Assembly: GCF_030063305.1 (NCBI RefSeq)
Contig: NZ_JASISV010000002.1
Coordinates: 806,001-870,000 of the forward strand
Reading direction: 5' to 3'
Source of the DNA: Salinibacterium sp. G-O1
GTDB taxonomy: Bacteria; Actinomycetota; Actinomycetes; Actinomycetales; Microbacteriaceae
Length of the DNA stretch: 64,000 bases
The notes beneath the pieces were generated by a model, which searched no databases, was not told the DNA's origin, and saw nothing but the letters and a program-made list of their open reading frames with translations. This document shows positions 1 through 64,000 of this stretch, piece after piece. Within the stretch, counting starts at the first letter, position 1. Each line of letters begins with the position of its first letter. The position numbers and the translations under genes are program-made.

Positions 1-36
1 GCGGCGATCGAGTTTCTCGCCGAGCAGCCCAATTAG
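1..36 (+). CDS. 3' end of an upstream gene cut by the window edge
   Basis: Frame 1 is open from the first base and ends in TAG at 34-36, giving the C-terminal peptide AAIEFLAEQPN. The stop lies 9 nt before the GTG start of the AI-2E transporter, which is a normal intra-operon distance. With only 11 residues visible the family cannot be recognised, and the frame could be open by chance. Confidence 0.35.
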   Translation, partial: AAIEFLAEQPN

Positions 37-45
37 AGTGGTGAG

Positions 46-1176
46 GTGTTTAAGACAACGAGACCTGTGCAGGACGACCTCAGCTCCCGGCCCACGCTGC
101 GCGCCATGATGACCGACCGTCTCGGGGCGCTGAGCGTTCGCAGCGCTCAGGTGATCGTCATCGTCATCCTGGCGATCGCCGCGGTGTACGTGCTCGTGCA
201 GCTGAAACTGGTCGTCATCCCACTGCTGATCGCGCTGATCCTCGCGGCGGCCGCCAGCCCGTTGCTCACGGTGATGCGCAAGCGCGGGATTTCGGCGATG
301 GTGTCGACCTGGATCACCCTCGTGGCCGCAATCGTCGTCTTCGGCGGGATCATCACGCTCATCGTCTTTGCAGTGCAGGACCAGTGGGACACCCTCGCCG
401 AATCGGCGTCCGAAGGTGTCGACACGATCCAGGACTTCATCGAGAACGGGCCGATCCCCATCGATCAGGCGCAAATCGACTCCGCGCGCGACAGCATCGT
501 TGATTTCGTCACCAGCGCCCAATTCGGTTCCGGCGCCGTCGCCGGGGTGTCTGTCGCTGGCGAACTCATCGCCGGGACCGTTCTGATGATCGTGATCCTC
601 TTTTTCTTCCTGAAAGACGGGGGTGCGATCTGGGAATTCTTCCTTCGCCCGTTCTCCGGCCACCAGCTGGCACGCGGCCGTCGCATCGGCAACACTGCGG
701 TTCAAACCCTCGGTGGGTACATCCGGGGAACCGCCGTCGTGGCATTCGTGGATGCCGCGGCCATCGGCATCGGACTCGCCATCCTTCAGGTTCCGCTCGC
801 CCTTCCGCTGGCGGTCATCGTCTTCCTCTTCGCCTTCATCCCGATCGTGGGAGCCACCGTCGCCGGGGCACTCGCAGCGCTCATCGCGCTCGTGGCCAGC
901 GGACCCATCACCGCCCTGATCGTCGTCATCATCGTGGTCGTGGTGAACCAGCTCGAGGGCAACTTTCTCCAGCCCGTCGTCATGGCGCAATCGCTCAAGC
1001 TGCACCCCTTGGTCATCCTGCTCGCGCTGGCGGCTGGCACGATCGTCGGCGGCATCGTCGGGGCCGTACTGTCAGTTCCGATTGCGGCCGTCGCCTGGGC
1101 GATCATCAAGGTGTGGAACAAGCAGGATGCAGTGGCCGAGGTCCGGCCCAAAAAACCCTCTAAAACGCGCCGCTAG
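46..1176 (+). CDS. AI-2E family transporter (PF01594-type permease)
   Basis: This 376-residue polytopic membrane protein belongs to the AI-2E/PerM permease family, whose members export or leak small solutes; substrates are mostly unproven. Hydrophobic segments are visible at about residues 35-75, 85-108, 165-190 and in a long C-terminal run from about 225 to 360. The conserved end of the family is present: a QLEGN-xx-QPxVM stretch followed by LKLHPL and a Gly/Ala-rich segment ending in LSVP. A GTG at 46 gives a short hydrophilic N-terminus; the start is not certain. The gene converges on the SDR gene with a 17-nt overlap. A second, diverged paralogue lies at 50535-51596. Family call is firm; substrate is unknown. 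Confidence 0.85.
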   Translation: MFKTTRPVQDDLSSRPTLRAMMTDRLGALSVRSAQVIVIVILAIAAVYVLVQLKLVVIPLLIALILAAAASPLLTVMRKRGISAMVSTWITLVAAIVVFGGIITLIVFAVQDQWDTLAESASEGVDTIQDFIENGPIPIDQAQIDSARDSIVDFVTSAQFGSGAVAGVSVAGELIAGTVLMIVILFFFLKDGGAIWEFFLRPFSGHQLARGRRIGNTAVQTLGGYIRGTAVVAFVDAAAIGIGLAILQVPLALPLAVIVFLFAFIPIVGATVAGALAALIALVASGPITALIVVIIVVVVNQLEGNFLQPVVMAQSLKLHPLVILLALAAGTIVGGIVGAVLSVPIAAVAWAIIKVWNKQDAVAEVRPKKPSKTRR

Positions 1177-1822
1177 GCAGGTCTTTTTCCCCGTCGATGA
1201 TCGCCCTCACGATTCGGGCGGCCACCGCTTCAGGGGCCAATCCCGCGGGGAAAGCAGGGGCCGCACCCTGAATCGGGTGCGTCGACAGCGCCGTGTCTGT
1301 GTGGCCCGGCCGCGCATCGATGAGCCGGATGGATGCGCGGCGCAGCTCGCGCGAGGTCGCCTGCATGAACGCCGCCAGGGCCGCCTTCGACGCCGAATAC
1401 GCCGCGAGGCCAGCGGTAGGAGTCTCGGAAACCACGCCGCTCAACGTCACCACGAATGGCTCGCCGCCCGACTGTGCCGATGCCGTCAGATGGGGCGCTG
1501 CCGCCCGGATCAGGCGCACGGGGGCGAGAGCGTTCACGTCGAACAGTTCGCGCAGCGTGGCATCCGACAGCTCGGTTGCAGGCCCGAAGGCGACCACCCC
1601 GGCGGCAATGACCAGGCCATCGAGCCTGCCGTGCACGGCGACGGCGGCCTCGATGAGTTGGGCGGCAGCGTCACCGGCGCGCAGGTCCGCAGCAAGGGTC
1701 TTAGTTGTGCGCCCGGAACGGAGCACTGTTGCCCCCGCCTGCTCGAGTTGCTCAGAGATGAGCGAACCGAGCCCGCCCGTCGCTCCGACCACCAGCACGA
1801 TCGCCCCGCCAGGATTTGTCAT
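1160..1822 (-). CDS. SDR family NAD(P)-dependent oxidoreductase
   Basis: A 220-residue classical short-chain dehydrogenase/reductase. The N-terminal nucleotide-binding glycine motif GATGGLG is at residues 13-19, an NAG-like AAG follows at about 73-75, the catalytic serine is Ser128 and the YxxxK pair is Tyr142-Lys146. The length is slightly short (usual about 240-250). It reduces or oxidises a carbonyl/hydroxyl substrate in the cytoplasm; the substrate cannot be inferred. The ATG at 1822 is supported by a TAGAGT box 6 nt upstream. The gene is monocistronic, diverging from the NYN gene and converging on the AI-2E permease. Confidence 0.88.
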   Translation of the reverse strand: MTNPGGAIVLVVGATGGLGSLISEQLEQAGATVLRSGRTTKTLAADLRAGDAAAQLIEAAVAVHGRLDGLVIAAGVVAFGPATELSDATLRELFDVNALAPVRLIRAAAPHLTASAQSGGEPFVVTLSGVVSETPTAGLAAYSASKAALAAFMQATSRELRRASIRLIDARPGHTDTALSTHPIQGAAPAFPAGLAPEAVAARIVRAIIDGEKDLPSGAF

Positions 1823-1828
1823 GCAGCG

Positions 1829-1834
1829 ACTCTA
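1829..1834 (-). promoter_or_regulatory. -10 box TAGAGT of the SDR gene, probably leaderless
   Basis: On the minus strand TAGAGT is followed by 6 nt and then the ATG at 1822. A TANNNT hexamer this close to the start places transcription at or next to the start codon. Confidence 0.5.
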
Positions 1835-1925
1835 GGCGCGCGACTTACGCGGCGTGAAGGCCTTGACTGACGGCGACGGCCAACCTCACATTGCCTTCAA
1901 AGGTAAGGCGCGCAAGACTGGCCCC

Positions 1926-2792
1926 ATGGCTGAACCGACAGATTCCCGCGTTGCCGTCTACATCGATTTCGACAACATCGTCATCTCGCGCTACAACCAG
2001 CTGCACGGCCGCGGAAACAGGGTGCAGAAGGTCAAAGACCTCGACCCGAAAGATCCGGCAACTGCCACGCTGCTCGACGAGGCCAAGGTCGACCTCGGCG
2101 CCGTTCTCGATTACGCCTCATCGTTCGGAACCATCGCGGTCAGCAGGGCATACGCAGACTGGTCGGTGCCGGTCAACGCCGACTACAGCCGCCAGCTCAT
2201 CGAGCGTGCCGTCGACCTCATCCAGCTTTTCCCGACCGTTGCTTCTGGCAAGAATGGTGCAGACATCCGACTGGCACTGGATGTCGCCGAAGACCTCTTC
2301 AGGTTGCCGCACCTCACCCACGTGGTGATCGTTGCGGGCGACTCGGACTACATCGCCCTCGCCCAGCGCAGCAAACAGCTGAACCGATACGTGGTCGGCA
2401 TCGGCGTTGCCGGGTCGACCAGCAAGGCGCTCGCCTACGCCTGCAACGAGTTCAAAGACTACGACGGCCTGCCCGGCGTCACGGTTCCCGCCCCTGCCAC
2501 GTCGACGGAGCCAACCCAGCCCAAGACCCGCAGATCATCCAAGCCCCGCAGCGAAAAGGATGTCGCGGCCGACCTTCTCGTGCGCGCCCTGCAGCTCGGG
2601 CAGGAGAAGACCGACGATGAGTGGCAGTCCAGCGCTGGAGTCAAGAGCCAGATGCTGCGCCTGGACCCCACCTTCCAAGAACGAGCCCTCGGGTTCAAAA
2701 CATTCACCGACTTCGCGCAGTCTCTGGAGAAACTGGTCGAGCTCGACAACGGAACCACCAATCGAAAGATCCGCCTCTGCACAAAGGGTTGA
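1926..2792 (+). CDS. NYN-domain (PIN-like) putative RNase with C-terminal OST-HTH/LOTUS domain
   Basis: A 288-residue protein of the bacterial NYN/LabA-type family. The N-terminal YIDFDN motif puts the first metal-binding acids at Asp14 and Asp16; a second acidic cluster is in the LALDVAEDLF region and a third is the VAGDSDY motif near residues 138-144. After a Pro/Ser/Lys-rich linker the last ~75 residues (from DVAADLLVRAL to the end) look like an OST-HTH/LOTUS RNA-binding domain. Such proteins are predicted RNA nucleases or RNA-binding regulators. The frame is open from 1854, but the ATG at 1926 begins directly before the domain and removes an unlikely N-terminal extension. The gene is followed 29 nt downstream by the DUF1761 gene. 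Confidence 0.85.
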   Translation: MAEPTDSRVAVYIDFDNIVISRYNQLHGRGNRVQKVKDLDPKDPATATLLDEAKVDLGAVLDYASSFGTIAVSRAYADWSVPVNADYSRQLIERAVDLIQLFPTVASGKNGADIRLALDVAEDLFRLPHLTHVVIVAGDSDYIALAQRSKQLNRYVVGIGVAGSTSKALAYACNEFKDYDGLPGVTVPAPATSTEPTQPKTRRSSKPRSEKDVAADLLVRALQLGQEKTDDEWQSSAGVKSQMLRLDPTFQERALGFKTFTDFAQSLEKLVELDNGTTNRKIRLCTKG

Positions 2793-2808
2793 CCCGCGAG
2801 CCTGAGAG

Positions 2809-2814
2809 TATGTT
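2809..2814 (+). promoter_or_regulatory. -10 box TATGTT before the DUF1761 gene
   Basis: TATGTT ends 7 nt before the ATG at 2822, the spacing expected for a leaderless transcript. No Shine-Dalgarno sequence is visible between them. Confidence 0.45.
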
Positions 2815-2821
2815 GTGACCC

Positions 2822-3241
2822 ATGACTCCCGAAATCAACTACATCGCAGTTATCCTCGCCACCCTGTCGAGCATGTTGGTCGGCACGGTCTGGTACACGC
2901 CGAGGGTCTTCGGCAACTACTGGATGAAGGCAGCAAACATCACACCCTCTGGCAACTCGAAAGACGCCATCCGTCCGATCGTGGTGACGGTGATCGTTTC
3001 GTTTATTACCGCGTGGGTTCTCGCCGGAGCCGCATTCATCTCATTCGACTTCTACGGCGGAAGCTTCTTCGTCAACGCACTGGTCACCGGAATCGTGCTC
3101 TGGGGCGGATTCACCGCAGCCAGGTTCATCACCCATGACGCATTCGACGGTCGTCCGACCGGACTCACCGTGCTGAACGTCGCGCACGAGTTCGTCACCA
3201 TCGTCGTGATGGCCATCATCATCGGCGTCTGGCCGGCCTAG
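2822..3241 (+). CDS. DUF1761 family membrane protein
   Basis: A 139-residue protein with four predicted membrane segments: about 6-26, 55-75, 83-103 and 118-137. The N-terminal pattern with WYTPRVFG-x-W after the first helix is typical of the DUF1761 family, small membrane proteins of unknown role found across bacteria. It stands alone on the plus strand and converges on the 110-residue gene with a 15-nt gap. The function is not known; only the family and membrane location are supported. Confidence 0.8.
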   Translation: MTPEINYIAVILATLSSMLVGTVWYTPRVFGNYWMKAANITPSGNSKDAIRPIVVTVIVSFITAWVLAGAAFISFDFYGGSFFVNALVTGIVLWGGFTAARFITHDAFDGRPTGLTVLNVAHEFVTIVVMAIIIGVWPA

Positions 3242-3256
3242 CCGGATGCCGACCGG

Positions 3257-3589
3257 TCAGCCCAATTCGACCCTGGTTCCTTCACCGTAGGTCGCCGCGT
3301 CGGAGTCCGTGACCATGGCGAAGGCGCCCACCGGCACGCCGGGCAGCTGGCCGATATCGTTCGCCGCCCTGAGTAGCGCCTCTTCCGGTGCGCCACTGAG
3401 GAAAAAGAGGTAGTGACCTTCCCACTCTTCCGGGTCGTCGTGCAGCTCGGCGCCCTCATATTTGGGCGACTCGTCGAGGTCGGCCACGAACTCTGAGACA
3501 TCGTCGATCCAGGGGAAGGCGTATTCGCCTTCCTCGATCTCCGTGGATTTGGTCAACGGAACGTGCACTTCAACTACGAGTTCGCCCAT
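3257..3589 (-). CDS. conserved hypothetical protein, 110 residues, acidic
   Basis: A soluble, very acidic protein (many Glu/Asp in residues 15-60) with a central hydrophobic stretch HYLFFLSGAPEE and a Gly-rich C-terminus. No signal peptide, membrane segment or catalytic motif is visible and I do not recognise the family. The ATG at 3589 is supported by a TAGGGT box 6 nt upstream. It diverges from the VOC gene and stands alone. Codon use matches the neighbours, so it is probably a real core-lineage gene. Confidence 0.65.
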   Translation of the reverse strand: MGELVVEVHVPLTKSTEIEEGEYAFPWIDDVSEFVADLDESPKYEGAELHDDPEEWEGHYLFFLSGAPEEALLRAANDIGQLPGVPVGAFAMVTDSDAATYGEGTRVELG

Positions 3590-3595
3590 GCCTCC

Positions 3596-3601
3596 ACCCT
3601 A
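3596..3601 (-). promoter_or_regulatory. -10 box TAGGGT of the 110-residue hypothetical gene
   Basis: The minus-strand hexamer TAGGGT is 6 nt before the ATG at 3589, again the leaderless arrangement. Confidence 0.45.
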
Positions 3602-3633
3602 CGGCCAGCCTTCCCCTCCACACGCGCCATGTG

Positions 3634-3639
3634 TACAGT
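3634..3639 (+). promoter_or_regulatory. -10 box TACAGT of the VOC gene
   Basis: TACAGT lies 6 nt before the ATG at 3646. This favours the ATG at 3646 over the in-frame GTG at 3631, which would overlap the promoter box. Confidence 0.5.
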
Positions 3640-3645
3640 GCTTAC

Positions 3646-4053
3646 ATGACTACCAAACTGAACCCATACCTTGGTTTTCGCGATGACGCTCGAACCGCAA
3701 TGGACTTTTACCAAACGGTCTTCGGTGGCGACGTTGACTACACGACCTTCGCCGATCTGAATGCCAGCGATGATCCATCCGAAAGCACCAAGATCATGCA
3801 CGCGCAGTTGACCACGCCCGGTGGCATGACGCTGATGGCCTCAGACACCCCCAATTCGATGGAATTCAAACCCGGCGCCAGAATCTCCGTGTCGGTGACG
3901 GGCCAGGATGAGGCCGAACTGCGCGGCTACTGGGAGAAGCTCTCCAGCGGCGGCACGGTCGTCATGCCCTTCGAGATGGCGCCGTGGGGCGACCTCTTCG
4001 GCATGTGCACAGACCAGTTCGGCATCGAATGGATGGTCAGCGTCACGCAGTAA
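3646..4053 (+). CDS. VOC family protein (PhnB-like glyoxalase-fold)
   Basis: A 135-residue protein of the vicinal oxygen chelate superfamily, PhnB-like branch. The N-terminus (LNPYLGF followed by FYQTVFGG at about residues 20-27) and the HAQL...GMTLMASD segment are typical, as is the C-terminal WGDLFGMCTDQFGIEWMV strand pair. PhnB-like proteins are often annotated as glyoxalase or demethylmenaquinone-methyltransferase-like; most have no proven reaction. Start chosen at the ATG 6 nt after a TACAGT box. Monocistronic, followed 27 nt later by the PspC gene. Confidence 0.85.
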   Translation: MTTKLNPYLGFRDDARTAMDFYQTVFGGDVDYTTFADLNASDDPSESTKIMHAQLTTPGGMTLMASDTPNSMEFKPGARISVSVTGQDEAELRGYWEKLSSGGTVVMPFEMAPWGDLFGMCTDQFGIEWMVSVTQ

Positions 4054-4080
4054 CCCGGTCGGACGGTGCACACTGGTGCC

Positions 4081-4260
4081 ATGTTAAGCAGACCGAGAAA
4101 TGGCCGTGTCATCGCTGGAGTGTGTGCTGGGGTCGCGCGAAGATTTGACGTCACCCCAGCGACTGTGCGGGTGGTCACCGTGCTTGGCGTACTGCTCGGC
4201 GGGCTACCCGTCGCTGTCTACGTCGTGCTGTGGATCGTCATGCCGTCAGACGATTACTAG
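4081..4260 (+). CDS. PspC domain protein (small membrane stress protein)
   Basis: A 59-residue protein consisting of a single PspC domain: an N-terminal hydrophilic segment with the GVCAGVARRFDV motif followed by two short hydrophobic helices ending in LWIVMPSDDY. PspC-domain proteins sit in the cytoplasmic membrane and sense or signal envelope stress. I start at the ATG 4081; a GTG at 4066 is in frame but adds a non-conserved MHTGA extension. The stop overlaps the convergent DUF1905 stop in a shared CTAG (4257-4260). Confidence 0.85.
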   Translation: MLSRPRNGRVIAGVCAGVARRFDVTPATVRVVTVLGVLLGGLPVAVYVVLWIVMPSDDY

Positions 4261-4571
4261 ATCAATTCCACTGTGACCTCGACCACGTCGCCGAGTTCAA
4301 TGCCTTCCGCGGCGCGCACACTCTTCTTGACCGGGAGTGAATAGCCCTCCAACTTCTCGGCGGGAAAGATGGAGGTCGTCCAGGTAGTCGCGCCGATGGT
4401 GGCCCGAACCGGCACGGAACGAAAGCCTCGCGACTTTCTGGGGACCTCCCGGATCGGCTCGGCGAATTCTGCGGGAAGCGTGACGAAAAACCAGTCGTCG
4501 CGCCGCGCCTGCCAACGCCAGACCTCGGAGCTGAAGGTGACCGTCATGCCGAGAGCGTACTCCTGCGACAT
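4257..4571 (-). CDS. DUF1905 domain protein
   Basis: A 104-residue protein with the DUF1905 beta-barrel-like pattern: TFSSEVWRW near the start, the DDWFFVTLP strand, KSRGFRSVPV, the TxxTSIFP strand and the C-terminal VELGDVVEVTVEL-like end. The function is unknown; the fold is related to small AbrB-like/double-psi barrels. The ATG at 4571 is preceded by GGGGGAG at a good distance, so I prefer it to the GTG at 4577. Divergent from the PLP decarboxylase gene. Confidence 0.8.
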   Translation of the reverse strand: MSQEYALGMTVTFSSEVWRWQARRDDWFFVTLPAEFAEPIREVPRKSRGFRSVPVRATIGATTWTTSIFPAEKLEGYSLPVKKSVRAAEGIELGDVVEVTVELI

Positions 4572-4593
4572 TGCCACTCCCCCGCGACGGGGC

Positions 4594-4599
4594 TACCGT
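4594..4599 (+). promoter_or_regulatory. -10 box TACCGT of the PLP decarboxylase gene
   Basis: TACCGT lies 5 nt before the ATG at 4605, in the leaderless position. Confidence 0.45.
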
Positions 4600-4604
4600 G
4601 GGGC

Positions 4605-5990
4605 ATGTCTTTCGAGCCAGACGAATACCGAAAAGCCCTCGACCGCGCACACAGTCACGCTCTCGAGTGGCTGGATTCGGTTCCCACCCGCCCGGTCAGG
4701 CCCTCGGCAACGGCTGACGAACTCGATTTCGGCATGGCGCTCCCCGACGGACCGACGGATGCCGCCGAGGTCATCGATGAGCTGGTTCGGAAGGCCGAGC
4801 CTGGGCTCATGGCCATCCCCTCCGGCAAGTTCTTCGGCTGGGTGATGGGCGGCACCCTGCCGGCCGCGCTTGCCGCGGACTGGATGGTCAGCGCCTGGGA
4901 CCAGAACTCGGGGCTGCGCTACGCCACCCCCGCGGCCGCCGCGATCGAGGAGGCGGCCGGGGCCTGGCTCCTCGATCTTCTGCACCTGCCGCCCACGGCA
5001 GCCGTCGGGTTTGCGACCGGAGGCACCACCGCGAACATGATCGGCCTGGGTGCGGGTCGCGGCGATGTGCTGCACAAGGTCGGCTGGGACGTGAACACTC
5101 GCGGCCTGCAGGGTGCCCCCACGATCACCGTGCTCGCCGGCGCCGAGGTGCACGCCTCGGTGGAACTGGCGCTGCGCTACCTCGGGCTCGGCATGCCGCA
5201 GCTCGTCGAGTCAGATGCGCAGGGTCGCATCCGCCCGGATCAGCTGGCCCTCGCGCTCGCCGAGATCGACGGCCCCGTGATGGTCGCTCTCCAGGCCGGC
5301 AACCTGCACTCCGGCGCGTTTGACCCCATCGGCGAATGCGTCGACATCGCTCACGAAAACAGTGCCTGGGTGCACGTGGATGGCGCATTCGGCCTGTGGG
5401 CGGCGGCCAGTCCGCGCTGGGCCGCCGAACTCGAGGGACTCGCCGGTGCCGACTCGTGGGCGACCGATGCGCACAAGACCCTGAACGTTCCCTACGACTG
5501 CGGCGTCGCGATCGTCGCTGACCACAACGCTGTGCGCACCGCGTTCGGCGCTCACACGAGCTACCTGATCCAGTCCGATGACGGCCCGCCCGACCCGTTC
5601 GAGCTGGTACCCGAGATGTCACGCCGCGGCCGCGGGATCCCCGTGTGGGCGGCCATCCGGTCACTCGGGCGAACCGGTGTGACGGAGTTGGTGGAAGGGC
5701 TCGCCGAGAACGCTCGCGCGCTTGCGCTGGCGTTGAGCGAGCTCGACGACGTCGAGGTTCTCAACGACGTCGTCTTCACCCAGGTGTGCCTGTCCTTCGG
5801 CAGCGACGAACGCACCCGGGCGGTTACGCAGGCACTCATCGCCGATGGCGAGGTGTGGATGTCCGGCTCCCGCTGGGCCGACCGTGACGTCTTGCGCATC
5901 TCGGTCAGCAACTGGTCAACGGATGCCGCAGACGTAGCGACCTCGGTCGCGGCCGTTCGGCGCGCGATGGAGCGAGCCGCGGCATCCTGA
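4605..5990 (+). CDS. PLP-dependent decarboxylase family protein (group II, aspartate/aromatic amino acid decarboxylase-like)
   Basis: A 461-residue fold-type I PLP enzyme of the group II decarboxylase family. The cofactor lysine is Lys291 in the DAHKTLNVPYD motif; the upstream HVDGAFGLW contains the Asp that contacts the pyridine nitrogen, and FATGGTTANMIGL near residues 136-148 binds the phosphate. The length and C-terminal small domain (from about 345) are complete. Family members decarboxylate amino acids or act as related lyases; the substrate cannot be read from the sequence. It follows a promoter box directly and is not in an obvious operon. Confidence 0.82.
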   Translation: MSFEPDEYRKALDRAHSHALEWLDSVPTRPVRPSATADELDFGMALPDGPTDAAEVIDELVRKAEPGLMAIPSGKFFGWVMGGTLPAALAADWMVSAWDQNSGLRYATPAAAAIEEAAGAWLLDLLHLPPTAAVGFATGGTTANMIGLGAGRGDVLHKVGWDVNTRGLQGAPTITVLAGAEVHASVELALRYLGLGMPQLVESDAQGRIRPDQLALALAEIDGPVMVALQAGNLHSGAFDPIGECVDIAHENSAWVHVDGAFGLWAAASPRWAAELEGLAGADSWATDAHKTLNVPYDCGVAIVADHNAVRTAFGAHTSYLIQSDDGPPDPFELVPEMSRRGRGIPVWAAIRSLGRTGVTELVEGLAENARALALALSELDDVEVLNDVVFTQVCLSFGSDERTRAVTQALIADGEVWMSGSRWADRDVLRISVSNWSTDAADVATSVAAVRRAMERAAAS

Positions 5991-6000
5991 TCCCGCAGAG

Positions 6001-6537
6001 TTAGTCGTTCTTGGCGCTCGACTTGCCGTTGCTTTTGTCTTTCACCTTGTTGTGATTGAGGTTTCCGAAACCGTTGTCCTGGCCCGAATTACCGACACCG
6101 TTGTTCTGGCCGAGGTTGCCCATGCCGTCGCCGACGCCATTGCCCTTGCCCTTGACCTGGCCGTCGTCCTCGGAATTTTCCTCGGCGTCGTCCTCAGCCT
6201 TGGTCGTGTCCTTGGTCTTGTCCTTGACCTTGGTCTTGTCCTTGCCCTTGGCCTTGGCCTTGGCCTTGACTTCGGTCTTGTCCTTCGGTTTCGCCGTGTC
6301 CTCGGCTTCGGCGTCCGTGGCGTCGTTAACGTCAGCATCGTCGGTGTTGGAGACAACCTGATCGAACACATCCTGTGTTCCTCCGGGAAGCAGCCCGGCC
6401 GTGCCCGCGCCAACTACTGCAGCAGCACCGGAGGCAGCACCCAGAACAATTGCTGCGGTGACGCCCAGTCCGAGCGCCACGCCGATGGCTCGCCTGCGCA
6501 CCACGGCGTTCTGTTGTGAATCAGTCGTAGCTTTCAT
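6001..6537 (-). CDS. secreted low-complexity Lys/Asp-rich protein, unknown function
   Basis: A 178-residue protein with an N-terminal membrane/signal segment at about residues 17-42 after an RRR cluster. A mature region from about 68 onward is built from short KDKTK/KAKAK repeats, then an acidic DDAEENSEDD stretch and a GNG/GQNNGxGN tail ending KNDKSK-like. At DNA level the lysine-rich part is a run of near-repeats of CCTTGG/CCTTGT at 6190-6300. Export and an extended, wall-permeating or polyionic role are inferences. No catalytic motif is visible. Repeat slippage could vary its length between strains. Confidence 0.6.
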   Translation of the reverse strand: MKATTDSQQNAVVRRRAIGVALGLGVTAAIVLGAASGAAAVVGAGTAGLLPGGTQDVFDQVVSNTDDADVNDATDAEAEDTAKPKDKTEVKAKAKAKGKDKTKVKDKTKDTTKAEDDAEENSEDDGQVKGKGNGVGDGMGNLGQNNGVGNSGQDNGFGNLNHNKVKDKSNGKSSAKND

Positions 6538-6691
6538 CTCACACCGGCAATCGCTCGTGGGCTACCGAAGGGTTCGACGCTTCCTGGCATTCGAGCCAGT
6601 AGTGTGCGCCTTCCCCCGAAATTGCCTCAATCTGAAGATATTGCCCGCGGGCTCTCAACAACAGACATGGGACTCCCCCAAAAAGGAGGTC

Positions 6692-6727
6692 ATGATCGCA
6701 TGGATCTTCGCGGCTGGGAGTGCCTGA
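6692..6727 (+). other. 11-codon mini-ORF with a perfect Shine-Dalgarno
   Basis: AAAGGAGGTC sits immediately before ATG 6692, which opens MIAWIFAAGSA and stops at TGA 6725-6727. The hydrophobic start resembles the first residues of GlsB/YeaQ-type small membrane proteins, so it may be a truncated remnant; it could also be chance. It lies 11 nt before the stop of the OsmC gene on the other strand. Confidence 0.25.
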
Positions 6728-6738
6728 GACCCGCTGGG

Positions 6739-7302
6739 TCAGTGCGCTTTCGTCACCGTCACGCTGACCGGAGTCGGGTTCGCGAACAGGTCGAGCACGG
6801 GGCAGTGTGCGTCAACGGCGGCGCGCAGCTCCTGGTAACGGTCGTCGGACTCTGGTCCGGTGATCGTGATCGCGAGGCGCACACCCGTGAAGCCTGCGCG
6901 CACAGTCTCGTCGATGCCAAACAGTCTGGCCGCGTCGAGGTCACCCTCGGCGTCGACCGAGATCTCGTCGACCTGAATGCCGAGCGCGTGGGCGTACAGA
7001 CGGTAGACCACGACCTGGCATGAGATGAGCGCGCCCAGCGCAATCTCGACCGGGCTCGCAGCGAGGTCATCCCCCGCCAATGCTGCAGGCTCATCGATAG
7101 CGAAGGTGTGCTTCCCGGCAGTGACGGTCGTAAGCACGGAACCCTCCCCGACGCCCTTCACCTTGTACGTCAGGTGTGCCGCGGTGCGGTTGGCTGCGAT
7201 GCGCTCACCCCAGGCGGTGCCTGCTTCAGTCAGGCGGGCGGCGCGTTCGCTCGCAGAATCGACAACGGAAGGGGCTTCGGTGAGTGTGTCAAGAAGAGTC
7301 AT
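6739..7302 (-). CDS. OsmC family protein (thiol peroxidase-like)
   Basis: A 187-residue OsmC/Ohr-type protein. The two redox cysteines are visible as Cys95 in ALISCQVVV and Cys167 in DAHCPVLD, the spacing expected for the family. Such proteins reduce organic or lipid hydroperoxides in the cytoplasm. The frame is open up to 7488, but the ATG at 7302 gives the family length and is preceded by a TACGGT box; the longer frame would run through the promoter of the divergent ABC operon. Regulation by an adjacent MarR/OhrR is not seen here. Confidence 0.85.
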   Translation of the reverse strand: MTLLDTLTEAPSVVDSASERAARLTEAGTAWGERIAANRTAAHLTYKVKGVGEGSVLTTVTAGKHTFAIDEPAALAGDDLAASPVEIALGALISCQVVVYRLYAHALGIQVDEISVDAEGDLDAARLFGIDETVRAGFTGVRLAITITGPESDDRYQELRAAVDAHCPVLDLFANPTPVSVTVTKAH

Positions 7303-7308
7303 GACGAG

Positions 7309-7314
7309 ACCGTA
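7309..7314 (-). promoter_or_regulatory. -10 box TACGGT of the OsmC gene
   Basis: TACGGT on the minus strand ends 6 nt before the ATG at 7302 and settles the choice of start. Confidence 0.5.
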
Positions 7315-7403
7315 CGTCGGATGCCCCGAGCGGTGTCGTTCGTGACGTAACCGGGCGACGCACTGCGTAATGGGCGACACCTGCGGCTGACGGCACTCTC
7401 GAT

Positions 7404-7409
7404 TAGGCT
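7404..7409 (+). promoter_or_regulatory. -10 box TAGGCT of the ABC transporter operon
   Basis: TAGGCT ends 7 nt before the ATG at 7417, in the leaderless position; it faces the OsmC promoter about 90 nt away. Confidence 0.5.
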
Positions 7410-7416
7410 CGGCGTC

Positions 7417-8358
7417 ATGACGGTTGCTCAACAAGTGGAGGGTGGCATCGTCGTCGAACACGTCCGCAGGTCGTTCGGCGAGGTGCACGCGGTGCGGGAC
7501 GCGAGCTTCACGGCCCTGCCGGGCACCGTTACCGGGCTCATCGGCCCAAACGGCTCGGGCAAGACGACGCTCATGCTCATGCTGGCGTCACTGCTGCAGC
7601 CGGAGGGCGGGAGCATCCGGATCGCAGGATTCGACCCCATGGATGCCACGGCAGAAGTGCGCTCACGCATGGGCTGGATGCCCGATGTTCTCGGCTCGTG
7701 GGCGAACCTGAGCGTGCGCAGCACCCTCGAATACGCCGCGCGGATGTACGGAATGGACAGGTCAACGGCCTCGGCACGCGCCGAGGACCTTGTGCAGCTC
7801 GTCGACCTGGCAGATCTTGCCGCGAGCCCCACCCGCGTGCTGTCCCGGGGGCAGAAGCAGAAGCTGAGCCTCGCGCGGGCTCTCATCCACGATCCCGAGG
7901 TGCTGCTGCTCGACGAGCCGGCATCCGGGCTCGATCCGGGCGCGCGCACGCAACTGCGGCTGCTCGTGCGCAGGTTTGCCGCTGAAGGCAAAACGATCCT
8001 CGTCTCGAGCCATGTGCTCACCGAACTCGATGAGATGGCGGACGGTGTCGTCTACATCGACGGCGGGGTGACGGCCTCCGAGGAGGCTGTCGCGCGCAGC
8101 CGGGCCAGCGCGCGCCCCTGGCGCATCCGGTCGTCAGATGGAGAGGCTCTGCGTAGTGCGCTCATGTCGGCGGGGATCGCAAGCGCCGAGATCACCGCCG
8201 ACCGCAAAGACCTGCTCGTTCCGCTTTCGGGTGAGGGTGCCGCCGCCACGCTACTTGCGCACCTCATCGGATCCGGGGTGCCCATCAGCGCCTTTGCACC
8301 CGCGGTCGGCGACCTCGAGCACACCTTCCTGGATCTGAGCAGCGGAGATCAGTCATGA
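7417..8358 (+). CDS. ABC transporter ATP-binding protein
   Basis: A 313-residue ATPase subunit. Walker A is residues 43-51 (GPNGSGKTT), the signature is LSRGQ at 142-146, and Walker B LLLDEP is at 163-168 with the D-loop just after. The switch histidine is in VSSHVLTE. A C-terminal ~85-residue domain after the ATPase core is typical of CcmA/DrrA/NatA-type exporters. It drives the permease encoded next, with which it overlaps by 4 nt (ATGA), indicating translational coupling. Substrate unknown; drug, lipid or ion export are all possible. Confidence 0.9.
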   Translation: MTVAQQVEGGIVVEHVRRSFGEVHAVRDASFTALPGTVTGLIGPNGSGKTTLMLMLASLLQPEGGSIRIAGFDPMDATAEVRSRMGWMPDVLGSWANLSVRSTLEYAARMYGMDRSTASARAEDLVQLVDLADLAASPTRVLSRGQKQKLSLARALIHDPEVLLLDEPASGLDPGARTQLRLLVRRFAAEGKTILVSSHVLTELDEMADGVVYIDGGVTASEEAVARSRASARPWRIRSSDGEALRSALMSAGIASAEITADRKDLLVPLSGEGAAATLLAHLIGSGVPISAFAPAVGDLEHTFLDLSSGDQS

Positions 8359-9404
8359 GCGCCTTCTTCTCGGGACTCTGGGTGATTCTCACCCTCGAAC
8401 TCCGCCAGCGGGTACGCACCGCCAGCTGGTACGTGCTCATCGGGGTGTTCGTCGCTCTCATCGCCATCGTGACAGTCGTCGTGTCGGTTGCCCTCCGCGG
8501 CTTCGGAGCGGACGACCTCGGCGGGGCGGCGATCTACTCCACGATCATCTACTTCGTGTTGCTGTTGGGAACCCTGGTGGCACCGGCACTCAGCGGCAAC
8601 GCCATCAACGGCGACCGCGATGCTGGCACCCTCGCGACCACTCAGGTGACGCTCATCACCACCTGGCAACTGATCATCGGCAAGTTTCTCGCGGCGTGGG
8701 TCACCGCACTCGCGTTTCTCGCGGCGGCCGTGCCCTTCCTGATCTACGCGTCGGTCGTCGGGCGACTCAGTGCTGCGGCCATCACGGTGTCGATCCTGAT
8801 CCTGGCAATCGAGCTGGGAGTGGTTGCCGCCATCGGTGTTGGCCTGTCCGGGCTCGTCGCGCGGCCACTGTTCTCCGTCGTGTTGAGCTACCTCGCCGTC
8901 GCCGCCCTGAGCATCGGCACCCTCATCGCCTTCTCGCTCGGCGGCCTTGCCGTGCAGACCGAGGTCTCGAACGTGTCGAGCTACGGCACCGATTACAACA
9001 GCGCCGGCAATGCGATCACGTGCTCGGCGCCAGAAACCTACACCTATCGTGCGCCCCGATTCGACCTGTTCTGGGGAGTCCTAGCGGCAAACCCCTACGT
9101 GGTGCTCGCCGATGCGGTGCCGTCAAGCTTCGACCGAAACGGCAATCCGACTGACCTGTTCGGACAGATCAAGTCCGGCGTTCGATCGGCACAAATTGCG
9201 CCGGAAACCCTGGTTGTCTTCAACGAATGCACAAACACGTTCCCGCAAACACCGTCGGCGCGCGACGTCATCGACTCGACCACCCCCGGTTGGTTCGTGG
9301 GGCTGACCATCCATCTCATCCTCGCCGTCGGCGCCCTGGTTGGCGCGTGGGCGCGCATCCGGACGCCCGCGGCGCGACTGGGTCGCGGCAGTCGGATCGC
9401 CTAG
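8355..9404 (+). CDS. ABC transporter permease (ABC-2 type)
   Basis: A 349-residue membrane subunit with about six helices: near 25-48, 60-85, 105-132, 140-165, 172-200 and one before the C-terminus at about 315-335. A large extracytoplasmic loop (about 205-310) with two or three cysteines lies before the last helix. The start overlaps the ATPase stop. The stop shares CTAG (9401-9404) with the convergent oxidoreductase gene. It forms an ABC exporter with the preceding ATPase; the transported compound is unknown. Confidence 0.85.
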   Translation: MSAFFSGLWVILTLELRQRVRTASWYVLIGVFVALIAIVTVVVSVALRGFGADDLGGAAIYSTIIYFVLLLGTLVAPALSGNAINGDRDAGTLATTQVTLITTWQLIIGKFLAAWVTALAFLAAAVPFLIYASVVGRLSAAAITVSILILAIELGVVAAIGVGLSGLVARPLFSVVLSYLAVAALSIGTLIAFSLGGLAVQTEVSNVSSYGTDYNSAGNAITCSAPETYTYRAPRFDLFWGVLAANPYVVLADAVPSSFDRNGNPTDLFGQIKSGVRSAQIAPETLVVFNECTNTFPQTPSARDVIDSTTPGWFVGLTIHLILAVGALVGAWARIRTPAARLGRGSRIA

Positions 9405-10393
9405 GGACTGACCACCGCGATCACGATCTTGCCGCGATGCTCTGCCGCGCCGAAACGCGCCACAGCGAGTGGGGTCTCGGCGAGCGGGTACCCCCGGTCG
9501 ATGCGCGGCGCGAGAACGCCGGACTCGGCGAGGGCGGCAACCTCGGCGGTGTTCTTGTTGGCCTTCAGCCAGAGCATCCTGAGCTGTCTGCCGGTGACCT
9601 TGCTGATGAGGCGGCCCCAGATCGCGAGGCCAAGCAGACTGGCCGTCGTCGCGCCCACCGTCGCGTAAACGCCGCCGGGGGCGAGGGCCCGCGGCAGGCT
9701 GAACGGCGAGCGGGTCAGCCGCGTGTCGACGATCACGTCGAACCGTTCGCCGGTGCGCGTGAAGTCGACGGCGCGGTAGTCCAGCGTGCGCGCAAAGCCC
9801 ACCTCGCGCAGGAATTCCTGCTTGGATGCGTCGTCAACACCGACGATGTCGCGCACACCATGGTGGGCGGCCAGTTGGGCGACCAGCACGCCGACGCCTC
9901 CCCCGGCGCCGTTCACCAGCAGCCGATGCTCCGGCCGGAGTTGGCCGACATCGAACAGGGACTGCATGGCGAGGTTGCCGGCGTGCGGAAGCGCGGCGGC
10001 ATCGAGGTACGACAGGGAGTCTGGCATCCGGGTGAAGGCATCCTCGGACGTGCTCAGGTACTCGCCGAACCCGCCGTTGCCGTGCTCGGACAGGTCACCG
10101 AACACCCGGTCGCCGCGGCTGAACCGCGTAACGCCCTGGCCGACGTCGACGACCTCGCCCGCGACATCCGCTCCCAGGATGCGCCCGCGGGGCCCGCGCG
10201 TGCCGCCAAAGAGTCGCACGAAGAACGGTTTGCCCTGAATGAGCGCCCAGTCCGCGTCGTTGACACCCGTCGCGTGCACCCGCACCAGCACCTCGCCAGC
10301 CTGTGGTTTCGGGCGGGGAACCGTGCGCAGCTCGAGGCTGCCGGTCTTTCCGTATCTGGTCTGCACGATGGCGCGCATGGTGGCGGTCGACAT
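9401..10393 (-). CDS. NAD(P)-dependent alcohol dehydrogenase / quinone oxidoreductase-like protein (MDR family)
   Basis: A 330-residue medium-chain dehydrogenase/reductase. The GroES-like N-terminal domain carries GEVLVRVHATGVNDADW; the Rossmann motif NGAGGGVGVLVAQLA lies near the middle. The structural-zinc cysteine cluster is absent, placing it with zinc-independent quinone reductase-type enzymes. It likely reduces quinones or enones with NADPH. The open frame continues to 10510, but the ATG at 10393 follows a TAGGCT box by 7 nt and matches family length. Confidence 0.85.
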   Translation of the reverse strand: MSTATMRAIVQTRYGKTGSLELRTVPRPKPQAGEVLVRVHATGVNDADWALIQGKPFFVRLFGGTRGPRGRILGADVAGEVVDVGQGVTRFSRGDRVFGDLSEHGNGGFGEYLSTSEDAFTRMPDSLSYLDAAALPHAGNLAMQSLFDVGQLRPEHRLLVNGAGGGVGVLVAQLAAHHGVRDIVGVDDASKQEFLREVGFARTLDYRAVDFTRTGERFDVIVDTRLTRSPFSLPRALAPGGVYATVGATTASLLGLAIWGRLISKVTGRQLRMLWLKANKNTAEVAALAESGVLAPRIDRGYPLAETPLAVARFGAAEHRGKIVIAVVSP

Positions 10394-10400
10394 GAGTAGA

Positions 10401-10406
10401 AGCCTA
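10401..10406 (-). promoter_or_regulatory. -10 box TAGGCT of the oxidoreductase gene
   Basis: On the minus strand TAGGCT ends 7 nt before the ATG at 10393; leaderless arrangement. Confidence 0.45.
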
Positions 10407-10442
10407 GCGAGGGGCTCCGATGGGGCGCCCTTGTTGTGACGA

Positions 10443-10468
10443 ACAACCCACGCACAACGTTGGGTTGT
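10443..10468. promoter_or_regulatory. inverted repeat in the oxidoreductase/sigma-factor divergent region
   Basis: Perfect 8-bp arms ACAACCCA (10443-10450) and TGGGTTGT (10461-10468) flank a 10-nt spacer. The site lies between the oxidoreductase start (10393) and the sigma factor start (10500). Its place and symmetry fit an operator or regulator site; a hairpin is the alternative. Confidence 0.4.
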
Positions 10469-10499
10469 GATCCCTCGCCGCGGTGACCATGCTGGCCAC

Positions 10500-10982
10500 A
10501 TGGTCACCACCGACGCGTCGTTCGAGCGCGCCTACATCCAGTACCTGCCCACGGTGAGCGGCTACCTCTATCGACGCGTGCAGCGGCAGCACGTCGAAGA
10601 CCTTGCCGCGGATGTGTTCGCGATCGCCTGGCGCAAGCGGGCGTCCGTCGCCCAGGGCGAGGAACTGCCGTGGCTGTATCGGATCGCGGCCAACGTCGTG
10701 GCCAACCATCGCCGCAAGCAGGCCTCGGGCTTGGCACTTCTCGCTTCGCTGCGACCCGCCGACTCGGCGCCGTCGGCCGAAGAGATCGTTGCCGCCGACG
10801 CGACGCTCGCTGCGGCGTGGGGGCAGCTGCGTCCCGCCGAACGTGAGGTGCTCGCCCTCGCCCTCGTGGAAGACCTCGCCCCGGCCGAACTGGCGGTGGC
10901 TCTCGGAGTGAGCGTCAACGCCGCGACCATCCGGGTGCATCGGGCACGCGCCAAGCTGGCGCGCCTGCTCGCCGCAGAATAA
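10500..10982 (+). CDS. RNA polymerase sigma factor, ECF-like (sigma-70 regions 2 and 4)
   Basis: A 160-residue sigma factor. Region 2 spans about residues 8-75 (LPTVSGYLYRRV ... LAADVFAIAWRKR ... WLYRIAANVVANHRRK) and region 4 about 105-155 (LRPAEREVLALALVEDLAPAELA followed by the helix-turn-helix VSVNAATIRVHRARAKL). It recruits RNA polymerase to a special set of promoters. The ATG at 10500 fits family length; the GTG at 10467 would start inside the inverted repeat. The next gene, 49 nt downstream, codes for a membrane protein that may be its partner. Confidence 0.88.
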   Translation: MVTTDASFERAYIQYLPTVSGYLYRRVQRQHVEDLAADVFAIAWRKRASVAQGEELPWLYRIAANVVANHRRKQASGLALLASLRPADSAPSAEEIVAADATLAAAWGQLRPAEREVLALALVEDLAPAELAVALGVSVNAATIRVHRARAKLARLLAAE

Positions 10983-11031
10983 ATCTCGCAGCCGCGGTGA
11001 AAGATTCACGGGGTCACGACATATCCCCAGT

Positions 11032-12393
11032 ATGAGCACCAATCACGACGACCTTCGCAACCGACTCCGCAGCGGCCTCGATCGCGGAGCGGCCCCCGAG
11101 CTCTCCGCCGACCTCGTCAGCGGCGCCGGTGATCGCACCGCTCCCCGCCTCACCAACCCGGCTCGCGGGTTGCGCATCGCTGGTGCGTCCGCGGTCGCCG
11201 TGGCCGTTGTCACCGTGGGCGCTTTGGTGGTGGCGCCCAGTCTGACGCGCGCTCCGTTGTTCACCGCGGCAGGGGCATCCGCCGATACCGCGGCACTCGG
11301 TTCGCGCGACGCAATCTCAAGCGATCTCAGGATCGCGCCGTGGGTGGAATACCGCTACACCGCCGGGGCTTCGCTGTCGACCCAGGGCGGTTCGGGGCCG
11401 GTGTACCAGCTCGTTCTCGACACCGCAGACCCCGAGGCTCGCACCGCGGATCTCGCCACGACCCTCGGCGTCGACGGTGCCGTGTCCCAGGCCGACTACG
11501 CCGACCCTGCATACCCGACCTGGATTGTGGGCCCGCAGGACGGCTCGGCGGCGAACCTCACGTTCAGCGCCTTCGGCACCGGTGACTGGTGGTTCAACGA
11601 CCCGACCGTCGCCTCGATCTACATTTGCGACGAATCGGTGACCGTCGAGGATGCCGAAAGCTACGGATGCATGATGCCGACCGATGCTCCCGCGAACCTG
11701 GCGCCCACGGGCGAAACCGCGCGGTCGCTTGCACAGGCGCTGTTCGCATCCACCGGCTATGAAGCGGATGCCGCTCACATCGAGATCACCGCCGACACCT
11801 ACGGCACCAGCGCGAACGCCTACCTCACCGTCGACGGGATCCGGACCAGCCTCAACTGGAGTGCGTACTGGACGAACGCAGGCGGGCTCTCGTACGCGTA
11901 CGGCCACTCGGTGCACCCGGAAGCGCGCGGCACTTTCGACACCGTGTCGCCCACGGAGGCCGTGCAGCGCCTGGCGGACTACCGCTGGTACGGATCAGCC
12001 GGCCCCGAGTACCAGGGCGGCGCGATCGCGTACTCGGCGAGGGGTGCGGTCGATGATGTCGTCACCTTGGAAGAGTTGGGCGAGCCAACCGAGCCAGGCA
12101 TCGAGCCGAGCGCCGAGCCTTTGACCGATGTGCCTGTCGACCCGTCCACTGCCGCTCCCACCCCCGCTCCCGATGACTCGCTGCCACCGGTCGACGTTGA
12201 CCCCGACCTCGCGCCGACCCCCGAGGTCGTCGAGGTGACCGTGGACAACGCGGCCGCGACGCTGCTGCTCATGTGGGACGCCGACGGCAACGCCTGGCTC
12301 GTCCCCGGCTATGCCATGCAGGTGCCCGAGGGCTGGTGGAACGCGGTGGTCAGCCTCGTTGACGGCGTGATCGCCCTGCCGGAACTGCTGTAG
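11032..12393 (+). CDS. membrane-anchored protein paired with the sigma factor (possible anti-sigma or sensor), 453 residues
   Basis: The protein has a short cytoplasmic N-terminus (1-42, starting MSTNHDDLRNRLR), one membrane helix at about residues 43-66 and a large external domain rich in Trp, Tyr and Asp. A Pro/Thr/Glu-rich linker at about 340-405 precedes a compact C-terminal segment. This topology, downstream of an ECF-like sigma gene, fits a membrane anti-sigma factor or sensor, but no zinc-binding anti-sigma motif (HxxxCxxC) is present. The last 37 codons and stop are duplicated 2.5 kb downstream (14848-14961). I do not recognise the external domain. Confidence 0.75.
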   Translation: MSTNHDDLRNRLRSGLDRGAAPELSADLVSGAGDRTAPRLTNPARGLRIAGASAVAVAVVTVGALVVAPSLTRAPLFTAAGASADTAALGSRDAISSDLRIAPWVEYRYTAGASLSTQGGSGPVYQLVLDTADPEARTADLATTLGVDGAVSQADYADPAYPTWIVGPQDGSAANLTFSAFGTGDWWFNDPTVASIYICDESVTVEDAESYGCMMPTDAPANLAPTGETARSLAQALFASTGYEADAAHIEITADTYGTSANAYLTVDGIRTSLNWSAYWTNAGGLSYAYGHSVHPEARGTFDTVSPTEAVQRLADYRWYGSAGPEYQGGAIAYSARGAVDDVVTLEELGEPTEPGIEPSAEPLTDVPVDPSTAAPTPAPDDSLPPVDVDPDLAPTPEVVEVTVDNAAATLLLMWDADGNAWLVPGYAMQVPEGWWNAVVSLVDGVIALPELL

Positions 12394-12397
12394 CGCG
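12284..12397 (+). repeat. 114-bp direct repeat, left copy (3' end of the sigma-partner gene)
   Basis: Positions 12284-12397 align without gaps to 14848-14961, with four differences that I can see (TAT/TAC, GTG/ATG, GGC/GGT, GAC/GAT). The left copy is the intact gene end; the right copy is a detached duplicate. Together they bracket the accessory patch at 12.4-14.85 kb. Confidence 0.9.
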
Positions 12398-12403
12398 GCC
12401 TGC

Positions 12404-12440
12404 GGGGAGATCAGAGCGCCAGCAGCCGCTCGATCTCCCC
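12404..12440 (+). terminator. stem-loop after the sigma-partner gene
   Basis: Arms GGGGAGATC (12404-12412) and GATCTCCCC (12432-12440) form a perfect 9-bp stem with a 19-nt loop, starting 10 nt after the stop. There is no U-tract, so termination is an inference; it could also be a scar of the insertion boundary. Confidence 0.4.
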
Positions 12441-12737
12441 AAACACTTCAAGCCCGGCACACTCAGCAACACCCTCGAGGAGCACGACGCCGCTGTGGTC
12501 TTCTTCACCGAGCATGAGATGGTCTACGACCCGTATCACCTTGGGCAGGCCACTGATCGCCTGGAGAACCGCTTCTTCGCCCTTCGCCTAAATGACAATG
12601 CGGAAACTTCAGGGGCGTCGCACTACCGGCAGCTCACAAACCACTTCAACTACCTATGGGAGGACGGCATGCCCTGGAAAGAATGGGCGACAGTCCACAG
12701 TGATCTTCCTCAACTGACCTCCACGAGTGAAACCTAG
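12438..12737 (+). pseudogene. 3' remnant of an unidentified gene
   Basis: One frame is open from about 12396 to the TAG at 12735-12737 and reads as natural protein from about PKHFKPGTLSN onward: acidic, then a conserved-looking TEHEMVYDPYHLG and HFNYLWEDGMPWKEW. The only in-frame start inside it is a GTG at 12495 without a Shine-Dalgarno. The readable protein extends upstream of that GTG into the boundary of the repeat. I take it as the C-terminal ~100 codons of a gene whose front was lost. The family is not recognised. Confidence 0.5.
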
Positions 12738-12745
12738 GCGATTCC

Positions 12746-12856
12746 CTAGTTCAGAGGCGCGGCCAGACCCTCGTCGATCACGGCGATGAGCGCGGTGTCA
12801 TCCGACACCACCTCGAGTCCACGCGACTGCACCACCTCGGCGGGGGTGCCCTCGCA
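12746..12856 (-). pseudogene. gatB: internal fragment of a gatB homologue
   Basis: The minus strand reads CEGTPAEVVQSRGLEVV then SDDTALIAVIDEGLAAPLN and a stop. This aligns to the intact GatB of this window (20579-20673), which has [17 protein letters not shown] and [20 protein letters not shown] identity is only about 70 percent, so the scrap comes from a diverged lineage rather than a recent copy of the local gene. About 36 codons remain, with no start. It sits between a gene remnant and the toxin-antitoxin operator. Confidence 0.75.
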
Positions 12857-12880
12857 CGGTATCCACAACCTCCCGGAAGA

Positions 12881-12908
12881 TAGTGGACTAACATTCCTTA
12901 GTCCATTA
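12881..12908 (+). promoter_or_regulatory. operator palindrome and promoter of the toxin-antitoxin operon
   Basis: Arms TGGACTAA (12884-12891) and TTAGTCCA (12898-12905) are perfect, with a 6-nt spacer; including the outer bases the arms match 10 of 11. A candidate -10 box TAACAT (12889-12894) lies inside it, and the antitoxin ATG is 11 nt beyond its end. Phd/YefM antitoxins repress their own operons at such palindromes. Confidence 0.6.
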
Positions 12909-12918
12909 CTCCTGATCC

Positions 12919-13179
12919 ATGCGATCGGTCAACATGCATGACGCCAAGACTCACTTCTCTCGGCTGGTCGACGACGTCGCCGAGGGTGAGTCCGTCGTGA
13001 TTGCGAAAGCCGGCTCCCCCGTCGCCCGGTTGGTGCCCCTGGACGCGGAACCGAGCCGACCGCGCAGCCTCGTGGGGTTCCTAAGCGGACGGATCAGCGT
13101 CCCCGACGACTTCGACCGGATGGGTGAGGACGAACTCGCCGCACAATTCGAGGGCGCGGGCCCCGCGGCATCCCGGTGA
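12919..13179 (+). CDS. type II antitoxin, Phd/YefM family
   Basis: An 86-residue protein. The N-terminal VNMHDAKTHFSRLVDDVAEGE and VIAKAGSPVARLVPL are the typical Phd/YefM DNA-binding and dimerisation part; the C-terminal half (from about residue 50, with SVPDDFDRMGEDELAAQFEG) is the flexible toxin-binding tail. It neutralises the PIN toxin encoded next and should repress the operon through the palindrome upstream. An ATG at 12934 is an alternative start. The stop overlaps the toxin start by 4 nt (GTGA). Confidence 0.85.
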   Translation: MRSVNMHDAKTHFSRLVDDVAEGESVVIAKAGSPVARLVPLDAEPSRPRSLVGFLSGRISVPDDFDRMGEDELAAQFEGAGPAASR

Positions 13180-13562
13180 TCTACCTGCTCGACACCCAGC
13201 TCATCCTGTGGGCCGCGGCCGACTCTGATCGCTTGAGCGACACCGCGCGCGACCTGCTCACCGACGAAGCGAACGGGTTCATGTTCAGTTCGGCCGCGAT
13301 CTGGGAGATCACCATCAAGTCGACGCTGGGCCGGTCCGACTTCTCGGTGGATACCCGGCTCCTGCGCCGCGGACTGATGACCAATGGCGCACAAGAGCTC
13401 CCCATCACGAGCGAACACGCTCTCTCCGTCTCCGACCTCGCGCCATTGCACAAAGACCCGTTCGACCGAATCCAGATCGCGCAGGCGCGGGAGGAAGGGA
13501 TTGTGTTGCTTACGGGTGATGAGGTGGTGGCGGCTTATGGGGCTCCGGTGGAGTTGGTGTAG
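13176..13562 (+). CDS. type II toxin, PIN domain (VapC-like RNase)
   Basis: A 128-residue PIN-domain protein. The first metal-binding acid is Asp6 in YLLDTQLILWA, a conserved Glu lies in SSAAIWEITIKS (about residue 47) and the third acidic site is HKDPFDRIQIAQA (Asp about 96 and 100), followed by LLTGDE. These residues bind Mg2+ for tRNA or rRNA cleavage in the family. The GTG start overlaps the antitoxin stop. Pairing of a Phd-type antitoxin with a PIN toxin is common. The toxin looks intact. Confidence 0.85.
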   Translation: MIYLLDTQLILWAAADSDRLSDTARDLLTDEANGFMFSSAAIWEITIKSTLGRSDFSVDTRLLRRGLMTNGAQELPITSEHALSVSDLAPLHKDPFDRIQIAQAREEGIVLLTGDEVVAAYGAPVELV

Positions 13563-13694
13563 CGGGGGCGAGTCGGCTCTCGACACATCCTCGGTTCGGA
13601 TGTACAGTCCTTCTCAGTTGGCCCCTCACGTGATTTCAATTGCGTTGAGTGGGAGGTTGGGCGGTCGTTCATAAGTCGATCGTTAAGTGCAGAT

Positions 13695-13949
13695 ATGAGC
13701 TGCGCGACGATTCTGGAATGGGATCAGTCGCCATGGCGATTTTCTCAAAGCAGACTATATTCATCAATCCGGCAAGCGCGCTGTGCGCTGCGCGCGATCG
13801 TCAATGTCGCCGAGGAGGGTGACCGCGTGCCCCGCTGCGTTTACCCGTGCGCGACCTGCAGTGCTTGGCATCTCTCGTCCCACAGGCCGAACGGTCGACT
13901 GACGCGTCTGGCGACGGGCCCAGTAGGTGTCAGACCTTCGACAGATTAG
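13695..13949 (+). CDS. possible small zinc-ribbon-like protein, 84 residues
   Basis: The frame reads MSCATILEWDQSPWRFSQS and later YPCATCSAWHLSS. The CxxC followed by xWHL recalls small actinobacterial proteins with a Y-x-C-x2-C-x2-WHL core. The stop overlaps the convergent DUF7002-like gene by 4 nt (13946-13949), the compact arrangement seen at other convergent pairs here. There is no Shine-Dalgarno, and the stretch 13563-13694 before it holds no gene that I can support and is less GC-rich than its surroundings. The ORF may be real or decaying. Confidence 0.4.
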   Translation: MSCATILEWDQSPWRFSQSRLYSSIRQARCALRAIVNVAEEGDRVPRCVYPCATCSAWHLSSHRPNGRLTRLATGPVGVRPSTD

Positions 13950-14602
13950 ACAAGCCGCTCAACTACCTGCCCGCCGAGCATTCGCTCCACGCGGACGACG
14001 TCCGCCGCGATATCGGGAACCCCACCCAGAACGGTGAGTTCAGCGATGTCGACACCGCGAGGGTTCGCGACGGCGCGGTCCCGATGCGGGTAGTCGGCGA
14101 TCGGAAGGAACGACTGTCGGTTCCGAGGCGCCTTGTTGTGAGGCTGCGCGAATCCGGAGTTGATTCGACACAGCTCGATTCGTTCCTCGTGCGCGGCGAC
14201 CAGACTCGCGGTGTCGACCGTGATCACGAGCTGCGGGGCCTTCGAATAGGCGCCAAGCAGCGACTCCAGGCGTGGCCGCTGCAGGAAGAAGAACACCCGC
14301 TCGTTGAGCACCTCGAACCACTGCTCCGGCGTCATGCCGATAAGGGCAACCGAGAGCGCCGTCTCGTTGATCGGCTTGTGGTCTCGGACGATTGCCACGC
14401 CGTGTTCCGGGTGCTCGATCGCCACCGAGTCGGGGCGCCGCTGCTCCAACAACGACGAACGGATGCCCGGGCTCGCGATCTCCCACCGCTCAACCAGCGC
14501 GGCAGTGCTCAGCAGCCCGTGCCGCGCGATCGACGGCCAGCTGCCATCCGCGGCCATGTGATACGCCTCGGGGTAGAGGCGCGTTAGATCAGCGGTGAGC
14601 AC
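13946..14602 (-). CDS. DUF7002-like protein, possible ADP-ribosyltransferase-fold effector
   Basis: A 218-residue protein when started at the GTG 14602, which overlaps the TAG stop of the upstream 57-codon HTH gene by one base. The N-terminus has a Tyr14-His15 pair in PEAYHMA and then IARHGLLST (His28 to Leu31), a pattern shared by DUF7002 proteins and, loosely, by DarT/ADP-ribosyltransferase-type NAD-binding folds. NERVFFFL at about 100-107 and the TVDTASLV / CRINSG strands follow. The family name is a recognition, the ADP-ribosyltransferase fold is an inference. A longer frame starts at 14662 but would overlap the HTH gene. Confidence 0.65.
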   Translation of the reverse strand: MLTADLTRLYPEAYHMAADGSWPSIARHGLLSTAALVERWEIASPGIRSSLLEQRRPDSVAIEHPEHGVAIVRDHKPINETALSVALIGMTPEQWFEVLNERVFFFLQRPRLESLLGAYSKAPQLVITVDTASLVAAHEERIELCRINSGFAQPHNKAPRNRQSFLPIADYPHRDRAVANPRGVDIAELTVLGGVPDIAADVVRVERMLGGQVVERLV

Positions 14603-14775
14603 TAGCGCTTGTCGCGGAAGTTGAGACGTACCTTTGCCTCTTGCTCGCTGTTGAGCTCCCAACGGGTCGTCGGCGGCGTTAGCTTGCCGTACTCGGCACG
14701 GAGAAAGTCGCGGACGCGCTTATGGGTTATACCCAGTTCGCGTGCAAGGTCGGCGGGCGTTGCTAGTTCGGACAT
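14602..14775 (-). CDS. small helix-turn-helix protein, 57 residues
   Basis: The reading MSELATPADLARELG then ITHKRVRDFLRAEYGKL, a TPPTTRW stretch and EAKVRLNFRDKR is a single HTH unit of the Lsr2-C-terminal or phage-regulator kind. Its TAG stop at 14602-14604 shares one base with the GTG start of the DUF7002-like gene, so the two are translationally coupled. The ATG at 14775 is 22 nt from the gatB scrap. Size, order and overlap fit an antitoxin or autorepressor of the downstream gene; this is inference. Confidence 0.7.
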   Translation of the reverse strand: MSELATPADLARELGITHKRVRDFLRAEYGKLTPPTTRWELNSEQEAKVRLNFRDKR

Positions 14776-14796
14776 GAGGACAGCTTAGGGATGCGC

Positions 14797-14847
14797 CTAG
14801 CTACCCGCCCGCTCCAGCACCAGCTCGCGCACGCGCGCGGCATCCGC
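14797..14847 (-). pseudogene. gatB: C-terminal scrap of a gatB homologue
   Basis: The minus strand reads [16 protein letters not shown] and stops at 14797-14799. Intact GatB in this window ends [16 protein letters not shown]. The scrap joins the right copy of the 114-bp repeat head to head at base 14848, so two unrelated gene ends are fused. The HTH gene starts 22 nt after the scrap's stop on the same strand, suggesting that the donor locus had gatB followed by the HTH/DUF7002-like pair. Confidence 0.8.
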
Positions 14848-14961
14848 ACGGCAACGCCTGGCTCGTCCCCGGCTACGCCATGCAGATGCCCGAGGGTTGG
14901 TGGAACGCGGTGGTCAGCCTCGTTGATGGCGTGATCGCCCTGCCGGAACTGCTGTAGCGCG
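14848..14961 (+). repeat. 114-bp direct repeat, right copy (detached 3' end of the sigma-partner gene)
   Basis: This is a gap-free copy of 12284-12397, about 96 percent identical, including the stop TAG at 14955-14957. It has no start and is joined to the gatB scrap. Three of the four differences are silent and one changes Val to Met, so it has diverged as coding sequence, possibly before import. Confidence 0.9.
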
Positions 14962-14965
14962 TCCT

Positions 14966-14990
14966 GCCGTCCCGCGTACTCTGGGACGGC
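14966..14990 (+). terminator. hairpin after the right repeat copy, probably the original terminator of the sigma-partner gene
   Basis: Perfect arms GCCGTCCC (14966-14973) and GGGACGGC (14983-14990) with a 9-nt loop start 8 nt after the duplicated stop codon. No U-tract follows. Its position relative to the duplicated gene end is what a native terminator would have before the patch was inserted. Confidence 0.45.
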
Positions 14991-15026
14991 ACCACTCTGC
15001 AGCCGCAACCATCCGGGGGACACATC

Positions 15027-15962
15027 ATGACCACGACGCAGCCCATCACCAACTGGACGGCCGACCGCCTCGACGACCTCTCGGGGAAGCGATACCTGAT
15101 TACGGGTGGCAACTCCGGAATCGGATTCGAAGCCGCGGCCCACCTTCGGCGCGCCCACGCTGATGTGCTCGTCGCGGCGCGCTCCGCGAGCAAGGGGGCT
15201 GACGCGGTCGCGCAGCTGAAGCGGATCCCGGGCGGCGGCGCCGTGCACCTCATCCAGCTCGATCTTGCAAGCGTCGAATCCATCCGCCAGGCAAACGACG
15301 CGATTCGCACCCATATCGATGCGCTGGATGGCGTTATCAACAACGCCGGAATCATGCAGACACCACAGCTACAGACTGCGGACGGGTTCGAGCTGCAGTT
15401 CGGCACCAATCACCTCGGGCATTTCCTGCTGAACTACCTGCTTTTCGATCTGATCACCGCCCGGTCGGGCCGGATTGTGCCGGTCAGTTCGATCGCACAT
15501 CGTGGTGTGCCCGGGATCAACTTCGACGACCCGATGTTCGCCAACGACTACTCGGCCACGAAGGTGTACTCGCAGAGCAAGCTTGCGAACCTGATGTACG
15601 GCCTTGAGCTCGCCCGTCGGCTCGAAGCAGCCGGGTCCGCGGTGATCGCGGTGACCGCCCATCCGGGATATTCGGCAACAAACCTGCAAAGCACGGGGCC
15701 GACCGGAATTCTCAAGGCAATCTACAAGGTCACCAACAGGCTGCTGGCGCAGTCGCCGACGGCGGGCGCGCTGCCCGAAGTGCTGGCCGTCGCGGGCAAC
15801 GGAGCGCGAAACGGTGCCTACTACGGGCCGACCATGTTCGGCGACGCGCGCGGACCAGTCGGCGAGAGTCACATTTCCGATGCCGCCCAGGATCAGGATG
15901 CCGCGGCTCGCCTGTGGGCGCTCAGCGAGGAGCTGCTCGGGATCACGTGGAAGATCGCCTGA
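15027..15962 (+). CDS. SDR family NAD(P)-dependent oxidoreductase (retinol dehydrogenase/WWOX-like)
   Basis: A 311-residue SDR. The cofactor motif TGGNSGIGFE is at about residues 28-37, NNAG is at about 107-110, the catalytic serine is in VPVSSIAH and the active-site Tyr-Lys pair is YSQSK at about 188-192. The extra C-terminal ~60 residues and NxLGHFLLNYLL place it with the light-dependent protochlorophyllide reductase/RDH-like branch. Substrate unknown. The ATG at 15027 is preceded by CGGGGGA. It lies just outside the right repeat copy. Confidence 0.88.
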   Translation: MTTTQPITNWTADRLDDLSGKRYLITGGNSGIGFEAAAHLRRAHADVLVAARSASKGADAVAQLKRIPGGGAVHLIQLDLASVESIRQANDAIRTHIDALDGVINNAGIMQTPQLQTADGFELQFGTNHLGHFLLNYLLFDLITARSGRIVPVSSIAHRGVPGINFDDPMFANDYSATKVYSQSKLANLMYGLELARRLEAAGSAVIAVTAHPGYSATNLQSTGPTGILKAIYKVTNRLLAQSPTAGALPEVLAVAGNGARNGAYYGPTMFGDARGPVGESHISDAAQDQDAAARLWALSEELLGITWKIA

Positions 15963-15983
15963 CCCTGCCGCGGGGGCCGCTGC

Positions 15984-15989
15984 TACCGT
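15984..15989 (+). promoter_or_regulatory. -10 box TACCGT deciding the GTG start of the winged-helix gene
   Basis: TACCGT ends 6 nt before GTG 15996. The nearby ATG at 15992 is out of frame, so the box supports the GTG. Confidence 0.5.
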
Positions 15990-15995
15990 AAATGC

Positions 15996-17069
15996 GTGAC
16001 CCACCAGCTCACGCGCGACGAGGCCCGGCGCATTGCCGTGCGGGCGCAGCTGCTGGATGCCGACCGGCCGGGCGACGTGGTGGAGGTCGCCGAGCAGCTC
16101 GGTGCGATCAAGATCGACCCGACCGCGACGATCGCGCCGGCCCAACACACCATCCTCTGGTCCCGCATCGGGCTGGGCTACGAGCCGATCCAGCTCTCGA
16201 AAAATGTCGAGGCCGATCGGTTGCTGTTTGAATTCGACGGGTCCTTCCTCCCCATCAGCCTGCTGCCGCTGATGCTGCCCGCCATGCGGCGGTGGCCGCA
16301 ACGGGAGAGCCACCGCGACTGGCTCGAGGCGAACGACAGCTTCCGCACCGACGTGCTGGCCCGACTGCGCTCGGACGGGCCGCTGCTGGCATCCGGCATC
16401 CCGGACACAGCGAAGGTTGCCCGCCCCACCTCGGACGGCTGGTACGGCCCCGGCCAGGTTGTGCACATGCTCGACTTCCTGATGCGGCAGGGCGAGGTCG
16501 CCATCGTCGGGCGCGAGGGTCGCCACCGACTATGGGATCTCGCGGAACGGGTCTACCCGCAGAACCTGCCCGAGTATTCGCTCGAAGAAGCCGAATGGAT
16601 GCTGAACGAACGTCGCCTGCAGGCGGCCGGGATCGCAAAACGCAACTCGCGATGGACCCCGGTTGGCGATGCGGGCGAACCGGCAACGATCGAGGGCAGC
16701 GAGTGGTCGTACCGTGTCGATCCGGGGGCGATCGCAGCGCTCGACGACGACCCGGGCGGACGCGTCGCATTCCTCAACCCTTACGACGGCATGCTCTTCG
16801 ACCGCCCGCGCCTGAAAGAGATTTTCGAGTTCGAGTATGTGCTCGAGCAGTTCAAGCCGAAGGCGCAACGCAAGTACGGGTTTTTCGCGCATCCGATCCT
16901 GATGGGTGATCGATTCGTCGGCCTGCTCGACGCGACCGTCTTTAAGGAGGTGCTCACCGTGAACGCGGTGCACCAGTTTCTGCCGTTCGATGCCGAGGAA
17001 GACGAGATGGTGCGAGCCGAGATCGCGGAGCTCGGCGAATGGCTCGGCGTCACCGTGTCGGCGTGGTGA
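15996..17069 (+). CDS. winged helix DNA-binding domain protein (HTH_42/YcaQ-type)
   Basis: A 357-residue protein of the HTH_42 family, which includes the DNA interstrand-crosslink glycosylases YcaQ and AlkX/AlkZ. The N-terminal LTRDEARRIAVRAQLL and the IQIDPTxTIAPAQHTILWSRIG-like segment are typical, and WYGPGQVVHMLDFLMRQGEVAIVGREG forms the winged-helix part. The QxQ catalytic motif of AlkZ/YcaQ glycosylases is not obvious; APAQHTI occupies the corresponding region. It may repair alkylated or crosslinked DNA, which is an inference from family. Start GTG set by the upstream -10 box. Confidence 0.82.
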   Translation: MTHQLTRDEARRIAVRAQLLDADRPGDVVEVAEQLGAIKIDPTATIAPAQHTILWSRIGLGYEPIQLSKNVEADRLLFEFDGSFLPISLLPLMLPAMRRWPQRESHRDWLEANDSFRTDVLARLRSDGPLLASGIPDTAKVARPTSDGWYGPGQVVHMLDFLMRQGEVAIVGREGRHRLWDLAERVYPQNLPEYSLEEAEWMLNERRLQAAGIAKRNSRWTPVGDAGEPATIEGSEWSYRVDPGAIAALDDDPGGRVAFLNPYDGMLFDRPRLKEIFEFEYVLEQFKPKAQRKYGFFAHPILMGDRFVGLLDATVFKEVLTVNAVHQFLPFDAEEDEMVRAEIAELGEWLGVTVSAW

Positions 17070-17070
17070 G

Positions 17071-17382
17071 CTAGGCGACGCGGCTAACCTCAGCGAAGTG
17101 CTCGACTACCGGGAACGGGTCGTAAAAGTCGTGCAACAGCGCGCGCCACTGCTGGTATTCGGGCGAACCGCGGAAGCCAACCTCGTGATCGGCGACGGTG
17201 TTCCAGCGGACCAGAAGCAGGTAGGTGTCAGGGCGTTCGATGCCTCGGGAGAGTGTCAGCAAGCGGAAGCCGGGCATCCTCGAAATGATGTCTTTCGCCG
17301 TGGCGAATGCGGCCTCGAACTCGGCCTCGCGCCCGGGCTTGATCGGGAGTAGTGCCTGCTCGAGGATGCCATCCGTGCTCAT
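17071..17382 (-). CDS. antibiotic biosynthesis monooxygenase (ABM) domain protein
   Basis: A 103-residue single ABM ferredoxin-like domain: ALLPIKPGREAEFEAAFA, then MPGFRLLTLSRGIERPDTYLLLVRW and the SPEYQQWRALLHDFYDP helix. Such small proteins are heme-degrading, quinol-oxidising or uncharacterised monooxygenases. The open frame runs to 17901 but the ATG 17382 fits the domain and has a TACGCT box 7 nt upstream. Divergent from the flavin-binding protein gene. Confidence 0.85.
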   Translation of the reverse strand: MSTDGILEQALLPIKPGREAEFEAAFATAKDIISRMPGFRLLTLSRGIERPDTYLLLVRWNTVADHEVGFRGSPEYQQWRALLHDFYDPFPVVEHFAEVSRVA

Positions 17383-17389
17383 GGGAGCC

Positions 17390-17415
17390 AGCGTATCCGC
17401 CTCGACGGCTATCCT
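17390..17415. promoter_or_regulatory. divergent -10 boxes between the ABM and PNPOx-like genes
   Basis: TACGCT on the minus strand (17390-17395) is 7 nt before the ABM ATG at 17382. TATCCT on the plus strand (17410-17415) is 6 nt before the ATG at 17422. Both genes are thus likely transcribed without leaders from a 39-nt intergenic region. Confidence 0.5.
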
Positions 17416-17421
17416 CGTGGC

Positions 17422-17868
17422 ATGACGAGCTGGGCCGACATCGAAGCGGATGCCCCGGCTTTCGCCGCGCGCCTGCGCACCGTTTTCGACGCCGGCACCA
17501 ACAAGACCCTCGCCACCCTGCGCCTGGACGGCTCCCCTCGGATCAGCGGCACCGAGCTGGAGTTCGACGACGGACGCATCACGCTCGGCATGATGCCAGA
17601 CTCCCGCAAGCTCGTCGACGTGCAGCGCGACGGCCGTGTTGCGATCCACTCGCCCACCATCGAGCCGCCGAAAGGCACTCTCGGCCTGGGCGACGCGAAG
17701 ATCGGCGGCGTGCTGTTCGCCATCGACCTGCCGCGACCGGATGCCGTGCCCGGCTTCTACTTCGAACTCGACATCAACGAGGCGGTCCTCACCTCGGCCG
17801 ACGGGGAGCAGCTCGTGGTGGAGTTCTGGCATCCCGGACGCGGATTGCAGCGGATCGAGCGGAAGTAG
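17422..17868 (+). CDS. pyridoxamine 5'-phosphate oxidase family protein (split-barrel flavin-binding)
   Basis: A 148-residue split-barrel protein of the PNPOx-like/F420- or FMN-binding superfamily. LATLRLDGSPRISGTELEF at about residues 34-52 and the LGMMPDSRKLVDVQRDGRVAIHS segment are the conserved cofactor-binding strands. Actinobacterial members often use F420 rather than FMN; the substrate is unknown. It is transcribed away from the ABM gene. Confidence 0.82.
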   Translation: MTSWADIEADAPAFAARLRTVFDAGTNKTLATLRLDGSPRISGTELEFDDGRITLGMMPDSRKLVDVQRDGRVAIHSPTIEPPKGTLGLGDAKIGGVLFAIDLPRPDAVPGFYFELDINEAVLTSADGEQLVVEFWHPGRGLQRIERK

Positions 17869-17978
17869 AGGTCTTTCCCGCGGACAGTTCCTCTCCTCCA
17901 CAGCCTCGACGTTGGCGAGTTCTCCACCGGTTTATGAGAACTATTCACATCTATGTTCGATTCTGGGACAATAGATTT

Positions 17979-19460
17979 ATGGTCACCATCGAAGACACCT
18001 TCACCGAATCGCTCGCCGCGGTCCGCGTGGCGACGTCGGCGCTTCCCACAGCTGTTTCGGCTGCTCGCGCCCTCGATGACGACCACCTTTTGAGCGCCCA
18101 GCGCACTCTCGCCGAGGCGCGTCGCGCCCTTGATGCCACCGCGTCCGTGATCGCCGGCGAGATCGGGCACCGCTCCAGGCGTGAGCTCGGGTATAGCGGT
18201 CTCGCCCAACGCGAGGGCTTCCGCAGCCCCGAAAAGCTCGTGCAGCACACCACGGGATCCACTGCTCGGGATGCCACGGCGCTCGTCGCCGTCGGTGCCC
18301 TCGTCCACGCCTCCGACCCCAGCGCCGCCGCCCTCGATCCCGCGGCCGAGAGCGCTGAGCCGCGCGAACCGTGGCTTCGCGCTGTCGGGACTGCCGTGGC
18401 ATCCGGCGCTCTCGGTGTGGAAGCCGCGCAGGCCATCCGCACCGGTCTGGGTCGCCCACACGAGCCTGCAGACGGTGACGACGCGGCAGGGGTCACCGTC
18501 GAACAACTCTCGGGTGCCGTGCTTACTCTTCTCGCCGAAGCCTCCGATCTGCACGCCGACGCGCTCCTTGTGCGCGCGCGTCAACTGCGCGATGAGCTCG
18601 ACCTTGCCGGAGTCGCACGGCGGGAGCAGCAACTCCGCGACGAGCGCAGCATCCGCCGGTTCCGTCGACCCAACGGGCTCAACCGATACATCATCGACCC
18701 AGATATCGAGACTGCGGCATTTCTTGACGACCTGTACGACCACGCGACCTCCCCGCGCCGTGGCAACGTCACATTCTTGTCCGACGACGATCGCGCCTGG
18801 GCCGACTCCGTCAGCCGCGACGCGCGCACCACCGACCAGTACGTACATGACACCTTCACCGACCTGCTGCGCATCGCGGTCGCGAGCGGCTCCACCGCCA
18901 CGCGAGGGCTCATCGGCTCTCGCCAGCCCTCAGTGCGAGTGCTGGTCACCGCCGCGGCGCTCGAATCGGGCGTCGGAGTCGGGCGCATCGAAGGCATCGC
19001 GACCCCGGTTTCCCTCGCAACAGTCGAGCGCAATGCCTGCGCCAACGGAACGGTGCAGGTGACCTTCGATGAAGACGGCAACGCGCTCGACCTGGGCCGA
19101 GAACAACGCCTCTTCTCCCCTCGGCAACGCCTGGTACTTGCCGCTCGTGACGGCGGATGCCGCTTCCCCGGGTGCGACAGACCGCCGAGCTGGACAGAAG
19201 CTCACCACATCGATCACTGGAAGCGAGATCGCGGACGAACCGATATCGACCGAGGCGTGCTGCTCTGCCGACATCACCACATGCTCGTCCACAACAACGG
19301 CTGGGAGATCGAGCACGACAACACCGGCTTCTGGCTGATCCCGCCCGCCGCCATCGATCCGGGCCGGATGCCGCGGCCCATGCCCACGAAAAGCTTGGCC
19401 CTGCACGACCTACTCGCGGTCGGGCTGGCACAGAACAATGTGCTTTCACAAGCAACCTGA
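17979..19460 (+). CDS. DUF222 / HNH endonuclease signature protein
   Basis: A 493-residue protein of the actinobacterial 13E12-repeat type: an alpha-helical DUF222 region over most of the length and a C-terminal HNH nuclease motif at about 390-435 (RDGGCRFPGCDRP, then EAHHIDHWxRGG-like, then LCRHHHMLVHNNGW). The HH...N/H...H residues and the CxxC zinc pairs are present, so it looks active. These genes occur in many copies in actinobacteria and may behave like mobile or domesticated elements. The ATG 17979 fits the family; the frame is open further upstream through the previous gene. No Shine-Dalgarno is seen, and the AT-richer leader 17930-17978 contains a GTTCGA half-site. Confidence 0.85.
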   Translation: MVTIEDTFTESLAAVRVATSALPTAVSAARALDDDHLLSAQRTLAEARRALDATASVIAGEIGHRSRRELGYSGLAQREGFRSPEKLVQHTTGSTARDATALVAVGALVHASDPSAAALDPAAESAEPREPWLRAVGTAVASGALGVEAAQAIRTGLGRPHEPADGDDAAGVTVEQLSGAVLTLLAEASDLHADALLVRARQLRDELDLAGVARREQQLRDERSIRRFRRPNGLNRYIIDPDIETAAFLDDLYDHATSPRRGNVTFLSDDDRAWADSVSRDARTTDQYVHDTFTDLLRIAVASGSTATRGLIGSRQPSVRVLVTAAALESGVGVGRIEGIATPVSLATVERNACANGTVQVTFDEDGNALDLGREQRLFSPRQRLVLAARDGGCRFPGCDRPPSWTEAHHIDHWKRDRGRTDIDRGVLLCRHHHMLVHNNGWEIEHDNTGFWLIPPAAIDPGRMPRPMPTKSLALHDLLAVGLAQNNVLSQAT

Positions 19461-19563
19461 CGTATCGTGGCTCCCACCGAAATGGGGCCACCGAGGCAGA
19501 ACTGCCGAATTTGACGCTGAGCAGCTCACAACAGGGCCCCGAACTCGCTGGATTGGGGGAACC

Positions 19564-20400
19564 ATGACACACACTGCACGACGTATTCGCGCAGCAGCAG
19601 GCGCGCTGGTGGTGACCCTGGCGCTCGCTCTCGGGCTGGTGGTGCTGCAGCCAACCGCAGCCCACGCCGCGGAAACTGACACCATCTACTCTCTGGTCAA
19701 CGAGGCCAGGTGGAGCCAGGGCAGCGCAGGTCTGGTGAGAAACTCCGCCATGGATACTGTCGCAGCCGGGTGGGCCGCCCAGCTGGCACAGGCCGGAACT
19801 CTCTCGCACAATCCCTCGTACTCGAGCCAGATTCCGGGCGGCTGGACCGCCGCCGCAGAGAACGTGGCGCAGGGATACGCCGGCGGGGCCGCTATGCAGA
19901 ACGGCTGGATGAACTCCCCCGGGCACCGCACCAACATCCTCGGAAACTTCACAGACATCGGAATCGCCTACCTCGAATCGGGCGGCACCACCTGGGGCGT
20001 CCAGGTCTTTGCCAACTATCCCGGCAGTGTTGGTCCCGCGGCTCCCGTCGCGGCTCCAGTCGCGCCCGCGCCAGTCGAACCCGCACCCGCGGAACCTGCA
20101 CCCGTAGCCGAAGCTCCTGCCGCGACCCCGACACCCGAGCCGACAGCGGCCGACCCGAGCGCGACGGCGACCGCGAACGAGGAACCCGGCGCCGCGAATA
20201 CGCGCGCGAAGACCGCTACCCCGGCCCCGAACCTGGAAAACAGCCGATCAGCCAGCTCCGCCGCATTGGCGGACGACTCGGGCAGCCCGTCCTCGCCGCT
20301 GTGGGCTGCGGCGCTCGGCCTGGCCGTCGTCATCGCGGGAGTGTTGCTGTCGCAGATGCTTCGCACCCGGCGAGCCAGTCGCGCTCGACACGCGCTGTAA
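19564..20400 (+). CDS. secreted CAP (SCP/PR1) domain protein with C-terminal membrane anchor
   Basis: A 278-residue surface protein. A signal peptide covers about 1-37 (cleavage after AAHA). The CAP domain is about 40-155 and contains NxAR, the LSHNPSYSSQIPG region, ENVAQGY, WMNSPGHRTNIL and the final GTTWGVQVFA strand. A Pro/Ala/Glu-rich linker (about 158-245) and a C-terminal membrane helix (about 249-268) with an RxxRASRAR tail follow. No LPXTG/LAXTG motif is present, so anchoring is by the helix. CAP proteins bind lipids or act extracellularly; the role here is unknown. GGGGGAACC before the ATG 19564 is the Shine-Dalgarno. Confidence 0.85.
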   Translation: MTHTARRIRAAAGALVVTLALALGLVVLQPTAAHAAETDTIYSLVNEARWSQGSAGLVRNSAMDTVAAGWAAQLAQAGTLSHNPSYSSQIPGGWTAAAENVAQGYAGGAAMQNGWMNSPGHRTNILGNFTDIGIAYLESGGTTWGVQVFANYPGSVGPAAPVAAPVAPAPVEPAPAEPAPVAEAPAATPTPEPTAADPSATATANEEPGAANTRAKTATPAPNLENSRSASSAALADDSGSPSSPLWAAALGLAVVIAGVLLSQMLRTRRASRARHAL

Positions 20401-20433
20401 ACACCTGCGACCCAGCTACGGGCGCTGCAGTTA

Positions 20434-21948
20434 CTACTGCTGAGCGCGCTCCAGCACCAGTTCGCGCACGCGAGCGGCATCCGCGGTGCCCTTCATCGCC
20501 TTCATGACAGCACCGATAACGGCGCCGGCAGCCTGCACCTTGCCCTCGCGGATCTTCTCGAGCACATCGGGCTGCGCAGCAAGCGCCTCATCGATGGCCG
20601 CGATCAGGGCACCGTCATCGGAGACGACCTTGAGCCCCCGAGACTCCACAACCTGCGCGGGAGAACCCTCGCCGGCGATGACGCCCTCGAGCACCTGGCG
20701 AGCCAGTCGGTCGGTCAGCTCACCGGAGTCGACGAGGGCGACGAGAGCCGCAACATCCGCAGGTGACACCAGCGACGCCGCATCCACGGAAGAAACGTTT
20801 GCGAGGCGCGCGATCTCGCCGGTCCACCACTTGCGCGCCTGGGCAGGAGCCGCCCCGGCCGCGACGGTCTCGTCGATCTCCACCAGCAGGCCGGAGTTGA
20901 CGACATCCTGGAACTCGAGGTCGGTGAAACCCCACTCACCCTGCAACCGCTTCTTGCGCAGCGACGGGGCCTCGGGAAGCGCAGCACGCAGCTCCTCGAT
21001 GAGCTCAAGCGACGGCTCGACGGGCAGCAGGTCGGGCTCCGGGAAGTAGCGGTAGTCGTCCGCGTCGCTCTTCGGCCGGCCTGCCGACGTAACGCCGGTG
21101 TCTTCGTGCCAGTGACGCGTTTCCTGGATGATGGTGCCGCCGCCGTCGAGGATCGCAGCCTGACGCTGGATCTCGTAGCGGATCGCACGCTCGACCGAGC
21201 GCAGGCTGTTGACGTTCTTGGTCTCGGTCCGCGTGCCGAGCTTGCCCGAGCCGCGGGGAGACAGCGAGATGTTGGCGTCGCAACGAAGGTTGCCGCGCTC
21301 CATCTTGGCCTCCGAGATCCCCAGCGACACGACGATGTCGCGAATTGCCGAAACATAGACCTTCGCAAGCTCGGGAGCATCCGCTTCGGCGCCAGTGATC
21401 ATTCTGGTGACGATCTCGACCAGCGGAACGCCGGCACGGTTGTAATCGACGAGCGAATATTCGGCGCCCTGGATGCGTCCGGTCGCACCACCCACGTGGG
21501 TGAGCTTTCCGGCGTCTTCCTCCATGTGCGCGCGCTCGATGTCGATGGTGAACTTCTTGCCGCTCGCGAGCTCCACCTCGACCTGGCCATCGAAGGCGAT
21601 CGGCTCGTCGAACTGGCTGATCTGATAGTTCTTGGCAAGGTCAGGGTAGAAGTAGTTTTTGCGCGCGAAGCGGCTCGACGGTGCGATCTGGCACCCGAGT
21701 GCGAGGCCGAGGCTGATCGAATACTTGATCGCCTGCTCGTTCACCACGGGCAGCGACCCCGGCAGTCCGAGGTCGACGGGGGTGATCGTCGTGTTCGGCT
21801 CGTGCGGCACATTGCCGAGCGCGGCGGGGTTCGGAGCATCCGAGAACATCTTGGTCTGGGTGTTCAGCTCGACATGCACCTCGAAACCAAGCACAGGCTC
21901 GAAGAGTTCGAGGGCACGGTCGTAGTCCATCAGATCAGCTTTAGCCAC
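20434..21948 (-). CDS. gatB: Asp-tRNA(Asn)/Glu-tRNA(Gln) amidotransferase subunit B
   Basis: A full-length 504-residue Gat[22 protein letters not shown] at the start, the [19 protein letters not shown] cradle, the HMEEDAGKL motif, the [16 protein letters not shown] signature and RCDANISL are all present; the C-terminal YqeY-like tail domain ends in [13 protein letters not shown]. It phosphorylates the misacylated tRNA and transfers ammonia from GatA. The GTG start at 21948 has its own TAGAAT box 6 nt upstream. Unusually, gatB is separated from gatA by the EamA and CGNR genes. Confidence 0.97.
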
Positions 21949-21954
21949 CAGACG

Positions 21955-21960
21955 ATTCTA
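21955..21960 (-). promoter_or_regulatory. -10 box TAGAAT of gatB, overlapping the EamA stop codon
   Basis: TAGAAT on the minus strand ends 6 nt before the GTG 21948; its first three bases are the stop of the EamA gene. gatB can therefore be transcribed independently of the gene inserted before it. Confidence 0.55.
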
Positions 21961-22941
21961 GCCGGGGGTGGATGCCGCAGACTCCAGGTTGCCGTCGGAG
22001 CCAGGCAGCTCGAGGTCAGCGTCATCGTCCGACACGACCGTCACGACCTCGATCGGCGCCGGCCGCTCGGAGTGGACGAACGCTATTCCGGCCAGGATCA
22101 GGAGCCCGCCCAGCAGCTGCACCGCGCCGAGGTTTTCGCCGAGCAGCAGCCACGCGAAGAGCGCCGCGAACACCACCTCGAGCAACCCGATGAACGACAT
22201 AAGTCGCGAGCCGAGCATCCCGGTGGCGATGATGCTGGTGGCGTATGCAACCGCGGTGCCGATGACAGCGACGATGCCCAGCAGCACCCACCAGGGAGCC
22301 GTGCCCGTCAGGAACGGCATGTCGGTGAAGGCTGCGGTGAACGGCAGCACACCGATGACCCCAAGCAGGGAGAGCACGATCGATCCGAGTAGCAGCCCGG
22401 ATGCGGCCAGGGCGACCGGTGGAAGCCCCTCGGACGGGCGAGCCGCAATCAGGTAATAGGTGGCGGCCCCGATGGCGGCCAGAAGTCCTGCGGAGACCCC
22501 GATCACGTCACCCGCGATGCTGCCGGGCCCCACGACAAGGACGAGACCGACGATGGCGATCGCCGCACCGATCAGTACGACCTTCTTCGGGATGACGCGG
22601 GTCGTGGCCCACGCGAACAGCACGAGCAGGATCGGCGCCAGATATTCCAGCAGGATCGCGGTACCGACAGGTATGCGCTGGACGGCAATGAAGTAGGCGA
22701 GTTGAGTGCCGGCAACACCGATCAGCGCCATGCCGACGATGCGCCAGCGGGCGCGCCAGAGGCTACCCCAATTGCGGTGCAGGGCCTTGATCGCGAGCGG
22801 CGCCAGCACAATTCCGGCGATCGCGGTGCGCATCGCGACGGCGGCGGTGGGGCTCCATCCATTCTCCAGCAGCGGCTTGATGAACGCCCCGGAGACGCCG
22901 AAAGCGAGCGACGCGGTGATGCCGATAATGAGCGCTTTCAT
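21958..22941 (-). CDS. EamA family transporter (DMT superfamily, RhtA-like exporter)
   Basis: A 327-residue protein with ten hydrophobic segments and two EamA repeats (about 5-140 and 155-290). SLAFGVSGAFIKPLLE at the start and FIGLLEVVFAALFAWLLLGE in the second repeat are the typical sequences. It probably exports amino acids or small metabolites. An acidic, Ser-rich C-terminal tail of about 30 residues is cytoplasmic. It is divergent from a CGNR regulator, a common EamA partner, and ends 9 nt before gatB. Confidence 0.88.
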   Translation of the reverse strand: MKALIIGITASLAFGVSGAFIKPLLENGWSPTAAVAMRTAIAGIVLAPLAIKALHRNWGSLWRARWRIVGMALIGVAGTQLAYFIAVQRIPVGTAILLEYLAPILLVLFAWATTRVIPKKVVLIGAAIAIVGLVLVVGPGSIAGDVIGVSAGLLAAIGAATYYLIAARPSEGLPPVALAASGLLLGSIVLSLLGVIGVLPFTAAFTDMPFLTGTAPWWVLLGIVAVIGTAVAYATSIIATGMLGSRLMSFIGLLEVVFAALFAWLLLGENLGAVQLLGGLLILAGIAFVHSERPAPIEVVTVVSDDDADLELPGSDGNLESAASTPG

Positions 22942-23009
22942 GGTGCCTGTCTGTCCGCTATTTCCAGTGATGAGATTGACGGTACTCTTGACCTAAATAA
23001 GGAGTCAAA

Positions 23010-23552
23010 TTGCATTTTGCCCCTGACACAGAAGATGCTTTGCTCTTCACAGTCGCGCTGGGAAATACCGATCCCGGCGCCTCACGAAGCGGCGACGATG
23101 AGCTCGCCACGATCGATCAACTCGAGACACTTTTCGACGCCCACGGCTATTCGGGGCGGTTCGATCGTGACGCCGCCGAACTGGCCTCGGTGGTTGACAC
23201 ACGGTCGCTGCTGCGACGGGTCTGGAGCCTCCCGCGCGACGAGGCCGTCGTCGAGGTGAACCGCATGTTGAAGGAGGCTGGCGCACTCCCGTACCTCGTG
23301 CGGCACGAGCCCTTCGACTGGCATTTGCACGCGACCCCGTTGGGAGCGCCCCTGGCCGAACGCATCAGGGTGGAGGTGTCGCTGGCGATAGTCGACGTGA
23401 TCAGGTCAAACGAGACCGGACGCATGCGCGTGTGCGCTGCACCAGATTGCACGGGCCTGCTGCTCGACCTGTCGCGCAACGGGTCGAAGCGCTTCTGCAG
23501 CGTCCGATGCGGAAACCGGATGAACCAGTTGGCGTTCCGCGAGAGGGCTTAA
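23010..23552 (+). CDS. CGNR zinc finger protein, probable regulator of the divergent EamA gene
   Basis: A 180-residue protein with an N-terminal ABATE-like stress domain (LHFAPDTEDALLF, then TVALGNT and LDAHGYSG-like) and the C-terminal CGNR zinc finger: CAAPDC, then RFCSVRCGNRMNQLAFR. The finger cysteines and CGNR tetrapeptide are intact. Such proteins are transcriptional regulators, often beside transporters. The start is a TTG at 23010, supported by AGGAG at 23001-23004 and spacing; a better ATG or GTG is missing. It shares a 68-nt intergenic region with EamA. Confidence 0.85.
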   Translation: MHFAPDTEDALLFTVALGNTDPGASRSGDDELATIDQLETLFDAHGYSGRFDRDAAELASVVDTRSLLRRVWSLPRDEAVVEVNRMLKEAGALPYLVRHEPFDWHLHATPLGAPLAERIRVEVSLAIVDVIRSNETGRMRVCAAPDCTGLLLDLSRNGSKRFCSVRCGNRMNQLAFRERA

Positions 23553-23575
23553 GCCCCCTCGCGAACACAACGTCT

Positions 23576-25072
23576 CTACAGTTTCGGCGCCTGGCTCAGC
23601 AGGGTGCGGCCCCAGCCGTCCTCGAGCAGTCGCTCCAGCGTGGCGCCGAGCGAGTAGAGCCGGGCATCCTCTCGCGCTGGCGCCATGATTTGGAAGCCGA
23701 CGGGAAGACCGTCTTCCGGGGCAAGGCCGATCGGCAGTCCCATGCCGGGCACGCCAGCAAGGTTTGCCGGGATCGTTGTCACGTCGTTCAGGTACATGGC
23801 CAGCGGGTCGTTGAGCTTCTCGCCGAGCTTGAACGCCGTCGTCGGCGCCGACGGAGAGACCAGTACGTCGGCCTTCTCGAACGCAGATGCGAAGTCGCGC
23901 TGGATGAGGGTTCGCACCTTCTGCGCGCTTCCGTAGTACGCGTCGTAGTAGCCGGCAGACAGCGCGTACGTTCCGAGGATGACGCGCCTCTTCACCTCGT
24001 CACCGAAGCCAGCCTCGCGGGTCGCCGCCATGACGTCTTCGACGGTGCCGCTGACCTTCGCCCGCATGCCGAACCGCACAGAGTCGAATTTGGCCAGGTT
24101 GCTGGATGCCTCGGCGGGAAGAATCACGTAGTACGCCGCCACGGCGTACTCGAAGTGGGGTGCTGACACCTCGACGATGTCGGCGCCGGCGGCCGTCAGC
24201 AGCTCGAGAGCCTCGTGGAATCGCTGGGACACACCGGGCTGGAAGCCGGGGCTGTCGAGCTCTTTCACGACTCCGACGCGCAAACCCTTGAGGTTCTCGG
24301 CCTTCGCGCCCTGGCGCGCTGCGGCAGCAAATGACGGCCACACGTCAGTCAGCGATGTGCTGTCTCGCGGGTCGTGACCACCGATCACGTCGTGGAGCAG
24401 TGCGGCATCGAGCACGGTGCGCGCAACCGGCCCGACCTGGTCGAGCGACGACGCCAGTGCGATGGCCCCGTAGCGCGACACTCCCCCGTAGGTTGGCTTG
24501 ACGCCGACCGATCCGGTCACAGCGGCTGGCTGCCGAATTGAGCCACCCGTGTCTGATCCGAGAGCAAGGGGCGCCTCGAACGCCGCTACCGCGGCTGCGG
24601 AACCTCCACCGGAGCCACCGGGGATGCGCGAAAGGTCCCACGGGTTCTTCGTTGGCCCGTAGGCGGAATGCTCGGTCGACGAGCCCATGGCGAATTCGTC
24701 CATGTTGGTCTTGCCGAGGGCGATGAGTCCGGCCGACTTGAGCTTCGCGACTGGCGTCGCGTCATACGGCGGAATCCAGCCTTCGAGAATCTTCGAGCCA
24801 GCAGTCGACGGCATCCCGATCGTGCACAGCACGTCCTTGATAGCGATCGGAACCCCGGCCAGCGGGCCGAGCTTCTCGCCGGCAGCGCGTCGGGTATCGA
24901 TGTCACCGGCGGCAGCGATGGCTGCTTCGTTGACGTGCAGGAAGGCGTGCACGTCACCGTCGACGGCAGCAATACGGTCGAGGTGGGCCTGGGTGGCTTC
25001 GACGGAGCTGACCTCGCCCGACGTGAGCTTCTCAGCGAGAGCGGAGGCGGAAAGGTGGATCAGGGAACTCAC
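23576..25072 (-). CDS. gatA: Asp-tRNA(Asn)/Glu-tRNA(Gln) amidotransferase subunit A
   Basis: A complete 498-residue amidase. The Ser-cisSer-Lys triad is Lys79 (PIAIKDVLC), Ser154 (GGSGGGSAA) and Ser178 ([11 protein letters not shown]). GatA hydrolyses glutamine to supply ammonia to GatB. The ATG overlaps the gatC stop by 4 nt. On its 3' side the gene converges on the CGNR gene with a 23-nt gap, so gatB is not directly downstream as in the usual gatCAB operon. Confidence 0.97.
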
Positions 25073-25395
25073 TGCTCCTCCCCCAGAATCGCGCTGACCT
25101 TGAAACGGCTGCCGTCGTGCTCGGGGGCCCCGGCCAACGCTTCCGCGGTCGTGAGGGTCGGGCCAGCAACATCCGGCCTGAACACATTGACCAGAGGAAT
25201 CGGATGACTCGTGGCCGGCACATCCGGTGTTGCCACCTCGCTGACCTTGGCGACCGAGTCGACGATTGCACCGAGTTCGCCGGTGAGTTTGACGATCTCG
25301 TCAGGGGTCAGTGCGATGCGTGCGAGGTTCGCGAGATGCGACACCACGTCCGTTGTTATCGCTGCGCCGTTGGCGCCGGGGGTGGTTTCAGACAT
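25069..25395 (-). CDS. gatC: Asp-tRNA(Asn)/Glu-tRNA(Gln) amidotransferase subunit C
   Basis: A 108-residue GatC with the conserved [21 protein letters not shown]-terminal helix, the FNVFRPDV-like belt segment ([11 protein letters not shown]) and the C-terminal FKVSAIL. It wraps around GatA and GatB to stabilise the complex. It is the first gene of the gatCA operon; ACGGAG precedes the ATG 25395. Confidence 0.93.
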
Positions 25396-25431
25396 GCGGC
25401 TCCGTAAAACAGGTCGGGGATACCCCTAAGT

Positions 25432-26925
25432 CTATTTGCCGGAACCGACGGCCTTAACCATGAGCAGCGGGCTGCCGCCCGAAACGTACTGGCCCTTGCC
25501 GATCGAAATCAGCGCGAAGTTGCGCATCGATTGTGTTCCGGGGCTGAAGTACTCGTTGTGGCCGTTCGACGCCAGCAGGGTCTCGCCCGTGATCGAGTCG
25601 GTTCCACCCGAGACGCCCATGATCTTCGCCCCGTAGCTGGCCGAACCCGGGTCGCTTCCGAAGTAGGAGCTGTTGGGAATCGGATCCCACGCTCCCTCCC
25701 CCACGAAGACGTTGCCATCGGTCACGTGAAGTTCGTCAACGGATTTCGCCGGGCTGCCGGGAGATCCGACCAGAGCCAGCGCGTCTACCTCGAAGTCGTA
25801 CTCCGTGAGCGCCATGAGCGCGGCGGTGGAGCCGTACGAGTGCGCTACCACTGTCACGTATGGCTCATCATCAGCCCGGACCGACTGCAGTCCCTTGATC
25901 GCTGTCGCGAGAGCGTCCCGGCCCTCGTCAGCATTCTGGATGCCGCCCACGTTGGTGAGATTGGGGGTGTGGTAGCCGATCCACGCCACAGTGGCGACCG
26001 TCTCGCTCGACTTTGTCACGCCATCCTTCGTACCGAAGTAGTCCAGCCACTCGAGCTGCTGGTCGTACAACCCACCGGCCGCCTCGGCCCAGGCCCCCAT
26101 CTGGTTCTCGATGGTGAAGAACATGCCGGGAACCAGGTAGGTGACGTAGTCGGCTGTCGCGAGGTCGCCAAGCACGATCGCCGCGCGACCCTGCCCGGCT
26201 ACGTCGAGGGTGAGCAGGGTGCGTCGAGGCTGGTCAGCTGCGGTGTCTGATGCGACTGCGTCGAGAGCATCCGAAATCGACTGGAGCATCTTCAGCTGCT
26301 GCTTGGCGTTGTCTACAACGGAACGACCGGCGGTGCTGTCGACCACCCGATTGAGGTCAGAGATGGTGATGCGCAGCGTGGTGCGGTTGGCCGCATCGCG
26401 AATCCGGAACGGCACACCCTCAAGGTTGCCGAGGAGCTGCGGGGCGGTGGCTCGCAGGTTCAACTTGGCCTGCACGTCGAGATTGGACCACCACAACGAC
26501 ACGTCACTCGCCGCGGGTGCTGCGGCCAGCAGGTCTGTGACGGCGTCAGGATGCGCAGCGAGGTATTTCGAGAGGTCCGGGCCACTGAGAAGCCCCAGTT
26601 TCTGGAGCGTCTGAAGGCCGTAGGCCTGTGCCGTCAGGGGCGCCGCGGGTGCCGATTCGATAAACGAGCCGGGCTGCCCCATCAAGAGGGAGAGAGTGGA
26701 TGCCGTCGGCGACGAGAAAGGGCTCGCCGCAATGCTGTCGGCCGGGAGGATGTCGCGGCCGTTGGCGGTGAAGGATTGCCCCACCGAATACCGGCTGATT
26801 TCGTGCACTCCGAAGGCCTCGGCGACAGGTCCCAGTGCCACCGAGGTGAAAACTGCCGCGTCTATCAGCAAAATTCGGGTGTCCCCCTCAGTTTGCAAAT
26901 GCTGCACAGCTCCCCCACGAAGCAC
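25432..26925 (-). CDS. alpha/beta hydrolase, DUF1023 family
   Basis: A 497-residue protein with the actinobacterial DUF1023 alpha/beta-hydrolase domain in its C-terminal half. The nucleophile serine is in VVAHSYGSTAALMAL; LALVGSPG and the final TGGTD...HNEYF region carry the other active-site residues (His near the end). The N-terminal half is helical and contains LWWSNLD and other family-typical segments. The physiological substrate is not known. The start is uncertain: I use the GTG 26925, but a TTG/CTG-type start 15-20 codons later is possible. The upstream region has three G/C hairpin motifs. Confidence 0.78.
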   Translation of the reverse strand: MLRGGAVQHLQTEGDTRILLIDAAVFTSVALGPVAEAFGVHEISRYSVGQSFTANGRDILPADSIAASPFSSPTASTLSLLMGQPGSFIESAPAAPLTAQAYGLQTLQKLGLLSGPDLSKYLAAHPDAVTDLLAAAPAASDVSLWWSNLDVQAKLNLRATAPQLLGNLEGVPFRIRDAANRTTLRITISDLNRVVDSTAGRSVVDNAKQQLKMLQSISDALDAVASDTAADQPRRTLLTLDVAGQGRAAIVLGDLATADYVTYLVPGMFFTIENQMGAWAEAAGGLYDQQLEWLDYFGTKDGVTKSSETVATVAWIGYHTPNLTNVGGIQNADEGRDALATAIKGLQSVRADDEPYVTVVAHSYGSTAALMALTEYDFEVDALALVGSPGSPAKSVDELHVTDGNVFVGEGAWDPIPNSSYFGSDPGSASYGAKIMGVSGGTDSITGETLLASNGHNEYFSPGTQSMRNFALISIGKGQYVSGGSPLLMVKAVGSGK

Positions 26926-26935
26926 CGCAATGCAC

Positions 26936-27034
26936 CCCCTACTCTAGGGGATAGACAGGCTCGTTTTCAGACCCAAATTCGTCCCCAACGGTGAACCGCG
27001 GGTGTCCCCCGTCTCGGGGGCATTTGTCCCCCCA
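26936..27034. promoter_or_regulatory. cluster of G/C-run palindromes between ligA and the DUF1023 gene
   Basis: On the plus strand CCCCT-ACTCT-AGGGG lies at 26936-26950, and CCCCC (27006-27010), GGGGG (27016-27020) and CCCCCC (27028-27033) alternate just after it. The central G run can pair with either C run, so two stems exclude each other. On the minus strand this places GGGGGGACAAA and GGGGGACA boxes about 80-110 nt before the hydrolase start. It may act as terminator of the ligA operon or as an operator. Confidence 0.4.
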
Positions 27035-27054
27035 ACGAGGGCGGCCCGAAAATA

Positions 27055-29337
<2,283 letters not shown>

Positions 29338-29358
29338 GGATCGCCCGGCGACACTCCG

Positions 29359-30504
29359 TCAGGGCTGGACAGTGGCGGGAATCGCACTCACGGTGCGCGC
29401 AATGGTGCACTGCCCGAGAACCCGGGTGCCGACGTACAGCACGGCCGTCTGGCCTGGCGAGACGCCGATGATCGGCTCCGCCGGGTTGATCACGAGTTCG
29501 GTGACCCCTGCCGCATCCGGAACCAGTCGCGCGACAGCCGGCACCGGTTCGGAGTGGGCACGCACCTGCACGTGGCAGTCGAATGAATCGCTGGCCCCGG
29601 TGATGAATCCGGATGCCACGGGGTCGAGCCCCGCCCAGCTGAACTTCGAGCCAGCCAGCTCGCCGAGGGCGAGCGCCTCGCGCGGCCCCACCACGACCTC
29701 GTTGGTCTTCGGCCGGATCTCGAGCACGAAACGGGGCTTGCCGTCATCCGTCGGGTACCCAACGTTGAGCCCCTTACGCTGGCCGATGGTGAAGGCGAGC
29801 GCTCCCTCGTGCTTCCCGATGACGTCGCCGGAGCGGTCCAGGATCTCGCCCTGCTCGGCGCCGACCTTGTCGGCAAGCCAGCCGCGAGTGTTGCCGTCAG
29901 GGATGAAGCAGATGTCATGGGAGTCGGGCTTGGAGGCGACGCTGAAGCCGCGCTGGGCGGCCTCGGCGCGAACCTCCGCCTTGGAGGGTGTCGTGCCGAG
30001 CGGGAACATGCTGTGCGCGAGCTGCTCGGTGGTGAGCACGCCGAGCACGTAGGACTGGTCTTTCGCCGCGTCACTGGCCCTGTGCAGTTCGCGATTGCCC
30101 GCAGCATCCGTGACGATGTTCGCGTAGTGGCCCGTCGCGACGGCATCGAAACCGAGGGCGACGGCCTTCTCGAGCAGGGCGGCGAACTTGATGCGTTCAT
30201 TGCACCGCATGCACGGGTTGGGGGTGCGTCCGGCCGCATATTCGGCAATGAAGTCGTCGACGACATCGAGCTTGAACCGCTCCGAGAAGTCCCAGACGTA
30301 GTACGGGATGCCGATGATGTTGGCCGCGCGCTGGGCATCCATCGAATCTTCGATCGTGCAGCAGCCGCGGGCGCCGGTGCGTAGGGTTCCTGGCTGGCGG
30401 CTGAGCGCGAGGTGCACCCCGACCACCTCGTGACCAGCGTCGACGGCACGGGCCGCGGCAACGGCCGAATCGACCCCACCACTCATCGCCGCCAAAACCT
30501 TCAT
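29359..30504 (-). CDS. mnmA: tRNA-specific 2-thiouridylase MnmA
   Basis: A 381-residue complete enzyme. The PP-loop SGGVDS is at residues 8-13; the catalytic cysteine pair is Cys98 (NPCMRC) and Cys199 (SHDICFI). It adenylates and thiolates U34 of the tRNAs for Lys, Glu and Gln. The C-terminal beta-barrel with [14 protein letters not shown] is present. It lies between the cysteine desulfurase (17 nt upstream) and ligA; the desulfurase is its natural sulfur donor, so the operon makes functional sense. Confidence 0.96.
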
Positions 30505-30511
30505 GGGTTCC

Positions 30512-30517
30512 AGCTTA
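30512..30517 (-). promoter_or_regulatory. -10 box TAAGCT before mnmA
   Basis: Minus-strand TAAGCT ends 7 nt before the ATG 30504 and lies in the 17-nt gap after the desulfurase gene; it is identical to the ligA box. Confidence 0.4.
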
Positions 30518-30521
30518 CGTC

Positions 30522-31679
30522 TCAGTGCCCGAGCTGTGTCTCGCGGTCGGCGTAGCCGGCGGTGCGGGCGCGGGCAACCGCGGCCGGAAGCGCGGCCACG
30601 AACGCGTCCACCTCGGCGGCCGTCGTACTGTGCCCCAGCGTGATGCGCAACGCCCCGCGCGCCGTCGGTTCATCGAGACCCATCGCCAGCAGCACGTGGG
30701 ATGCCTCGGGAACCCCGGCCTGGCAGGCCGACCCCGTCGAGACACTGAAGCCGGCGACATCCAGCAGGAAAAGCAGGGAGTCTCCCTCGCAGCCGGGGAA
30801 GGTGAAGTGAGCATTGCCCGGCAGCCTGCCAGCGGGATCTCCACGCAGGATCGCCTCCGGCACCGCGGCGCGCACACCCTCGATCAGTCGGTCGCGCAAC
30901 GGCTGCACCCTGTCGAGTTCGATGTGAGCCGCCGCAACGCCGAAGGCGACAGACCCTGCGGCATCCATCGTGCCGGAGCGAGAACGTTGCTGGTTGCCGC
31001 CGTGGACCAGCGGGGTGACGGTGGCCGATCGTGCGATCACCAGCGCACCGATGCCCACCGGACCGCCGATCTTGTGAGCAGAGATGCTCATCGCGGCAAG
31101 ACCCGACGCGTGAAAATCAATCGGCAGATAGCCGTAGGCCGACACCGCGTCGGCATGTACCGGGATGCCGCGAGCGCTCGCCAGCGCCACAATCGCGTCG
31201 ATCGGCTGCACTGTTCCGACCTCGTTGTTGGCCCAGAGCGTCGTGACAAGCGCAACATCGTCGGCGAGCGCGGCCTCGAGGTACGCGAGGTCGATGCGGC
31301 CGGTTGACGAGACCGGCACCCAGTCGATGACGGCACCCTCATGCTGTTCGAGCCACTCGAGCGCGTCGATCGTCGCGTGGTGTTCTGCGCGGGTGGACAG
31401 GATTCTTGGGCGTGGTGTCGCGCCCTGACGGGCCCAGAACAGCCCCTTGACCGCAAGGTTTACGGCCTCGGTTCCGCCCGAAGTGAAGGTCACCTCGACC
31501 GAGTCTGCGTTCACGGAGGCCGCAACGCTCTCGCGGGCTTCCTCCAGCATCCGCTTCGCGTTCTGGCCCTGGGAGTGGATCGATGACGGGTTGCCGACGA
31601 GCCCAAGCGCTGTCGTGTACGAGTCGATAACCGCGGGCAGCATGGGCGTCGTCGCAGCATGATCGAGATATATTGCCAC
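30522..31679 (-). CDS. cysteine desulfurase (NifS/IscS family)
   Basis: A 385-residue PLP enzyme. The N-terminal [10 protein letters not shown], the cofactor lysine Lys203 (SAHKIGGP) and the sulfur-accepting Cys319 (STGSACQAG) are all visible, and the short loop around Cys319 marks it as class I (IscS/NifS-like). It takes sulfur from cysteine and passes it to MnmA, encoded directly downstream, and possibly to Fe-S assembly. The GTG 31679 has AAGGGG upstream. Divergent from glgX through a shared TTACTCTAGAA promoter core. Confidence 0.94.
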
Positions 31680-31723
31680 CGCGCGTCCCCTTCCGATGTC
31701 ACACGACCTACTCAGTCGTTCAT

Positions 31724-31730
31724 TACTCTA
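31724..31730. promoter_or_regulatory. overlapping divergent -10 boxes between the desulfurase and glgX
   Basis: TACTCT (31724-31729, plus) is 7 nt before the glgX ATG 31737. The overlapping minus-strand reading TAGAGT (31725-31730) is 45 nt before the desulfurase GTG. RNA polymerase cannot occupy both at once, so the two directions may compete. Confidence 0.45.
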
Positions 31731-31736
31731 GAACCC

Positions 31737-33785
31737 ATGCCTGAAGCCGATGCCCTTGCCGACCTCGGCGTAACCCTCAACGCAACGGGTGGCGAGCTGC
31801 GAGTGTGGTCCGCCAGCGCCACCAGTCTCGAGCTCTGTCTGTTCGACCGCCGCGACGCCAACTGGATCGCGAAGCGCCTGCCGCTCGAGCGAGGCGACGG
31901 TGACGTGTGGTCGGTCACCTCCCCCGACCTCGTGGCCGGAGTGCGCTACTCGGTGCGCGCGACGGGGCCGAACAAGACCGGTCACAAGTTCGACCCGGAG
32001 CTGCACCTGATCGACCCGTACGCCCGCGGCCTGGACCGCACCAAGAACGGTGACTGGCGCGGTTACGTGCAGGAGCCTGACACCTTCGACTGGGGTCACT
32101 CGACGAAGCCGAACATCGCCATGGATCACACGGTGATGTACGAGGCGCATGCCAAGGGAATCTCGAAACTCAACCCCGACGTGCCCGAGAACCTCCGGGG
32201 AACGTACGCCGGTCTCGCCCACGAGTCCACGATCGCGTATCTGAAAGAGCTCGGTGTAACGACGATCGAACTGCTGCCCGTGCAGCAGTTTGTGAGCGAG
32301 CAGCGTCTCATCAAGCAGGGCCTCACCAACTACTGGGGCTACAACACCCTCAACTTCTTCACCCCCCATGCCGCATACGCGAGCCGGGAGGCCCAGCTCG
32401 GCGGCACCGGCGCCGTGCTGCGCGAGTTCAAGGGCATGGTCAAGCTGCTGCACGAAGCCGGCCTCGAGGTCGTGATGGATGTGGTCTACAACCACACCGC
32501 CGAGGAGGGCTTCACCGGTCCCACGACGAGCCTTCGCGGTCTCGACAACAGGAACTACTATCGCCAAACCGCTGACGGCAAGTATGTGGATGTCACGGGC
32601 TGCGGCAACTCGGTCAACACCGCGACCCCGGCCGCCCACCGCCTCATCCTTGATTCCTTGCGCTACTGGGCCAACGACGTGCAGATCGACGGTTTCCGCT
32701 TCGACCTCGCCGCCACGCTCGGTCGCGACCAGGCGAACGTGTTCGACCCCGAACATCCATTGCTGCTGGCTATTCGCGACGATCCGAAGCTTGCCGGGGT
32801 GAAGATCATCTCCGAACCGTGGGATGTCGGCATGGGTGGCTGGCAGGTGGGCAACTTTCCGGCCGGCTGGAGCGAATGGAACGACGGCTACCGCGACCGT
32901 ATGCGCGACTTCTGGCTGACAGACATTGGACACACCCGCGCACACGGCTCTGCCCCGAACGGCATCGGCTCTCTCGCGCGACGGCTCGCGGGCTCGTCTC
33001 ACGTATTCAGGAACGACCGCGGCCCGATGGCATCCGTCAACTTCATTACCGCCCACGATGGATTCACCATGGCTGACCTCACCGCGTACAACGAGAAACA
33101 CAACCTCGGCAACGGCGAGAAGAACCGCGACGGCACCGATAACAACCACTCGTTCAACTTTGGCGCCGAAGGTTCGACCGACGACGACGCCATCCGCGAG
33201 TCCCGCTGTAAGGCGATGCGCAACCTCCTCGGCACCCTCCTGCTGTCTGCCGGCATTCCGATGCTGACCGCGGGAGACGAGTTCGGACGCACCCAGCGCG
33301 GCAACAACAACGCGTACAACCAGGACAGCGAGCTCACGTGGCTGCCGTGGGAGCGCGAGGGCTGGCAGGACGAACTGCTGGAGATCACGCGCCAGCTGAT
33401 CCACTTCCGCCGCGAGAACCCGGCGCTTCGGCCCGTGCGGTACGGGATCGCGGGCGAAACGATCCCCTCGGCCACCCAGATGGACTGGTACAACAAGGAG
33501 GGCATCTCGATGTCTGACCAGGACTGGGATTCGCCATCGCAACGCACCCTGCAGTACCTCGCGGCGTCGACCCCCGAATTCGAGGAATTCAACCGCATCC
33601 TGCTGATCGTTCATGGTCTCGAGGACGACGTGACGGTGACCCTGCCCGAGCATGCCGGCGTTAACGGCTACACCCTGTTGTGGGATTCCGCGATCGACGA
33701 TCCAACCGAGTGGATGCCTGACCACGTGCCGGGCGAAGAACTCGTCGTCGCGGGCACGTCGATGCAGCTGTTCCGGGCGCACTGA
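31737..33785 (+). CDS. glgX: glycogen debranching enzyme GlgX/TreX (isoamylase type)
   Basis: A 682-residue GH13 isoamylase-type enzyme. The CBM48-like N-terminal domain covers about 1-110; the catalytic acids are Asp323 (DGFRFDLAA), Glu360 (IISEPWDVG) and Asp441 (ITAHDGFTM), with YNHT at about 251-254. It hydrolyses alpha-1,6 branches of glycogen, working with GlgP encoded opposite. The ATG 31737 starts 7 nt after a TACTCT box; the frame is open 26 codons further upstream but without support. The next gene, ybaK-like, follows 20 nt later. Confidence 0.95.
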   Translation: MPEADALADLGVTLNATGGELRVWSASATSLELCLFDRRDANWIAKRLPLERGDGDVWSVTSPDLVAGVRYSVRATGPNKTGHKFDPELHLIDPYARGLDRTKNGDWRGYVQEPDTFDWGHSTKPNIAMDHTVMYEAHAKGISKLNPDVPENLRGTYAGLAHESTIAYLKELGVTTIELLPVQQFVSEQRLIKQGLTNYWGYNTLNFFTPHAAYASREAQLGGTGAVLREFKGMVKLLHEAGLEVVMDVVYNHTAEEGFTGPTTSLRGLDNRNYYRQTADGKYVDVTGCGNSVNTATPAAHRLILDSLRYWANDVQIDGFRFDLAATLGRDQANVFDPEHPLLLAIRDDPKLAGVKIISEPWDVGMGGWQVGNFPAGWSEWNDGYRDRMRDFWLTDIGHTRAHGSAPNGIGSLARRLAGSSHVFRNDRGPMASVNFITAHDGFTMADLTAYNEKHNLGNGEKNRDGTDNNHSFNFGAEGSTDDDAIRESRCKAMRNLLGTLLLSAGIPMLTAGDEFGRTQRGNNNAYNQDSELTWLPWEREGWQDELLEITRQLIHFRRENPALRPVRYGIAGETIPSATQMDWYNKEGISMSDQDWDSPSQRTLQYLAASTPEFEEFNRILLIVHGLEDDVTVTLPEHAGVNGYTLLWDSAIDDPTEWMPDHVPGEELVVAGTSMQLFRAH

Positions 33786-33805
33786 GTAGTGAGCGGCACT
33801 GAGCG

Positions 33806-34279
33806 GTGAGCGGCACCCCGGCGACCGTGGCGCTGACGGCAGCGGGCATCCACTTCGTCGCGCACGAGTACGCGCACGACCCCGGCGCCACCAACTTCGG
33901 CGCCGAGGCGGCCGCTGTGCTCGGACTCGACGACGATCAGGTCTTCAAGACCCTCATGACCGACGTCGACGGTCGGCTCGTTGTGGCGATCGTGCCGGTG
34001 TCGGGCAAGCTCGACCTGAAGGCACTGGCGACCGCTGTTGGCGGCAAGAAAGCCGTGATGGCCGACCCCAAAGTCGCCGAGCGCAAGACCGGATACATTG
34101 TCGGCGGAATCAGCCCGATCGGGCAGAAAACGGCGCACCCGACCGTGCTGGACGAAACCGCCACCCTCTACGACACGGTTTTCGTGTCGGGCGGACGCCG
34201 CGGATTCGACATCGAACTGACCCCGGGCGACCTGCAGAGCATCACCGGGGCGATCCTTGCGCCCATCGGCCGCCCCTGA
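33806..34279 (+). CDS. ybaK: Cys-tRNA(Pro)/aminoacyl-tRNA deacylase, YbaK/EbsC family
   Basis: A 157-residue YbaK-type editing domain: FVAHEYAHDP, AVLGLDDDQVFKTL, VVAIVPVSGKLDLKALA, GKKAVMADPKVAERKTGY and the GGISPIGQK motif are conserved. It hydrolyses mischarged Cys-tRNA(Pro). GTG start 20 nt after glgX. It converges on glgP with a 5-nt gap. Placement in the glycogen region is probably incidental. Confidence 0.9.
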   Translation: MSGTPATVALTAAGIHFVAHEYAHDPGATNFGAEAAAVLGLDDDQVFKTLMTDVDGRLVVAIVPVSGKLDLKALATAVGGKKAVMADPKVAERKTGYIVGGISPIGQKTAHPTVLDETATLYDTVFVSGGRRGFDIELTPGDLQSITGAILAPIGRP

Positions 34280-34284
34280 GCGCC

Positions 34285-36840
34285 CTACTCGGCGACGGCG
34301 ATCAGCCCCAGTTCCGACGCTGACGCCATCAATGGATGCTGCGGCACTACCCGCACCGTGTAGCCGAAGCCGCCTGCCCGCGACAGCTGAACCGTGCCAG
34401 CGAAAACCTTGGGCTGGCCCGGACCTGACGGCATCAGTTCGAGAGCGGCATGCTGGACATCCTCGAGCGTGTCGCTTTCGCGCGCGCGGCCGTAGATCAC
34501 TTCGACGCTGAGGTCGCTGGCGTCCAGCCCGTCGATGTCGACCGTGGCCCGCACGTGCAATTCATCGCCGACCTGCGGAACGCTGTCGACTCCCCCGGAT
34601 TCGACGTGGGTGACGTGCACCTTTGGCCACGCCGCCGTGACGCGCGACTTCCAGGCCGCGAGTTCGCGAGCGGGCTGGTACCCGTTGGCGCTGATGGTCT
34701 TGCTCGCGGTCGCCGCGGGGATGTAGAGACGCTCGACGTATTCGCGAACCATGCGATCTGCCGACAGCGCTGGCGACAGCGTCGCGAGCGTGTGGCGAAT
34801 CGAATCGACCCACCTGGTCGGAATTCCGTCGGCACCGCGGTCGTAGAAGCGGGGAGCGATCTGGTGTTCGATGAGGTCGTACATGCTCTCGGCCTCGAGT
34901 TTGTCCCGCTCGGCCCCGTCGCCCGCGGCATCCGCCGACGGGATGGCCCAACCGTTCTGCTCGTCATAGAACTCGGCCCACCAGCCATCGAGGATCGAGA
35001 GGTTCAGCGAGCCGTTCAGCGCCGCCTTCATTCCGGATGTTCCGCACGCCTCGAGCGGCCGCAACGGGTTGTTCAGCCAGATGTCGGTGCCGGGGTACAG
35101 CAGTTTGGCCATTGCGATGTCGTAGTTCGGCAGGAAGACGATGCGTTCGCGCACCTCGGGCTCCTGGCTGAACTCGACAAGCTTCTGGATGAGTCGCTTG
35201 CCCTCGTCATCGGCCGGGTGCGACTTCCCGGCGATCACGAGCTGCACCGGACGCTCGGGGTGCAGCAATAATGCGCGCAGCCGGTCGGGGTCGTGCAACA
35301 TCAGGGTGAGGCGTTTGTAGGTCGGAACGCGACGGGCGAATCCGATGGTCAGCACGTTCGGGTCGAGCAGATCGGAAATCCAGGCCGGAGCGCCCACTCC
35401 CGGGTTCTGCTCCTGCCACGCGCCCGCGGTGCGACGGCGGGCGTCGGCGACAAGCTGTTCGCGCATCCTGCCTCGTACCGCCCAGATGTCGTCATTGCTG
35501 ACGGCCGGGGACGACCAATCGACGACTGTCGTGTCGACGGTGCCGAAACTCTTGTGGGCCAGCTCGAGCATCTCCGGGTCTGTCCAGCTCGGCGCGTGCA
35601 CGCCGTTGGTCACCGAGGTGATCGGAACGTCGGCGTTGTCGAATCCGGGCCACAGGGCACCGAACATCCCGCGCGAAACCTCGCCGTGCAATTTCGACAC
35701 ACCGTTGGCGCGCTGCGCCAGCCGCAGCCCCATGACTGCCATGTTGAACATGTTCGGGTCGCCGCCCTCGTAGCTCTCGGTACCCAGGGCGAGTACGTCC
35801 GTCGTGGCTACGCCGGGCAGGAGGTCGGTGGAGAAATACTGCTCGATCATGCCGATCGGGAACCTGTCGATTCCGGCCGGTACGGGCGTGTGGGTGGTGA
35901 AAACCGTGCCAGCGCGGACGGCCTGCAGGGCATCCCCGAAGACGAGGCCCTCCCCGATCAGCCCGCTGATGCGCTCGAGCGCCTGGAAGCCGGCATGGCC
36001 CTCGTTGGTATGGAAAACCTCGGGCTTCGGCATACCGGTGAGGTCGCTGTAGAGCCCGATCGCCCGAACACCGCCGACGCCGAGCAGCAGCTCCTGCAGC
36101 AGCCGGTGCTCGCCACCGCCGCCGTAGAGGCGATCGGTGACGGAGCGAAGGTCATCGCTGTTTTCCGAAATATCCGTGTCAAGCAGCAGCAAGGGGATGC
36201 GACCCACCTGCGCCACCCAGACCACGGCCGAGAGCGCACGGCCGTCGGGCAGCGCAAGGGTAACTCTGGACGGCTGGCCATCCGGCTGCCTGAGCACACT
36301 CAGCGGCAGACCGTCCGGGTCGAGCACGGGGTAGGTCTCCTGCTGCCAGCCCTCACGCGAAATACCCTGGCGAAAGTATCCGGCGCCGTAGAAGAGTCCG
36401 ACTCCGACAATGGGCACACCCAGATCGGAGGCACTCTTGAGGTGGTCCCCCGCGAGAATGCCCAGGCCGCCCGAATACTGCGGAAGCGCGGCGGCGATGC
36501 CGTACTCCGGAGAGAAATAGGCGATGGATGCTGGCGCGCCCTCGAGCTGCTGGTACCAGCGCGGTTCGCGCAGGTAGCTGTGCAGGTCATCAACGAGGCG
36601 ATTGGCGGTGCCGACGAACTCCTCGTTGGCGGCGAGCTCGTCGAGCCTGGCGGGTTCGACAGCTCCGAGCATCTCGATGGGATCGTGGCCGACCTGATTC
36701 CACAGTGCCGGGTCGATCGCCTGGAAAAACTGGCGTGTGGGCTCGTGCCACGACCACCGCAGGTTGGAGGCGAGCTCCTCGAGCGCAGCAAGCGTCTGTG
36801 GGAGAACAGCACGAACCGTAAATCTTCTGATTGCCTTCAC
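34285..36840 (-). CDS. glgP: alpha-glucan phosphorylase (GlgP, long actinobacterial form)
   Basis: An 851-residue GT35 phosphorylase. An N-terminal DUF3417 region (about 1-110) precedes the catalytic domains; the PLP lysine is Lys605 in GTSGMKAALNG. HTNEGHAGF and WLNNPLRPLEACGTSG are typical. It releases glucose-1-phosphate from glycogen. The C-terminal ~100 residues form a beta-rich module. GTG start 36840 with a TAGGCT box 6 nt upstream. Confidence 0.94.
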   Translation of the reverse strand: MKAIRRFTVRAVLPQTLAALEELASNLRWSWHEPTRQFFQAIDPALWNQVGHDPIEMLGAVEPARLDELAANEEFVGTANRLVDDLHSYLREPRWYQQLEGAPASIAYFSPEYGIAAALPQYSGGLGILAGDHLKSASDLGVPIVGVGLFYGAGYFRQGISREGWQQETYPVLDPDGLPLSVLRQPDGQPSRVTLALPDGRALSAVVWVAQVGRIPLLLLDTDISENSDDLRSVTDRLYGGGGEHRLLQELLLGVGGVRAIGLYSDLTGMPKPEVFHTNEGHAGFQALERISGLIGEGLVFGDALQAVRAGTVFTTHTPVPAGIDRFPIGMIEQYFSTDLLPGVATTDVLALGTESYEGGDPNMFNMAVMGLRLAQRANGVSKLHGEVSRGMFGALWPGFDNADVPITSVTNGVHAPSWTDPEMLELAHKSFGTVDTTVVDWSSPAVSNDDIWAVRGRMREQLVADARRRTAGAWQEQNPGVGAPAWISDLLDPNVLTIGFARRVPTYKRLTLMLHDPDRLRALLLHPERPVQLVIAGKSHPADDEGKRLIQKLVEFSQEPEVRERIVFLPNYDIAMAKLLYPGTDIWLNNPLRPLEACGTSGMKAALNGSLNLSILDGWWAEFYDEQNGWAIPSADAAGDGAERDKLEAESMYDLIEHQIAPRFYDRGADGIPTRWVDSIRHTLATLSPALSADRMVREYVERLYIPAATASKTISANGYQPARELAAWKSRVTAAWPKVHVTHVESGGVDSVPQVGDELHVRATVDIDGLDASDLSVEVIYGRARESDTLEDVQHAALELMPSGPGQPKVFAGTVQLSRAGGFGYTVRVVPQHPLMASASELGLIAVAE

Positions 36841-36846
36841 CGGGAC

Positions 36847-36852
36847 AGCCTA
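36847..36852 (-). promoter_or_regulatory. -10 box TAGGCT of glgP
   Basis: Minus-strand TAGGCT ends 6 nt before the GTG start 36840; leaderless arrangement. Confidence 0.45.
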
Positions 36853-36872
36853 AACCCGCAGGGTGGGACGAT

Positions 36873-37556
36873 TTAACGCGAAAGGTCTGGATCGTATTGT
36901 TCCGGCTCGGGCGGCGGCGCCGGCACCAGTTCGGCGACGGAATCCGGCGAATCCGCGACCAGCGGGCTCACGTCGTCATCCCTGCGCTTTCGCCTGCCGG
37001 CGATGCTCGAGATCACGGTGTACACGGCGTAGGCGAAAAGCAGACCGGCAATGATCGGGGTGACCAGCGGACGCGTTTCGCCGTTCACCGCGTTGTTGAC
37101 GAATCCCAGATACGGGATCGCATACCAGAGGGTGCCTTTGACCTGGACTTCCATGATCGGCTTGGGGTCGGCGAGGTCGTTGTTGTCACCTTTGGTGATA
37201 AACGTCGTCTCACCCTCGAGACTGACGCTGCGTGTGATGACTCGGTGCGAGATGACGGCCGGGTTTCCGGACTTGATCTGGTAGGTCAGCACATCCCCCA
37301 CCTTGATTTCGTCGATGGGGGTCGGCTTGATCACGATCAGGGTGCCTGGCGGGAACTTCGGCGCCATGGAATTGGTCAGGACGGTCAGGGCGGAACCGCC
37401 CACGATCGCCGGCGCCGCAATCACGAGCACGGCAATAACCAACACCATCACCAGGAGCGCCCCACTGAGAGCCAGCCCTAGGTAGTGCAGCAGGCTTTTC
37501 TCTTTAGGGTCCCCCTCGACTGGCTCGCCTGTGCCACCGCCTTCGCGCGCCGCCAT
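36873..37556 (-). CDS. signal peptidase I, SipW/ER type
   Basis: A 227-residue membrane peptidase. A first helix at about 22-52 is followed by the catalytic Ser63 in LTNSMAPKFPPG; the second box has His104 (AVISHRVI) in place of the usual lysine, which marks the SipW/ER-type (S26B) signal peptidases. A second helix near 183-203 is followed by GRRKRRDDD. It should cleave the special signal peptides of the exported proteins encoded upstream. I start at the ATG 37556; the frame is open to 37604. It is the last gene of the cluster, 58 nt after the LAXTG protein gene. Confidence 0.9.
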   Translation of the reverse strand: MAAREGGGTGEPVEGDPKEKSLLHYLGLALSGALLVMVLVIAVLVIAAPAIVGGSALTVLTNSMAPKFPPGTLIVIKPTPIDEIKVGDVLTYQIKSGNPAVISHRVITRSVSLEGETTFITKGDNNDLADPKPIMEVQVKGTLWYAIPYLGFVNNAVNGETRPLVTPIIAGLLFAYAVYTVISSIAGRRKRRDDDVSPLVADSPDSVAELVPAPPPEPEQYDPDLSR

Positions 37557-37614
37557 GCGACTCCCCCATCCGATCATCGAGTCCGGTTGAAGAATAGTGC
37601 ACAATGCTCAGGTG

Positions 37615-38376
37615 TCAGCGGTCGACTGTCCGGCGTCGACGACGGCCCAGAATCACGAATAGCCAGCCGACCCCCAGCGCTATCGCAGCCGTGATGAACG
37701 CCGGATAGGCCAGGGTTCCTCCCGTGTACGCGAGCCCGTCCGACCCAGCGCGCTGGTCCAGGCCTGACGTGGTGGTCTCCGTGCTCGGGATGATGACAGC
37801 ATCGACCGAGCAGCCGTTGGGGGCAATCTCGAGGCCAGGGTCAGACAGAGCGACGGCGAGGTCGACGTGACCGGCCGCATCCTGCGCCTGGTTCCCTGTG
37901 AGCATCGGGGACACACGTAGCGTCAGGGAAACTGAAACGATCTGACCCTGTGTCATGACCCTGTCGGGTACGACAGGCTGACAGGCCGTCAACGCGCTGA
38001 ACCGTGTCGGCTGAAGTCCCTTGCCTGCGGCGTCGGCGCCTTCTATCGTCATAGCTTCGTCGAGCACGGTGTCGTCGGTGGATGCATTGGTGAGTGAGAG
38101 CTGCACGAAGGTTGGGTTTGAGCGCAGGGATCGGATGAGCAGATTCGCAGTCGCAACGTCTCCCGGCACATAGCGCACGGCGCTTGCGAACAGGAATGAC
38201 GGCGGAGTTGTCGACCAGGTCGCGCCGCCATCGCGGCTGTACTCGGCCGTGGGTGTGGCTGCGGTCGCCGCCAGTGGCGCGCCCAGACTCAGCATGAGGC
38301 TTGCGGTGATCGCGATCGCCCCCGCGACCGCCGCTGGTCGTGTCATCGTCTTCGCGAATCGGATCACGGCGTGCAC
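37615..38376 (-). CDS. LAXTG-anchored cell-surface protein of the SipW cluster
   Basis: A 253-residue secreted protein: signal peptide about 1-39 (cleavage after ATA), a beta-rich mature domain from EYSRDGGATWS, and a C-terminal sorting signal LAYTG at 215-219, then a hydrophobic helix and GRRRRRTVDR. LAXTG is the motif used by class E sortases of high-GC Gram-positives, so wall attachment is likely; no sortase is in the window. GTG start overlaps the previous gene by 13 nt. The mature domain is not recognised. Confidence 0.75.
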   Translation of the reverse strand: MHAVIRFAKTMTRPAAVAGAIAITASLMLSLGAPLAATAATPTAEYSRDGGATWSTTPPSFLFASAVRYVPGDVATANLLIRSLRSNPTFVQLSLTNASTDDTVLDEAMTIEGADAAGKGLQPTRFSALTACQPVVPDRVMTQGQIVSVSLTLRVSPMLTGNQAQDAAGHVDLAVALSDPGLEIAPNGCSVDAVIIPSTETTTSGLDQRAGSDGLAYTGGTLAYPAFITAAIALGVGWLFVILGRRRRRTVDR

Positions 38377-39311
38377 GATGTTGACTCCGGTCGCTCGTTG
38401 CCGTGCCAGAACGGGCCCTGGTAGTAGATGGGCGTGGTTGACGCCTGGCTCGTGCCGTACGGGTTTCCGGTGTAAACAATCCGAACGTTGGAGTCCGCCG
38501 AGATGTTGACGTCACCACCGATGACTCCCACCACAACGCTGCGTGGGTCGGTGAGCGTCCGCGTCAGTGAGGGAGTCGTGGCGGCGGGCGCGCCCACGGT
38601 GTCAACGAACACCTGATAACCCGTAGCGCCCACGACCGCCGGCCAGGTCAGTGTGGAGAAGCCCTCCTTTTGACCCTTTTGATCCGTGGTCACGCATGTT
38701 GGTGTCGGCGCGGGGACCGAATACACGGATTGCGTTGTGGATGTCGCAGCGCTGGTGACCCAGCTACTGGCTCCCACACGGCCCGTGATGGTGAAGGTGG
38801 CGACCACGGACTGCCCCTGCATGGCAGACATCGGGCCGACCAGTTGGGTTGCCGCGCACAGAGTAACGGCCGAGTTGGGGCTGGGGTTGGCCGCGCCAGA
38901 TGGCATGGCCGGAGGCGAGGCGACGGTGCCCGGTATGTTGAGCGGCGTCGTGCCGCAGTTCGACGAACCTGTCGTCCAGAGCCACAGCGTCAGATTGGCG
39001 GCAAGAGTGGCGTTGGTATTGGTCACGCCAATGGAGAACGTCATCGGGGCAGACCCCGTGTTCGACACCGTGATGGGTTTGATGACGATCGGACTCGATT
39101 GGGCCGTGGTGAACATGTACGTGGTGTTGAGCGTCGAGAAGTTGCCTGCCGTCATGCTGAATGTTGCAGCGGAGGCAGTCGTGCTCGCGGTGGCCGCCGC
39201 AGACCAGTAGGCGTTAGCCGCCACGGCGCCAGAACCGAGCATGAAGATGGCCAACGACGCGGCGCAGGCCGCCTTGATCCCGGGGATGCGTGCTAATCGT
39301 GCGAATATCAC
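38364..39311 (-). CDS. SipW-type exported surface protein, 315 residues
   Basis: The N-terminus has a positively charged start, a hydrophobic helix (about 14-33) and AANAYWSAAATASTTAS, the A-Y-W-S cleavage region typical of SipW-dependent proteins. The mature part is Thr/Ser/Ala-rich and beta-like; from about residue 210 (TCVTTDQKGQ) a fibronectin-III-like segment TLTWPAVVGATGYQVFVD follows. GTG start shares GTGA with the upstream stop. Two Cys pairs may form disulfides. It likely forms or decorates a surface structure; this is inference from signal type and context. Confidence 0.72.
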   Translation of the reverse strand: MIFARLARIPGIKAACAASLAIFMLGSGAVAANAYWSAAATASTTASAATFSMTAGNFSTLNTTYMFTTAQSSPIVIKPITVSNTGSAPMTFSIGVTNTNATLAANLTLWLWTTGSSNCGTTPLNIPGTVASPPAMPSGAANPSPNSAVTLCAATQLVGPMSAMQGQSVVATFTITGRVGASSWVTSAATSTTQSVYSVPAPTPTCVTTDQKGQKEGFSTLTWPAVVGATGYQVFVDTVGAPAATTPSLTRTLTDPRSVVVGVIGGDVNISADSNVRIVYTGNPYGTSQASTTPIYYQGPFWHGNERPESTSCTP

Positions 39312-39895
39312 GACTGGACTCCTGTCAGATTCACGGAGACTGAGGTAGTAGCCCCCGCCGCGCTGGCGGAGGCGCTCGAGAGCATTGAGACCACGAGGCA
39401 GAGCGGCACAGTCGAGGCCGGAGTGGTCGTGCTGTCGTAGGTGGTTGCCGCCACGGCTGTGACGCCGAGCGATCCTGCCGCGACAGCGGTTCCCGGTGCT
39501 GCGCAGGTTCCTGGTGCGACCTTGATGTCGAGACCATTGACGCCCTGACCCACAATCGAGCTGACGCTGAGGGCGAGGTCTGCCGAGCCTGACGCCGACA
39601 CGGTGAAGTCAGCGGTCTTGGTCACTCCCGGGTACAGGCCCGAGAGGGCCGCTGCGCCGCTGGTGATAACCAGGCTGGCGCTGCCGCTTTTGATGGTTGT
39701 CGACGCTCCCCCCGCACTTCCTGCCGGGATCGTCTGGGCCGAGTTGAGGTAAGCGTAGGTTCCTCCGGCTGCAAGCACCGAGAGTGAGATTGCGACGGTG
39801 ACGGTGACCATCGACTTGAGAATGTTCGAAAAACTGAAGAGAGACCGACGACGCTTCGTCACGGTGACGCTGGGCGTCTGTGTGAGTCGAGGCAT
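39308..39895 (-). CDS. SipW-type exported protein, 195 residues
   Basis: The protein starts with a long basic n-region (VTKRRRSLFSFSNILK), a hydrophobic helix at about 29-48 and the cleavage-site region GGTYAYLNSAQT. Mature residues are Ala/Gly/Ser/Thr-rich strands with one predicted disulfide (GTCAAPGT and PLCLVV). It resembles TasA/camelysin-like SipW substrates in signal and size but not in clear sequence motifs. The stop overlaps the next gene (GTGA). It is 123 nt after the 211-residue gene of the same kind. Confidence 0.72.
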   Translation of the reverse strand: MPRLTQTPSVTVTKRRRSLFSFSNILKSMVTVTVAISLSVLAAGGTYAYLNSAQTIPAGSAGGASTTIKSGSASLVITSGAAALSGLYPGVTKTADFTVSASGSADLALSVSSIVGQGVNGLDIKVAPGTCAAPGTAVAAGSLGVTAVAATTYDSTTTPASTVPLCLVVSMLSSASASAAGATTSVSVNLTGVQS

Positions 39896-40018
39896 GGCGG
39901 TCTCCGCTTTCGTGTGATCTGTCCCTGTTGGACGTGGCCTGTCGTGTCGTGGTGTGAAGTCGTGCTGGTCCCGCGGTGGGCGTGTCGAGATTCGGGTTCG
40001 ACACGCCCACTGGTCGGG

Positions 40019-40654
40019 CTACTGCTGGTCGACGGTGACGGTCAGACCTGCGAGGTTGACCGAGCCGAGCATTGACGCTTTTTCATTCAGGACAGCGGTG
40101 GAGTTGGGTCCGGCGGTGGTGACCGTGGCGGCGTCCTTCGGGTAGGTGATCGTCACCGTGACGGTAACCGGGCTGTTCGTGATACCGGCTGTGCCTGGTG
40201 TGATCGAGTAAGTTCCCGTGGAGCCGATGGCGGCGATGCCGGTACCCGAAGCGGCGATCGTTGCGGTCTTCGTCAGGTACGCAGCGAGCGCGACGTCTGC
40301 TGCTCCGGTCGTTGCCGCGGTGATCGAACCGGCACCGAGCGCGAGGGTCGCGGTCAGGTTGTTACCGGTTGCGGTGACGTTGACGGTCTTCGTGAGCGTG
40401 AACTTGTCACCGGGCGATGCGACGAATGAGGAGATGGTGGAGACGGTCGTGGCAGTTCCGGTGCCGTTCTTCTGTACCGTCCAGCCGTCGGTGCTCGGTG
40501 CCGTCGCCGGCGCCGCGACCTTCAGGTTTCCAGCGGTGATTGTTCCGCCGGTGATGCCGACCGAGTCGTTCCAGTAAGCGAACGTTCCAGCGCCACCCAT
40601 GAGGAGTGCTACGCCGGCAGCCGTTGCGACTGCACCCTTGATGAGCTTGTTCAT
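40019..40654 (-). CDS. alternate-type signal peptide exported protein (RER_14450-like), 211 residues
   Basis: The start MNKLIKGAVATAAGVALLM then GGAGTFAYWNDSV is the alternate signal peptide described for actinobacterial SipW-associated proteins, with cleavage near GTFA-YWN. The mature chain is a Thr/Ala-rich beta protein with ITGGTITAGNLKV shortly after the signal, a phrase shared by this family. The ATG 40654 is chosen over the long open frame because AAAGGA lies just upstream. It is the first gene of the cluster and the best candidate for an abundant fibre subunit. Confidence 0.8.
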   Translation of the reverse strand: MNKLIKGAVATAAGVALLMGGAGTFAYWNDSVGITGGTITAGNLKVAAPATAPSTDGWTVQKNGTGTATTVSTISSFVASPGDKFTLTKTVNVTATGNNLTATLALGAGSITAATTGAADVALAAYLTKTATIAASGTGIAAIGSTGTYSITPGTAGITNSPVTVTVTITYPKDAATVTTAGPNSTAVLNEKASMLGSVNLAGLTVTVDQQ

Positions 40655-40809
40655 GATGTTTCCTTTCGAGGGCGCTACGAATAGCACCAGATTTTGGTGT
40701 GAGAATGCGCACCAGCAATCTGGCGTGCGCGGGTCGATGCATGTTTGTAGAAGATGCCTGCACTTGGTCAGGCAGAGAATGTGGCCCCCAGAGACTGAGC
40801 TTTCTTCCC

Positions 40810-40891
40810 CCCACAAGAAATATATCGTGTGGGTTCTAGGGGGGACAAGCTTTGTACCCCACCCAGAACGGGGGACAAAGTATGTCCCCCC
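40810..40891. promoter_or_regulatory. three palindromes between the surface-protein cluster and glgE
   Basis: Within the 324-bp divergent region: CCCACA/TGTGGG arms at 40810-40815 and 40828-40833; an imperfect palindrome 40839-40860 starting GGGGGGACAAG and ending TACCCC; and perfect arms GGGGGACA (40870-40877) and TGTCCCCC (40883-40890) around 5 nt. They lie 155-237 nt before the 211-residue gene and 88-169 nt before glgE. They look like operator sites; the regulator is unknown. The rest of the gap holds no gene. Confidence 0.5.
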
Positions 40892-40966
40892 TAGTGCCCA
40901 CCGGATATACCGGGCGCTTATTTGCCGGTATTTCACAGGAACTGCCGAGCAGACGGCCCAGTGCGC

Positions 40967-40972
40967 TAACTT
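40967..40972 (+). promoter_or_regulatory. -10 box TAACTT of glgE, probably leaderless
   Basis: TAACTT ends 6 nt before GTG 40979. A GAAAGG touches the start codon directly, too close to act as Shine-Dalgarno, which supports leaderless initiation. Confidence 0.5.
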
Positions 40973-40978
40973 CGAAAG

Positions 40979-43003
40979 GTGGCAAAGACAAAAGTTGACA
41001 GCGTGGTCTCGCCGGCCACAAACATCCGCACGCCAGCCATCGGCCGCATCCCCATACGCAATCTCTCGCCTCAGCAGCCAGAGAACCGTTGGCCCGCAAA
41101 GAGCTTCGTTGGCGAGGTGGTTCCGTTCACAGCGACCGTGTTCCGGGAGGGCCACGACCTGATCGGAGTGCAGCTGCTGCTGAGAGATCCCTCGGGGGTC
41201 GAGCAGGTGCACCGCATGATTCCCCTGGGCGCTGGCACCGACGGGTGGACAGTGGATGCTCAACTCACGTCACCCGGAACCTGGACGTGGCGCATCCGTG
41301 CGTTCACCGACGACTGGCACACCTGGCAGCACAACGCAGAGCTGAAGATCCCGGCGGGGGTGGACGTCGACCTCATGTTCACAATGGCCGACCAGTTGCT
41401 GGCCCGCGCCGGTTCCCGCAAAATTTTCACCAACGCCCGGCAGTCGCTTAAAGACAGTACGGTCACCCCCGAGGTCAAACTCGCTGCGGTCACCTCCCCG
41501 GCCATCGTCGCTGCCATCGATGCGAAGCCACTGGCCAGCCTCGAGACCTTCAGCGAGACGATGCCGCTGAGGGTGGAGCGAGCCAGGGCCGCGGTCGGCA
41601 GTTGGTACGAATTCTTCCCCCGCAGTGAAGGAGCGAAGCAGGCGAAAGACGGTTCCTGGGTCTCCGGCACCTTCCGCACCGCTGCCAAGCGGCTCCCCGG
41701 CGTCGCGGCCATGGGTTTCGACGTGCTCTACCTGCCGCCCATCCACCCGATCGGAGTCACCAACCGCAAGGGCCCGAACAACACGCTCAACGCTGGCCCG
41801 CAGGATCCCGGCTCGCCGTGGGCGATCGGCGCGGCCTCGGGTGGCCACGACGCGATTCATCCCGACCTCGGCACCGTCAAAGACTTCGCTTTTTTCATGG
41901 GTGCTGCCAAGAAGGTGGGCCTCGAGGTCGGAATCGACCTTGCGCTGCAGTGCTCGCCGGACCACCCGTGGGTGACCGAGCATCCCGAATGGTTCACGAC
42001 GCTGCCGGACGGCACCATCGCGTACGCAGAGAACCCTCCCAAGAAGTACCAGGACATCTACCCGGTGAACTTCGATAACGACCCGGAGGGAATCCGCGTC
42101 GAGGTGCTGCGCATCGTGGAGTACTGGATCTCGCTCGGCGTACACATCTTCCGTGTCGACAACCCGCACACCAAGCCGCTTGCGTTCTGGGAATGGCTTC
42201 TCGGCGTGATCTACGAACGGCACCCGCAGGTTGTGCTCCTCGCCGAGGCCTTCACCCGCCCGGCAATGATGCAGTCGCTGGCCGGCGCCGGGTTCCAGCA
42301 GTCCTATACCTACTTCACCTGGCGCAACACGAAACTCGAGCTCGAAACGTACTTCAAGGAAATCTCGAAGCAGTCTGCCGACTACTTCCGGCCGAACTTC
42401 TTCGTGAACACCCCTGACATCCTGACGGAGTACCTGCAGTTCGGCGGGCGTGGTGCCTACAAGGTGCGCGCCGCGCTGGCGGCGACAGCGTCACCGTCGT
42501 GGGGCATGTACGCCGGGTATGAGCTGATCGAGAACGTGGCGCGGCCCGGCAGCGAAGAGAACATCGACAACGAGAAGTACCAGTTCAAGCGTCGCGACTG
42601 GGCGAACGCCGACGAATCCGGGGTCAGCCTCTCCCCCTACATCACGCGGCTCAACCTCATCAGGGCGGCGCATCCTTCGCTCCGGCAGTTGCGAAACCTC
42701 GACGTGCAGTGGACCGATGACGAGTCGATCATCGCGTACTCGAAATACCTTGCAGCCGAATTCACCGGCACCGGCTCGCCTGACGGTCTGATCATCGTCG
42801 CCAACCTGGACTCCCACGCCGTGCGCGAGACAACTGTGCACGTCGATCTCACCAAACTGGGCCTGCCCGCAGACGCCCAGTTCGAGGTCATCGACCTCAT
42901 CACCGGTGACACCTTCACCTGGGGTCGAGACAACTACGTACGCCTGGATCCGTTCACCCAGCCCGTACACATTCTGCGCGTTGCGTACCCGAAAGGAATC
43001 TGA
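40979..43003 (+). CDS. glgE: alpha-1,4-glucan:maltose-1-phosphate maltosyltransferase GlgE
   Basis: A 674-residue GH13_3 enzyme. Asp394 in FRVDNPHTKP is the nucleophile, Glu423 in LLAEAFTRP the acid/base and Asp480 in NTPDILTEYL the stabiliser; these positions coincide with the numbering known from the Streptomyces enzyme. The N-terminal domain (WPAKSFVGEVVPFTATVFREG) and ATASPSWGMYAGYEL are typical. It extends glucans with maltosyl units from maltose-1-phosphate. TreS/Pep2 or GlgM, which make that donor, are not in the window. The glgE stop overlaps the glgB start by one base (TGATG). Confidence 0.97.
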   Translation: MAKTKVDSVVSPATNIRTPAIGRIPIRNLSPQQPENRWPAKSFVGEVVPFTATVFREGHDLIGVQLLLRDPSGVEQVHRMIPLGAGTDGWTVDAQLTSPGTWTWRIRAFTDDWHTWQHNAELKIPAGVDVDLMFTMADQLLARAGSRKIFTNARQSLKDSTVTPEVKLAAVTSPAIVAAIDAKPLASLETFSETMPLRVERARAAVGSWYEFFPRSEGAKQAKDGSWVSGTFRTAAKRLPGVAAMGFDVLYLPPIHPIGVTNRKGPNNTLNAGPQDPGSPWAIGAASGGHDAIHPDLGTVKDFAFFMGAAKKVGLEVGIDLALQCSPDHPWVTEHPEWFTTLPDGTIAYAENPPKKYQDIYPVNFDNDPEGIRVEVLRIVEYWISLGVHIFRVDNPHTKPLAFWEWLLGVIYERHPQVVLLAEAFTRPAMMQSLAGAGFQQSYTYFTWRNTKLELETYFKEISKQSADYFRPNFFVNTPDILTEYLQFGGRGAYKVRAALAATASPSWGMYAGYELIENVARPGSEENIDNEKYQFKRRDWANADESGVSLSPYITRLNLIRAAHPSLRQLRNLDVQWTDDESIIAYSKYLAAEFTGTGSPDGLIIVANLDSHAVRETTVHVDLTKLGLPADAQFEVIDLITGDTFTWGRDNYVRLDPFTQPVHILRVAYPKGI

Positions 43004-45177
43004 TGGCCAACCTGAGCCCCACACTTCCCGAGCTTCATCCCGGACTGATCGCCTCGGTCGTCGGTGGCAGTCACCCGCAGCCGCACGACACCCTCGGGCA
43101 GCATGCGTTTGAGAACGGTTTCGTGATCCGTGCGCTGCGGCCGCTGGCATCCAGCGTCACGGCTGTGCGCACGGATGGTTCCCGCGTCGAGCTCGCTCAC
43201 GTGGCGGATGGGCTCTGGCAGGGCTTCGCCGCCGGTGCCGGGCTGGCGTATCAGCTCGAGACACAATACGACGGCGCCGCAGACTGGGTCGCTGATGATC
43301 CGTACCGTTTTGTGTCGTCGGTGGGCGAGATGGACCTGTATTTGTGGGCCGAGGGTCGCCATGAACAGTTGTGGCATGTGCTCGGGTCACACTTCCGGCC
43401 GCATGAGGGCGTCGTCGGCACCAGCTTCTCGGTGTGGGCTCCCCACGCTCAGGCAGTTCGCGTTGTCGGTGATTTCAACAGCTGGAACGGGGTCGGGCAC
43501 GCCATGCGCCGCCTCGACGACAACGGCGTCTGGGAGCTATTCGTGCCAGCACTCGACCCCGGCAACACCTACAAGTTCGAGATCCTCACCCCTCACGACG
43601 GGTGGGTCACCCGAGCCGATCCCATGGCACGCTACACCGAGGTCTCCCCCGCTACCGGCTCGAAGGTCGGCCAGACCCAATACACCTGGGCAGACGACTC
43701 GTGGATGTCACGGCGCGCGTCAACCGACCCGCAGAACTCCCCCATGAGCGTGTACGAGCTCCACGTGGGATCGTGGCGGCCAGGGCTGAACTATCGCAGC
43801 CTCGCCGTCGAGCTGATCGACTATGTCACCCAGCTCGGTTTCACGCACGTCGAATTCATGCCGCTCGCCGAGCATCCATTCGGTGGATCCTGGGGCTACC
43901 AGGTGACCGGCTATTTCGCGCCAACCAGCCGGTTCGGTCACCCAGACGACCTCAAGTTCCTCATCGACAGCCTTCATCAGGCTGGCATCGGCGTGATCAT
44001 GGACTGGGTTCCCGGCCATTTCCCCAAGGATGAGTGGGCGTTGGCGAAGTTCGACGGCCTGCCACTCTACGAGCACTCGGATCCCCGCCGTGGCGAGCAG
44101 ATGGACTGGGGCACGCTTATCTTCAACTTCGGCGATTCGCAGGTGCGCAACTTCCTCGTCGCCAACGCGCTGTACTGGCTCGAGGAGTTCCACATCGACG
44201 GGCTCAGGGTCGATGCCGTGGCATCCATGCTCTATCTTGACTACTCCCGCGAAGAGGGCGAGTGGCTGCCGAACCAGTACGGCGGACGCGAGAATCTCGA
44301 AGCGATCGGCTTCCTGCAGGAGGTCAACGCGACCGCCTACAAGCGCAACCCCGGAGTCATCATGATCGCCGAGGAGTCGACGTCATGGCCCGGCGTCACC
44401 AAGCCGACAACCTCATCCGGTCTCGGTTATGGCATGAAGTGGAACATGGGGTGGATGAACGACACCCTGCGCTACATGGAGGAAGACCCGGTCAACCGGT
44501 CGTGGCACCACAACCTGCTCACCTTCGGGCTCATCTATGCGTTCAGCGAGAGCTTCCTGTTGCCCATCAGCCATGACGAGGTCGTGCACGGCAAGGGGTC
44601 GCTGCTGCACAAGATGCCGGGCGACCAGTGGCAGAAGCTGGCCAACGTGCGGGTCTACCTCGCGTTCATGTGGGCTCATCCTGGCAAGCAGCTGCTGTTC
44701 ATGGGCAGTGAATTCGGGCAGCCCTCTGAGTGGAGCGAAGACCGGGGGCTTGACTGGTGGATTCTCGACCAGCCTGTGCATCAGGGCCTGCAGAAGCTCG
44801 TGACCAACCTCAACAAGACCTACACGGCGAGCCCCGCACTGTGGGAGCAGGACAACGACTCCGCAGGATTCGAATGGCTTGACGGCGGCAACTCGGCGCA
44901 GAACGTGGTGGCCTTCGTGCGCTGGTCACGCTCCGGTGAACCGCTCGTCGGAATCTTCAACTTCGGCGGCAATCCGGTTGGCCCATACCGCATCGGCCTG
45001 CCGTTTGCCGGAACGTGGGACGAGGTCATCAACACCGATGCCGAGGAGTTCGGCGGATCCGGCGTAGGAAACTACGGCTCAGTGCAGGCCTCAGACGAGC
45101 ACTTCCAGGGCCGCCCTGCCTCGGTCGAGCTGACCCTGCCGCCGCTCGGAGGCCTCTGGCTGAAGCCGCGCCGCTAG
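43003..45177 (+). CDS. glgB: 1,4-alpha-glucan branching enzyme GlgB
   Basis: A 724-residue GH13_9 branching enzyme with two N-terminal beta-sandwich modules (about 10-110 and 120-225), and catalytic Asp404 (DGLRVDAVAS), Glu457 (MIAEESTSWP) and Asp525 (ISHDEVVHG). It introduces alpha-1,6 branches into the chains built by GlgE; the glgE-glgB pair is the core of the maltosyl pathway. It starts at the ATG overlapping the glgE stop. It converges on the 140-residue gene with an 18-nt gap. Confidence 0.97.
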   Translation: MANLSPTLPELHPGLIASVVGGSHPQPHDTLGQHAFENGFVIRALRPLASSVTAVRTDGSRVELAHVADGLWQGFAAGAGLAYQLETQYDGAADWVADDPYRFVSSVGEMDLYLWAEGRHEQLWHVLGSHFRPHEGVVGTSFSVWAPHAQAVRVVGDFNSWNGVGHAMRRLDDNGVWELFVPALDPGNTYKFEILTPHDGWVTRADPMARYTEVSPATGSKVGQTQYTWADDSWMSRRASTDPQNSPMSVYELHVGSWRPGLNYRSLAVELIDYVTQLGFTHVEFMPLAEHPFGGSWGYQVTGYFAPTSRFGHPDDLKFLIDSLHQAGIGVIMDWVPGHFPKDEWALAKFDGLPLYEHSDPRRGEQMDWGTLIFNFGDSQVRNFLVANALYWLEEFHIDGLRVDAVASMLYLDYSREEGEWLPNQYGGRENLEAIGFLQEVNATAYKRNPGVIMIAEESTSWPGVTKPTTSSGLGYGMKWNMGWMNDTLRYMEEDPVNRSWHHNLLTFGLIYAFSESFLLPISHDEVVHGKGSLLHKMPGDQWQKLANVRVYLAFMWAHPGKQLLFMGSEFGQPSEWSEDRGLDWWILDQPVHQGLQKLVTNLNKTYTASPALWEQDNDSAGFEWLDGGNSAQNVVAFVRWSRSGEPLVGIFNFGGNPVGPYRIGLPFAGTWDEVINTDAEEFGGSGVGNYGSVQASDEHFQGRPASVELTLPPLGGLWLKPRR

Positions 45178-45195
45178 CGCGCTGTCGGCCCGTCG

Positions 45196-45618
45196 TCAGG
45201 ATTGCTGTCGGCGCGGTCGGCGTCGTCCGCCAGGCGGCGTGCCAGCGGTGATCCCCGCGGGTACCGTGAGCATTCCGCTGAGGAGTGAACGTCGGATGCC
45301 ACCATCCGGCGTCTCGTTTCGCGGCCGGATGACGGCTCCCGTGCGATAGTCGCGCAACTCGAAGCCCTCGAAGTCGTACAGCGTGGAGTATCCGGCTTCC
45401 TTCTCGGCCGCCACCGAAGCCGATTGGCGGCGTCCTACCCACCACACCACCACCGCGGCAACGACCACGAGCACGGCAGTGGTGGCGGCGAGCGCCGGGC
45501 TGTCCACCGACCGCGAGCCGCCCAGCACGAGGATCAGGATGATCGCCACCAGCGTGACGAGCAGCACGAGCCGTCGGCGCAGCTCCCACCGACCCGCTGA
45601 GACTGGTGCGCGGTCCAT
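45196..45618 (-). CDS. small membrane protein, 140 residues, unknown function
   Basis: Two hydrophobic helices (about 15-35 and 43-63) are followed by a hydrophilic C-terminal part with YDFEGFELRDYRTGAVIRPR and a basic, Gly/Pro-rich tail. The family is not recognised. It is the last gene of a three-gene minus-strand operon (582-residue membrane protein, thioredoxin-TPR protein, this gene), starting 3 nt after the thioredoxin-TPR stop. Confidence 0.65.
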   Translation of the reverse strand: MDRAPVSAGRWELRRRLVLLVTLVAIILILVLGGSRSVDSPALAATTAVLVVVAAVVVWWVGRRQSASVAAEKEAGYSTLYDFEGFELRDYRTGAVIRPRNETPDGGIRRSLLSGMLTVPAGITAGTPPGGRRRPRRQQS

Positions 45619-45621
45619 GGG

Positions 45622-46539
45622 TTAGTACAGCAGGAGTGTGAGTCGCCGACGAGCAACGCCCACGCGCTCGTCGTCCGCTCCGGCGATCTCGAAGTAGTCG
45701 AGGATCCTCGCGCGCACCCGATTCTTGCCGTCAGCGTCGAGGCATGGGAAGAGGTCGAGCAGCCGGGCGAAGGCGTCATCCAGATGTCCACCTGCCACGT
45801 CGAGGTCGGCGACAGCGAGTTGAGCGTCGACGTCGGTGACGGATGCGGCCGCCGCGGCGCGCACGGCCTCAGCCGTCGTGCCGTCGAGTCTGGCCAACAG
45901 CGACACCTGGGCAAGTCCCGCAACGGCAAGGCTGTCGCGGGGGTTCTGAGCGATGGCCGTCTCGTACTCTTTGATCGCGGTCGCGAAGTCGCCGGCAGAG
46001 ATCGCGTCAAACGCCTCCTGATGGTGCGGAGGCAGGGGCTCTTCGACCGGCTCGGCGTCGACGGCAGCCTCATCGGGAACCTGGATCGACCCTGTCACGT
46101 TGTTCTGAGCAGCAAGCTGCAGCACCTGGTCCATGATCTCGCGCAGCTCCGGTTCGGCGAGGACACCCGTGAACAACTGCACGGGACGGCCGCCGACCAC
46201 GGCCGCGACGGTCGGAACCTGCTGCACCTGGAACGCCTGCACGAGCTGCGGGTTGGTGGACGCATCCACCGTCACCAGCACGAATCGGCCACCGTATTGC
46301 GTCACGAAGTCTGCAAGCGACGCCTCGACTCCCTGGCCGTAGAACTCGACAATGACGGGGACTGTCGATGAGAGCTCGAGAACCTCGGTGAACGTCGAGT
46401 CAGTCGATGACCTCACCACCCCGCCAGCGGCGGGCGCCTGGGCGCCTGGGGCTCCGGGAGCGGGCGACGCCGGTCGCACGAGAGACGACAGGTCTACCGC
46501 CCCGCGCAGGTTGGCGCCGTTCAGCGGTGCGTTGGTCAT
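45622..46539 (-). CDS. thioredoxin-fold plus TPR protein without redox cysteines (CnoX/YbbN-like)
   Basis: A 305-residue protein. The thioredoxin-like domain is about 50-160: VPVIVEFYGQG, FVLVTVDASTNPQLVQAFQVQQVPT and LFTGVLAEPELREIMDQV. At the place of CxxC there is YGQGVEAS, so it cannot act as a dithiol oxidoreductase. The C-terminal half is a set of TPR-like helices (QEAFDAISAGDFATAIKEYETAI). This layout is that of CnoX/YbbN-type chaperones, which hold unfolding proteins. It overlaps the upstream gene by 4 nt. Confidence 0.82.
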   Translation of the reverse strand: MTNAPLNGANLRGAVDLSSLVRPASPAPGAPGAQAPAAGGVVRSSTDSTFTEVLELSSTVPVIVEFYGQGVEASLADFVTQYGGRFVLVTVDASTNPQLVQAFQVQQVPTVAAVVGGRPVQLFTGVLAEPELREIMDQVLQLAAQNNVTGSIQVPDEAAVDAEPVEEPLPPHHQEAFDAISAGDFATAIKEYETAIAQNPRDSLAVAGLAQVSLLARLDGTTAEAVRAAAAASVTDVDAQLAVADLDVAGGHLDDAFARLLDLFPCLDADGKNRVRARILDYFEIAGADDERVGVARRRLTLLLY

Positions 46540-48284
46540 CCGATCTCCCCAGCTTTAACGAGCCCCTGGGTGTACCCCAGCAGGACGATCTTTTCGCCGC
46601 TGCCCGTGGGCGGCATGTAGAACAACAACTGGTCACCGTAGGTGGCGACCACTCCCTTAGAGCTGACGGCGAGCCCGGAGAGTGCCTTGACCTGGCCCGA
46701 GGTGTTCACCGCGGCGCCCTCCTCGATCGGTGCCACGGTGGTGGTCTCGTTGAGGTTGACGACGATCAGGGCACCGGCGTCGTTTGTTGCAAGCGAAATG
46801 GCGTCGGCCTCCCCAATTCCGCTGGCGAACGCGACACTGGCCGTCGTCGGCAGGGCTTGGCGCACTGACTCTTTGTATGCGGGGCCCACCGCGGTTCGCA
46901 GGCTGTCACCCTCCGCCTCGAACTGGTCGTAGAACTCGCTGTCGACATCCTTGTCGAGGATGTCTGCGTAAGCGAGCGCGATCTCGGTTGGAGTCAGTCG
47001 CAGTACCGGGCTGTCGGGGAGCAGGCGCGCTGCGCCAACGTCGGCCTGAGCGACATCCGGGATCTTCTGCGATGGTTCGAGGGTCACCGCGTACATCACC
47101 TTGTATGGCTCGCGCGCATCGGCCTGCTCGAGGAACAGCGCGATCGACGGAATCGTGTCGTCGGTGTCATCCTGAATCACGGCGAAAACCGTGCGCGGCC
47201 AGGTATCGGTCTGCTGCGGAAGCGTCAGCTTCACGGGGCCAGCCGGGATTGCCGGCAGGGTGGCGAGAGTGGGATCGGCCGAAACGATCGCGTAGTTGGC
47301 GGTTCGAAGCTCCAGGGCTGCCCCATCGAAACGCGTGGCAAGCAGCGTTGCGTCCTTCGCTTCGTCGGCAGCCGCGGCGACCTTCGATACGTCCGCGATG
47401 ATGCGCTCCGCCTGTGAGACGGTGACGGCCGGAGGGTCTGCAACGGCCGCAGCGGTCGTTGCCGATGCGCTCGGAGTGGGCTTGCTGGAGGCGTTCTCGG
47501 TGGTGAGAACGCCCGAGGTGCAGCCGCTGAGCACGAGAGTTCCGGCAAGCAACAGCGGAGCAGCGATCATGCCGCGACCGAGCGAGCGCCGGCCGACGGC
47601 AGGCTTCGCAATCGACTTGCGGGGCAGCTTGTAGCTTGGCTTCTTCGGAACCTTGGGCATCTTGAGCTGTTTGCGTCGGGGGCCACGCAACTTGCGCATG
47701 TGGGTGATGGCCCAGAGCAGGAAGAGCAGCCCGAGCAGCAGCGCCACGGCACCGCCCACGATCAGCGGACCCGAGAAAGGCGTGGCGTTGTCGAGCGGCC
47801 ACGCAAGGCTGACGGTTCCCGCCGCCGGCTCCACACCATCTGACACCACGACGAAGGAGAAGTCTGACGGCACGCTGACACGAAGGGACAGCTCACGATC
47901 ACGCTCGTACTCGTTCAGCCAGAGGTCGGAACCCGCCGGGTTCGGAACTTCGGACTCGGCGCCACGAACGAGAGTGTCCGTCAACTCAAGCGTCTCGGGG
48001 TCGAAGCCGATCTCATTGTGGGTGGTGTCCCCCACCCATGCCAGGACGTCGGTGGTGCGCCCGTAGGCGGCAAAAATCTTGTCGGCGCCCGAGATGGTCA
48101 GCGACTGGTTGCCGTCGTACGCGTTGAGCGCAGCCCCGTCGATGACGGTCACCGCGGATTTTGTCGACACCGAGGTCGTCAGCACCGCCTGATCGGGCTC
48201 GGCAAAGACTGTGCGCTGCGCGATTCCAGCGCCGATCATGACGGCGGCGAGCACAAAACTGATGATGGCGAGAACAAATCGCAC
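46536..48284 (-). CDS. membrane protein with an internal lipoprotein-like signal, 582 residues
   Basis: Residues 1-22 and about 174-194 are membrane helices with an extracytoplasmic beta-rich domain between. A strongly basic linker (195-238) leads to MIAAPLLLAGTLVLSGC at 239-255, a canonical lipoprotein signal with lipobox LSGC at 252-255, and a further extracytoplasmic domain of about 325 residues. Either it is a fusion of a membrane protein with a lipoprotein, or the ATG at 47570 (Met239) is a second start for a separate lipoprotein. I do not recognise the domains. First gene of a three-gene operon. Confidence 0.7.
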   Translation of the reverse strand: MRFVLAIISFVLAAVMIGAGIAQRTVFAEPDQAVLTTSVSTKSAVTVIDGAALNAYDGNQSLTISGADKIFAAYGRTTDVLAWVGDTTHNEIGFDPETLELTDTLVRGAESEVPNPAGSDLWLNEYERDRELSLRVSVPSDFSFVVVSDGVEPAAGTVSLAWPLDNATPFSGPLIVGGAVALLLGLLFLLWAITHMRKLRGPRRKQLKMPKVPKKPSYKLPRKSIAKPAVGRRSLGRGMIAAPLLLAGTLVLSGCTSGVLTTENASSKPTPSASATTAAAVADPPAVTVSQAERIIADVSKVAAAADEAKDATLLATRFDGAALELRTANYAIVSADPTLATLPAIPAGPVKLTLPQQTDTWPRTVFAVIQDDTDDTIPSIALFLEQADAREPYKVMYAVTLEPSQKIPDVAQADVGAARLLPDSPVLRLTPTEIALAYADILDKDVDSEFYDQFEAEGDSLRTAVGPAYKESVRQALPTTASVAFASGIGEADAISLATNDAGALIVVNLNETTTVAPIEEGAAVNTSGQVKALSGLAVSSKGVVATYGDQLLFYMPPTGSGEKIVLLGYTQGLVKAGEIG

Positions 48285-48585
48285 GAACTTACTCCTTTCG
48301 CACTACCCAGCCAGACATCAGTCCGGACACCCTCCGCCACGGGAAGCGGATGCTCGCACTCGGGGCGAGAGGAGGGGCTCCCCGATGCGGGGAGTAGTAG
48401 CAACAAAGACGTTCAAGAATAGCGGATGCGGCCGGGTGCGTCTAACGGTTCGTCTGGGAATCTCCCGCACGTTTCCCGAGTAATTTTGTGATGAATCATC
48501 ATGTTCTTGCGCGTTCCCCCGCGATTCCGGGCGTAGCGCAACACGCTAAACTCTCACCGTTACCCACACGTTCCAAGGAGATGTC
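48285..48585. promoter_or_regulatory. divergent promoter region before the coiled-coil gene
   Basis: This 301-bp gap holds no supported gene. On the plus strand TAAACT (48547-48552) fits a -10 box and AAGGAG sits 7 nt before the ATG 48586, so this transcript has a normal leader. A hairpin-forming GGGGCTCCCC-like segment is near 48373-48400. Confidence 0.35.
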
Positions 48586-50502
48586 ATGGCCGCAGACGAC
48601 ACCACTTTCGGCACAGAACTGCGCGGCTATAAGAAGGAAGAGGTCGACAGGGCTGTTCAGCAGCTGCGTGCCGAGCTCATCAAAGCGAACTCAGGTCGCA
48701 GTGACTCAGCCAAAGAGGTCAAGCGCCTCCTTGCAGTCAACGAAGATCTTCAGGCCGAGCTCGACGAGAGCGGAAGCCCGACCTATGCCGGGTTGGGTAC
48801 CAAGCTCGAGAACACCCTCCGTGTCGCAGAAGAGCAGTCGACCAAGCTGATCAGCCAGGCCGATATCGACGCCGAGAAGCTGCGAACCACCACGGCCTCT
48901 GAGGTCGCGAAACTTAAAGCAGACGCACAACTGGAGGTCGCCCGGGCATCAGACGCCGCAGCGGAGGCCGCGAATCTTCTGCTGAGTGAGGCACGGACAG
49001 AGGCTGACGCAATGGTCTCCGCTGCGCGAGCAGACGCAGATGCAATGACTCAGGATGCGATGCGCGAGGCCGGCGCCATTCGAGGAGCGGTAGCCACTGA
49101 AGCTGCAGAACTTCGCACCACATCAAAGCGTGAGGCGGCGGCGGTGCGCGCGCAGGCCGACCACGAAGCTGCAGAGCTCACCGCGACCGCAAGCCGGGAA
49201 GCCGCAGAGGCTCGAGAGCTCGCCGCCCAGCTCTCCCGGGACTCCGAACTGGGGCGCGCAACGTTCGAGAACGAGAACGCCACCCTGCGCGCCGACCTTG
49301 CCCGCGACATCGAGCAGGGTCGCACCGACCTGGAGCGAGAGCTTGCGACAGGCAGAGCCGAGCTCGCGGCGGAGATCGCCACGGCGCGCGAGTCGTTCGA
49401 CCACGAGATTGCCGCCCAGCGCGAGAAGCTCGCCAACGACACCGCTCGCGACCAGGATCAACTGCGGATCGACACCGATTCCGCACAGGCAACTCTTGAG
49501 GCCGAGACCCAGGCGGCCCACGCGGCACTGGCGGCCGAGACAGAAGCTGCCCGTGCATCGCTTGATTCCCAGACGGAGGCTGCTCGCGCCGCGCTGGAGT
49601 CTGCCACAGCCAACACCAGGGCCACGCTCGAGGCCGAAGCAGCGACAACTCGCGCGGCGTTTGAGACCGAGTCCTCCGCGGCGTGGGCAGCGCTCGAGGC
49701 CGAGACGACCACCGCTCGCGCAGCGCTGGAGAGCGACACGACTACGGCGCGAATCGCGCTCGAGGCCGACACGAAGACCGCGCACAACAAACTCGCCAAG
49801 AACATGGCGGCGGCGCAGGCTGCACTCGACGCGGACACCGCAGAGAAGCTGGCCAGCCTGCACGCGGAGATCACCGAACAGCGTGCAGCACTCGATGCCG
49901 AAATTTCTGAGGCTCGCGCGGCACTCACGCACGACATCGACAAGCAGACGGCCGATCTCGCGCGCGAGATCGAACGTCAGCGTGCCGAGCTTGCGGCCGA
50001 GACGGAGACCACCCGTGCCGCACTCGCTCACGAGACCGAGGAAGCACGATCGACTCTGGCCACTCGCACCGAGCAGGACCGCATCGACCACGAACTCGAC
50101 ATGACGGAGCGTCGCGACCGCGCCGAGAAGGAGTTCCTGGCGAAGCACCAGGAGGCGAGCACCCAGACACAGAAGTATCTGGAGGAGGCACAGGCGCAAC
50201 TCGCCGAGATCATCCGCCAGACCGACACCAAACGCCAACAGGCGAGCACGCTTGACTCGACGTCCAAGTCTGCCGCCAAGAAGACCCGGGATTCTGCGGC
50301 CGCGAACGCCAAAGAGGTGCTCGACAACGCCGAGACTCGCGCTGCGGCGATGATCGCCGACGCAGAGAAGCGCAGTTCTGAGCTCGTGTCTGAAGCGGAA
50401 GAGCGCCTCGCGAAGATTATGCTCGAACGAGACACGGTGGCCGGTTACCTCGAGAACCTCCGCGGTGTCCTGCAGCAGGCAGAGAAGATGTCTGCTGGCT
50501 AG
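48586..50502 (+). CDS. long coiled-coil protein with DivIVA-like N-terminus and 26 hendecad repeats
   Basis: A 638-residue, almost wholly helical protein. The first ~40 residues (TELRGYKKEEVDRAVQQL) resemble DivIVA/Wag31 family N-termini, which bind curved membrane. Residues 217-502 consist of 26 consecutive 11-residue units, most ending in Leu (for example AAETEAARASL and DAEISEARAAL). The C-terminal part ends in VAGYLENLRGVLQQAEKMSAG, also DivIVA-like. Hendecads form straight rods or right-handed coiled coils. A cytoskeletal or polar scaffold role is inferred. AAGGAG precedes the ATG. A permease gene follows after 32 nt. Confidence 0.8.
   Translation: MAADDTTFGTELRGYKKEEVDRAVQQLRAELIKANSGRSDSAKEVKRLLAVNEDLQAELDESGSPTYAGLGTKLENTLRVAEEQSTKLISQADIDAEKLRTTTASEVAKLKADAQLEVARASDAAAEAANLLLSEARTEADAMVSAARADADAMTQDAMREAGAIRGAVATEAAELRTTSKREAAAVRAQADHEAAELTATASREAAEARELAAQLSRDSELGRATFENENATLRADLARDIEQGRTDLERELATGRAELAAEIATARESFDHEIAAQREKLANDTARDQDQLRIDTDSAQATLEAETQAAHAALAAETEAARASLDSQTEAARAALESATANTRATLEAEAATTRAAFETESSAAWAALEAETTTARAALESDTTTARIALEADTKTAHNKLAKNMAAAQAALDADTAEKLASLHAEITEQRAALDAEISEARAALTHDIDKQTADLAREIERQRAELAAETETTRAALAHETEEARSTLATRTEQDRIDHELDMTERRDRAEKEFLAKHQEASTQTQKYLEEAQAQLAEIIRQTDTKRQQASTLDSTSKSAAKKTRDSAAANAKEVLDNAETRAAAMIADAEKRSSELVSEAEERLAKIMLERDTVAGYLENLRGVLQQAEKMSAG
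49234..50091 (+). repeat. 26 contiguous 11-residue (33-bp) coding repeats
   Basis: Every unit is exactly 33 bp with no break in phase, from residue 217 (unit SRDSELGRATF) to 502 (unit ATRTEQDRIDH). Consensus is (E/A/D)-A-E-T-x-x-A-R-A-A-L. The units differ at DNA level, so this is an old, selected repeat rather than a recent tandem expansion. Confidence 0.9.
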
Positions 50503-50534
50503 TTCGACCTTTCGCCGACGACTGAAGGACAGCC

Positions 50535-51596
50535 GTGAAGATCCATAGCCCGTTCCTCTTCGGCCTGCTCGGCGGACTCGGAGTGCTCGTTGCCCTCGGT
50601 ATTGGCGCAACGATCGGCTCCCTTGCCACGATCCTGACCTACATCGGCGCCGCGTTGTTCCTCGCGCTCGGTCTGGATCCATTGGTCACCTGGCTCGAGA
50701 AGCAGAAGTTCCCGAGGCCGTTGGCTATCGCAACAGTCCTCGTGGCCGTGCTCGGGGTGTTCACTGGGCTCGTATTCGCCATCATCCCCGTCATCACGGA
50801 GCAGGTTCAGACCGCCGTCGAGGCGACCCCTGACCTGATCACCTCCTTCAACGACGGAACTCTCAGGGCCAACATCGAGCAGGTCGTTCCCTGGTTCGAC
50901 GTGCAAGGGGCGCTGGATGGCCTTCAGGGCTGGCTGAATACCCTCGACTTCACGAGCATCGGCGGTGGCGTGCTCAGCGTTGGCCTCGGCATTGCCACGG
51001 GAGTCACCGGCGCCATCATCGTGCTGATCCTGACCATCTACTTCGTCTCGTCACTCACCGGCCTCAAGCGGGGCCTGTACCAGCTCGTGCCAGCATCAAA
51101 GCGGCCCAGCTTCATCGATCTCGCCGAGCAGGTGGCTGCTGCGGTTGGACGCTACGTCATCGGGCAGGGATCACTCGCTCTCGTGAACGGCGTGCTGTCA
51201 TTCCTTGTGCTCACGCTGATCCTCCCGCTGTTCGGATTCCCGGTGAAGTACTCGGCTCTGCTCGCGTTCATTGCCTTCCTCGGGTCGCTGATTCCGCTCG
51301 TCGGAACGGTGTCCGGTTCGATAATCATCACCCTGCTCGTTCTGCTGTTCAACGGCCCGCCGAGCGTGATCGCCGTGGGGATCTACTACCTCGTCTACAT
51401 GCAGGTCGAGGCGTACATCCTGAATCCCCGGATCATGGCGAGAGCCGTCAAAATTCCCGGCGCGATCGTCGTGATTGCGGCTCTCGCCGGCGGAACCCTG
51501 ATGGGAATCCTCGGCGCGCTCATCGCCATCCCGGTGGCAGCGGCGATCATGCTGATCATCAACCAGGTGTTCGTGCCGCGGCAAAACGAGCTCTAG
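50535..51596 (+). CDS. AI-2E family transporter, second paralogue
   Basis: A 353-residue AI-2E/PerM permease with a hydrophobic hairpin at about 5-60, further helices at about 68-90 and 150-180, and a C-terminal bundle from about 210. The family end is present: MQVEAYILNPRIMARAVKIPG then a Gly/Ala-rich segment ending IPVAAAIMLI. GTG start 32 nt after the coiled-coil gene, so they are likely co-transcribed. This suggests the permease and the coiled-coil protein act in one envelope process, which is only an inference. Confidence 0.85.
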   Translation: MKIHSPFLFGLLGGLGVLVALGIGATIGSLATILTYIGAALFLALGLDPLVTWLEKQKFPRPLAIATVLVAVLGVFTGLVFAIIPVITEQVQTAVEATPDLITSFNDGTLRANIEQVVPWFDVQGALDGLQGWLNTLDFTSIGGGVLSVGLGIATGVTGAIIVLILTIYFVSSLTGLKRGLYQLVPASKRPSFIDLAEQVAAAVGRYVIGQGSLALVNGVLSFLVLTLILPLFGFPVKYSALLAFIAFLGSLIPLVGTVSGSIIITLLVLLFNGPPSVIAVGIYYLVYMQVEAYILNPRIMARAVKIPGAIVVIAALAGGTLMGILGALIAIPVAAAIMLIINQVFVPRQNEL

Positions 51597-51604
51597 GCGC
51601 GAAC

Positions 51605-52354
51605 TCAGCCGTTCCAGAGGGTCGGCAGTGGCAGAACCCCGGGGTTGAGGCGTGCGACGACCTCAGACAGCACCCGGTACGTCTGCTCCTCCCCCACCCA
51701 GAGGTGCTTGCCGCCGTCGACGGCCACGAGTTCCAGGTGCGGGATTCCCGCGAACGCGACAGCCGCCTCAGTGGGTTTCAGGTAGTCATCGAACTCGGGG
51801 ATCAGTGCGACCATCGTGGTACCCGAGCCTGCCCACGCCGCCAGGTCGGCCTGGGTGGTCGTGCGCAACGGCGGCGAAAGCAGGATGATGCCATCGACGG
51901 GATAGTCGCGGCCGTGGGTAAGCACGACGTCGGTTCCGAATGACCAACCCAGCAGCCACGGATTCGGCAGGCCGCGCTGAATGACGAACGACATCGCCGC
52001 GTCAAGATCGTGTCGTTCGTCGATGCCGTGCCCAAACTCGCCCTCCGAGGTGCCTCGAGGCGACGTGACTCCCCTGAAGTTGAACCTGAGCACGGCGATA
52101 TCGGCCAGGGCCGGCAACCGCGCCGCAGCCTTGCGGAGGATGTGCGAATCCATGAACCCGCCGGCGGTGGGCAATGGATGAAGCGTCAGGAGGGTCGCGA
52201 CAGGCTCGGCATTGAGCGGCAGCGCAAGCTCGCCCACGAGGGTCAACCCGTCGTCGGTGTGCAGCACGATCTCCTCGCGGCGCGCGGGAAGTTCCACCCC
52301 GCCGCGGATCTCGATCGACGCCGCGCCGTTGTCATTCATGGGGTCATCTTTCAT
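51605..52354 (-). CDS. alpha/beta hydrolase
   Basis: A 249-residue alpha/beta hydrolase of the small dienelactone-hydrolase-like kind. HPLPTAGGFMDSHILRKAA, the nucleophile elbow GWSFGTD, LSPPLR, and a late GGKHLW with the catalytic histidine are visible; an Asp in ALIPEFDDYLKP completes the likely triad. It cleaves an ester or peptide-like substrate that is unknown. I start at 52354, whose ATG overlaps the upstream stop (ATGA); 52339 is an alternative. Convergent on the permease gene. Confidence 0.82.
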   Translation of the reverse strand: MKDDPMNDNGAASIEIRGGVELPARREEIVLHTDDGLTLVGELALPLNAEPVATLLTLHPLPTAGGFMDSHILRKAAARLPALADIAVLRFNFRGVTSPRGTSEGEFGHGIDERHDLDAAMSFVIQRGLPNPWLLGWSFGTDVVLTHGRDYPVDGIILLSPPLRTTTQADLAAWAGSGTTMVALIPEFDDYLKPTEAAVAFAGIPHLELVAVDGGKHLWVGEEQTYRVLSEVVARLNPGVLPLPTLWNG

Positions 52355-52650
52355 GATTTCGTCTTCCAGCAGTGCAGGTGCCAGTGTCTGCGGGCCGCGA
52401 GGTCGTTCGCTTCGCCCATGATCCCGTCGGCGCGCCACGTCACGGTGTGCGCGACCCCTGGAGCGATCTCGAGCCCGCATCCCGGGCATAGGTAGGACTT
52501 GGTCGCGCCGACCGCCGACAGCGGCTGTACGTTCCAGATCCCGTCGCGCTTGTCTTCGGTGCGCCGCATTCCCGCCAGCGCACGTGACAGGTCTGGCTCG
52601 TCGTCTTCTCTGCCCGAACGGCGACCGCGTGGGCGATTGGAACGGGGCAT
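52351..52650 (-). CDS. small conserved actinobacterial protein with CxxC and HxHC motifs
   Basis: A 99-residue protein: a basic, disordered N-terminus (MPRSNRPRGRRSGRED), then WNVQP, a zinc-ribbon-like LCPGCGLEIAPGVAH and RRHWHLHCWKTK at the end. The CxxC and HxHC groups could bind one zinc, giving an HNH- or treble-clef-like knuckle. Homologues in Microbacteriaceae are common but often named only as ATP/GTP-binding or hypothetical. ATG 52650 fits; the frame is open to 52746. Coupled to the hydrolase by ATGA. Confidence 0.75.
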   Translation of the reverse strand: MPRSNRPRGRRSGREDDEPDLSRALAGMRRTEDKRDGIWNVQPLSAVGATKSYLCPGCGLEIAPGVAHTVTWRADGIMGEANDLAARRHWHLHCWKTKS

Positions 52651-52712
52651 CCCTCCACTGTAGGCGAGGGTAACCTCGTGCGGAATCTGAACCCCACCCG
52701 ACGCTACCTGCG

Positions 52713-53390
52713 TCAGTACCAGCCGTTGTTCTCCGAGTGCTCCCACGCGCCACAGGGCGTGCTGTACCGGCTCGTGATGTAGCTGAGGCCCCAGGAGATC
52801 TGGGTGGCTGGGTTTGTCGCCCAGTCGGCGCCAGCCGAGGCCATCTTGTCGCCTGGCAGCGACTGCGGGATGCCGTACGCGCCGCTCGACGCGTTGTAGG
52901 CGTAGATGTTCCAGCCGGACTCTCTGTTCCAGAGCGCAACGAGACAGCTGTATTGGTCGTCGCCCATGCCCATTGACTGGAGCATGGACTGGGCGATGGC
53001 CTGCGCGCTGCCGGGGTCTGGCACGCCCGCCGCGGGAGCGCCCGAGGACGCCGGTGAGGATGCTTCGACCACGACAGGTTCTACGACCACAGGAACCGGA
53101 TCAGTGATGGAGAAGACATCGCGGCTGGCGACCGTGGTCGGTTCACCGGCGACGATGACCGACTGCAGCTCGACAGTTTGGACAGCGGCGGGAGCCACGA
53201 TTGTTCCGAAGTTGGAGGCCGATGTCGATGACGCCGAGGGCGGCGCAAGAGTGACGGCGATGAAGGCGAAAATGGCCAGGGACGCGAAGATTGGCAGCGA
53301 CCACGAGGTGCGAGTGTGGCGTCCTGAAACGTCTCCGCCAGCGCTCTTCAGCTGCGCACGAAGTTCGTCTATCCGAGAATGTCTACCCAC
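52713..53390 (-). CDS. secreted lytic transglycosylase-like protein
   Basis: A 225-residue exported protein: a cytoplasmic start (GRHSRIDELRAQL), one membrane/signal helix at about 32-52, a Val/Pro/Ser/Ala-rich linker, and a C-terminal transglycosylase-like domain from about 135. In it LVALWNRESGWNIYAYN holds the catalytic-type Glu, and SGAYGIPQSLPGDKM and the WGLSYITSRYSTPCGAWEH end are typical of actinobacterial SLT/APF-type proteins. It likely remodels peptidoglycan. Its stop is 62 nt before the start of the 99-residue gene. Confidence 0.85.
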   Translation of the reverse strand: MGRHSRIDELRAQLKSAGGDVSGRHTRTSWSLPIFASLAIFAFIAVTLAPPSASSTSASNFGTIVAPAAVQTVELQSVIVAGEPTTVASRDVFSITDPVPVVVEPVVVEASSPASSGAPAAGVPDPGSAQAIAQSMLQSMGMGDDQYSCLVALWNRESGWNIYAYNASSGAYGIPQSLPGDKMASAGADWATNPATQISWGLSYITSRYSTPCGAWEHSENNGWY

Positions 53391-53436
53391 GATTATGAAA
53401 TTTTAGACCAGAAAGCTGGGAAAGTCGCGTGCGTGC

Positions 53437-53988
53437 CTATTTAACCGCAAGCATGACGTCGATTACCGAGTCAAGCAGCAGGTCAACCTGTTGTTCGTTA
53501 TAGCCCCGTTTGACCGTGCGAAAGACGACTGTTCGCACCTGATCCACCGTCAGCGGGCGGCCGTGCTGGAAGTAGCCGATCATGCGCTCAGCGAAGGCAT
53601 CCACATCTTTCGGCTGGTAGCCCGTGGTCAACGGACCGACCCTGGAAAACTTGTGCCCCTCATCCCGTGCCAGCCTGTCGAGAACCGTCTGGGCGGAGCT
53701 TCTCGCCTTCGCATACCATGCGGCGCCGCCCTCCTGAGCGATCACCCGCTCCCGCTCCCTCAACGCAAAGGCGTCTTCGAGCCGCTCGAGCGCCGCGTCG
53801 ACGTGAGTCGTCGAGTATCCGCCCTTCTGCATGGCGAACGCCATGGTGCGAATGGTCTCGGCGTCCAGCACATTAGGCCGGTCGGCAGCGGCCGTGTACG
53901 CACGACGAGCCTCTTCGAGGAAGTCTTCGACCTGGTCGACGTTATAGCCGAGCCTTGACTTGCGGCTCCGAGGGAAAGTTGTGCTCAC
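53437..53988 (-). CDS. DivIVA domain-containing protein
   Basis: A 183-residue protein with two DivIVA-like repeats: FPRSRKSRLGYNVDQVEDFLEEAR (1-30) and VGPLTTGYQPKDVDAFAERMI (about 115-140), each followed by short helices. YSTTHVDAALERLEDAF and YNEQQVDLLLDSVIDVM are matching Y-x3-x-VD motifs. It probably associates with the membrane or division machinery. It lies 45 nt upstream of cdsA on the same side, in the usual Microbacteriaceae place. Confidence 0.82.
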   Translation of the reverse strand: MSTTFPRSRKSRLGYNVDQVEDFLEEARRAYTAAADRPNVLDAETIRTMAFAMQKGGYSTTHVDAALERLEDAFALRERERVIAQEGGAAWYAKARSSAQTVLDRLARDEGHKFSRVGPLTTGYQPKDVDAFAERMIGYFQHGRPLTVDQVRTVVFRTVKRGYNEQQVDLLLDSVIDVMLAVK

Positions 53989-54033
53989 CCCTCCATTGTG
54001 CCCGAGGTGCCGCGGTGATTCCTGACGACAGGC

Positions 54034-54909
54034 CTAGGTGAAGATCAGGAACAGAGCGTATGCAGCCGCGCCGGACAGCAATGACGAGTCAACGCGGTCG
54101 AGAAAGCCGCCGTGACCGGGCAGCCAGGTGCTGATGTCTTTGATCCCGAGATCGCGTTTGATGAGCGATTCGGCCAGATCTCCCGCGGTCGCGGTCAGCA
54201 CGAGCACCGCGCCGAGGATGACGCCCACCCACCACGGCTGTCCCAGCATGAAAATGGCGGTCAGGATGCCAGCGATCGTCGCCGCGGCGACGGAACCAGC
54301 GAAGCCCTCCCAGGTCTTCTTGGGACTGATGGTGGGCGCCATCGGATGCTTTCCGAAGGTCAGGCCCGTCGCGTACGCGCCGATGTCAACAGACACCACC
54401 ACGATCAGGAACGAGAGCGTCCACCACTGTCCGCCATCCTGAGCGGTCAGCAGCACCGTGAAGCCCGCCATGAAGGCGATGTAGATCATCACGAGGGCGC
54501 CAGCGCCGAGGTCGAGCAGAACTTCGCGGGCCGACGACCGAGCCGAGGGCCTGGCCAGCTCTACGAGCCGCCAGACCGCGATCAGTGCGATGCCGGCGAT
54601 GGTCACGAGCCAGTGGCCTGTCGCCAGCCAGTAGAACGCCGCGGGCACGACGGCCAGGGCTGCGATGAGCGCAGGGACCCGAGGAACCCGCCGGCCGGCG
54701 AATCGCAGAGCACTCGCCAGCTCCCAGGCCGTGAAGCCAACGAGCGCTCCAGCGAAGATCATGTAGAGCTCTTTGACGATCACGAGGCTCGCCACGAGGG
54801 CGAGTCCGAGCGCTAACCCAACGACTATCGCGCGAACAAGGGGCCGACCCGTTCGCGCGTTAATCTTGTCGTTGGTGGCGCGAACCTGCGCCTCAAAATC
54901 GCTTGCCAT
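54034..54909 (-). CDS. cdsA: phosphatidate cytidylyltransferase
   Basis: A 291-residue membrane enzyme with about eight helices. The C-terminal CDP-diglyceride synthetase signature is present: ISPKKTWEGFAGS, then GDLAESLIKRDLGIKD and GHGGFLDRVDS. It makes CDP-diacylglycerol, the precursor of phosphatidylglycerol, cardiolipin and phosphatidylinositol. The ATG overlaps the frr stop by one base. Confidence 0.95.
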   Translation of the reverse strand: MASDFEAQVRATNDKINARTGRPLVRAIVVGLALGLALVASLVIVKELYMIFAGALVGFTAWELASALRFAGRRVPRVPALIAALAVVPAAFYWLATGHWLVTIAGIALIAVWRLVELARPSARSSAREVLLDLGAGALVMIYIAFMAGFTVLLTAQDGGQWWTLSFLIVVVSVDIGAYATGLTFGKHPMAPTISPKKTWEGFAGSVAAATIAGILTAIFMLGQPWWVGVILGAVLVLTATAGDLAESLIKRDLGIKDISTWLPGHGGFLDRVDSSLLSGAAAYALFLIFT

Positions 54910-55460
54910 CAGACCTCGAGCAACTCAGCTTCCTTGCGCTTCAGGGCGTCATCAATCGCGTCGACGTGCTGCTTGGTTGCCGCTTCGAGATCCTTCTCGG
55001 CACGAGCAATCTCGTCTTCGCCGACCTCTTTCAGGCCGTCGAGGTCGTCTTTCGCCTTGCGGCGGATGTTGCGGAGGCTCACGCGAGCCTGCTCGGCCTT
55101 GTCGCGCACAATCTTGACGAACTCGCGACGACGCTCTTCGTTGAGCTCGGGCAGAGTTGCGCGAATGACGTTGCCATCGTTGCCGACGCTGGCACCGAGG
55201 TTGGATGCACCCACGATGGCCTTCTCGATGTCTTTGAGCGCGCTCTTGTCGTACGGCGTGATGAGAAGCGTGCGTGCCTCCTGGTTCACCATCGAGGCGA
55301 GCTGCGCGAGCGGGGTCGGGGTTCCGTAGTAGTCGACCAGAACGCGCTGGAACAGAGCGGGGTTCGCTCGTCCCGTTCGCACGGTTCCGAAGTCTTCTTT
55401 AGCGGCTTCGAGGGCCTTTTGCATCTTCTCTTTGGCTTCTGCCAAAACATCGCTGATCAC
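54909..55460 (-). CDS. frr: ribosome recycling factor
   Basis: A complete 183-residue RRF. The N-terminal helix, [24 protein letters not shown] and the beta domain [12 protein letters not shown], then [29 protein letters not shown] are the conserved parts. It splits post-termination ribosomes with EF-G. GTG start with AAGGAG upstream. Downstream of pyrH as usual. Confidence 0.97.
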
Positions 55461-55532
55461 GGCAACTCCTTTGCGTCGTGCTCAAGTTTAGAGGGAGAGC
55501 AGCCAGAGACATGCCAGCCCCACTGCTGAAAA

Positions 55533-56246
55533 CTAGTTGGAAACCAGAGTTCCGATCCGGTCGCCCCGGATGGCCTTGGTCAGATTGCCCGCAGGCTCCA
55601 TACCGAACACGACCATGGGCATGGAGTTATCCATGCACAGGCTGAACGCGGTGGAGTCAACAACTTTGAGCCCCTTGACGAGAGCCTCCTGATAGGTGAT
55701 CTCGTCGATCATCGTCGCGTCAGGGTTGGTGCGTGGGTCCGCGTCGTAGACGCCATCCACCCCGTTCTTCGCCACGAGCACGACCTGTGCATCGATCTCG
55801 AGTGCGCGCTGCGCCGCCACCGTGTCTGTGGAGAAGTAGGGCAGCCCTGCGCCAGCGCCGAAGATCACGACGCGGCCCTTCTCAAGGTGTCGCTCCGCAC
55901 GACGCGGGATGTACGGCTCAGCGACCTGGGTCATCGAAATGGCCGACTGCACCCGGGTTGCGGCTCCCGCCTGCTCTAGGAAGTCCTGCAGCGCAAGGGC
56001 GTTCATTACGGTACCGAGCATGCCCATGTAGTCCGCGCGGCCGCGATCCATTCCACGCTGGCTGAGTTCGGCGCCGCGGAAGAAGTTTCCCCCACCGACC
56101 ACGATCGCGATTTCGACCTCAGCGGATGCCGCGGCGATCTCTTTCGCGAGTGCTGAGACCACGTCGGGATTCACCCCGAGGGATCCCCCACCGAATGCTT
56201 CACCTGACAGTTTGAGCAAAACGCGGCGTGTGCGCTCCTCGGACAT
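55533..56246 (-). CDS. pyrH: uridylate kinase
   Basis: A 237-residue UMP kinase of the amino acid kinase fold: [72 protein letters not shown] and the C-terminal [15 protein letters not shown] are diagnostic. It phosphorylates UMP to UDP. AAGGAG precedes the ATG 56246. A hairpin separates it from tsf. Confidence 0.97.
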
Positions 56247-56335
56247 GATTCTCCTTTTGGGGGGGTCAGTGGGCCATGCTCAGGCGGACGGCTCCATACA
56301 GGCTATCCTCACGCGCATGCGCCCGGACACAACTC

Positions 56336-56380
56336 GAGCCTGCCCCGACGATCACCTATGCGGTGATGCGGGACAGGCTC
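56336..56380 (-). terminator. strong hairpin after tsf
   Basis: Outer arms GAGCCTG-C-CCCG and CGGG-A-CAGGCTC pair with one mismatch; inside them ATCACC (56351-56356) and GGTGAT (56362-56367) pair across TATGC. The structure begins 16 nt after the tsf stop on the minus strand. No U-tract is present, so this may be a terminator or an attenuating/processing structure before pyrH. Confidence 0.55.
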
Positions 56381-56395
56381 GGAGGTTGATATTGC

Positions 56396-57223
56396 TTAGG
56401 CGCCGACCTTGAAGCGGGCGAACCCGGTCACGTCGATCTTCGCGTCTGCAAGAACCTTGCTGATCGTGAGCTTGTTGTCGCGTGCGTAGTCCTGCTCGAG
56501 CAGGGCAACCTGCTTGAGGTAGGCGTTCACACGACCCTCGACGATCTTCGGGAGCGCAGCTTCTGGCTTGCCTTCGCCGCGGCTGATCTCCTCGACGATG
56601 CGACGTTCGTTCTCAACGTCAGCGGCCGGGATGTCTTCGCGGGTCAGGTACTGCGGGTCTGCGAACGAGATGTGCTGCGCAATGCTGCGAGCAGTCTCCG
56701 CGTCGTCGCCGGTGTACGACAGCACAACGCCGACCTGCGGTGGCAGGTCTTTGTTGGTGCGGTGAAGGTAGACCGAGAACTTGTCGCCGGCGATGCGGAT
56801 AACGCGACGCAGCTCAACCTTCTCGCCGAGGATTGCCGCCTCGTCGTCGATAACCGCTGCGATGGTCTTGCCATCGGAGTTCACGGCGAGCGCTGCTTCG
56901 AGGGTCTCCGCGCCTGAGTCGGCGAGAGCCTTGAGTACAACATTGCCCAGGGCGACGAACTTGTCGCTCTTGGCCACGAAGTCGGTCTCGCACGCGAGTT
57001 CGATCATCGTGGTGGCGGTTGCGCTCTCGACGGCGGCGATGAGGCCTTCGCTCGTGGAGCGGTCGGCACGCTTCGCGTTACCCTTCGCACCTTTGAGTCG
57101 CAGGATCTCGACGGCCTTCTCGAGGTCGCCCTCGGCTTCGACGAGGGCGTTCTTGGTGTCGACCATGCCGGTGCCGAGGCGCTCGCGCAGGGCCTTGATG
57201 TCAGCGAGACTAATGTCTGCCAT
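56396..57223 (-). CDS. tsf: elongation factor Ts
   Basis: A 275-residue full-length EF-Ts: ADIKALRERLGTGMVDTKNAL, EKAVEILRLKG, then ELACETDFVAKSDKF and the C-terminal LLEQDYARDNKLT are conserved. It recycles EF-Tu. It follows rpsB after 52 nt and a hairpin lies beyond its stop. Confidence 0.97.
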   Translation of the reverse strand: MADISLADIKALRERLGTGMVDTKNALVEAEGDLEKAVEILRLKGAKGNAKRADRSTSEGLIAAVESATATTMIELACETDFVAKSDKFVALGNVVLKALADSGAETLEAALAVNSDGKTIAAVIDDEAAILGEKVELRRVIRIAGDKFSVYLHRTNKDLPPQVGVVLSYTGDDAETARSIAQHISFADPQYLTREDIPAADVENERRIVEEISRGEGKPEAALPKIVEGRVNAYLKQVALLEQDYARDNKLTISKVLADAKIDVTGFARFKVGA

Positions 57224-57275
57224 TGTTCTTCCTCACTCTTGGGAAGGCACTCTCGATCAACGAGAGCGCCAAAGA

Positions 57276-58301
57276 TTACTTTGCGGCTGCTGGCTTCTTG
57301 GGGGCTGCCTTTGCAGCGGTCTTCTCAGCAACGGGAGCCTTCTCGGCGTCGGTTGCTTCGGCCTCGATCTTCGCCTCAGTGGCTTCGTCGGACTCGACCT
57401 TGTGCTCAGGAACGACGGTCGCGTCAGCGGCGTCCTCCTTCTCGGCGACAACAGCGTCAGCGTCGTTTTCCTCGACGGGAGCGGCGGCAGGCTCTTTGGC
57501 CTCGGCGCCAGCCTCGGTCGACGCGGTCTCGGAAGACTCGGTCTCGGACGATGCGAGAAGCTCAGCTTCCCACGCGGCCAGCGGCTCGACCTCGGCACCA
57601 TCTTCGGGCTTCTGGTGACGCTGGATGAGGCCCTCGGCTGCTGCGTCGGCGATGATGCGGGTCAGCAGGCCAACCGAGCGGATGGCGTCGTCGTTGCCCG
57701 GGATCGGGTACTGGACGTCGTCCGGGTCGCAGTTGGTGTCGAGGATCGCGATGACGGGGATGTTGAGCTTGTGCGCCTCGTCGATGGCGAGGTGCTCCTT
57801 TTTGGTGTCAACGATCCACACAGCAGAAGGGGTCTTCGTCAGGTTACGGATACCACCGAGGCTCTTCTGGAGCTTGATGAGCTCGCGCTTCTGGATGAGC
57901 AGCTCCTTCTTCGTGAAACCACGCGTGGTGTCGTCGAAGTCGACCTCTTCGAGCTCCTTCATGCGTGCAAGACGCTTGGAGACGGTCTGGAAGTTGGTGA
58001 GGAGCCCACCGAGCCAACGCTGGTTGACGTACGGCTGGCCGACGCGCATGGCCTGCTCGGCGATGGAGCCCTGGGCCTGCTTCTTGGTACCGACGAACAG
58101 GATGGTTCCGCCGTGAGCGACGGTCTCCTTGACGTAGTCGTAGGTCGCGTCGATGTGCTTGAGCGACTGCTGCAGGTCGATGATGTGGCTGCCCGAACGC
58201 TCGGTCAGGATGAAGCGCTTCATCTTCGGGTTCCAACGGCGGGTCTGGTGCCCAAAGTGGACGCCGCTGTCAAGCAGCTGGCGAATGGTTACAACGGCCA
58301 T
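57276..58301 (-). CDS. rpsB: 30S ribosomal protein S2 with a long acidic C-terminal tail
   Basis: Residues 1 to about 255 are a typical S2 ([60 protein letters not shown]). After this comes an ~85-residue Ala/Glu-rich tail ending APKKPAAAK, longer than in most bacteria but usual in this lineage. The ATG 58301 is preceded by AAGGAG; the upstream in-frame start at 58322 is not supported. The 5' region has a perfect 16-bp palindrome and a likely promoter. Confidence 0.97.
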
Positions 58302-58449
58302 GACCGTGCTCCTTCTCGGCACACTGCTTTTTCGCAGTCTCGTGCCATTTCTCAGTTATTCCCGCTACCGGTCGGTGCGGAACCTGGTGCCCGGGCACAC
58401 AACCGCCTGTTGCCAGGACTGAATGGATGTGGTGGCCGCAAGGTGTTCT

Positions 58450-58465
58450 GTCCGGAATTCCGGAC
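58450..58465. promoter_or_regulatory. perfect 16-bp palindrome in the rpsB leader
   Basis: GTCCGGAATTCCGGAC is self-complementary and is extended by near-symmetric GTTC/GAAC flanks. It lies 149 nt before the rpsB start, just downstream of the likely promoter. It may be an operator or, as RNA, an S2-responsive element. Confidence 0.45.
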
Positions 58466-58512
58466 GAACACGGGCACGCGTAGTCACTCGAATTGCTTCG
58501 AGTGCTTCGGAA

Positions 58513-58518
58513 ATGATA
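58513..58518 (-). promoter_or_regulatory. candidate -10 box of the rpsB operon
   Basis: Minus-strand TATCAT preceded by TGC (extended -10 form) lies about 212 nt before the ATG, leaving a leader that contains the 16-bp palindrome. The -35 element is not clear. The rest of 58302-58611 holds no supported gene. Confidence 0.4.
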
Positions 58519-58611
58519 GCACCGCTCCCCCACCCGGCGCAGTCACGGGCTTTTGTCCACCGATCGCGGCGGCGAAAGGGCCGGCCCGGCTGGCTCCGCG
58601 AACATGAGTGG

Positions 58612-59088
58612 ATGATCCGATCCATCGCCATTCTCGCACTGACGTTACTCGCGCCGGGTTTGATCACCGCGCTCCCACCGCAGCCGGCCTGGCAGTGGCC
58701 CGTAGATACGCCGAGGGTGGTGGTGCGACCGTTCATCGCGCCGGCCGGTCCGTACGCGAGCGGTCACCGCGGCATCGACGTGGTCGCCGAGGGCGGCAGG
58801 GTTTTCGCCCCTGCGGAGGGAACCGTGCACTTTGCCGGAACCGTCGTCGATCGCCCTGTGCTGTCGATCCGGCACGCCGGGGGCCTGATATCGAGCTTCG
58901 AACCCGTGGAGACAACTCTCCGCCAGGGAGACGCCGTGGCGCGGGGTGACCCGATCGGAACGGCTCTGCCCGGTCACTGTTCAGGAACCTGCCTGCATTT
59001 CGGGGTTCGCCTGGATGGTGAGTACGTGTCGCCGTTGCTCTACCTGGGCGGAGTCTCCCCGTCCGTGCTGCTGCCGACCAGGAGGTGA
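58612..59088 (+). CDS. M23-family (LytM-like) protein with altered active site
   Basis: A 158-residue exported protein: hydrophobic signal (about 2-22), then a compact peptidase-like domain. HRGIDVV carries the first zinc ligands (His and Asp), but the usual H-x-H motif reads CLHFGV, so the first histidine is replaced by cysteine. It may be inactive and act as a regulator or binder, or use Cys as ligand. The family normally cleaves peptidoglycan cross-bridges. The start ATG 58612 gives a proper signal. Its 3' end overlaps the MMPL gene by 49 nt. Confidence 0.8.
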   Translation: MIRSIAILALTLLAPGLITALPPQPAWQWPVDTPRVVVRPFIAPAGPYASGHRGIDVVAEGGRVFAPAEGTVHFAGTVVDRPVLSIRHAGGLISSFEPVETTLRQGDAVARGDPIGTALPGHCSGTCLHFGVRLDGEYVSPLLYLGGVSPSVLLPTRR

Positions 59089-61187
59089 GCGTGACGGTCA
59101 CCCTTACGGTGAGCATGGTGGTGAGCCGGGCGGGCCGGCCACCAGAACTTCTCGCCAGCGATGAACGCCAGTGACGGCACGATGACGGTGCGCACCAGGA
59201 GAGTGTCGAGCAGCACACCGATGCAAACGATGATCCCGATCTGGGTGAGGGTGATGAGCGGCAGCACTCCCAGCACCGCGAAGACCGCGGCCAGCAGGAT
59301 TCCCGCGCTGGTGATGACGCCACCCGTTGACGACAGCGCCCTGATCATTCCCACTCTGGTGCCGTGCTCGACGGCCTCCTCCTTCGCGCGGGTCACCAGG
59401 AAGATGTTGTAGTCGACCCCCAGCGCCACCAGGAAGAGGAAGGAGAAGAGCACAACGTTCGTGTCGATGGCCGGGAATCCGAACACGGACTCGAACAGCA
59501 ACCAGCTCGCACCAAGACTTGCGAAGAAGGAGGCGACCACGGTCGCCAGCAGCAGCAGCGGCGCCACGAACGAGCGAAGCAGCAGCACCAGCACGAGGAA
59601 GACCAGCGCCAGGATGAGCGGGATCACGAGATCCTGGTCGGCCGTCTGCGCCGCGTTCACGTCAAGGGTCTGCGCGTCGAGGCCACCGACGATGGCATCG
59701 GCCCCATCGATCGAGTGCACGGTGTCGCGGAGAGCCGTGACGGCAGCGAACGATTCGGGGGTTTCTGCCGCGGCATCCAGCACGACGTCGATCTGGGTGA
59801 TCGTGCCGTCGGTCGCGCCGGGCGTGGCCGAGACGACTCCGTCGACGGAGGCCGCGGCATCCGCCACTTTCTGCGCTGAGTCGTCGTTGGCGATGATCAC
59901 CACGGGTGATCCGCTGCCGGCAGAGAAGGCGTCGGCCAGCACGTTCTGGCCCACGACCGCCTCAGGAACGGCCGTGAACTTCTCGGTCTGGGCAAGTCCG
60001 ATGCGAATCTGGGGTACGCCGAGCGCGAGGCCGCCCAGGACGAGCGCGCCGATGATGGCCACCACCACCGGCTTTTTCGAGACCATGGTGCCGAGGCGGT
60101 GCCACACGCCGCGCTCGGTGCTGCCCTCAGACCCGAACTTCGGGATGTACGGCCAGAACAGGCCGCGGCCGAACAGCACCAGGGCTGCGGGCAGTACGAA
60201 CAGGGCGAAGATCATCGCGATGACAACGCCAATCGCGCAGGCGATGCCGAGCGCGCGGTTGCCGTCGAGTTGCGCGAACGCGAGAGTGAGCAGCGCCAGA
60301 ACGACGGTGCTGCCGCTGGCGATGATCGCCGGTCCGGCGCCGCGGAGCGCCTTCGCCATCGCGGCCCGACGGTCTTCGACGGCGCGCAGTTCATCCCGGT
60401 AGCGGGCGATCAGGAGTAGCGCGTAGTTGGTGCCGGCACCAAACACGAGCACGGACAGGATGCCTGTGACCGAGGCGTCGAGGGCAATCCCCAGCAAGGA
60501 TGCGACCCTGGTCGCCACGATTCCGGCGAGTCCGTCGGCGAGCCCGACCACGATGAGCGGCACGAGCCAGAGCCACGGGCTGCGGTACGTGATCAGGAGC
60601 AGGACCGCGACAACGATCACGGTGGTGAGCAGGAGGGTGAAGTCTGCACCCTCGAAGACGGCTGCCACATCGACCGCGAACCCCTCAGGCCCGGTGAGCA
60701 AAGCGGTGATGCCGCTGGGCAAGTCGGCGTTAGCGATGGTGCGGATCTCCGCTGCGCGATCGGCCTGCTCCGACACTTCGTCGATCGCTTCGAGAGGAAC
60801 GACCACCAGGGCGACCGTGCCGTCATCGGAGATGCTGGGCGGCGGAACAAACCCGTCGATGGAAAGATCGGCAAGCTCTGACGTCTTCTCGGTGATCGCT
60901 GCGATGTCTGAGTCGCTCAGGATGTCGCGGCTGGAGTCGTCCGCACCCGCGTCGCCAGCGCTCCGGCTGAACACAAGCAGCGCCGCGCTCGCGTCAGACC
61001 CCGGGAGGCTCTGTTGCGCATCCGCGACGAGCGACGACTCCGCGCTTTCCGGAAGCCCCACGCCCGGAGAGGATTCGCCTGCTGCGCCCGACCCGATCGA
61101 GAAGAGGGTTCCAGCAGCCAGAACGGCTCCCACCAGAAACATCCACGAGGTTCTGTGAGCGGTGATGGCGTGCACTAGGCGATTCAT
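59040..61187 (-). CDS. MMPL family transporter (RND-like exporter)
   Basis: A 715-residue polytopic protein with the twice-repeated MMPL layout: a first helix at about 15-35, an extracytoplasmic domain to about 170, six helices (about 175-345, containing GAGTNYALLLIARYRDEL), a second external domain (about 400-510) and six more helices (about 520-680, with GVDYNIFLVTRAKEE). GxxxDY and GxxxNY motifs mark the proton-relay helices. It exports lipids or drugs by proton-motive force; the substrate is unknown. ATG 61187 is preceded by GAAAGAG. Controlled by the divergent MarR gene. Confidence 0.9.
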   Translation of the reverse strand: MNRLVHAITAHRTSWMFLVGAVLAAGTLFSIGSGAAGESSPGVGLPESAESSLVADAQQSLPGSDASAALLVFSRSAGDAGADDSSRDILSDSDIAAITEKTSELADLSIDGFVPPPSISDDGTVALVVVPLEAIDEVSEQADRAAEIRTIANADLPSGITALLTGPEGFAVDVAAVFEGADFTLLLTTVIVVAVLLLITYRSPWLWLVPLIVVGLADGLAGIVATRVASLLGIALDASVTGILSVLVFGAGTNYALLLIARYRDELRAVEDRRAAMAKALRGAGPAIIASGSTVVLALLTLAFAQLDGNRALGIACAIGVVIAMIFALFVLPAALVLFGRGLFWPYIPKFGSEGSTERGVWHRLGTMVSKKPVVVAIIGALVLGGLALGVPQIRIGLAQTEKFTAVPEAVVGQNVLADAFSAGSGSPVVIIANDDSAQKVADAAASVDGVVSATPGATDGTITQIDVVLDAAAETPESFAAVTALRDTVHSIDGADAIVGGLDAQTLDVNAAQTADQDLVIPLILALVFLVLVLLLRSFVAPLLLLATVVASFFASLGASWLLFESVFGFPAIDTNVVLFSFLFLVALGVDYNIFLVTRAKEEAVEHGTRVGMIRALSSTGGVITSAGILLAAVFAVLGVLPLITLTQIGIIVCIGVLLDTLLVRTVIVPSLAFIAGEKFWWPARPAHHHAHRKGDRHAHLLVGSSTDGETPPR

Positions 61188-61193
61188 GATCTC

Positions 61194-61208
61194 TTTCGAT
61201 TGTCGAAA
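61194..61208. promoter_or_regulatory. MarR-type operator between the MMPL and MarR genes
   Basis: Perfect arms TTTCGA (61194-61199) and TCGAAA (61203-61208) around TTG; a second, weaker TCGA-centred dyad CTT-CTCGAAC-AAG lies at 61215-61227. Together they cover the promoters of both genes and fit autoregulation by the MarR protein. Confidence 0.6.
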
Positions 61209-61224
61209 TACTTACTTCTCGAAC

Positions 61225-61240
61225 AAGATAGCGCTAAAGT
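61225..61240. promoter_or_regulatory. divergent -10 boxes of the MMPL and MarR genes
   Basis: TATCTT on the minus strand (61225-61230) serves the MMPL gene with a leader of about 30 nt. TAAAGT on the plus strand (61235-61240) is 7 nt before the MarR ATG 61248 and is likely leaderless. Confidence 0.45.
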
Positions 61241-61247
61241 TGCTGAC

Positions 61248-61709
61248 ATGACAACCGCGGAAGAGGGAGTCGCCGGGCGAACCAAGGTTCACCGGGCGAC
61301 CGAACTGTTGCGCGAACTGATCACGGCCAATGAGGCCTTCACCGAGCACATGGGCCGCCAGCTCTCGGTGAACCCCACCGACCTGAGCGCCATGACCCAC
61401 CTCATCTCGGGCGGACCCTTGGGTCCTACGGAACTTTCGAGGCGGCTTCAGTTGAGTACAGCCGCGGTCACGACTGTCGTCGACAGGCTCGAGTCGGCAG
61501 GCCACGTGCATCGTGCGCAGCATCCCACAGACCGACGATCGGTCGTCATCGTGCCGAGCCCTGCATCCGTGCAGCAGGCCATGGGTGTTCTCATCCCCAT
61601 GATCACCGGCATCGACAACGTCATCAGTGAGTTTCCTGAGGACCAGCGTGATGTCATCAACGCCTACCTCGAACGCGTGGTCGACGTCTACCAGTCGCAG
61701 GTTCCCTAG
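61248..61709 (+). CDS. MarR family transcriptional regulator
   Basis: A 153-residue winged-helix dimer protein. The DNA-binding helices are LGPTELSRRLQLSTAAVTTVVDRLE (about 63-88), and the wing is AQHPTDRRSVVIVPS with the DxR-type D-R-R. It most likely represses the divergent MMPL exporter and itself, with release by a small ligand. ATG 61248 chosen over 61200 since a -10 box lies between. The stop shares CTAG with xerC (61706-61709). Confidence 0.9.
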   Translation: MTTAEEGVAGRTKVHRATELLRELITANEAFTEHMGRQLSVNPTDLSAMTHLISGGPLGPTELSRRLQLSTAAVTTVVDRLESAGHVHRAQHPTDRRSVVIVPSPASVQQAMGVLIPMITGIDNVISEFPEDQRDVINAYLERVVDVYQSQVP

Positions 61710-62614
61710 GCCCGCGGGTGGGCGATGCGGTAGCTCTCCTTCAGCCGCTCCGTCGAGACGTGCGTGTACAGCTGCGTCGTGCCGAGGCTGGCGTGTCCGA
61801 GCATCTCCTGCACGGCCCGCAGGTCCGCTCCCCCATCGAGCAGGTGGGTGGCGGCGGTATGGCGAAGCGTGTGCGGTCCGGCGGGTCCCGATCCGGGAAG
61901 GTCGGCCAGCAACCCTGAGACGAGGGCGTAGACGGTGCGGTTCGAGAGTCGAGCCCCGCGAGCGCCCACGAAGAGCGCGGCCGAGGTGGTGGCATCCTGG
62001 GCAAGTTCGGGCCTGCCCCGACGCAGGTACGCGTCGAGAGCGTCGCGCGCCGGCACCCCGAACGGCACGACCCGTTCCTTGGCACCCTTGCCGAGCACTC
62101 GCACGGTCAGCCTGCCCTGATCGACGTCGCCGATCGCCAGCCCCGTCAGTTCGCTGACACGCAGAGCCGAGGCATAGAGCAACTCGACGATGGCGAGGTC
62201 GCGCAGCGCCACTGGGTCGTCTGAGCTGGCACGGCCAGCGACCGTCGCGAGAATCGCATCCATCTGGTCGCGGTTCAGCACCCTCGGCAGGTGATGGTCT
62301 GATTTCGGCGCCTTGAGCCTGGCTGCGGCATCCGTCGCCGTGGCGTCAGTTCGGGCTAGCCAGGCGGTGAGACTTCGCGTGGACGCTGCCCGTCGAGCGA
62401 GAGTGGCCCGGGAAAGACCTTCCTGCGACGAGCTCCACAGCCAGTCGCGCAGCAGTTCGAGGTCGAGGTCCGCGGCCTCGGTCGCGCCCCGCTCGGTGGC
62501 GAACGCCGTCAGCCGACCGAGATCAGACCGGTATGACCGCACGGTGTGCTCGCTGAAACCCCGCTCGGTCGCGAGGTGAGCGACGAAGCTTTCGACGGTG
62601 AGCTGGAGGGTCAT
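61706..62614 (-). CDS. xerC: tyrosine recombinase XerC
   Basis: A 302-residue recombinase. The catalytic residues are Arg152 (ALRVSEL), Lys176 (GKGAKER), His248 and Arg251 (HTLRH), His274 (LGHASL) and Tyr283 (QLYTHV). The N-terminal SAM-like core-binding domain is about 1-95. It resolves chromosome dimers at dif. Situated in the conserved dprA-xerC neighbourhood and therefore chromosomal, not an island integrase. ATG overlaps the phosphodiesterase stop by 4 nt. Confidence 0.95.
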   Translation of the reverse strand: MTLQLTVESFVAHLATERGFSEHTVRSYRSDLGRLTAFATERGATEAADLDLELLRDWLWSSSQEGLSRATLARRAASTRSLTAWLARTDATATDAAARLKAPKSDHHLPRVLNRDQMDAILATVAGRASSDDPVALRDLAIVELLYASALRVSELTGLAIGDVDQGRLTVRVLGKGAKERVVPFGVPARDALDAYLRRGRPELAQDATTSAALFVGARGARLSNRTVYALVSGLLADLPGSGPAGPHTLRHTAATHLLDGGADLRAVQEMLGHASLGTTQLYTHVSTERLKESYRIAHPRA

Positions 62615-63546
62615 GCCGACCCCGAGCTCTCCTCTTCGGCCATGTTGAAGGTCGAGGTCTTCGACGAGAAGGCTTCTAGGCGCTCTTCGGGCGTCATCGC
62701 CTCGAGCTGGGGCAACGCCGACGCCGGGAAGCCGGACACCTCGGTTGTGTCGCCCACGGGGATGATGGAATGAACGAGCTGCTCCTCGTAGACATGCACC
62801 ACGTTTACCGACTGTCCGAAGTCGACGCCGGAGAGCAGGCGGTCTTCTGCGCTGAGGTCGAGGGTGTAGCAGGTGGCCGACGCCACAGACACGGGTATTC
62901 CGGCGAAGGTGCTGTGGGTGGAGTAGTGTAGATGCCCGGCAAGGATGGCCCGTACATCCGTTCCCTTGAGCACTTCCGCCAGTCGTGGCTGGTCGTGAAG
63001 CTCAAGCATTCCCATCGCCTCGAGCATCGGAGTGGGAATGGGCGGATGATGGATCGCGAGGATGGTGCCGTGCTTGGCCGGGCTCGCCAGCACGTCGGCC
63101 AGCCAGTCGAGCTGGTCGTCGGTGACCTCCCCGTGGTGGTATCCGGGGACGGTGGTGTCGAACGAGATGATGCGCAGTCCGTCGATGTCGTACACCCGGT
63201 CCTGCGGCGCATCAGACTCTTCGTCGAAGAGCAGTCGCGAGTATTCGAAACGCTCGTCGTGGTTGCCCATCACCCAGATCACTTGGGCGTTCATGCGGGC
63301 GGCGGCCGGCTCGACGATCTCTCTGAGTCTCTCGTAGGCGTCGGGTTCACCCAGGTCGGCCAAGTCGCCGGTGAACACGATCGCCTGCGGCTTCGCGCTC
63401 GAGCGTTCGAGCTGCGCCATCGCCAGCCCAAGGTGCTCGATGGTGTTGACCTGCCCGTAGAGTGGGCGGCCCCCACTGAGCAGGTGGGTGTCGCTGATGT
63501 GCGCGATGACATGGGATGCCGCTGGATACTGCCCGAGTTGGATCAC
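62611..63546 (-). CDS. calcineurin-like phosphodiesterase (CpdA-like)
   Basis: A 311-residue binuclear metallophosphoesterase. The motifs are all present: HISDTHL (D-x-H), FTGDLADLG (GD), MGNHDERF (GNHD), AIHHPPIP and AGHLHYSTHS (GHxH). Similar enzymes hydrolyse 3',5'-cyclic nucleotides or other phosphodiesters; the substrate is not proven. GTG start with a TAGTCT box 6 nt upstream. The gene is co-oriented with dprA (9 nt) and xerC (overlap). Confidence 0.88.
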   Translation of the reverse strand: MIQLGQYPAASHVIAHISDTHLLSGGRPLYGQVNTIEHLGLAMAQLERSSAKPQAIVFTGDLADLGEPDAYERLREIVEPAAARMNAQVIWVMGNHDERFEYSRLLFDEESDAPQDRVYDIDGLRIISFDTTVPGYHHGEVTDDQLDWLADVLASPAKHGTILAIHHPPIPTPMLEAMGMLELHDQPRLAEVLKGTDVRAILAGHLHYSTHSTFAGIPVSVASATCYTLDLSAEDRLLSGVDFGQSVNVVHVYEEQLVHSIIPVGDTTEVSGFPASALPQLEAMTPEERLEAFSSKTSTFNMAEEESSGSA

Positions 63547-63552
63547 ACGCCC

Positions 63553-63558
63553 AGACTA
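63553..63558 (-). promoter_or_regulatory. -10 box TAGTCT of the phosphodiesterase gene
   Basis: Minus-strand TAGTCT ends 6 nt before the GTG 63546 and overlaps the dprA stop codon, so phosphodiesterase and xerC can be expressed apart from dprA. Confidence 0.4.
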
Positions 63559-64000
63559 TTCCGCCGATCCGACAGGCTGGGGTTTCTCGGTGGCTGTGGC
63601 GCGTTTTATCCACCCCCGCTCGTTCTCACGTGCGGCTCCATCGAGTTGCATCCGACCAAGTTCGGCCCGCACCTCGGCGATGGCGAGACCGGATCTGGCC
63701 GCGATGTCGCTCACAACACGAGGTGATCGCACACTCATGGCGTCTGTGACCCGCGTGCTGGTGGGATTGCTGCTCGCTGATGGGGATTCTGGGGACGCAA
63801 TCTGGTCAGCATGCTGGGCCCGATCGTCGAGTGGTGCGAGCTCTGCCATCTCGTCGGCGTTCGTCACGCACATTACGTTGCCCTCACGAATCAGCTTGTG
63901 GCACCCCGCAGACGCCGCACTCGTTACCGGACCCGGTACCGCGCCGACGGGTCTCGACATGGTCAGCGCGTGATTCGCCGTGTTGAGCGAGCCGGACCGC
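63556..64000 (-). CDS. dprA: DNA-processing protein DprA, C-terminal part (cut by window edge)
   Basis: The frame is open to the window end and reads RSGSLNTANHAL, then RPVGAVPGPVTSAASAGCHKL and IREGNVMCVT, the hallmark end of the DprA Rossmann domain. A linker and a winged-helix domain (SVRSPRVVSDIAARSGLAI to the stop) follow. DprA loads RecA on incoming single-stranded DNA. The visible 147 codons lack the N-terminal two thirds. Nothing indicates damage. Confidence 0.92.
   Translation of the reverse strand, partial: RSGSLNTANHALTMSRPVGAVPGPVTSAASAGCHKLIREGNVMCVTNADEMAELAPLDDRAQHADQIASPESPSASSNPTSTRVTDAMSVRSPRVVSDIAARSGLAIAEVRAELGRMQLDGAARENERGWIKRATATEKPQPVGSAE

Follow-up and report, generated by a model that had tools for sequence, protein, structure and literature searches.

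A conserved five-gene SipW-type locus in Salinibacterium probably encodes an actinobacterial surface fibre of the TasA superfamily

Five neighbouring genes in the actinobacterium Salinibacterium sp. G-O1, at positions 36873-40654 of the window (the 64,000-nucleotide stretch of contig NZ_JASISV010000002.1 that was analysed), probably make a surface fibre, which would be the actinobacterial version of a superfamily that includes TasA, CalY and the archaeal bundling pili. Most of what has been characterised of TasA fibres comes from Bacillus species, and archaea have related systems (PMC10903470). The mature TasA chain starts with its donor strand, an 11-residue stretch (28-38); F29, I32 and F39 are contact residues (PMC9674648). 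Other SipW-dependent examples include BsaA of Clostridium perfringens, a filament- or polymer-forming matrix protein (PMC7395162), and the TasA-CalY-CapP filament system of Bacillus cereus (PMC13082335). No description of a comparable actinobacterial locus was found in the open-access literature among the titles and abstract openings of the matches listed.

The genes, all on the minus strand, are P1 (40019-40654, 211 aa), P2 (39308-39895, 195 aa), P3 (38364-39311, 315 aa), P4 (37615-38376, 253 aa) and P5 (36873-37556, 227 aa, or longer if translation begins at a TTG at 37604). All five reading frames of the initial annotation were thus recovered in place, as were the overlaps said to join the middle three, 4 bp for P2/P3 and 13 bp for P3/P4; P1 and P2 are separated by a gap of 123 bp. 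Across 60 genomes searched, a P4 match lay within about 1.3 kb of a P5 match in 13 of the 14 P4-positive genomes. The full set was found together at 15 of 39 distinct places examined, in the same order at 14, and this comparison of gene order contradicts the possibility, allowed for at the outset, that the homologues never occur together. As the locus is conserved as a gene set, it can be regarded as a real unit and not a chance string of reading frames. The set is also present in relatives that are named and in culture, S. xinjiangense CGMCC 1.5381 among them, and five Arthrobacter loci carry all five kinds of gene in a different order, their P3-like genes resting on a lax iterated search. 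Family lists were drawn from that type of search, which does not keep the P1-P4 families fully apart; members were assigned by gene position and by eye, and mature starts were located by sequence patterns. A phage origin was considered and rejected, as PHROGs gave no match for P1-P4 and a single weak one between P5 and a repressor (E 0.0033).

As in SipW-dependent matrix loci, the SipW-type substrates lie beside a peptidase gene of their own. P5 passes the ER/SipW-type signal peptidase I model TIGR02228 (88.3 bits, cut-off 51.85), and its Ser63, His104, Asp124 and Asp130 are shared by all three SipW-like proteins of Bacilli aligned with it, which bears out its identification as a SipW-type peptidase with Ser63/His104. 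Its score against the Bacillus SipW equivalog NF046067 (79.1 bits) is below the cut-off of 190, and its gene is the sole match to P5 in its own genome at E ≤0.001. The proposal of three SipW-type signal peptides stands firmly for P1, which passes both TIGR04089 (exp_by_SipW_III; 107.7 bits, cut-off 60) and TIGR04088 (32.8 bits, cut-off 19), and more indirectly for the other two, since no NCBIfam model matched P2 or P3 of the window. Among four P2 orthologues compared with TIGR04088, two exceed the cut-off (25.3 and 19.2 bits), a third stays below it (16.2) and the fourth gave no match. None of the five P3 orthologues scanned matches that model, and the SipW type of P3 rests on the conserved motif ...A|YWSAA....

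The relationship to TasA is most direct for P2. When the P2 family profile was compared with the PDB (177,635 sequences), TasA provided the best two matches (5of1, E 0.0022; 8aur, E 0.0024), followed by two Ig-like proteins and then by AbpX at E 0.72 and 0.85. Furthermore, profile alignment with hhalign against nine TasA/CalY-like proteins of Bacilli, chosen as neighbours of SipW-like genes and not by model, gave a probability of 78% that 0 of 100 shuffles equalled. The P2 start pattern matched 31 of 35 rows, 15 of which are in the P2 alignment. P2 orthologues reach at most 22.8 against the TasA model NF046066 (cut-off 450), and two of them score 18.5 and 13.9 bits against the BsaA model TIGR04090, far under its cut-off of 60. 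By profile homology, P2 is therefore a diverged but recognisable TasA relative. P3 and P4 belong to the wider superfamily essentially through P2 only, while P1 is linked through P2 and by a direct N-terminal match. As such, the earlier view that the subunits are different from those of Bacillus was too strong, whereas the parallel it drew with TapA-SipW-TasA loci is reinforced by the rank of TasA in the P2 search, by the links of P1, P3 and P4 to P2 and by the SipW-type peptidase.

For P1, the mature protein is predicted to begin at Tyr27 (YWND...), giving the sequence YWNDSVGITGGTI. The start pattern matched all 39 rows of the P1 alignment, in which W2, G16, W32, P55-G56, G71 and Q184 are invariant. 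The mature chains carry Trp at position 2 in 39/39, Ile at position 13 in at least 90% and an AGxL turn, the Trp counts for P1 and P3 being partly by construction because the start pattern demands Trp at that position. In hhalign, the aligned segment of P1 and TasA is the N-terminal donor-strand stretch (23 columns, probability 12%, 0/100 column shuffles as good), and the P1-P2 link, obtained with signal-free domains, was likewise matched by none of 100 column shuffles. On this sequence evidence the N terminus of P1 carries a TasA-like donor-strand signature. In the AlphaFold2 (AF2) model of mature P1 (pLDDT 73), residues 1-16 are without secondary structure. The P1 family profile has no match in the PDB up to E = 1, and Foldseek returned none for the model at E ≤0.001, TasA (8aur) being third at E 0.1. 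Against 8aur the model scores Z 5.4 (145 residues, 5.6 Å), a value level with those of other beta-sandwich pilins and of a PorA domain (5.8). By eye, both P1 and P2 are rich in Ala, Thr and Ser.

The Pfam name of family M73 (PF12389) could also suggest that P1 and P2 are secreted metalloproteases of the camelysin type, and both do match that family, although below its threshold of 22.5 (19.0 for P1, 15.4 for P2). The P1 match is confined to residues 5-48, which is essentially the signal and the donor strand, no His, Cys, Asp or Glu occurs among the invariant or near-invariant columns of P1, and PMC13082335 presents CalY itself as a subunit of filaments, making a peptidase role extremely improbable.

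P3 is related to the P2 family with hhalign probabilities of 78-83% (signal-free domains, 0/100 shuffles as good). Its start pattern matched 25 of 29 rows, 15 of those 25 being in the P3 alignment; the four dropped rows also have Trp, and the pattern fails in them at a neighbouring residue. The family profile matches FnIII domains in the PDB, while P3 of the window alone had no Pfam match, and in relatives a ricin-type lectin replaces the FnIII-like C-terminal domain. A direct P1-P3 profile link was not seen (10/100 shuffles equally good). The P3-TasA, P3-P4, P1-P4 and P4-TasA links have probabilities of 1-16%, yet 0 of 100 shuffles reach them.

P4 is built differently. It has, by eye, an ordinary Sec signal, with no match to TIGR04088, and ends in the LAXTG-type anchor previously ascribed to it, an LAYTG at 37720-37734 on the minus strand followed by a membrane helix and an Arg-rich tail. 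The score against the LAVTG anchor model NF058582 (24.2 bits) is just below the cut-off of 27. P4 starts were matched by pattern in 22 of 25 proteins; 23 are in one alignment (A4, one start placed by hand) and 10 in another (A6). The link to the P2 family is strong (hhalign 95%, 0/100 shuffles as good) and the AF2 model is a beta-sandwich (pLDDT 77). Foldseek places unrelated enzymes (AvmM, GH123) at the top for this model, AbpA in fifth place and TasA in fiftieth. By Z score a PorA domain comes first (10.7), ahead of AbpA (8.4), TasA (7.7) and the Sulfolobus thread (7.5), and because the PorA domain outranks both AbpA and TasA the model is best assigned to the general Ig-like or pilin class. 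The P4 profile has one PDB match, DpHF18, at E 0.091. An aromatic donor-strand motif of the kind expected of a TapA-type accessory protein is absent from the mature start of P4, which without a SipW-type N terminus would therefore have no donor strand.

Wall anchoring by a class E sortase had been suggested for this protein, and the P4 of the window has what such a substrate requires: LAYTG, helix, basic tail and, on another contig, the sole sortase of the genome, which is of class E (223 bits, cut-off 160). Among 25 P4 proteins, the membrane helix and basic tail are kept in all and a sortase motif in seven, so that sortase anchoring as the defining trait was rejected. Sortases are present in 60/60 relatives, and their presence cannot explain this difference. 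Judged from the sequences, the conserved feature of P4 is membrane or wall retention, not the sortase. The LAYTG and the single class E sortase could alternatively mean that P4 is the main product of the locus, a wall-fixed adhesin to which P1-P3 are accessory. This is very unlikely given the rarity of the motif among relatives that all have sortases, the several Arthrobacter loci with P1, P2 and P5 in which no P4 was seen (e.g. L015, and L006, where the contig ends soon after), and the lack of a class C (pilus) sortase in the locus. A sortase-polymerised pilus likewise disagrees with the absence of that enzyme from the locus and of such an anchor from P1-P3.

Several elements that could control expression accompany the genes. 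An RNA hairpin with a 13-bp perfect stem lies 8 nt past the P1 stop codon (39976-40010, minus strand), with a stability of z -5.5 against 200 dinucleotide shuffles. A hairpin follows P1 in 15/15 clusters, with z weaker than -2 in five, and covariation in relatives is mixed, two measures being no better than shuffles. Without a T-run, it is at most a putative terminator. Before P1, a promoter-like TTGTCC-18-TATATT is found at 40819-40848 (minus strand); the pattern occurs twice in the region against 0.7 expected in shuffles and is weak by itself, and its hexamers and spacing recur in a relative (G017, locus L130). The -35-like TTGTCC is overlapped by a 21-bp palindrome and candidate operator at 40840-40860 (GGGGTACAAAGCTTGTCCCCC on the minus strand), a zero-mismatch site, and a second palindrome lies at 40870-40890 (GGGGGACATACTTTGTCCCCC on the minus strand). 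The pair are the only sites at ≤1 mismatch in the 3.14 Mb of this genome, and two sites at ≤2 mismatches appeared in 0/100 shuffles of the window. Operator half-sites precede P1 in 14/15 clusters, whatever their location.

The idea of an operator private to the fibre operon is true in this genome but is contradicted by a scan of the genus, in which a match at ≤1 mismatch was found in 18/27 genomes. Such a match stands before P1 in 7/11 genomes with the cluster outside the glycogen site, and none was found there at the genus-scan spacing in G005, G010, G012 and G016. In four congeners that have no P4 match, operator-like elements also adjoin glgP, ahead of genes for membrane peptides of 37-50 aa, and scattered matches in G022, G023, G024 and G009 had no fibre genes with them. 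Further matches lie on G002 contig C221 and at G020 C2:774306.

The position of the cluster was as first described, splitting glgX-ybaK-glgP from glgE-glgB (gene names by our own judgement), and from it a control shared between surface matrix and glycogen metabolism had been suggested. A functional tie of this sort to glycogen or alpha-glucan metabolism, through control common to glgE and glgP, would fit an operator lying in a region shared with the divergent glgE, the glg location of 4/15 clusters (two genomes of the window's genus, one from a different genus in the family, and a Glaciihabitans MAG) and the like element flanking glgP in the four congeners. It is highly improbable, as glgE is missing from all 11 congeners that have the five-gene set elsewhere, and 14 genomes of the genus have glgE with no P4 match. 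With the half-sites also independent of location, glycogen coupling was rejected as a general feature. At the four glycogen-located clusters the divergent glgE may be co-controlled locally because the operator sits in the shared intergenic region, and from these comparisons the glycogen neighbourhood seems to be a local accident, not a functional part. The four non-glycogen clusters listed are set between spermidine-synthase-like and SprT-like genes, an rpoB-like gene being listed for three of them, and no dedicated adjacent regulator was recognised in the four.

In the proposed fibre, P5 would cleave the signals of P1-P3, leaving a bulky second mature residue that is aromatic in P1 and P3, and each freed N terminus would serve as a donor strand filling the groove of the next subunit. 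P1 would be the shaft, made in excess because the hairpin would stop or protect its transcript. P3 could be the adhesive and probably end subunit, with an exchangeable FnIII-like or ricin-type lectin domain, and P4 an acceptor-only base without a donor strand, holding the fibre to the membrane and in some lineages bound to the wall through class E sortase. The palindromic operator pair at the promoter may switch the unit. These roles for P1, P3 and P4 are offered tentatively, at somewhat less than even confidence, and P2 is proposed to be a minor subunit or adaptor. More doubtful, though possible, is the complete picture, in which actinobacteria possess a full donor-strand fibre that needs no chaperone, usher or pilus sortase, with a P1 shaft, a P3 adhesin with an exchangeable head, a donor-strand-less P4 base of the same fold, polarity and anchoring the reverse of TapA, and a stoichiometry set by the hairpin. 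The same exports could instead yield a secreted matrix or coat, with P1-P3 as monomers, oligomers or a surface layer bound via P4 and no donor-strand fibres. Fibre formation is inferred here from the genes, P1 itself is tied only weakly to TasA, a soluble monomeric form of TasA is stable too (PMC9674648), and the Ala/Thr/Ser-rich composition of P1 and P2 would suit a coat. This is nevertheless unlikely in view of the N-terminal donor-strand signature, the separate anchor and adhesive subunits and the hairpin after P1, which fits a major subunit.

Compared with known systems, the locus shares with B. subtilis tapA-sipW-tasA a dedicated SipW-type peptidase, a small operon and a TasA-like subunit with an N-terminal donor-strand signature (P2, with P1 and P3 by linkage). 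It differs in having three SipW-type subunits where B. subtilis has two, a modular adhesin (P3) and its own hairpin and operator; moreover, TapA donates a strand, whereas P4 has an ordinary signal, a C-terminal anchor and no donor strand. B. cereus sipW-tasA-calY-capP also has several TasA-type subunits and a wall-retained, sortase-independent accessory protein (PMC13082335), but CapP is described there as SipW-processed with a disordered wall-binding C domain, while P4 has a Sec signal and a membrane helix, joined in some copies by a sortase motif. With C. perfringens BsaA/SipW (TIGR04090), which two P2 orthologues match weakly, it has a SipW-dependent matrix protein in common, and the abstract of PMC7395162 mentions neither an anchor gene nor an adhesin gene. 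Archaeal bundling pili (AbpA/AbpX) and Sulfolobus threads are approached through the AbpX matches of P2 and the AbpA- and thread-like P4 model; they belong to another domain of life, and the likeness is weak and within the general beta-sandwich class. The division into shaft, adhesin and base recalls chaperone-usher and sortase-built pili, whose pilins the P1 and P4 models resemble, but the locus has no chaperone, usher or class C sortase.

How TasA fibres attach to the cell, and what their binding targets are, is less clear. This one small operon provides candidates for every expected job: peptidase, shaft, adhesive subunit with an exchangeable head, and anchored base. It further points to a possible function of the TIGR04089 proteins, of which P1 is a member and whose model describes the type of signal without function or partner set. 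If the donor-strand-fibre reading is true, polarity and anchoring would be solved here in the opposite way to Bacillus TapA. Furthermore, because candidates for all of these jobs lie in one operon, the anchoring, polarity and stoichiometry of donor-strand fibres may become tractable by single gene removals.

Five minus-strand open reading frames occupy 36873-40654 of the window, a proposed TasA-type surface fibre operon transcribed in the order P1 (40019-40654), P2 (39308-39895), P3 (38364-39311), P4 (37615-38376) and P5 (36873-37556). As the initial annotation stated, the three middle genes are joined by overlaps, of 4 bp between P2 and P3 and 13 bp between P3 and P4. P1 reaches 107.7 bits with the NCBIfam model TIGR04089 (cut-off 60) and also matches TIGR04088, the model for SipW-type signals. 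Across 198 genomes of the order, TIGR04089 has matches in 35, above cut-off in 24. With 88.3 bits against a cut-off of 51.85, P5 belongs to the ER/SipW-type signal peptidases (TIGR02228), and its Ser63, His104, Asp124 and Asp130 are invariant in an alignment with three SipW-like proteins of Bacilli. No NCBIfam model is matched by P2 or P3 of the window; TIGR04088 is passed by two of four P2 orthologues and by none of five P3 orthologues, so that the SipW-type signal of P3 is assigned by motif conservation only. P4 combines an ordinary signal peptide with LAYTG, a membrane helix and an Arg-rich tail. Separately, two overlapping reading frames at 12919-13562 of the window (86 and 128 aa) resemble, by eye, a Phd-type antitoxin and a PIN-domain toxin.

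In the search of relatives, P5 was matched in 37 of 60 genomes (own genome included) and P4 in 14, in 13 of which no more than about 1.3 kb separated the P4 and P5 matches. Gene order was compared over 20 fetched stretches (19-19.5 kb) and 19 loci (7.2-12.6 kb) from a genome scan, representing 39 distinct places including the window, with L004 and L133 being the same place. This comparison bears out the treatment of the five genes as one locus, as they co-occur, with the complete set in 15 of the 39 places: the window, L130 (S. xinjiangense), L131, L003 (a Glaciihabitans MAG), L132, L134, L135 and L137-L144. The order P1-P2-P3-P4-P5 is kept in 14 of these clusters, and L139 and L140 have an extra P3 copy. 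All five kinds are also present, ordered P1-P2-P5-P4-P3-like, in five loci of Arthrobacter (L016, L018-L021). In the exception, L130 (8286-10297), P3 and P4 are swapped and P3 bears a ricin-type lectin domain; the swap is a local rearrangement that changed the P3 head. A variant locus, L136 (genome G029, 6707-11389), has two P1 copies flanking the peptidase gene and a ricin-lectin P3, with a sigma-factor-like gene, identified by eye, immediately downstream.

Searched against 177,635 PDB sequences, the P2 family profile (signal peptides removed, as in the profile-profile comparisons) returned TasA as its two best matches (5of1, E 0.0022; 8aur, E 0.0024), followed by CEP192 (E 0.013), hydrocephalus-inducing protein (0.11) and archaeal AbpX (0.72 and 0.85). 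Together with the SipW-type peptidase, this agrees with the parallel originally drawn to TapA-SipW-TasA loci. Profile-profile probabilities were 78% for P2 with TasA/CalY, 95% for P4 with P2, 78-83% for P3 with P2, 73% for P1 with P2 and 12% for P1 with TasA, each outscoring 100 of 100 column shuffles and the reversed alignment. Low probabilities were obtained for P3-TasA (1%), P3-P4 (2%), P1-P4 (9%) and P4-TasA (10-16%), yet these were matched by none of 100 shuffles; P1 and P3 showed no profile link, 10 of 100 shuffles being as good. As P1, P3 and P4 connect to P2 but weakly or not otherwise, P2 is the link joining the family.

AlphaFold2 models of mature P1 (pLDDT 73) and P4 (77) are strand-rich. 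Foldseek gave the P1 model no match at E of 0.001 or below, with TasA third at 0.1, and its score against the TasA fibre (Z 5.4 over 145 residues) was level with the Pap, CFA/I and Csu pilins and a PorA domain. For P4, the first Foldseek matches were unrelated enzymes and AbpA came fifth, while by Z the PorA domain (10.7) preceded AbpA (8.4), TasA (7.7) and the Sulfolobus thread (7.5). The initial annotation looked to such models for donor-strand or TasA-like folds; the scores are compatible with the class but do not place TasA above other beta folds, and are no proof of family.

The donor strand of TasA comprises residues 28-38 at the start of the mature chain, with contacts by F29, I32 and F39 (PMC9674648), and mature position 2 is Phe in nine aligned TasA/CalY-like proteins of Bacilli. 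At this position Trp is found in 39 of 39 P1 sequences and in P3, the counts arising partly by construction, and in P2 the residue is Leu in 13 of 15, with Met and Trp once each. The predicted mature chains begin with YWND in P1, YLNS in P2 and YWSA in P3. In P1, Ile follows at position 13 in at least 90%, then AGxL; the P1-TasA profile match is confined to this N-terminal donor-strand-like stretch, and residues 1-16 of the P1 model are without secondary structure. Both the SipW-type signal and the aromatic donor-strand motif are absent from P4. An aromatic second mature residue makes cleavage by ordinary signal peptidase I inefficient, though in TasA itself the block was traced to a Trp before the cleavage site (PMC10269814). 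The aromatic second residue of P1 and P3 fits a need for P5, without proving it.

Every one of the 25 P4 proteins has a C-terminal hydrophobic 19-mer and basic tail. The anchoring by class E sortase proposed initially is favoured by LAYTG and by the genome's single sortase, which is of class E (223 bits; by eye, its gene neighbours are kinase-like, pabA-like and rhomboid-like), but a [LVI][AP]xTG motif precedes the helix in only seven of the 25. The C-terminal domain of P3 is variable. The window's kind is FnIII-like by family-level matches, although window P3 alone has no Pfam match and two of its kind have only sub-threshold fn3; a ricin-type lectin domain occurs in P3 of L130, L131, L013, L005 and L136, accompanied by fn3 in L013 and L005. 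Judged from sequence, this exchange is the pattern of a putative adhesive head under changing selection.

A 13-bp perfect hairpin (39976-40010) follows 8 nt past the P1 stop (-32.2 kcal/mol including surroundings, z -5.5), and a hairpin lies at or shortly beyond the same site in 15 of 15 clusters; relative to simple shuffles, its z ranges between -1.3 and -6.2 and is weaker than -2 in five. Just a 5-bp perfect stem is present in L008 and L015, two of seven additional loci that were tested. For ten sequences of a second group, eight of them distinct, pairing extends to 99% of cells, a value reached by 1 of 500 shuffles, and two-sided changes affect four cells in two pairs (3 of 500), but the counts of two-sided pairs and of pair types did not stand out from shuffles (187 and 246 of 500). 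A compensated pair distinguishes the stem of the window from that of S. xinjiangense. If P1 were required in excess, a stable element behind the first gene would be expected.

Two 21-bp palindromes precede P1, at 40840-40860 and 40870-40890, the proximal one overlapping a -35-like TTGTCC spaced 18 bp from TATATT. No other site with one mismatch or fewer exists in the 3.14-Mb genome, and none of 100 window shuffles reached two palindromes. In 14 of 15 clusters half-sites are found in the 420 bp ahead of P1, where they number 28 in 6.3 kb, compared with 4 in 318 kb over the same loci; L131 has only imperfect forms. Across the genus, this putative operator element is also found outside fibre genes. 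Operator-like arrays in four congeners that lack a P4 match (L160, G013, 7810-8530; L161, G004, 7450-8000; L162, G020, 7590-8140; L163, G015, 8050-8330) lie just beyond the glgP 3' end, ahead of genes for membrane peptides of 37-50 aa, one of which ends ...SPFFIAAIGMTIALVVIAAVVALLS; these genes and the fibre operon may form one regulon. In L166 (G024, 5012-6168), a one-mismatch copy of the element is found roughly 90 bp ahead of a gene whose secreted product combines LAATG with a membrane helix and an Arg-rich tail; this gene may belong to that regulon as a further surface gene.

The window cluster is flanked by glgX, a ybaK-like gene and glgP on one side and by glgE and glgB on the other, from which shared control with glycogen metabolism had been suggested. 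Four of the 15 clusters do sit between glgP and glgE, but 11 lie elsewhere, all in genomes lacking glgE (the flanks listed for four are a spermidine-synthase-like and a SprT-like gene), and 14 same-genus genomes have glgE and no P4 match, so that the unit has at least two homes, of which the glycogen position is one. Where a cluster occupies the glycogen site, as in these four cases, it could still be co-controlled locally with glgE, as the putative operator lies in the shared intergenic region. Among 27 genomes of the genus, glgE is missing from exactly the 11 with the cluster outside the glycogen locus, 14 have glgE without a P4 match and two have both, a clean split that is probably clade structure. 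In L159 (G002), a gene at 8360-9013 between glgX and glgP encodes a 217-aa signal-peptidase-like protein with 24% identity to P5 over 176 residues and no P1-P4 match beside it.

SipW-dependent filaments are described for TasA/TapA (PMC9674648, PMC10151520), for the sortase-independent tripartite TasA-CalY-CapP system of B. cereus (PMC13082335) and for BsaA of C. perfringens (PMC7395162), and a review terms TasA-like systems phylogenetically wide-spread (PMC10903470). Among the results listed by actinobacteria-directed searches of open-access literature, no account of the five-gene set appeared. For the putative fibre we infer the following polarity and roles: P5 would release the N termini of P1-P3, P1 would self-assemble by donor-strand exchange into the shaft, P3 would carry the binding head, and P4, without a donor strand, would take the last strand and fix the fibre to the membrane or wall.
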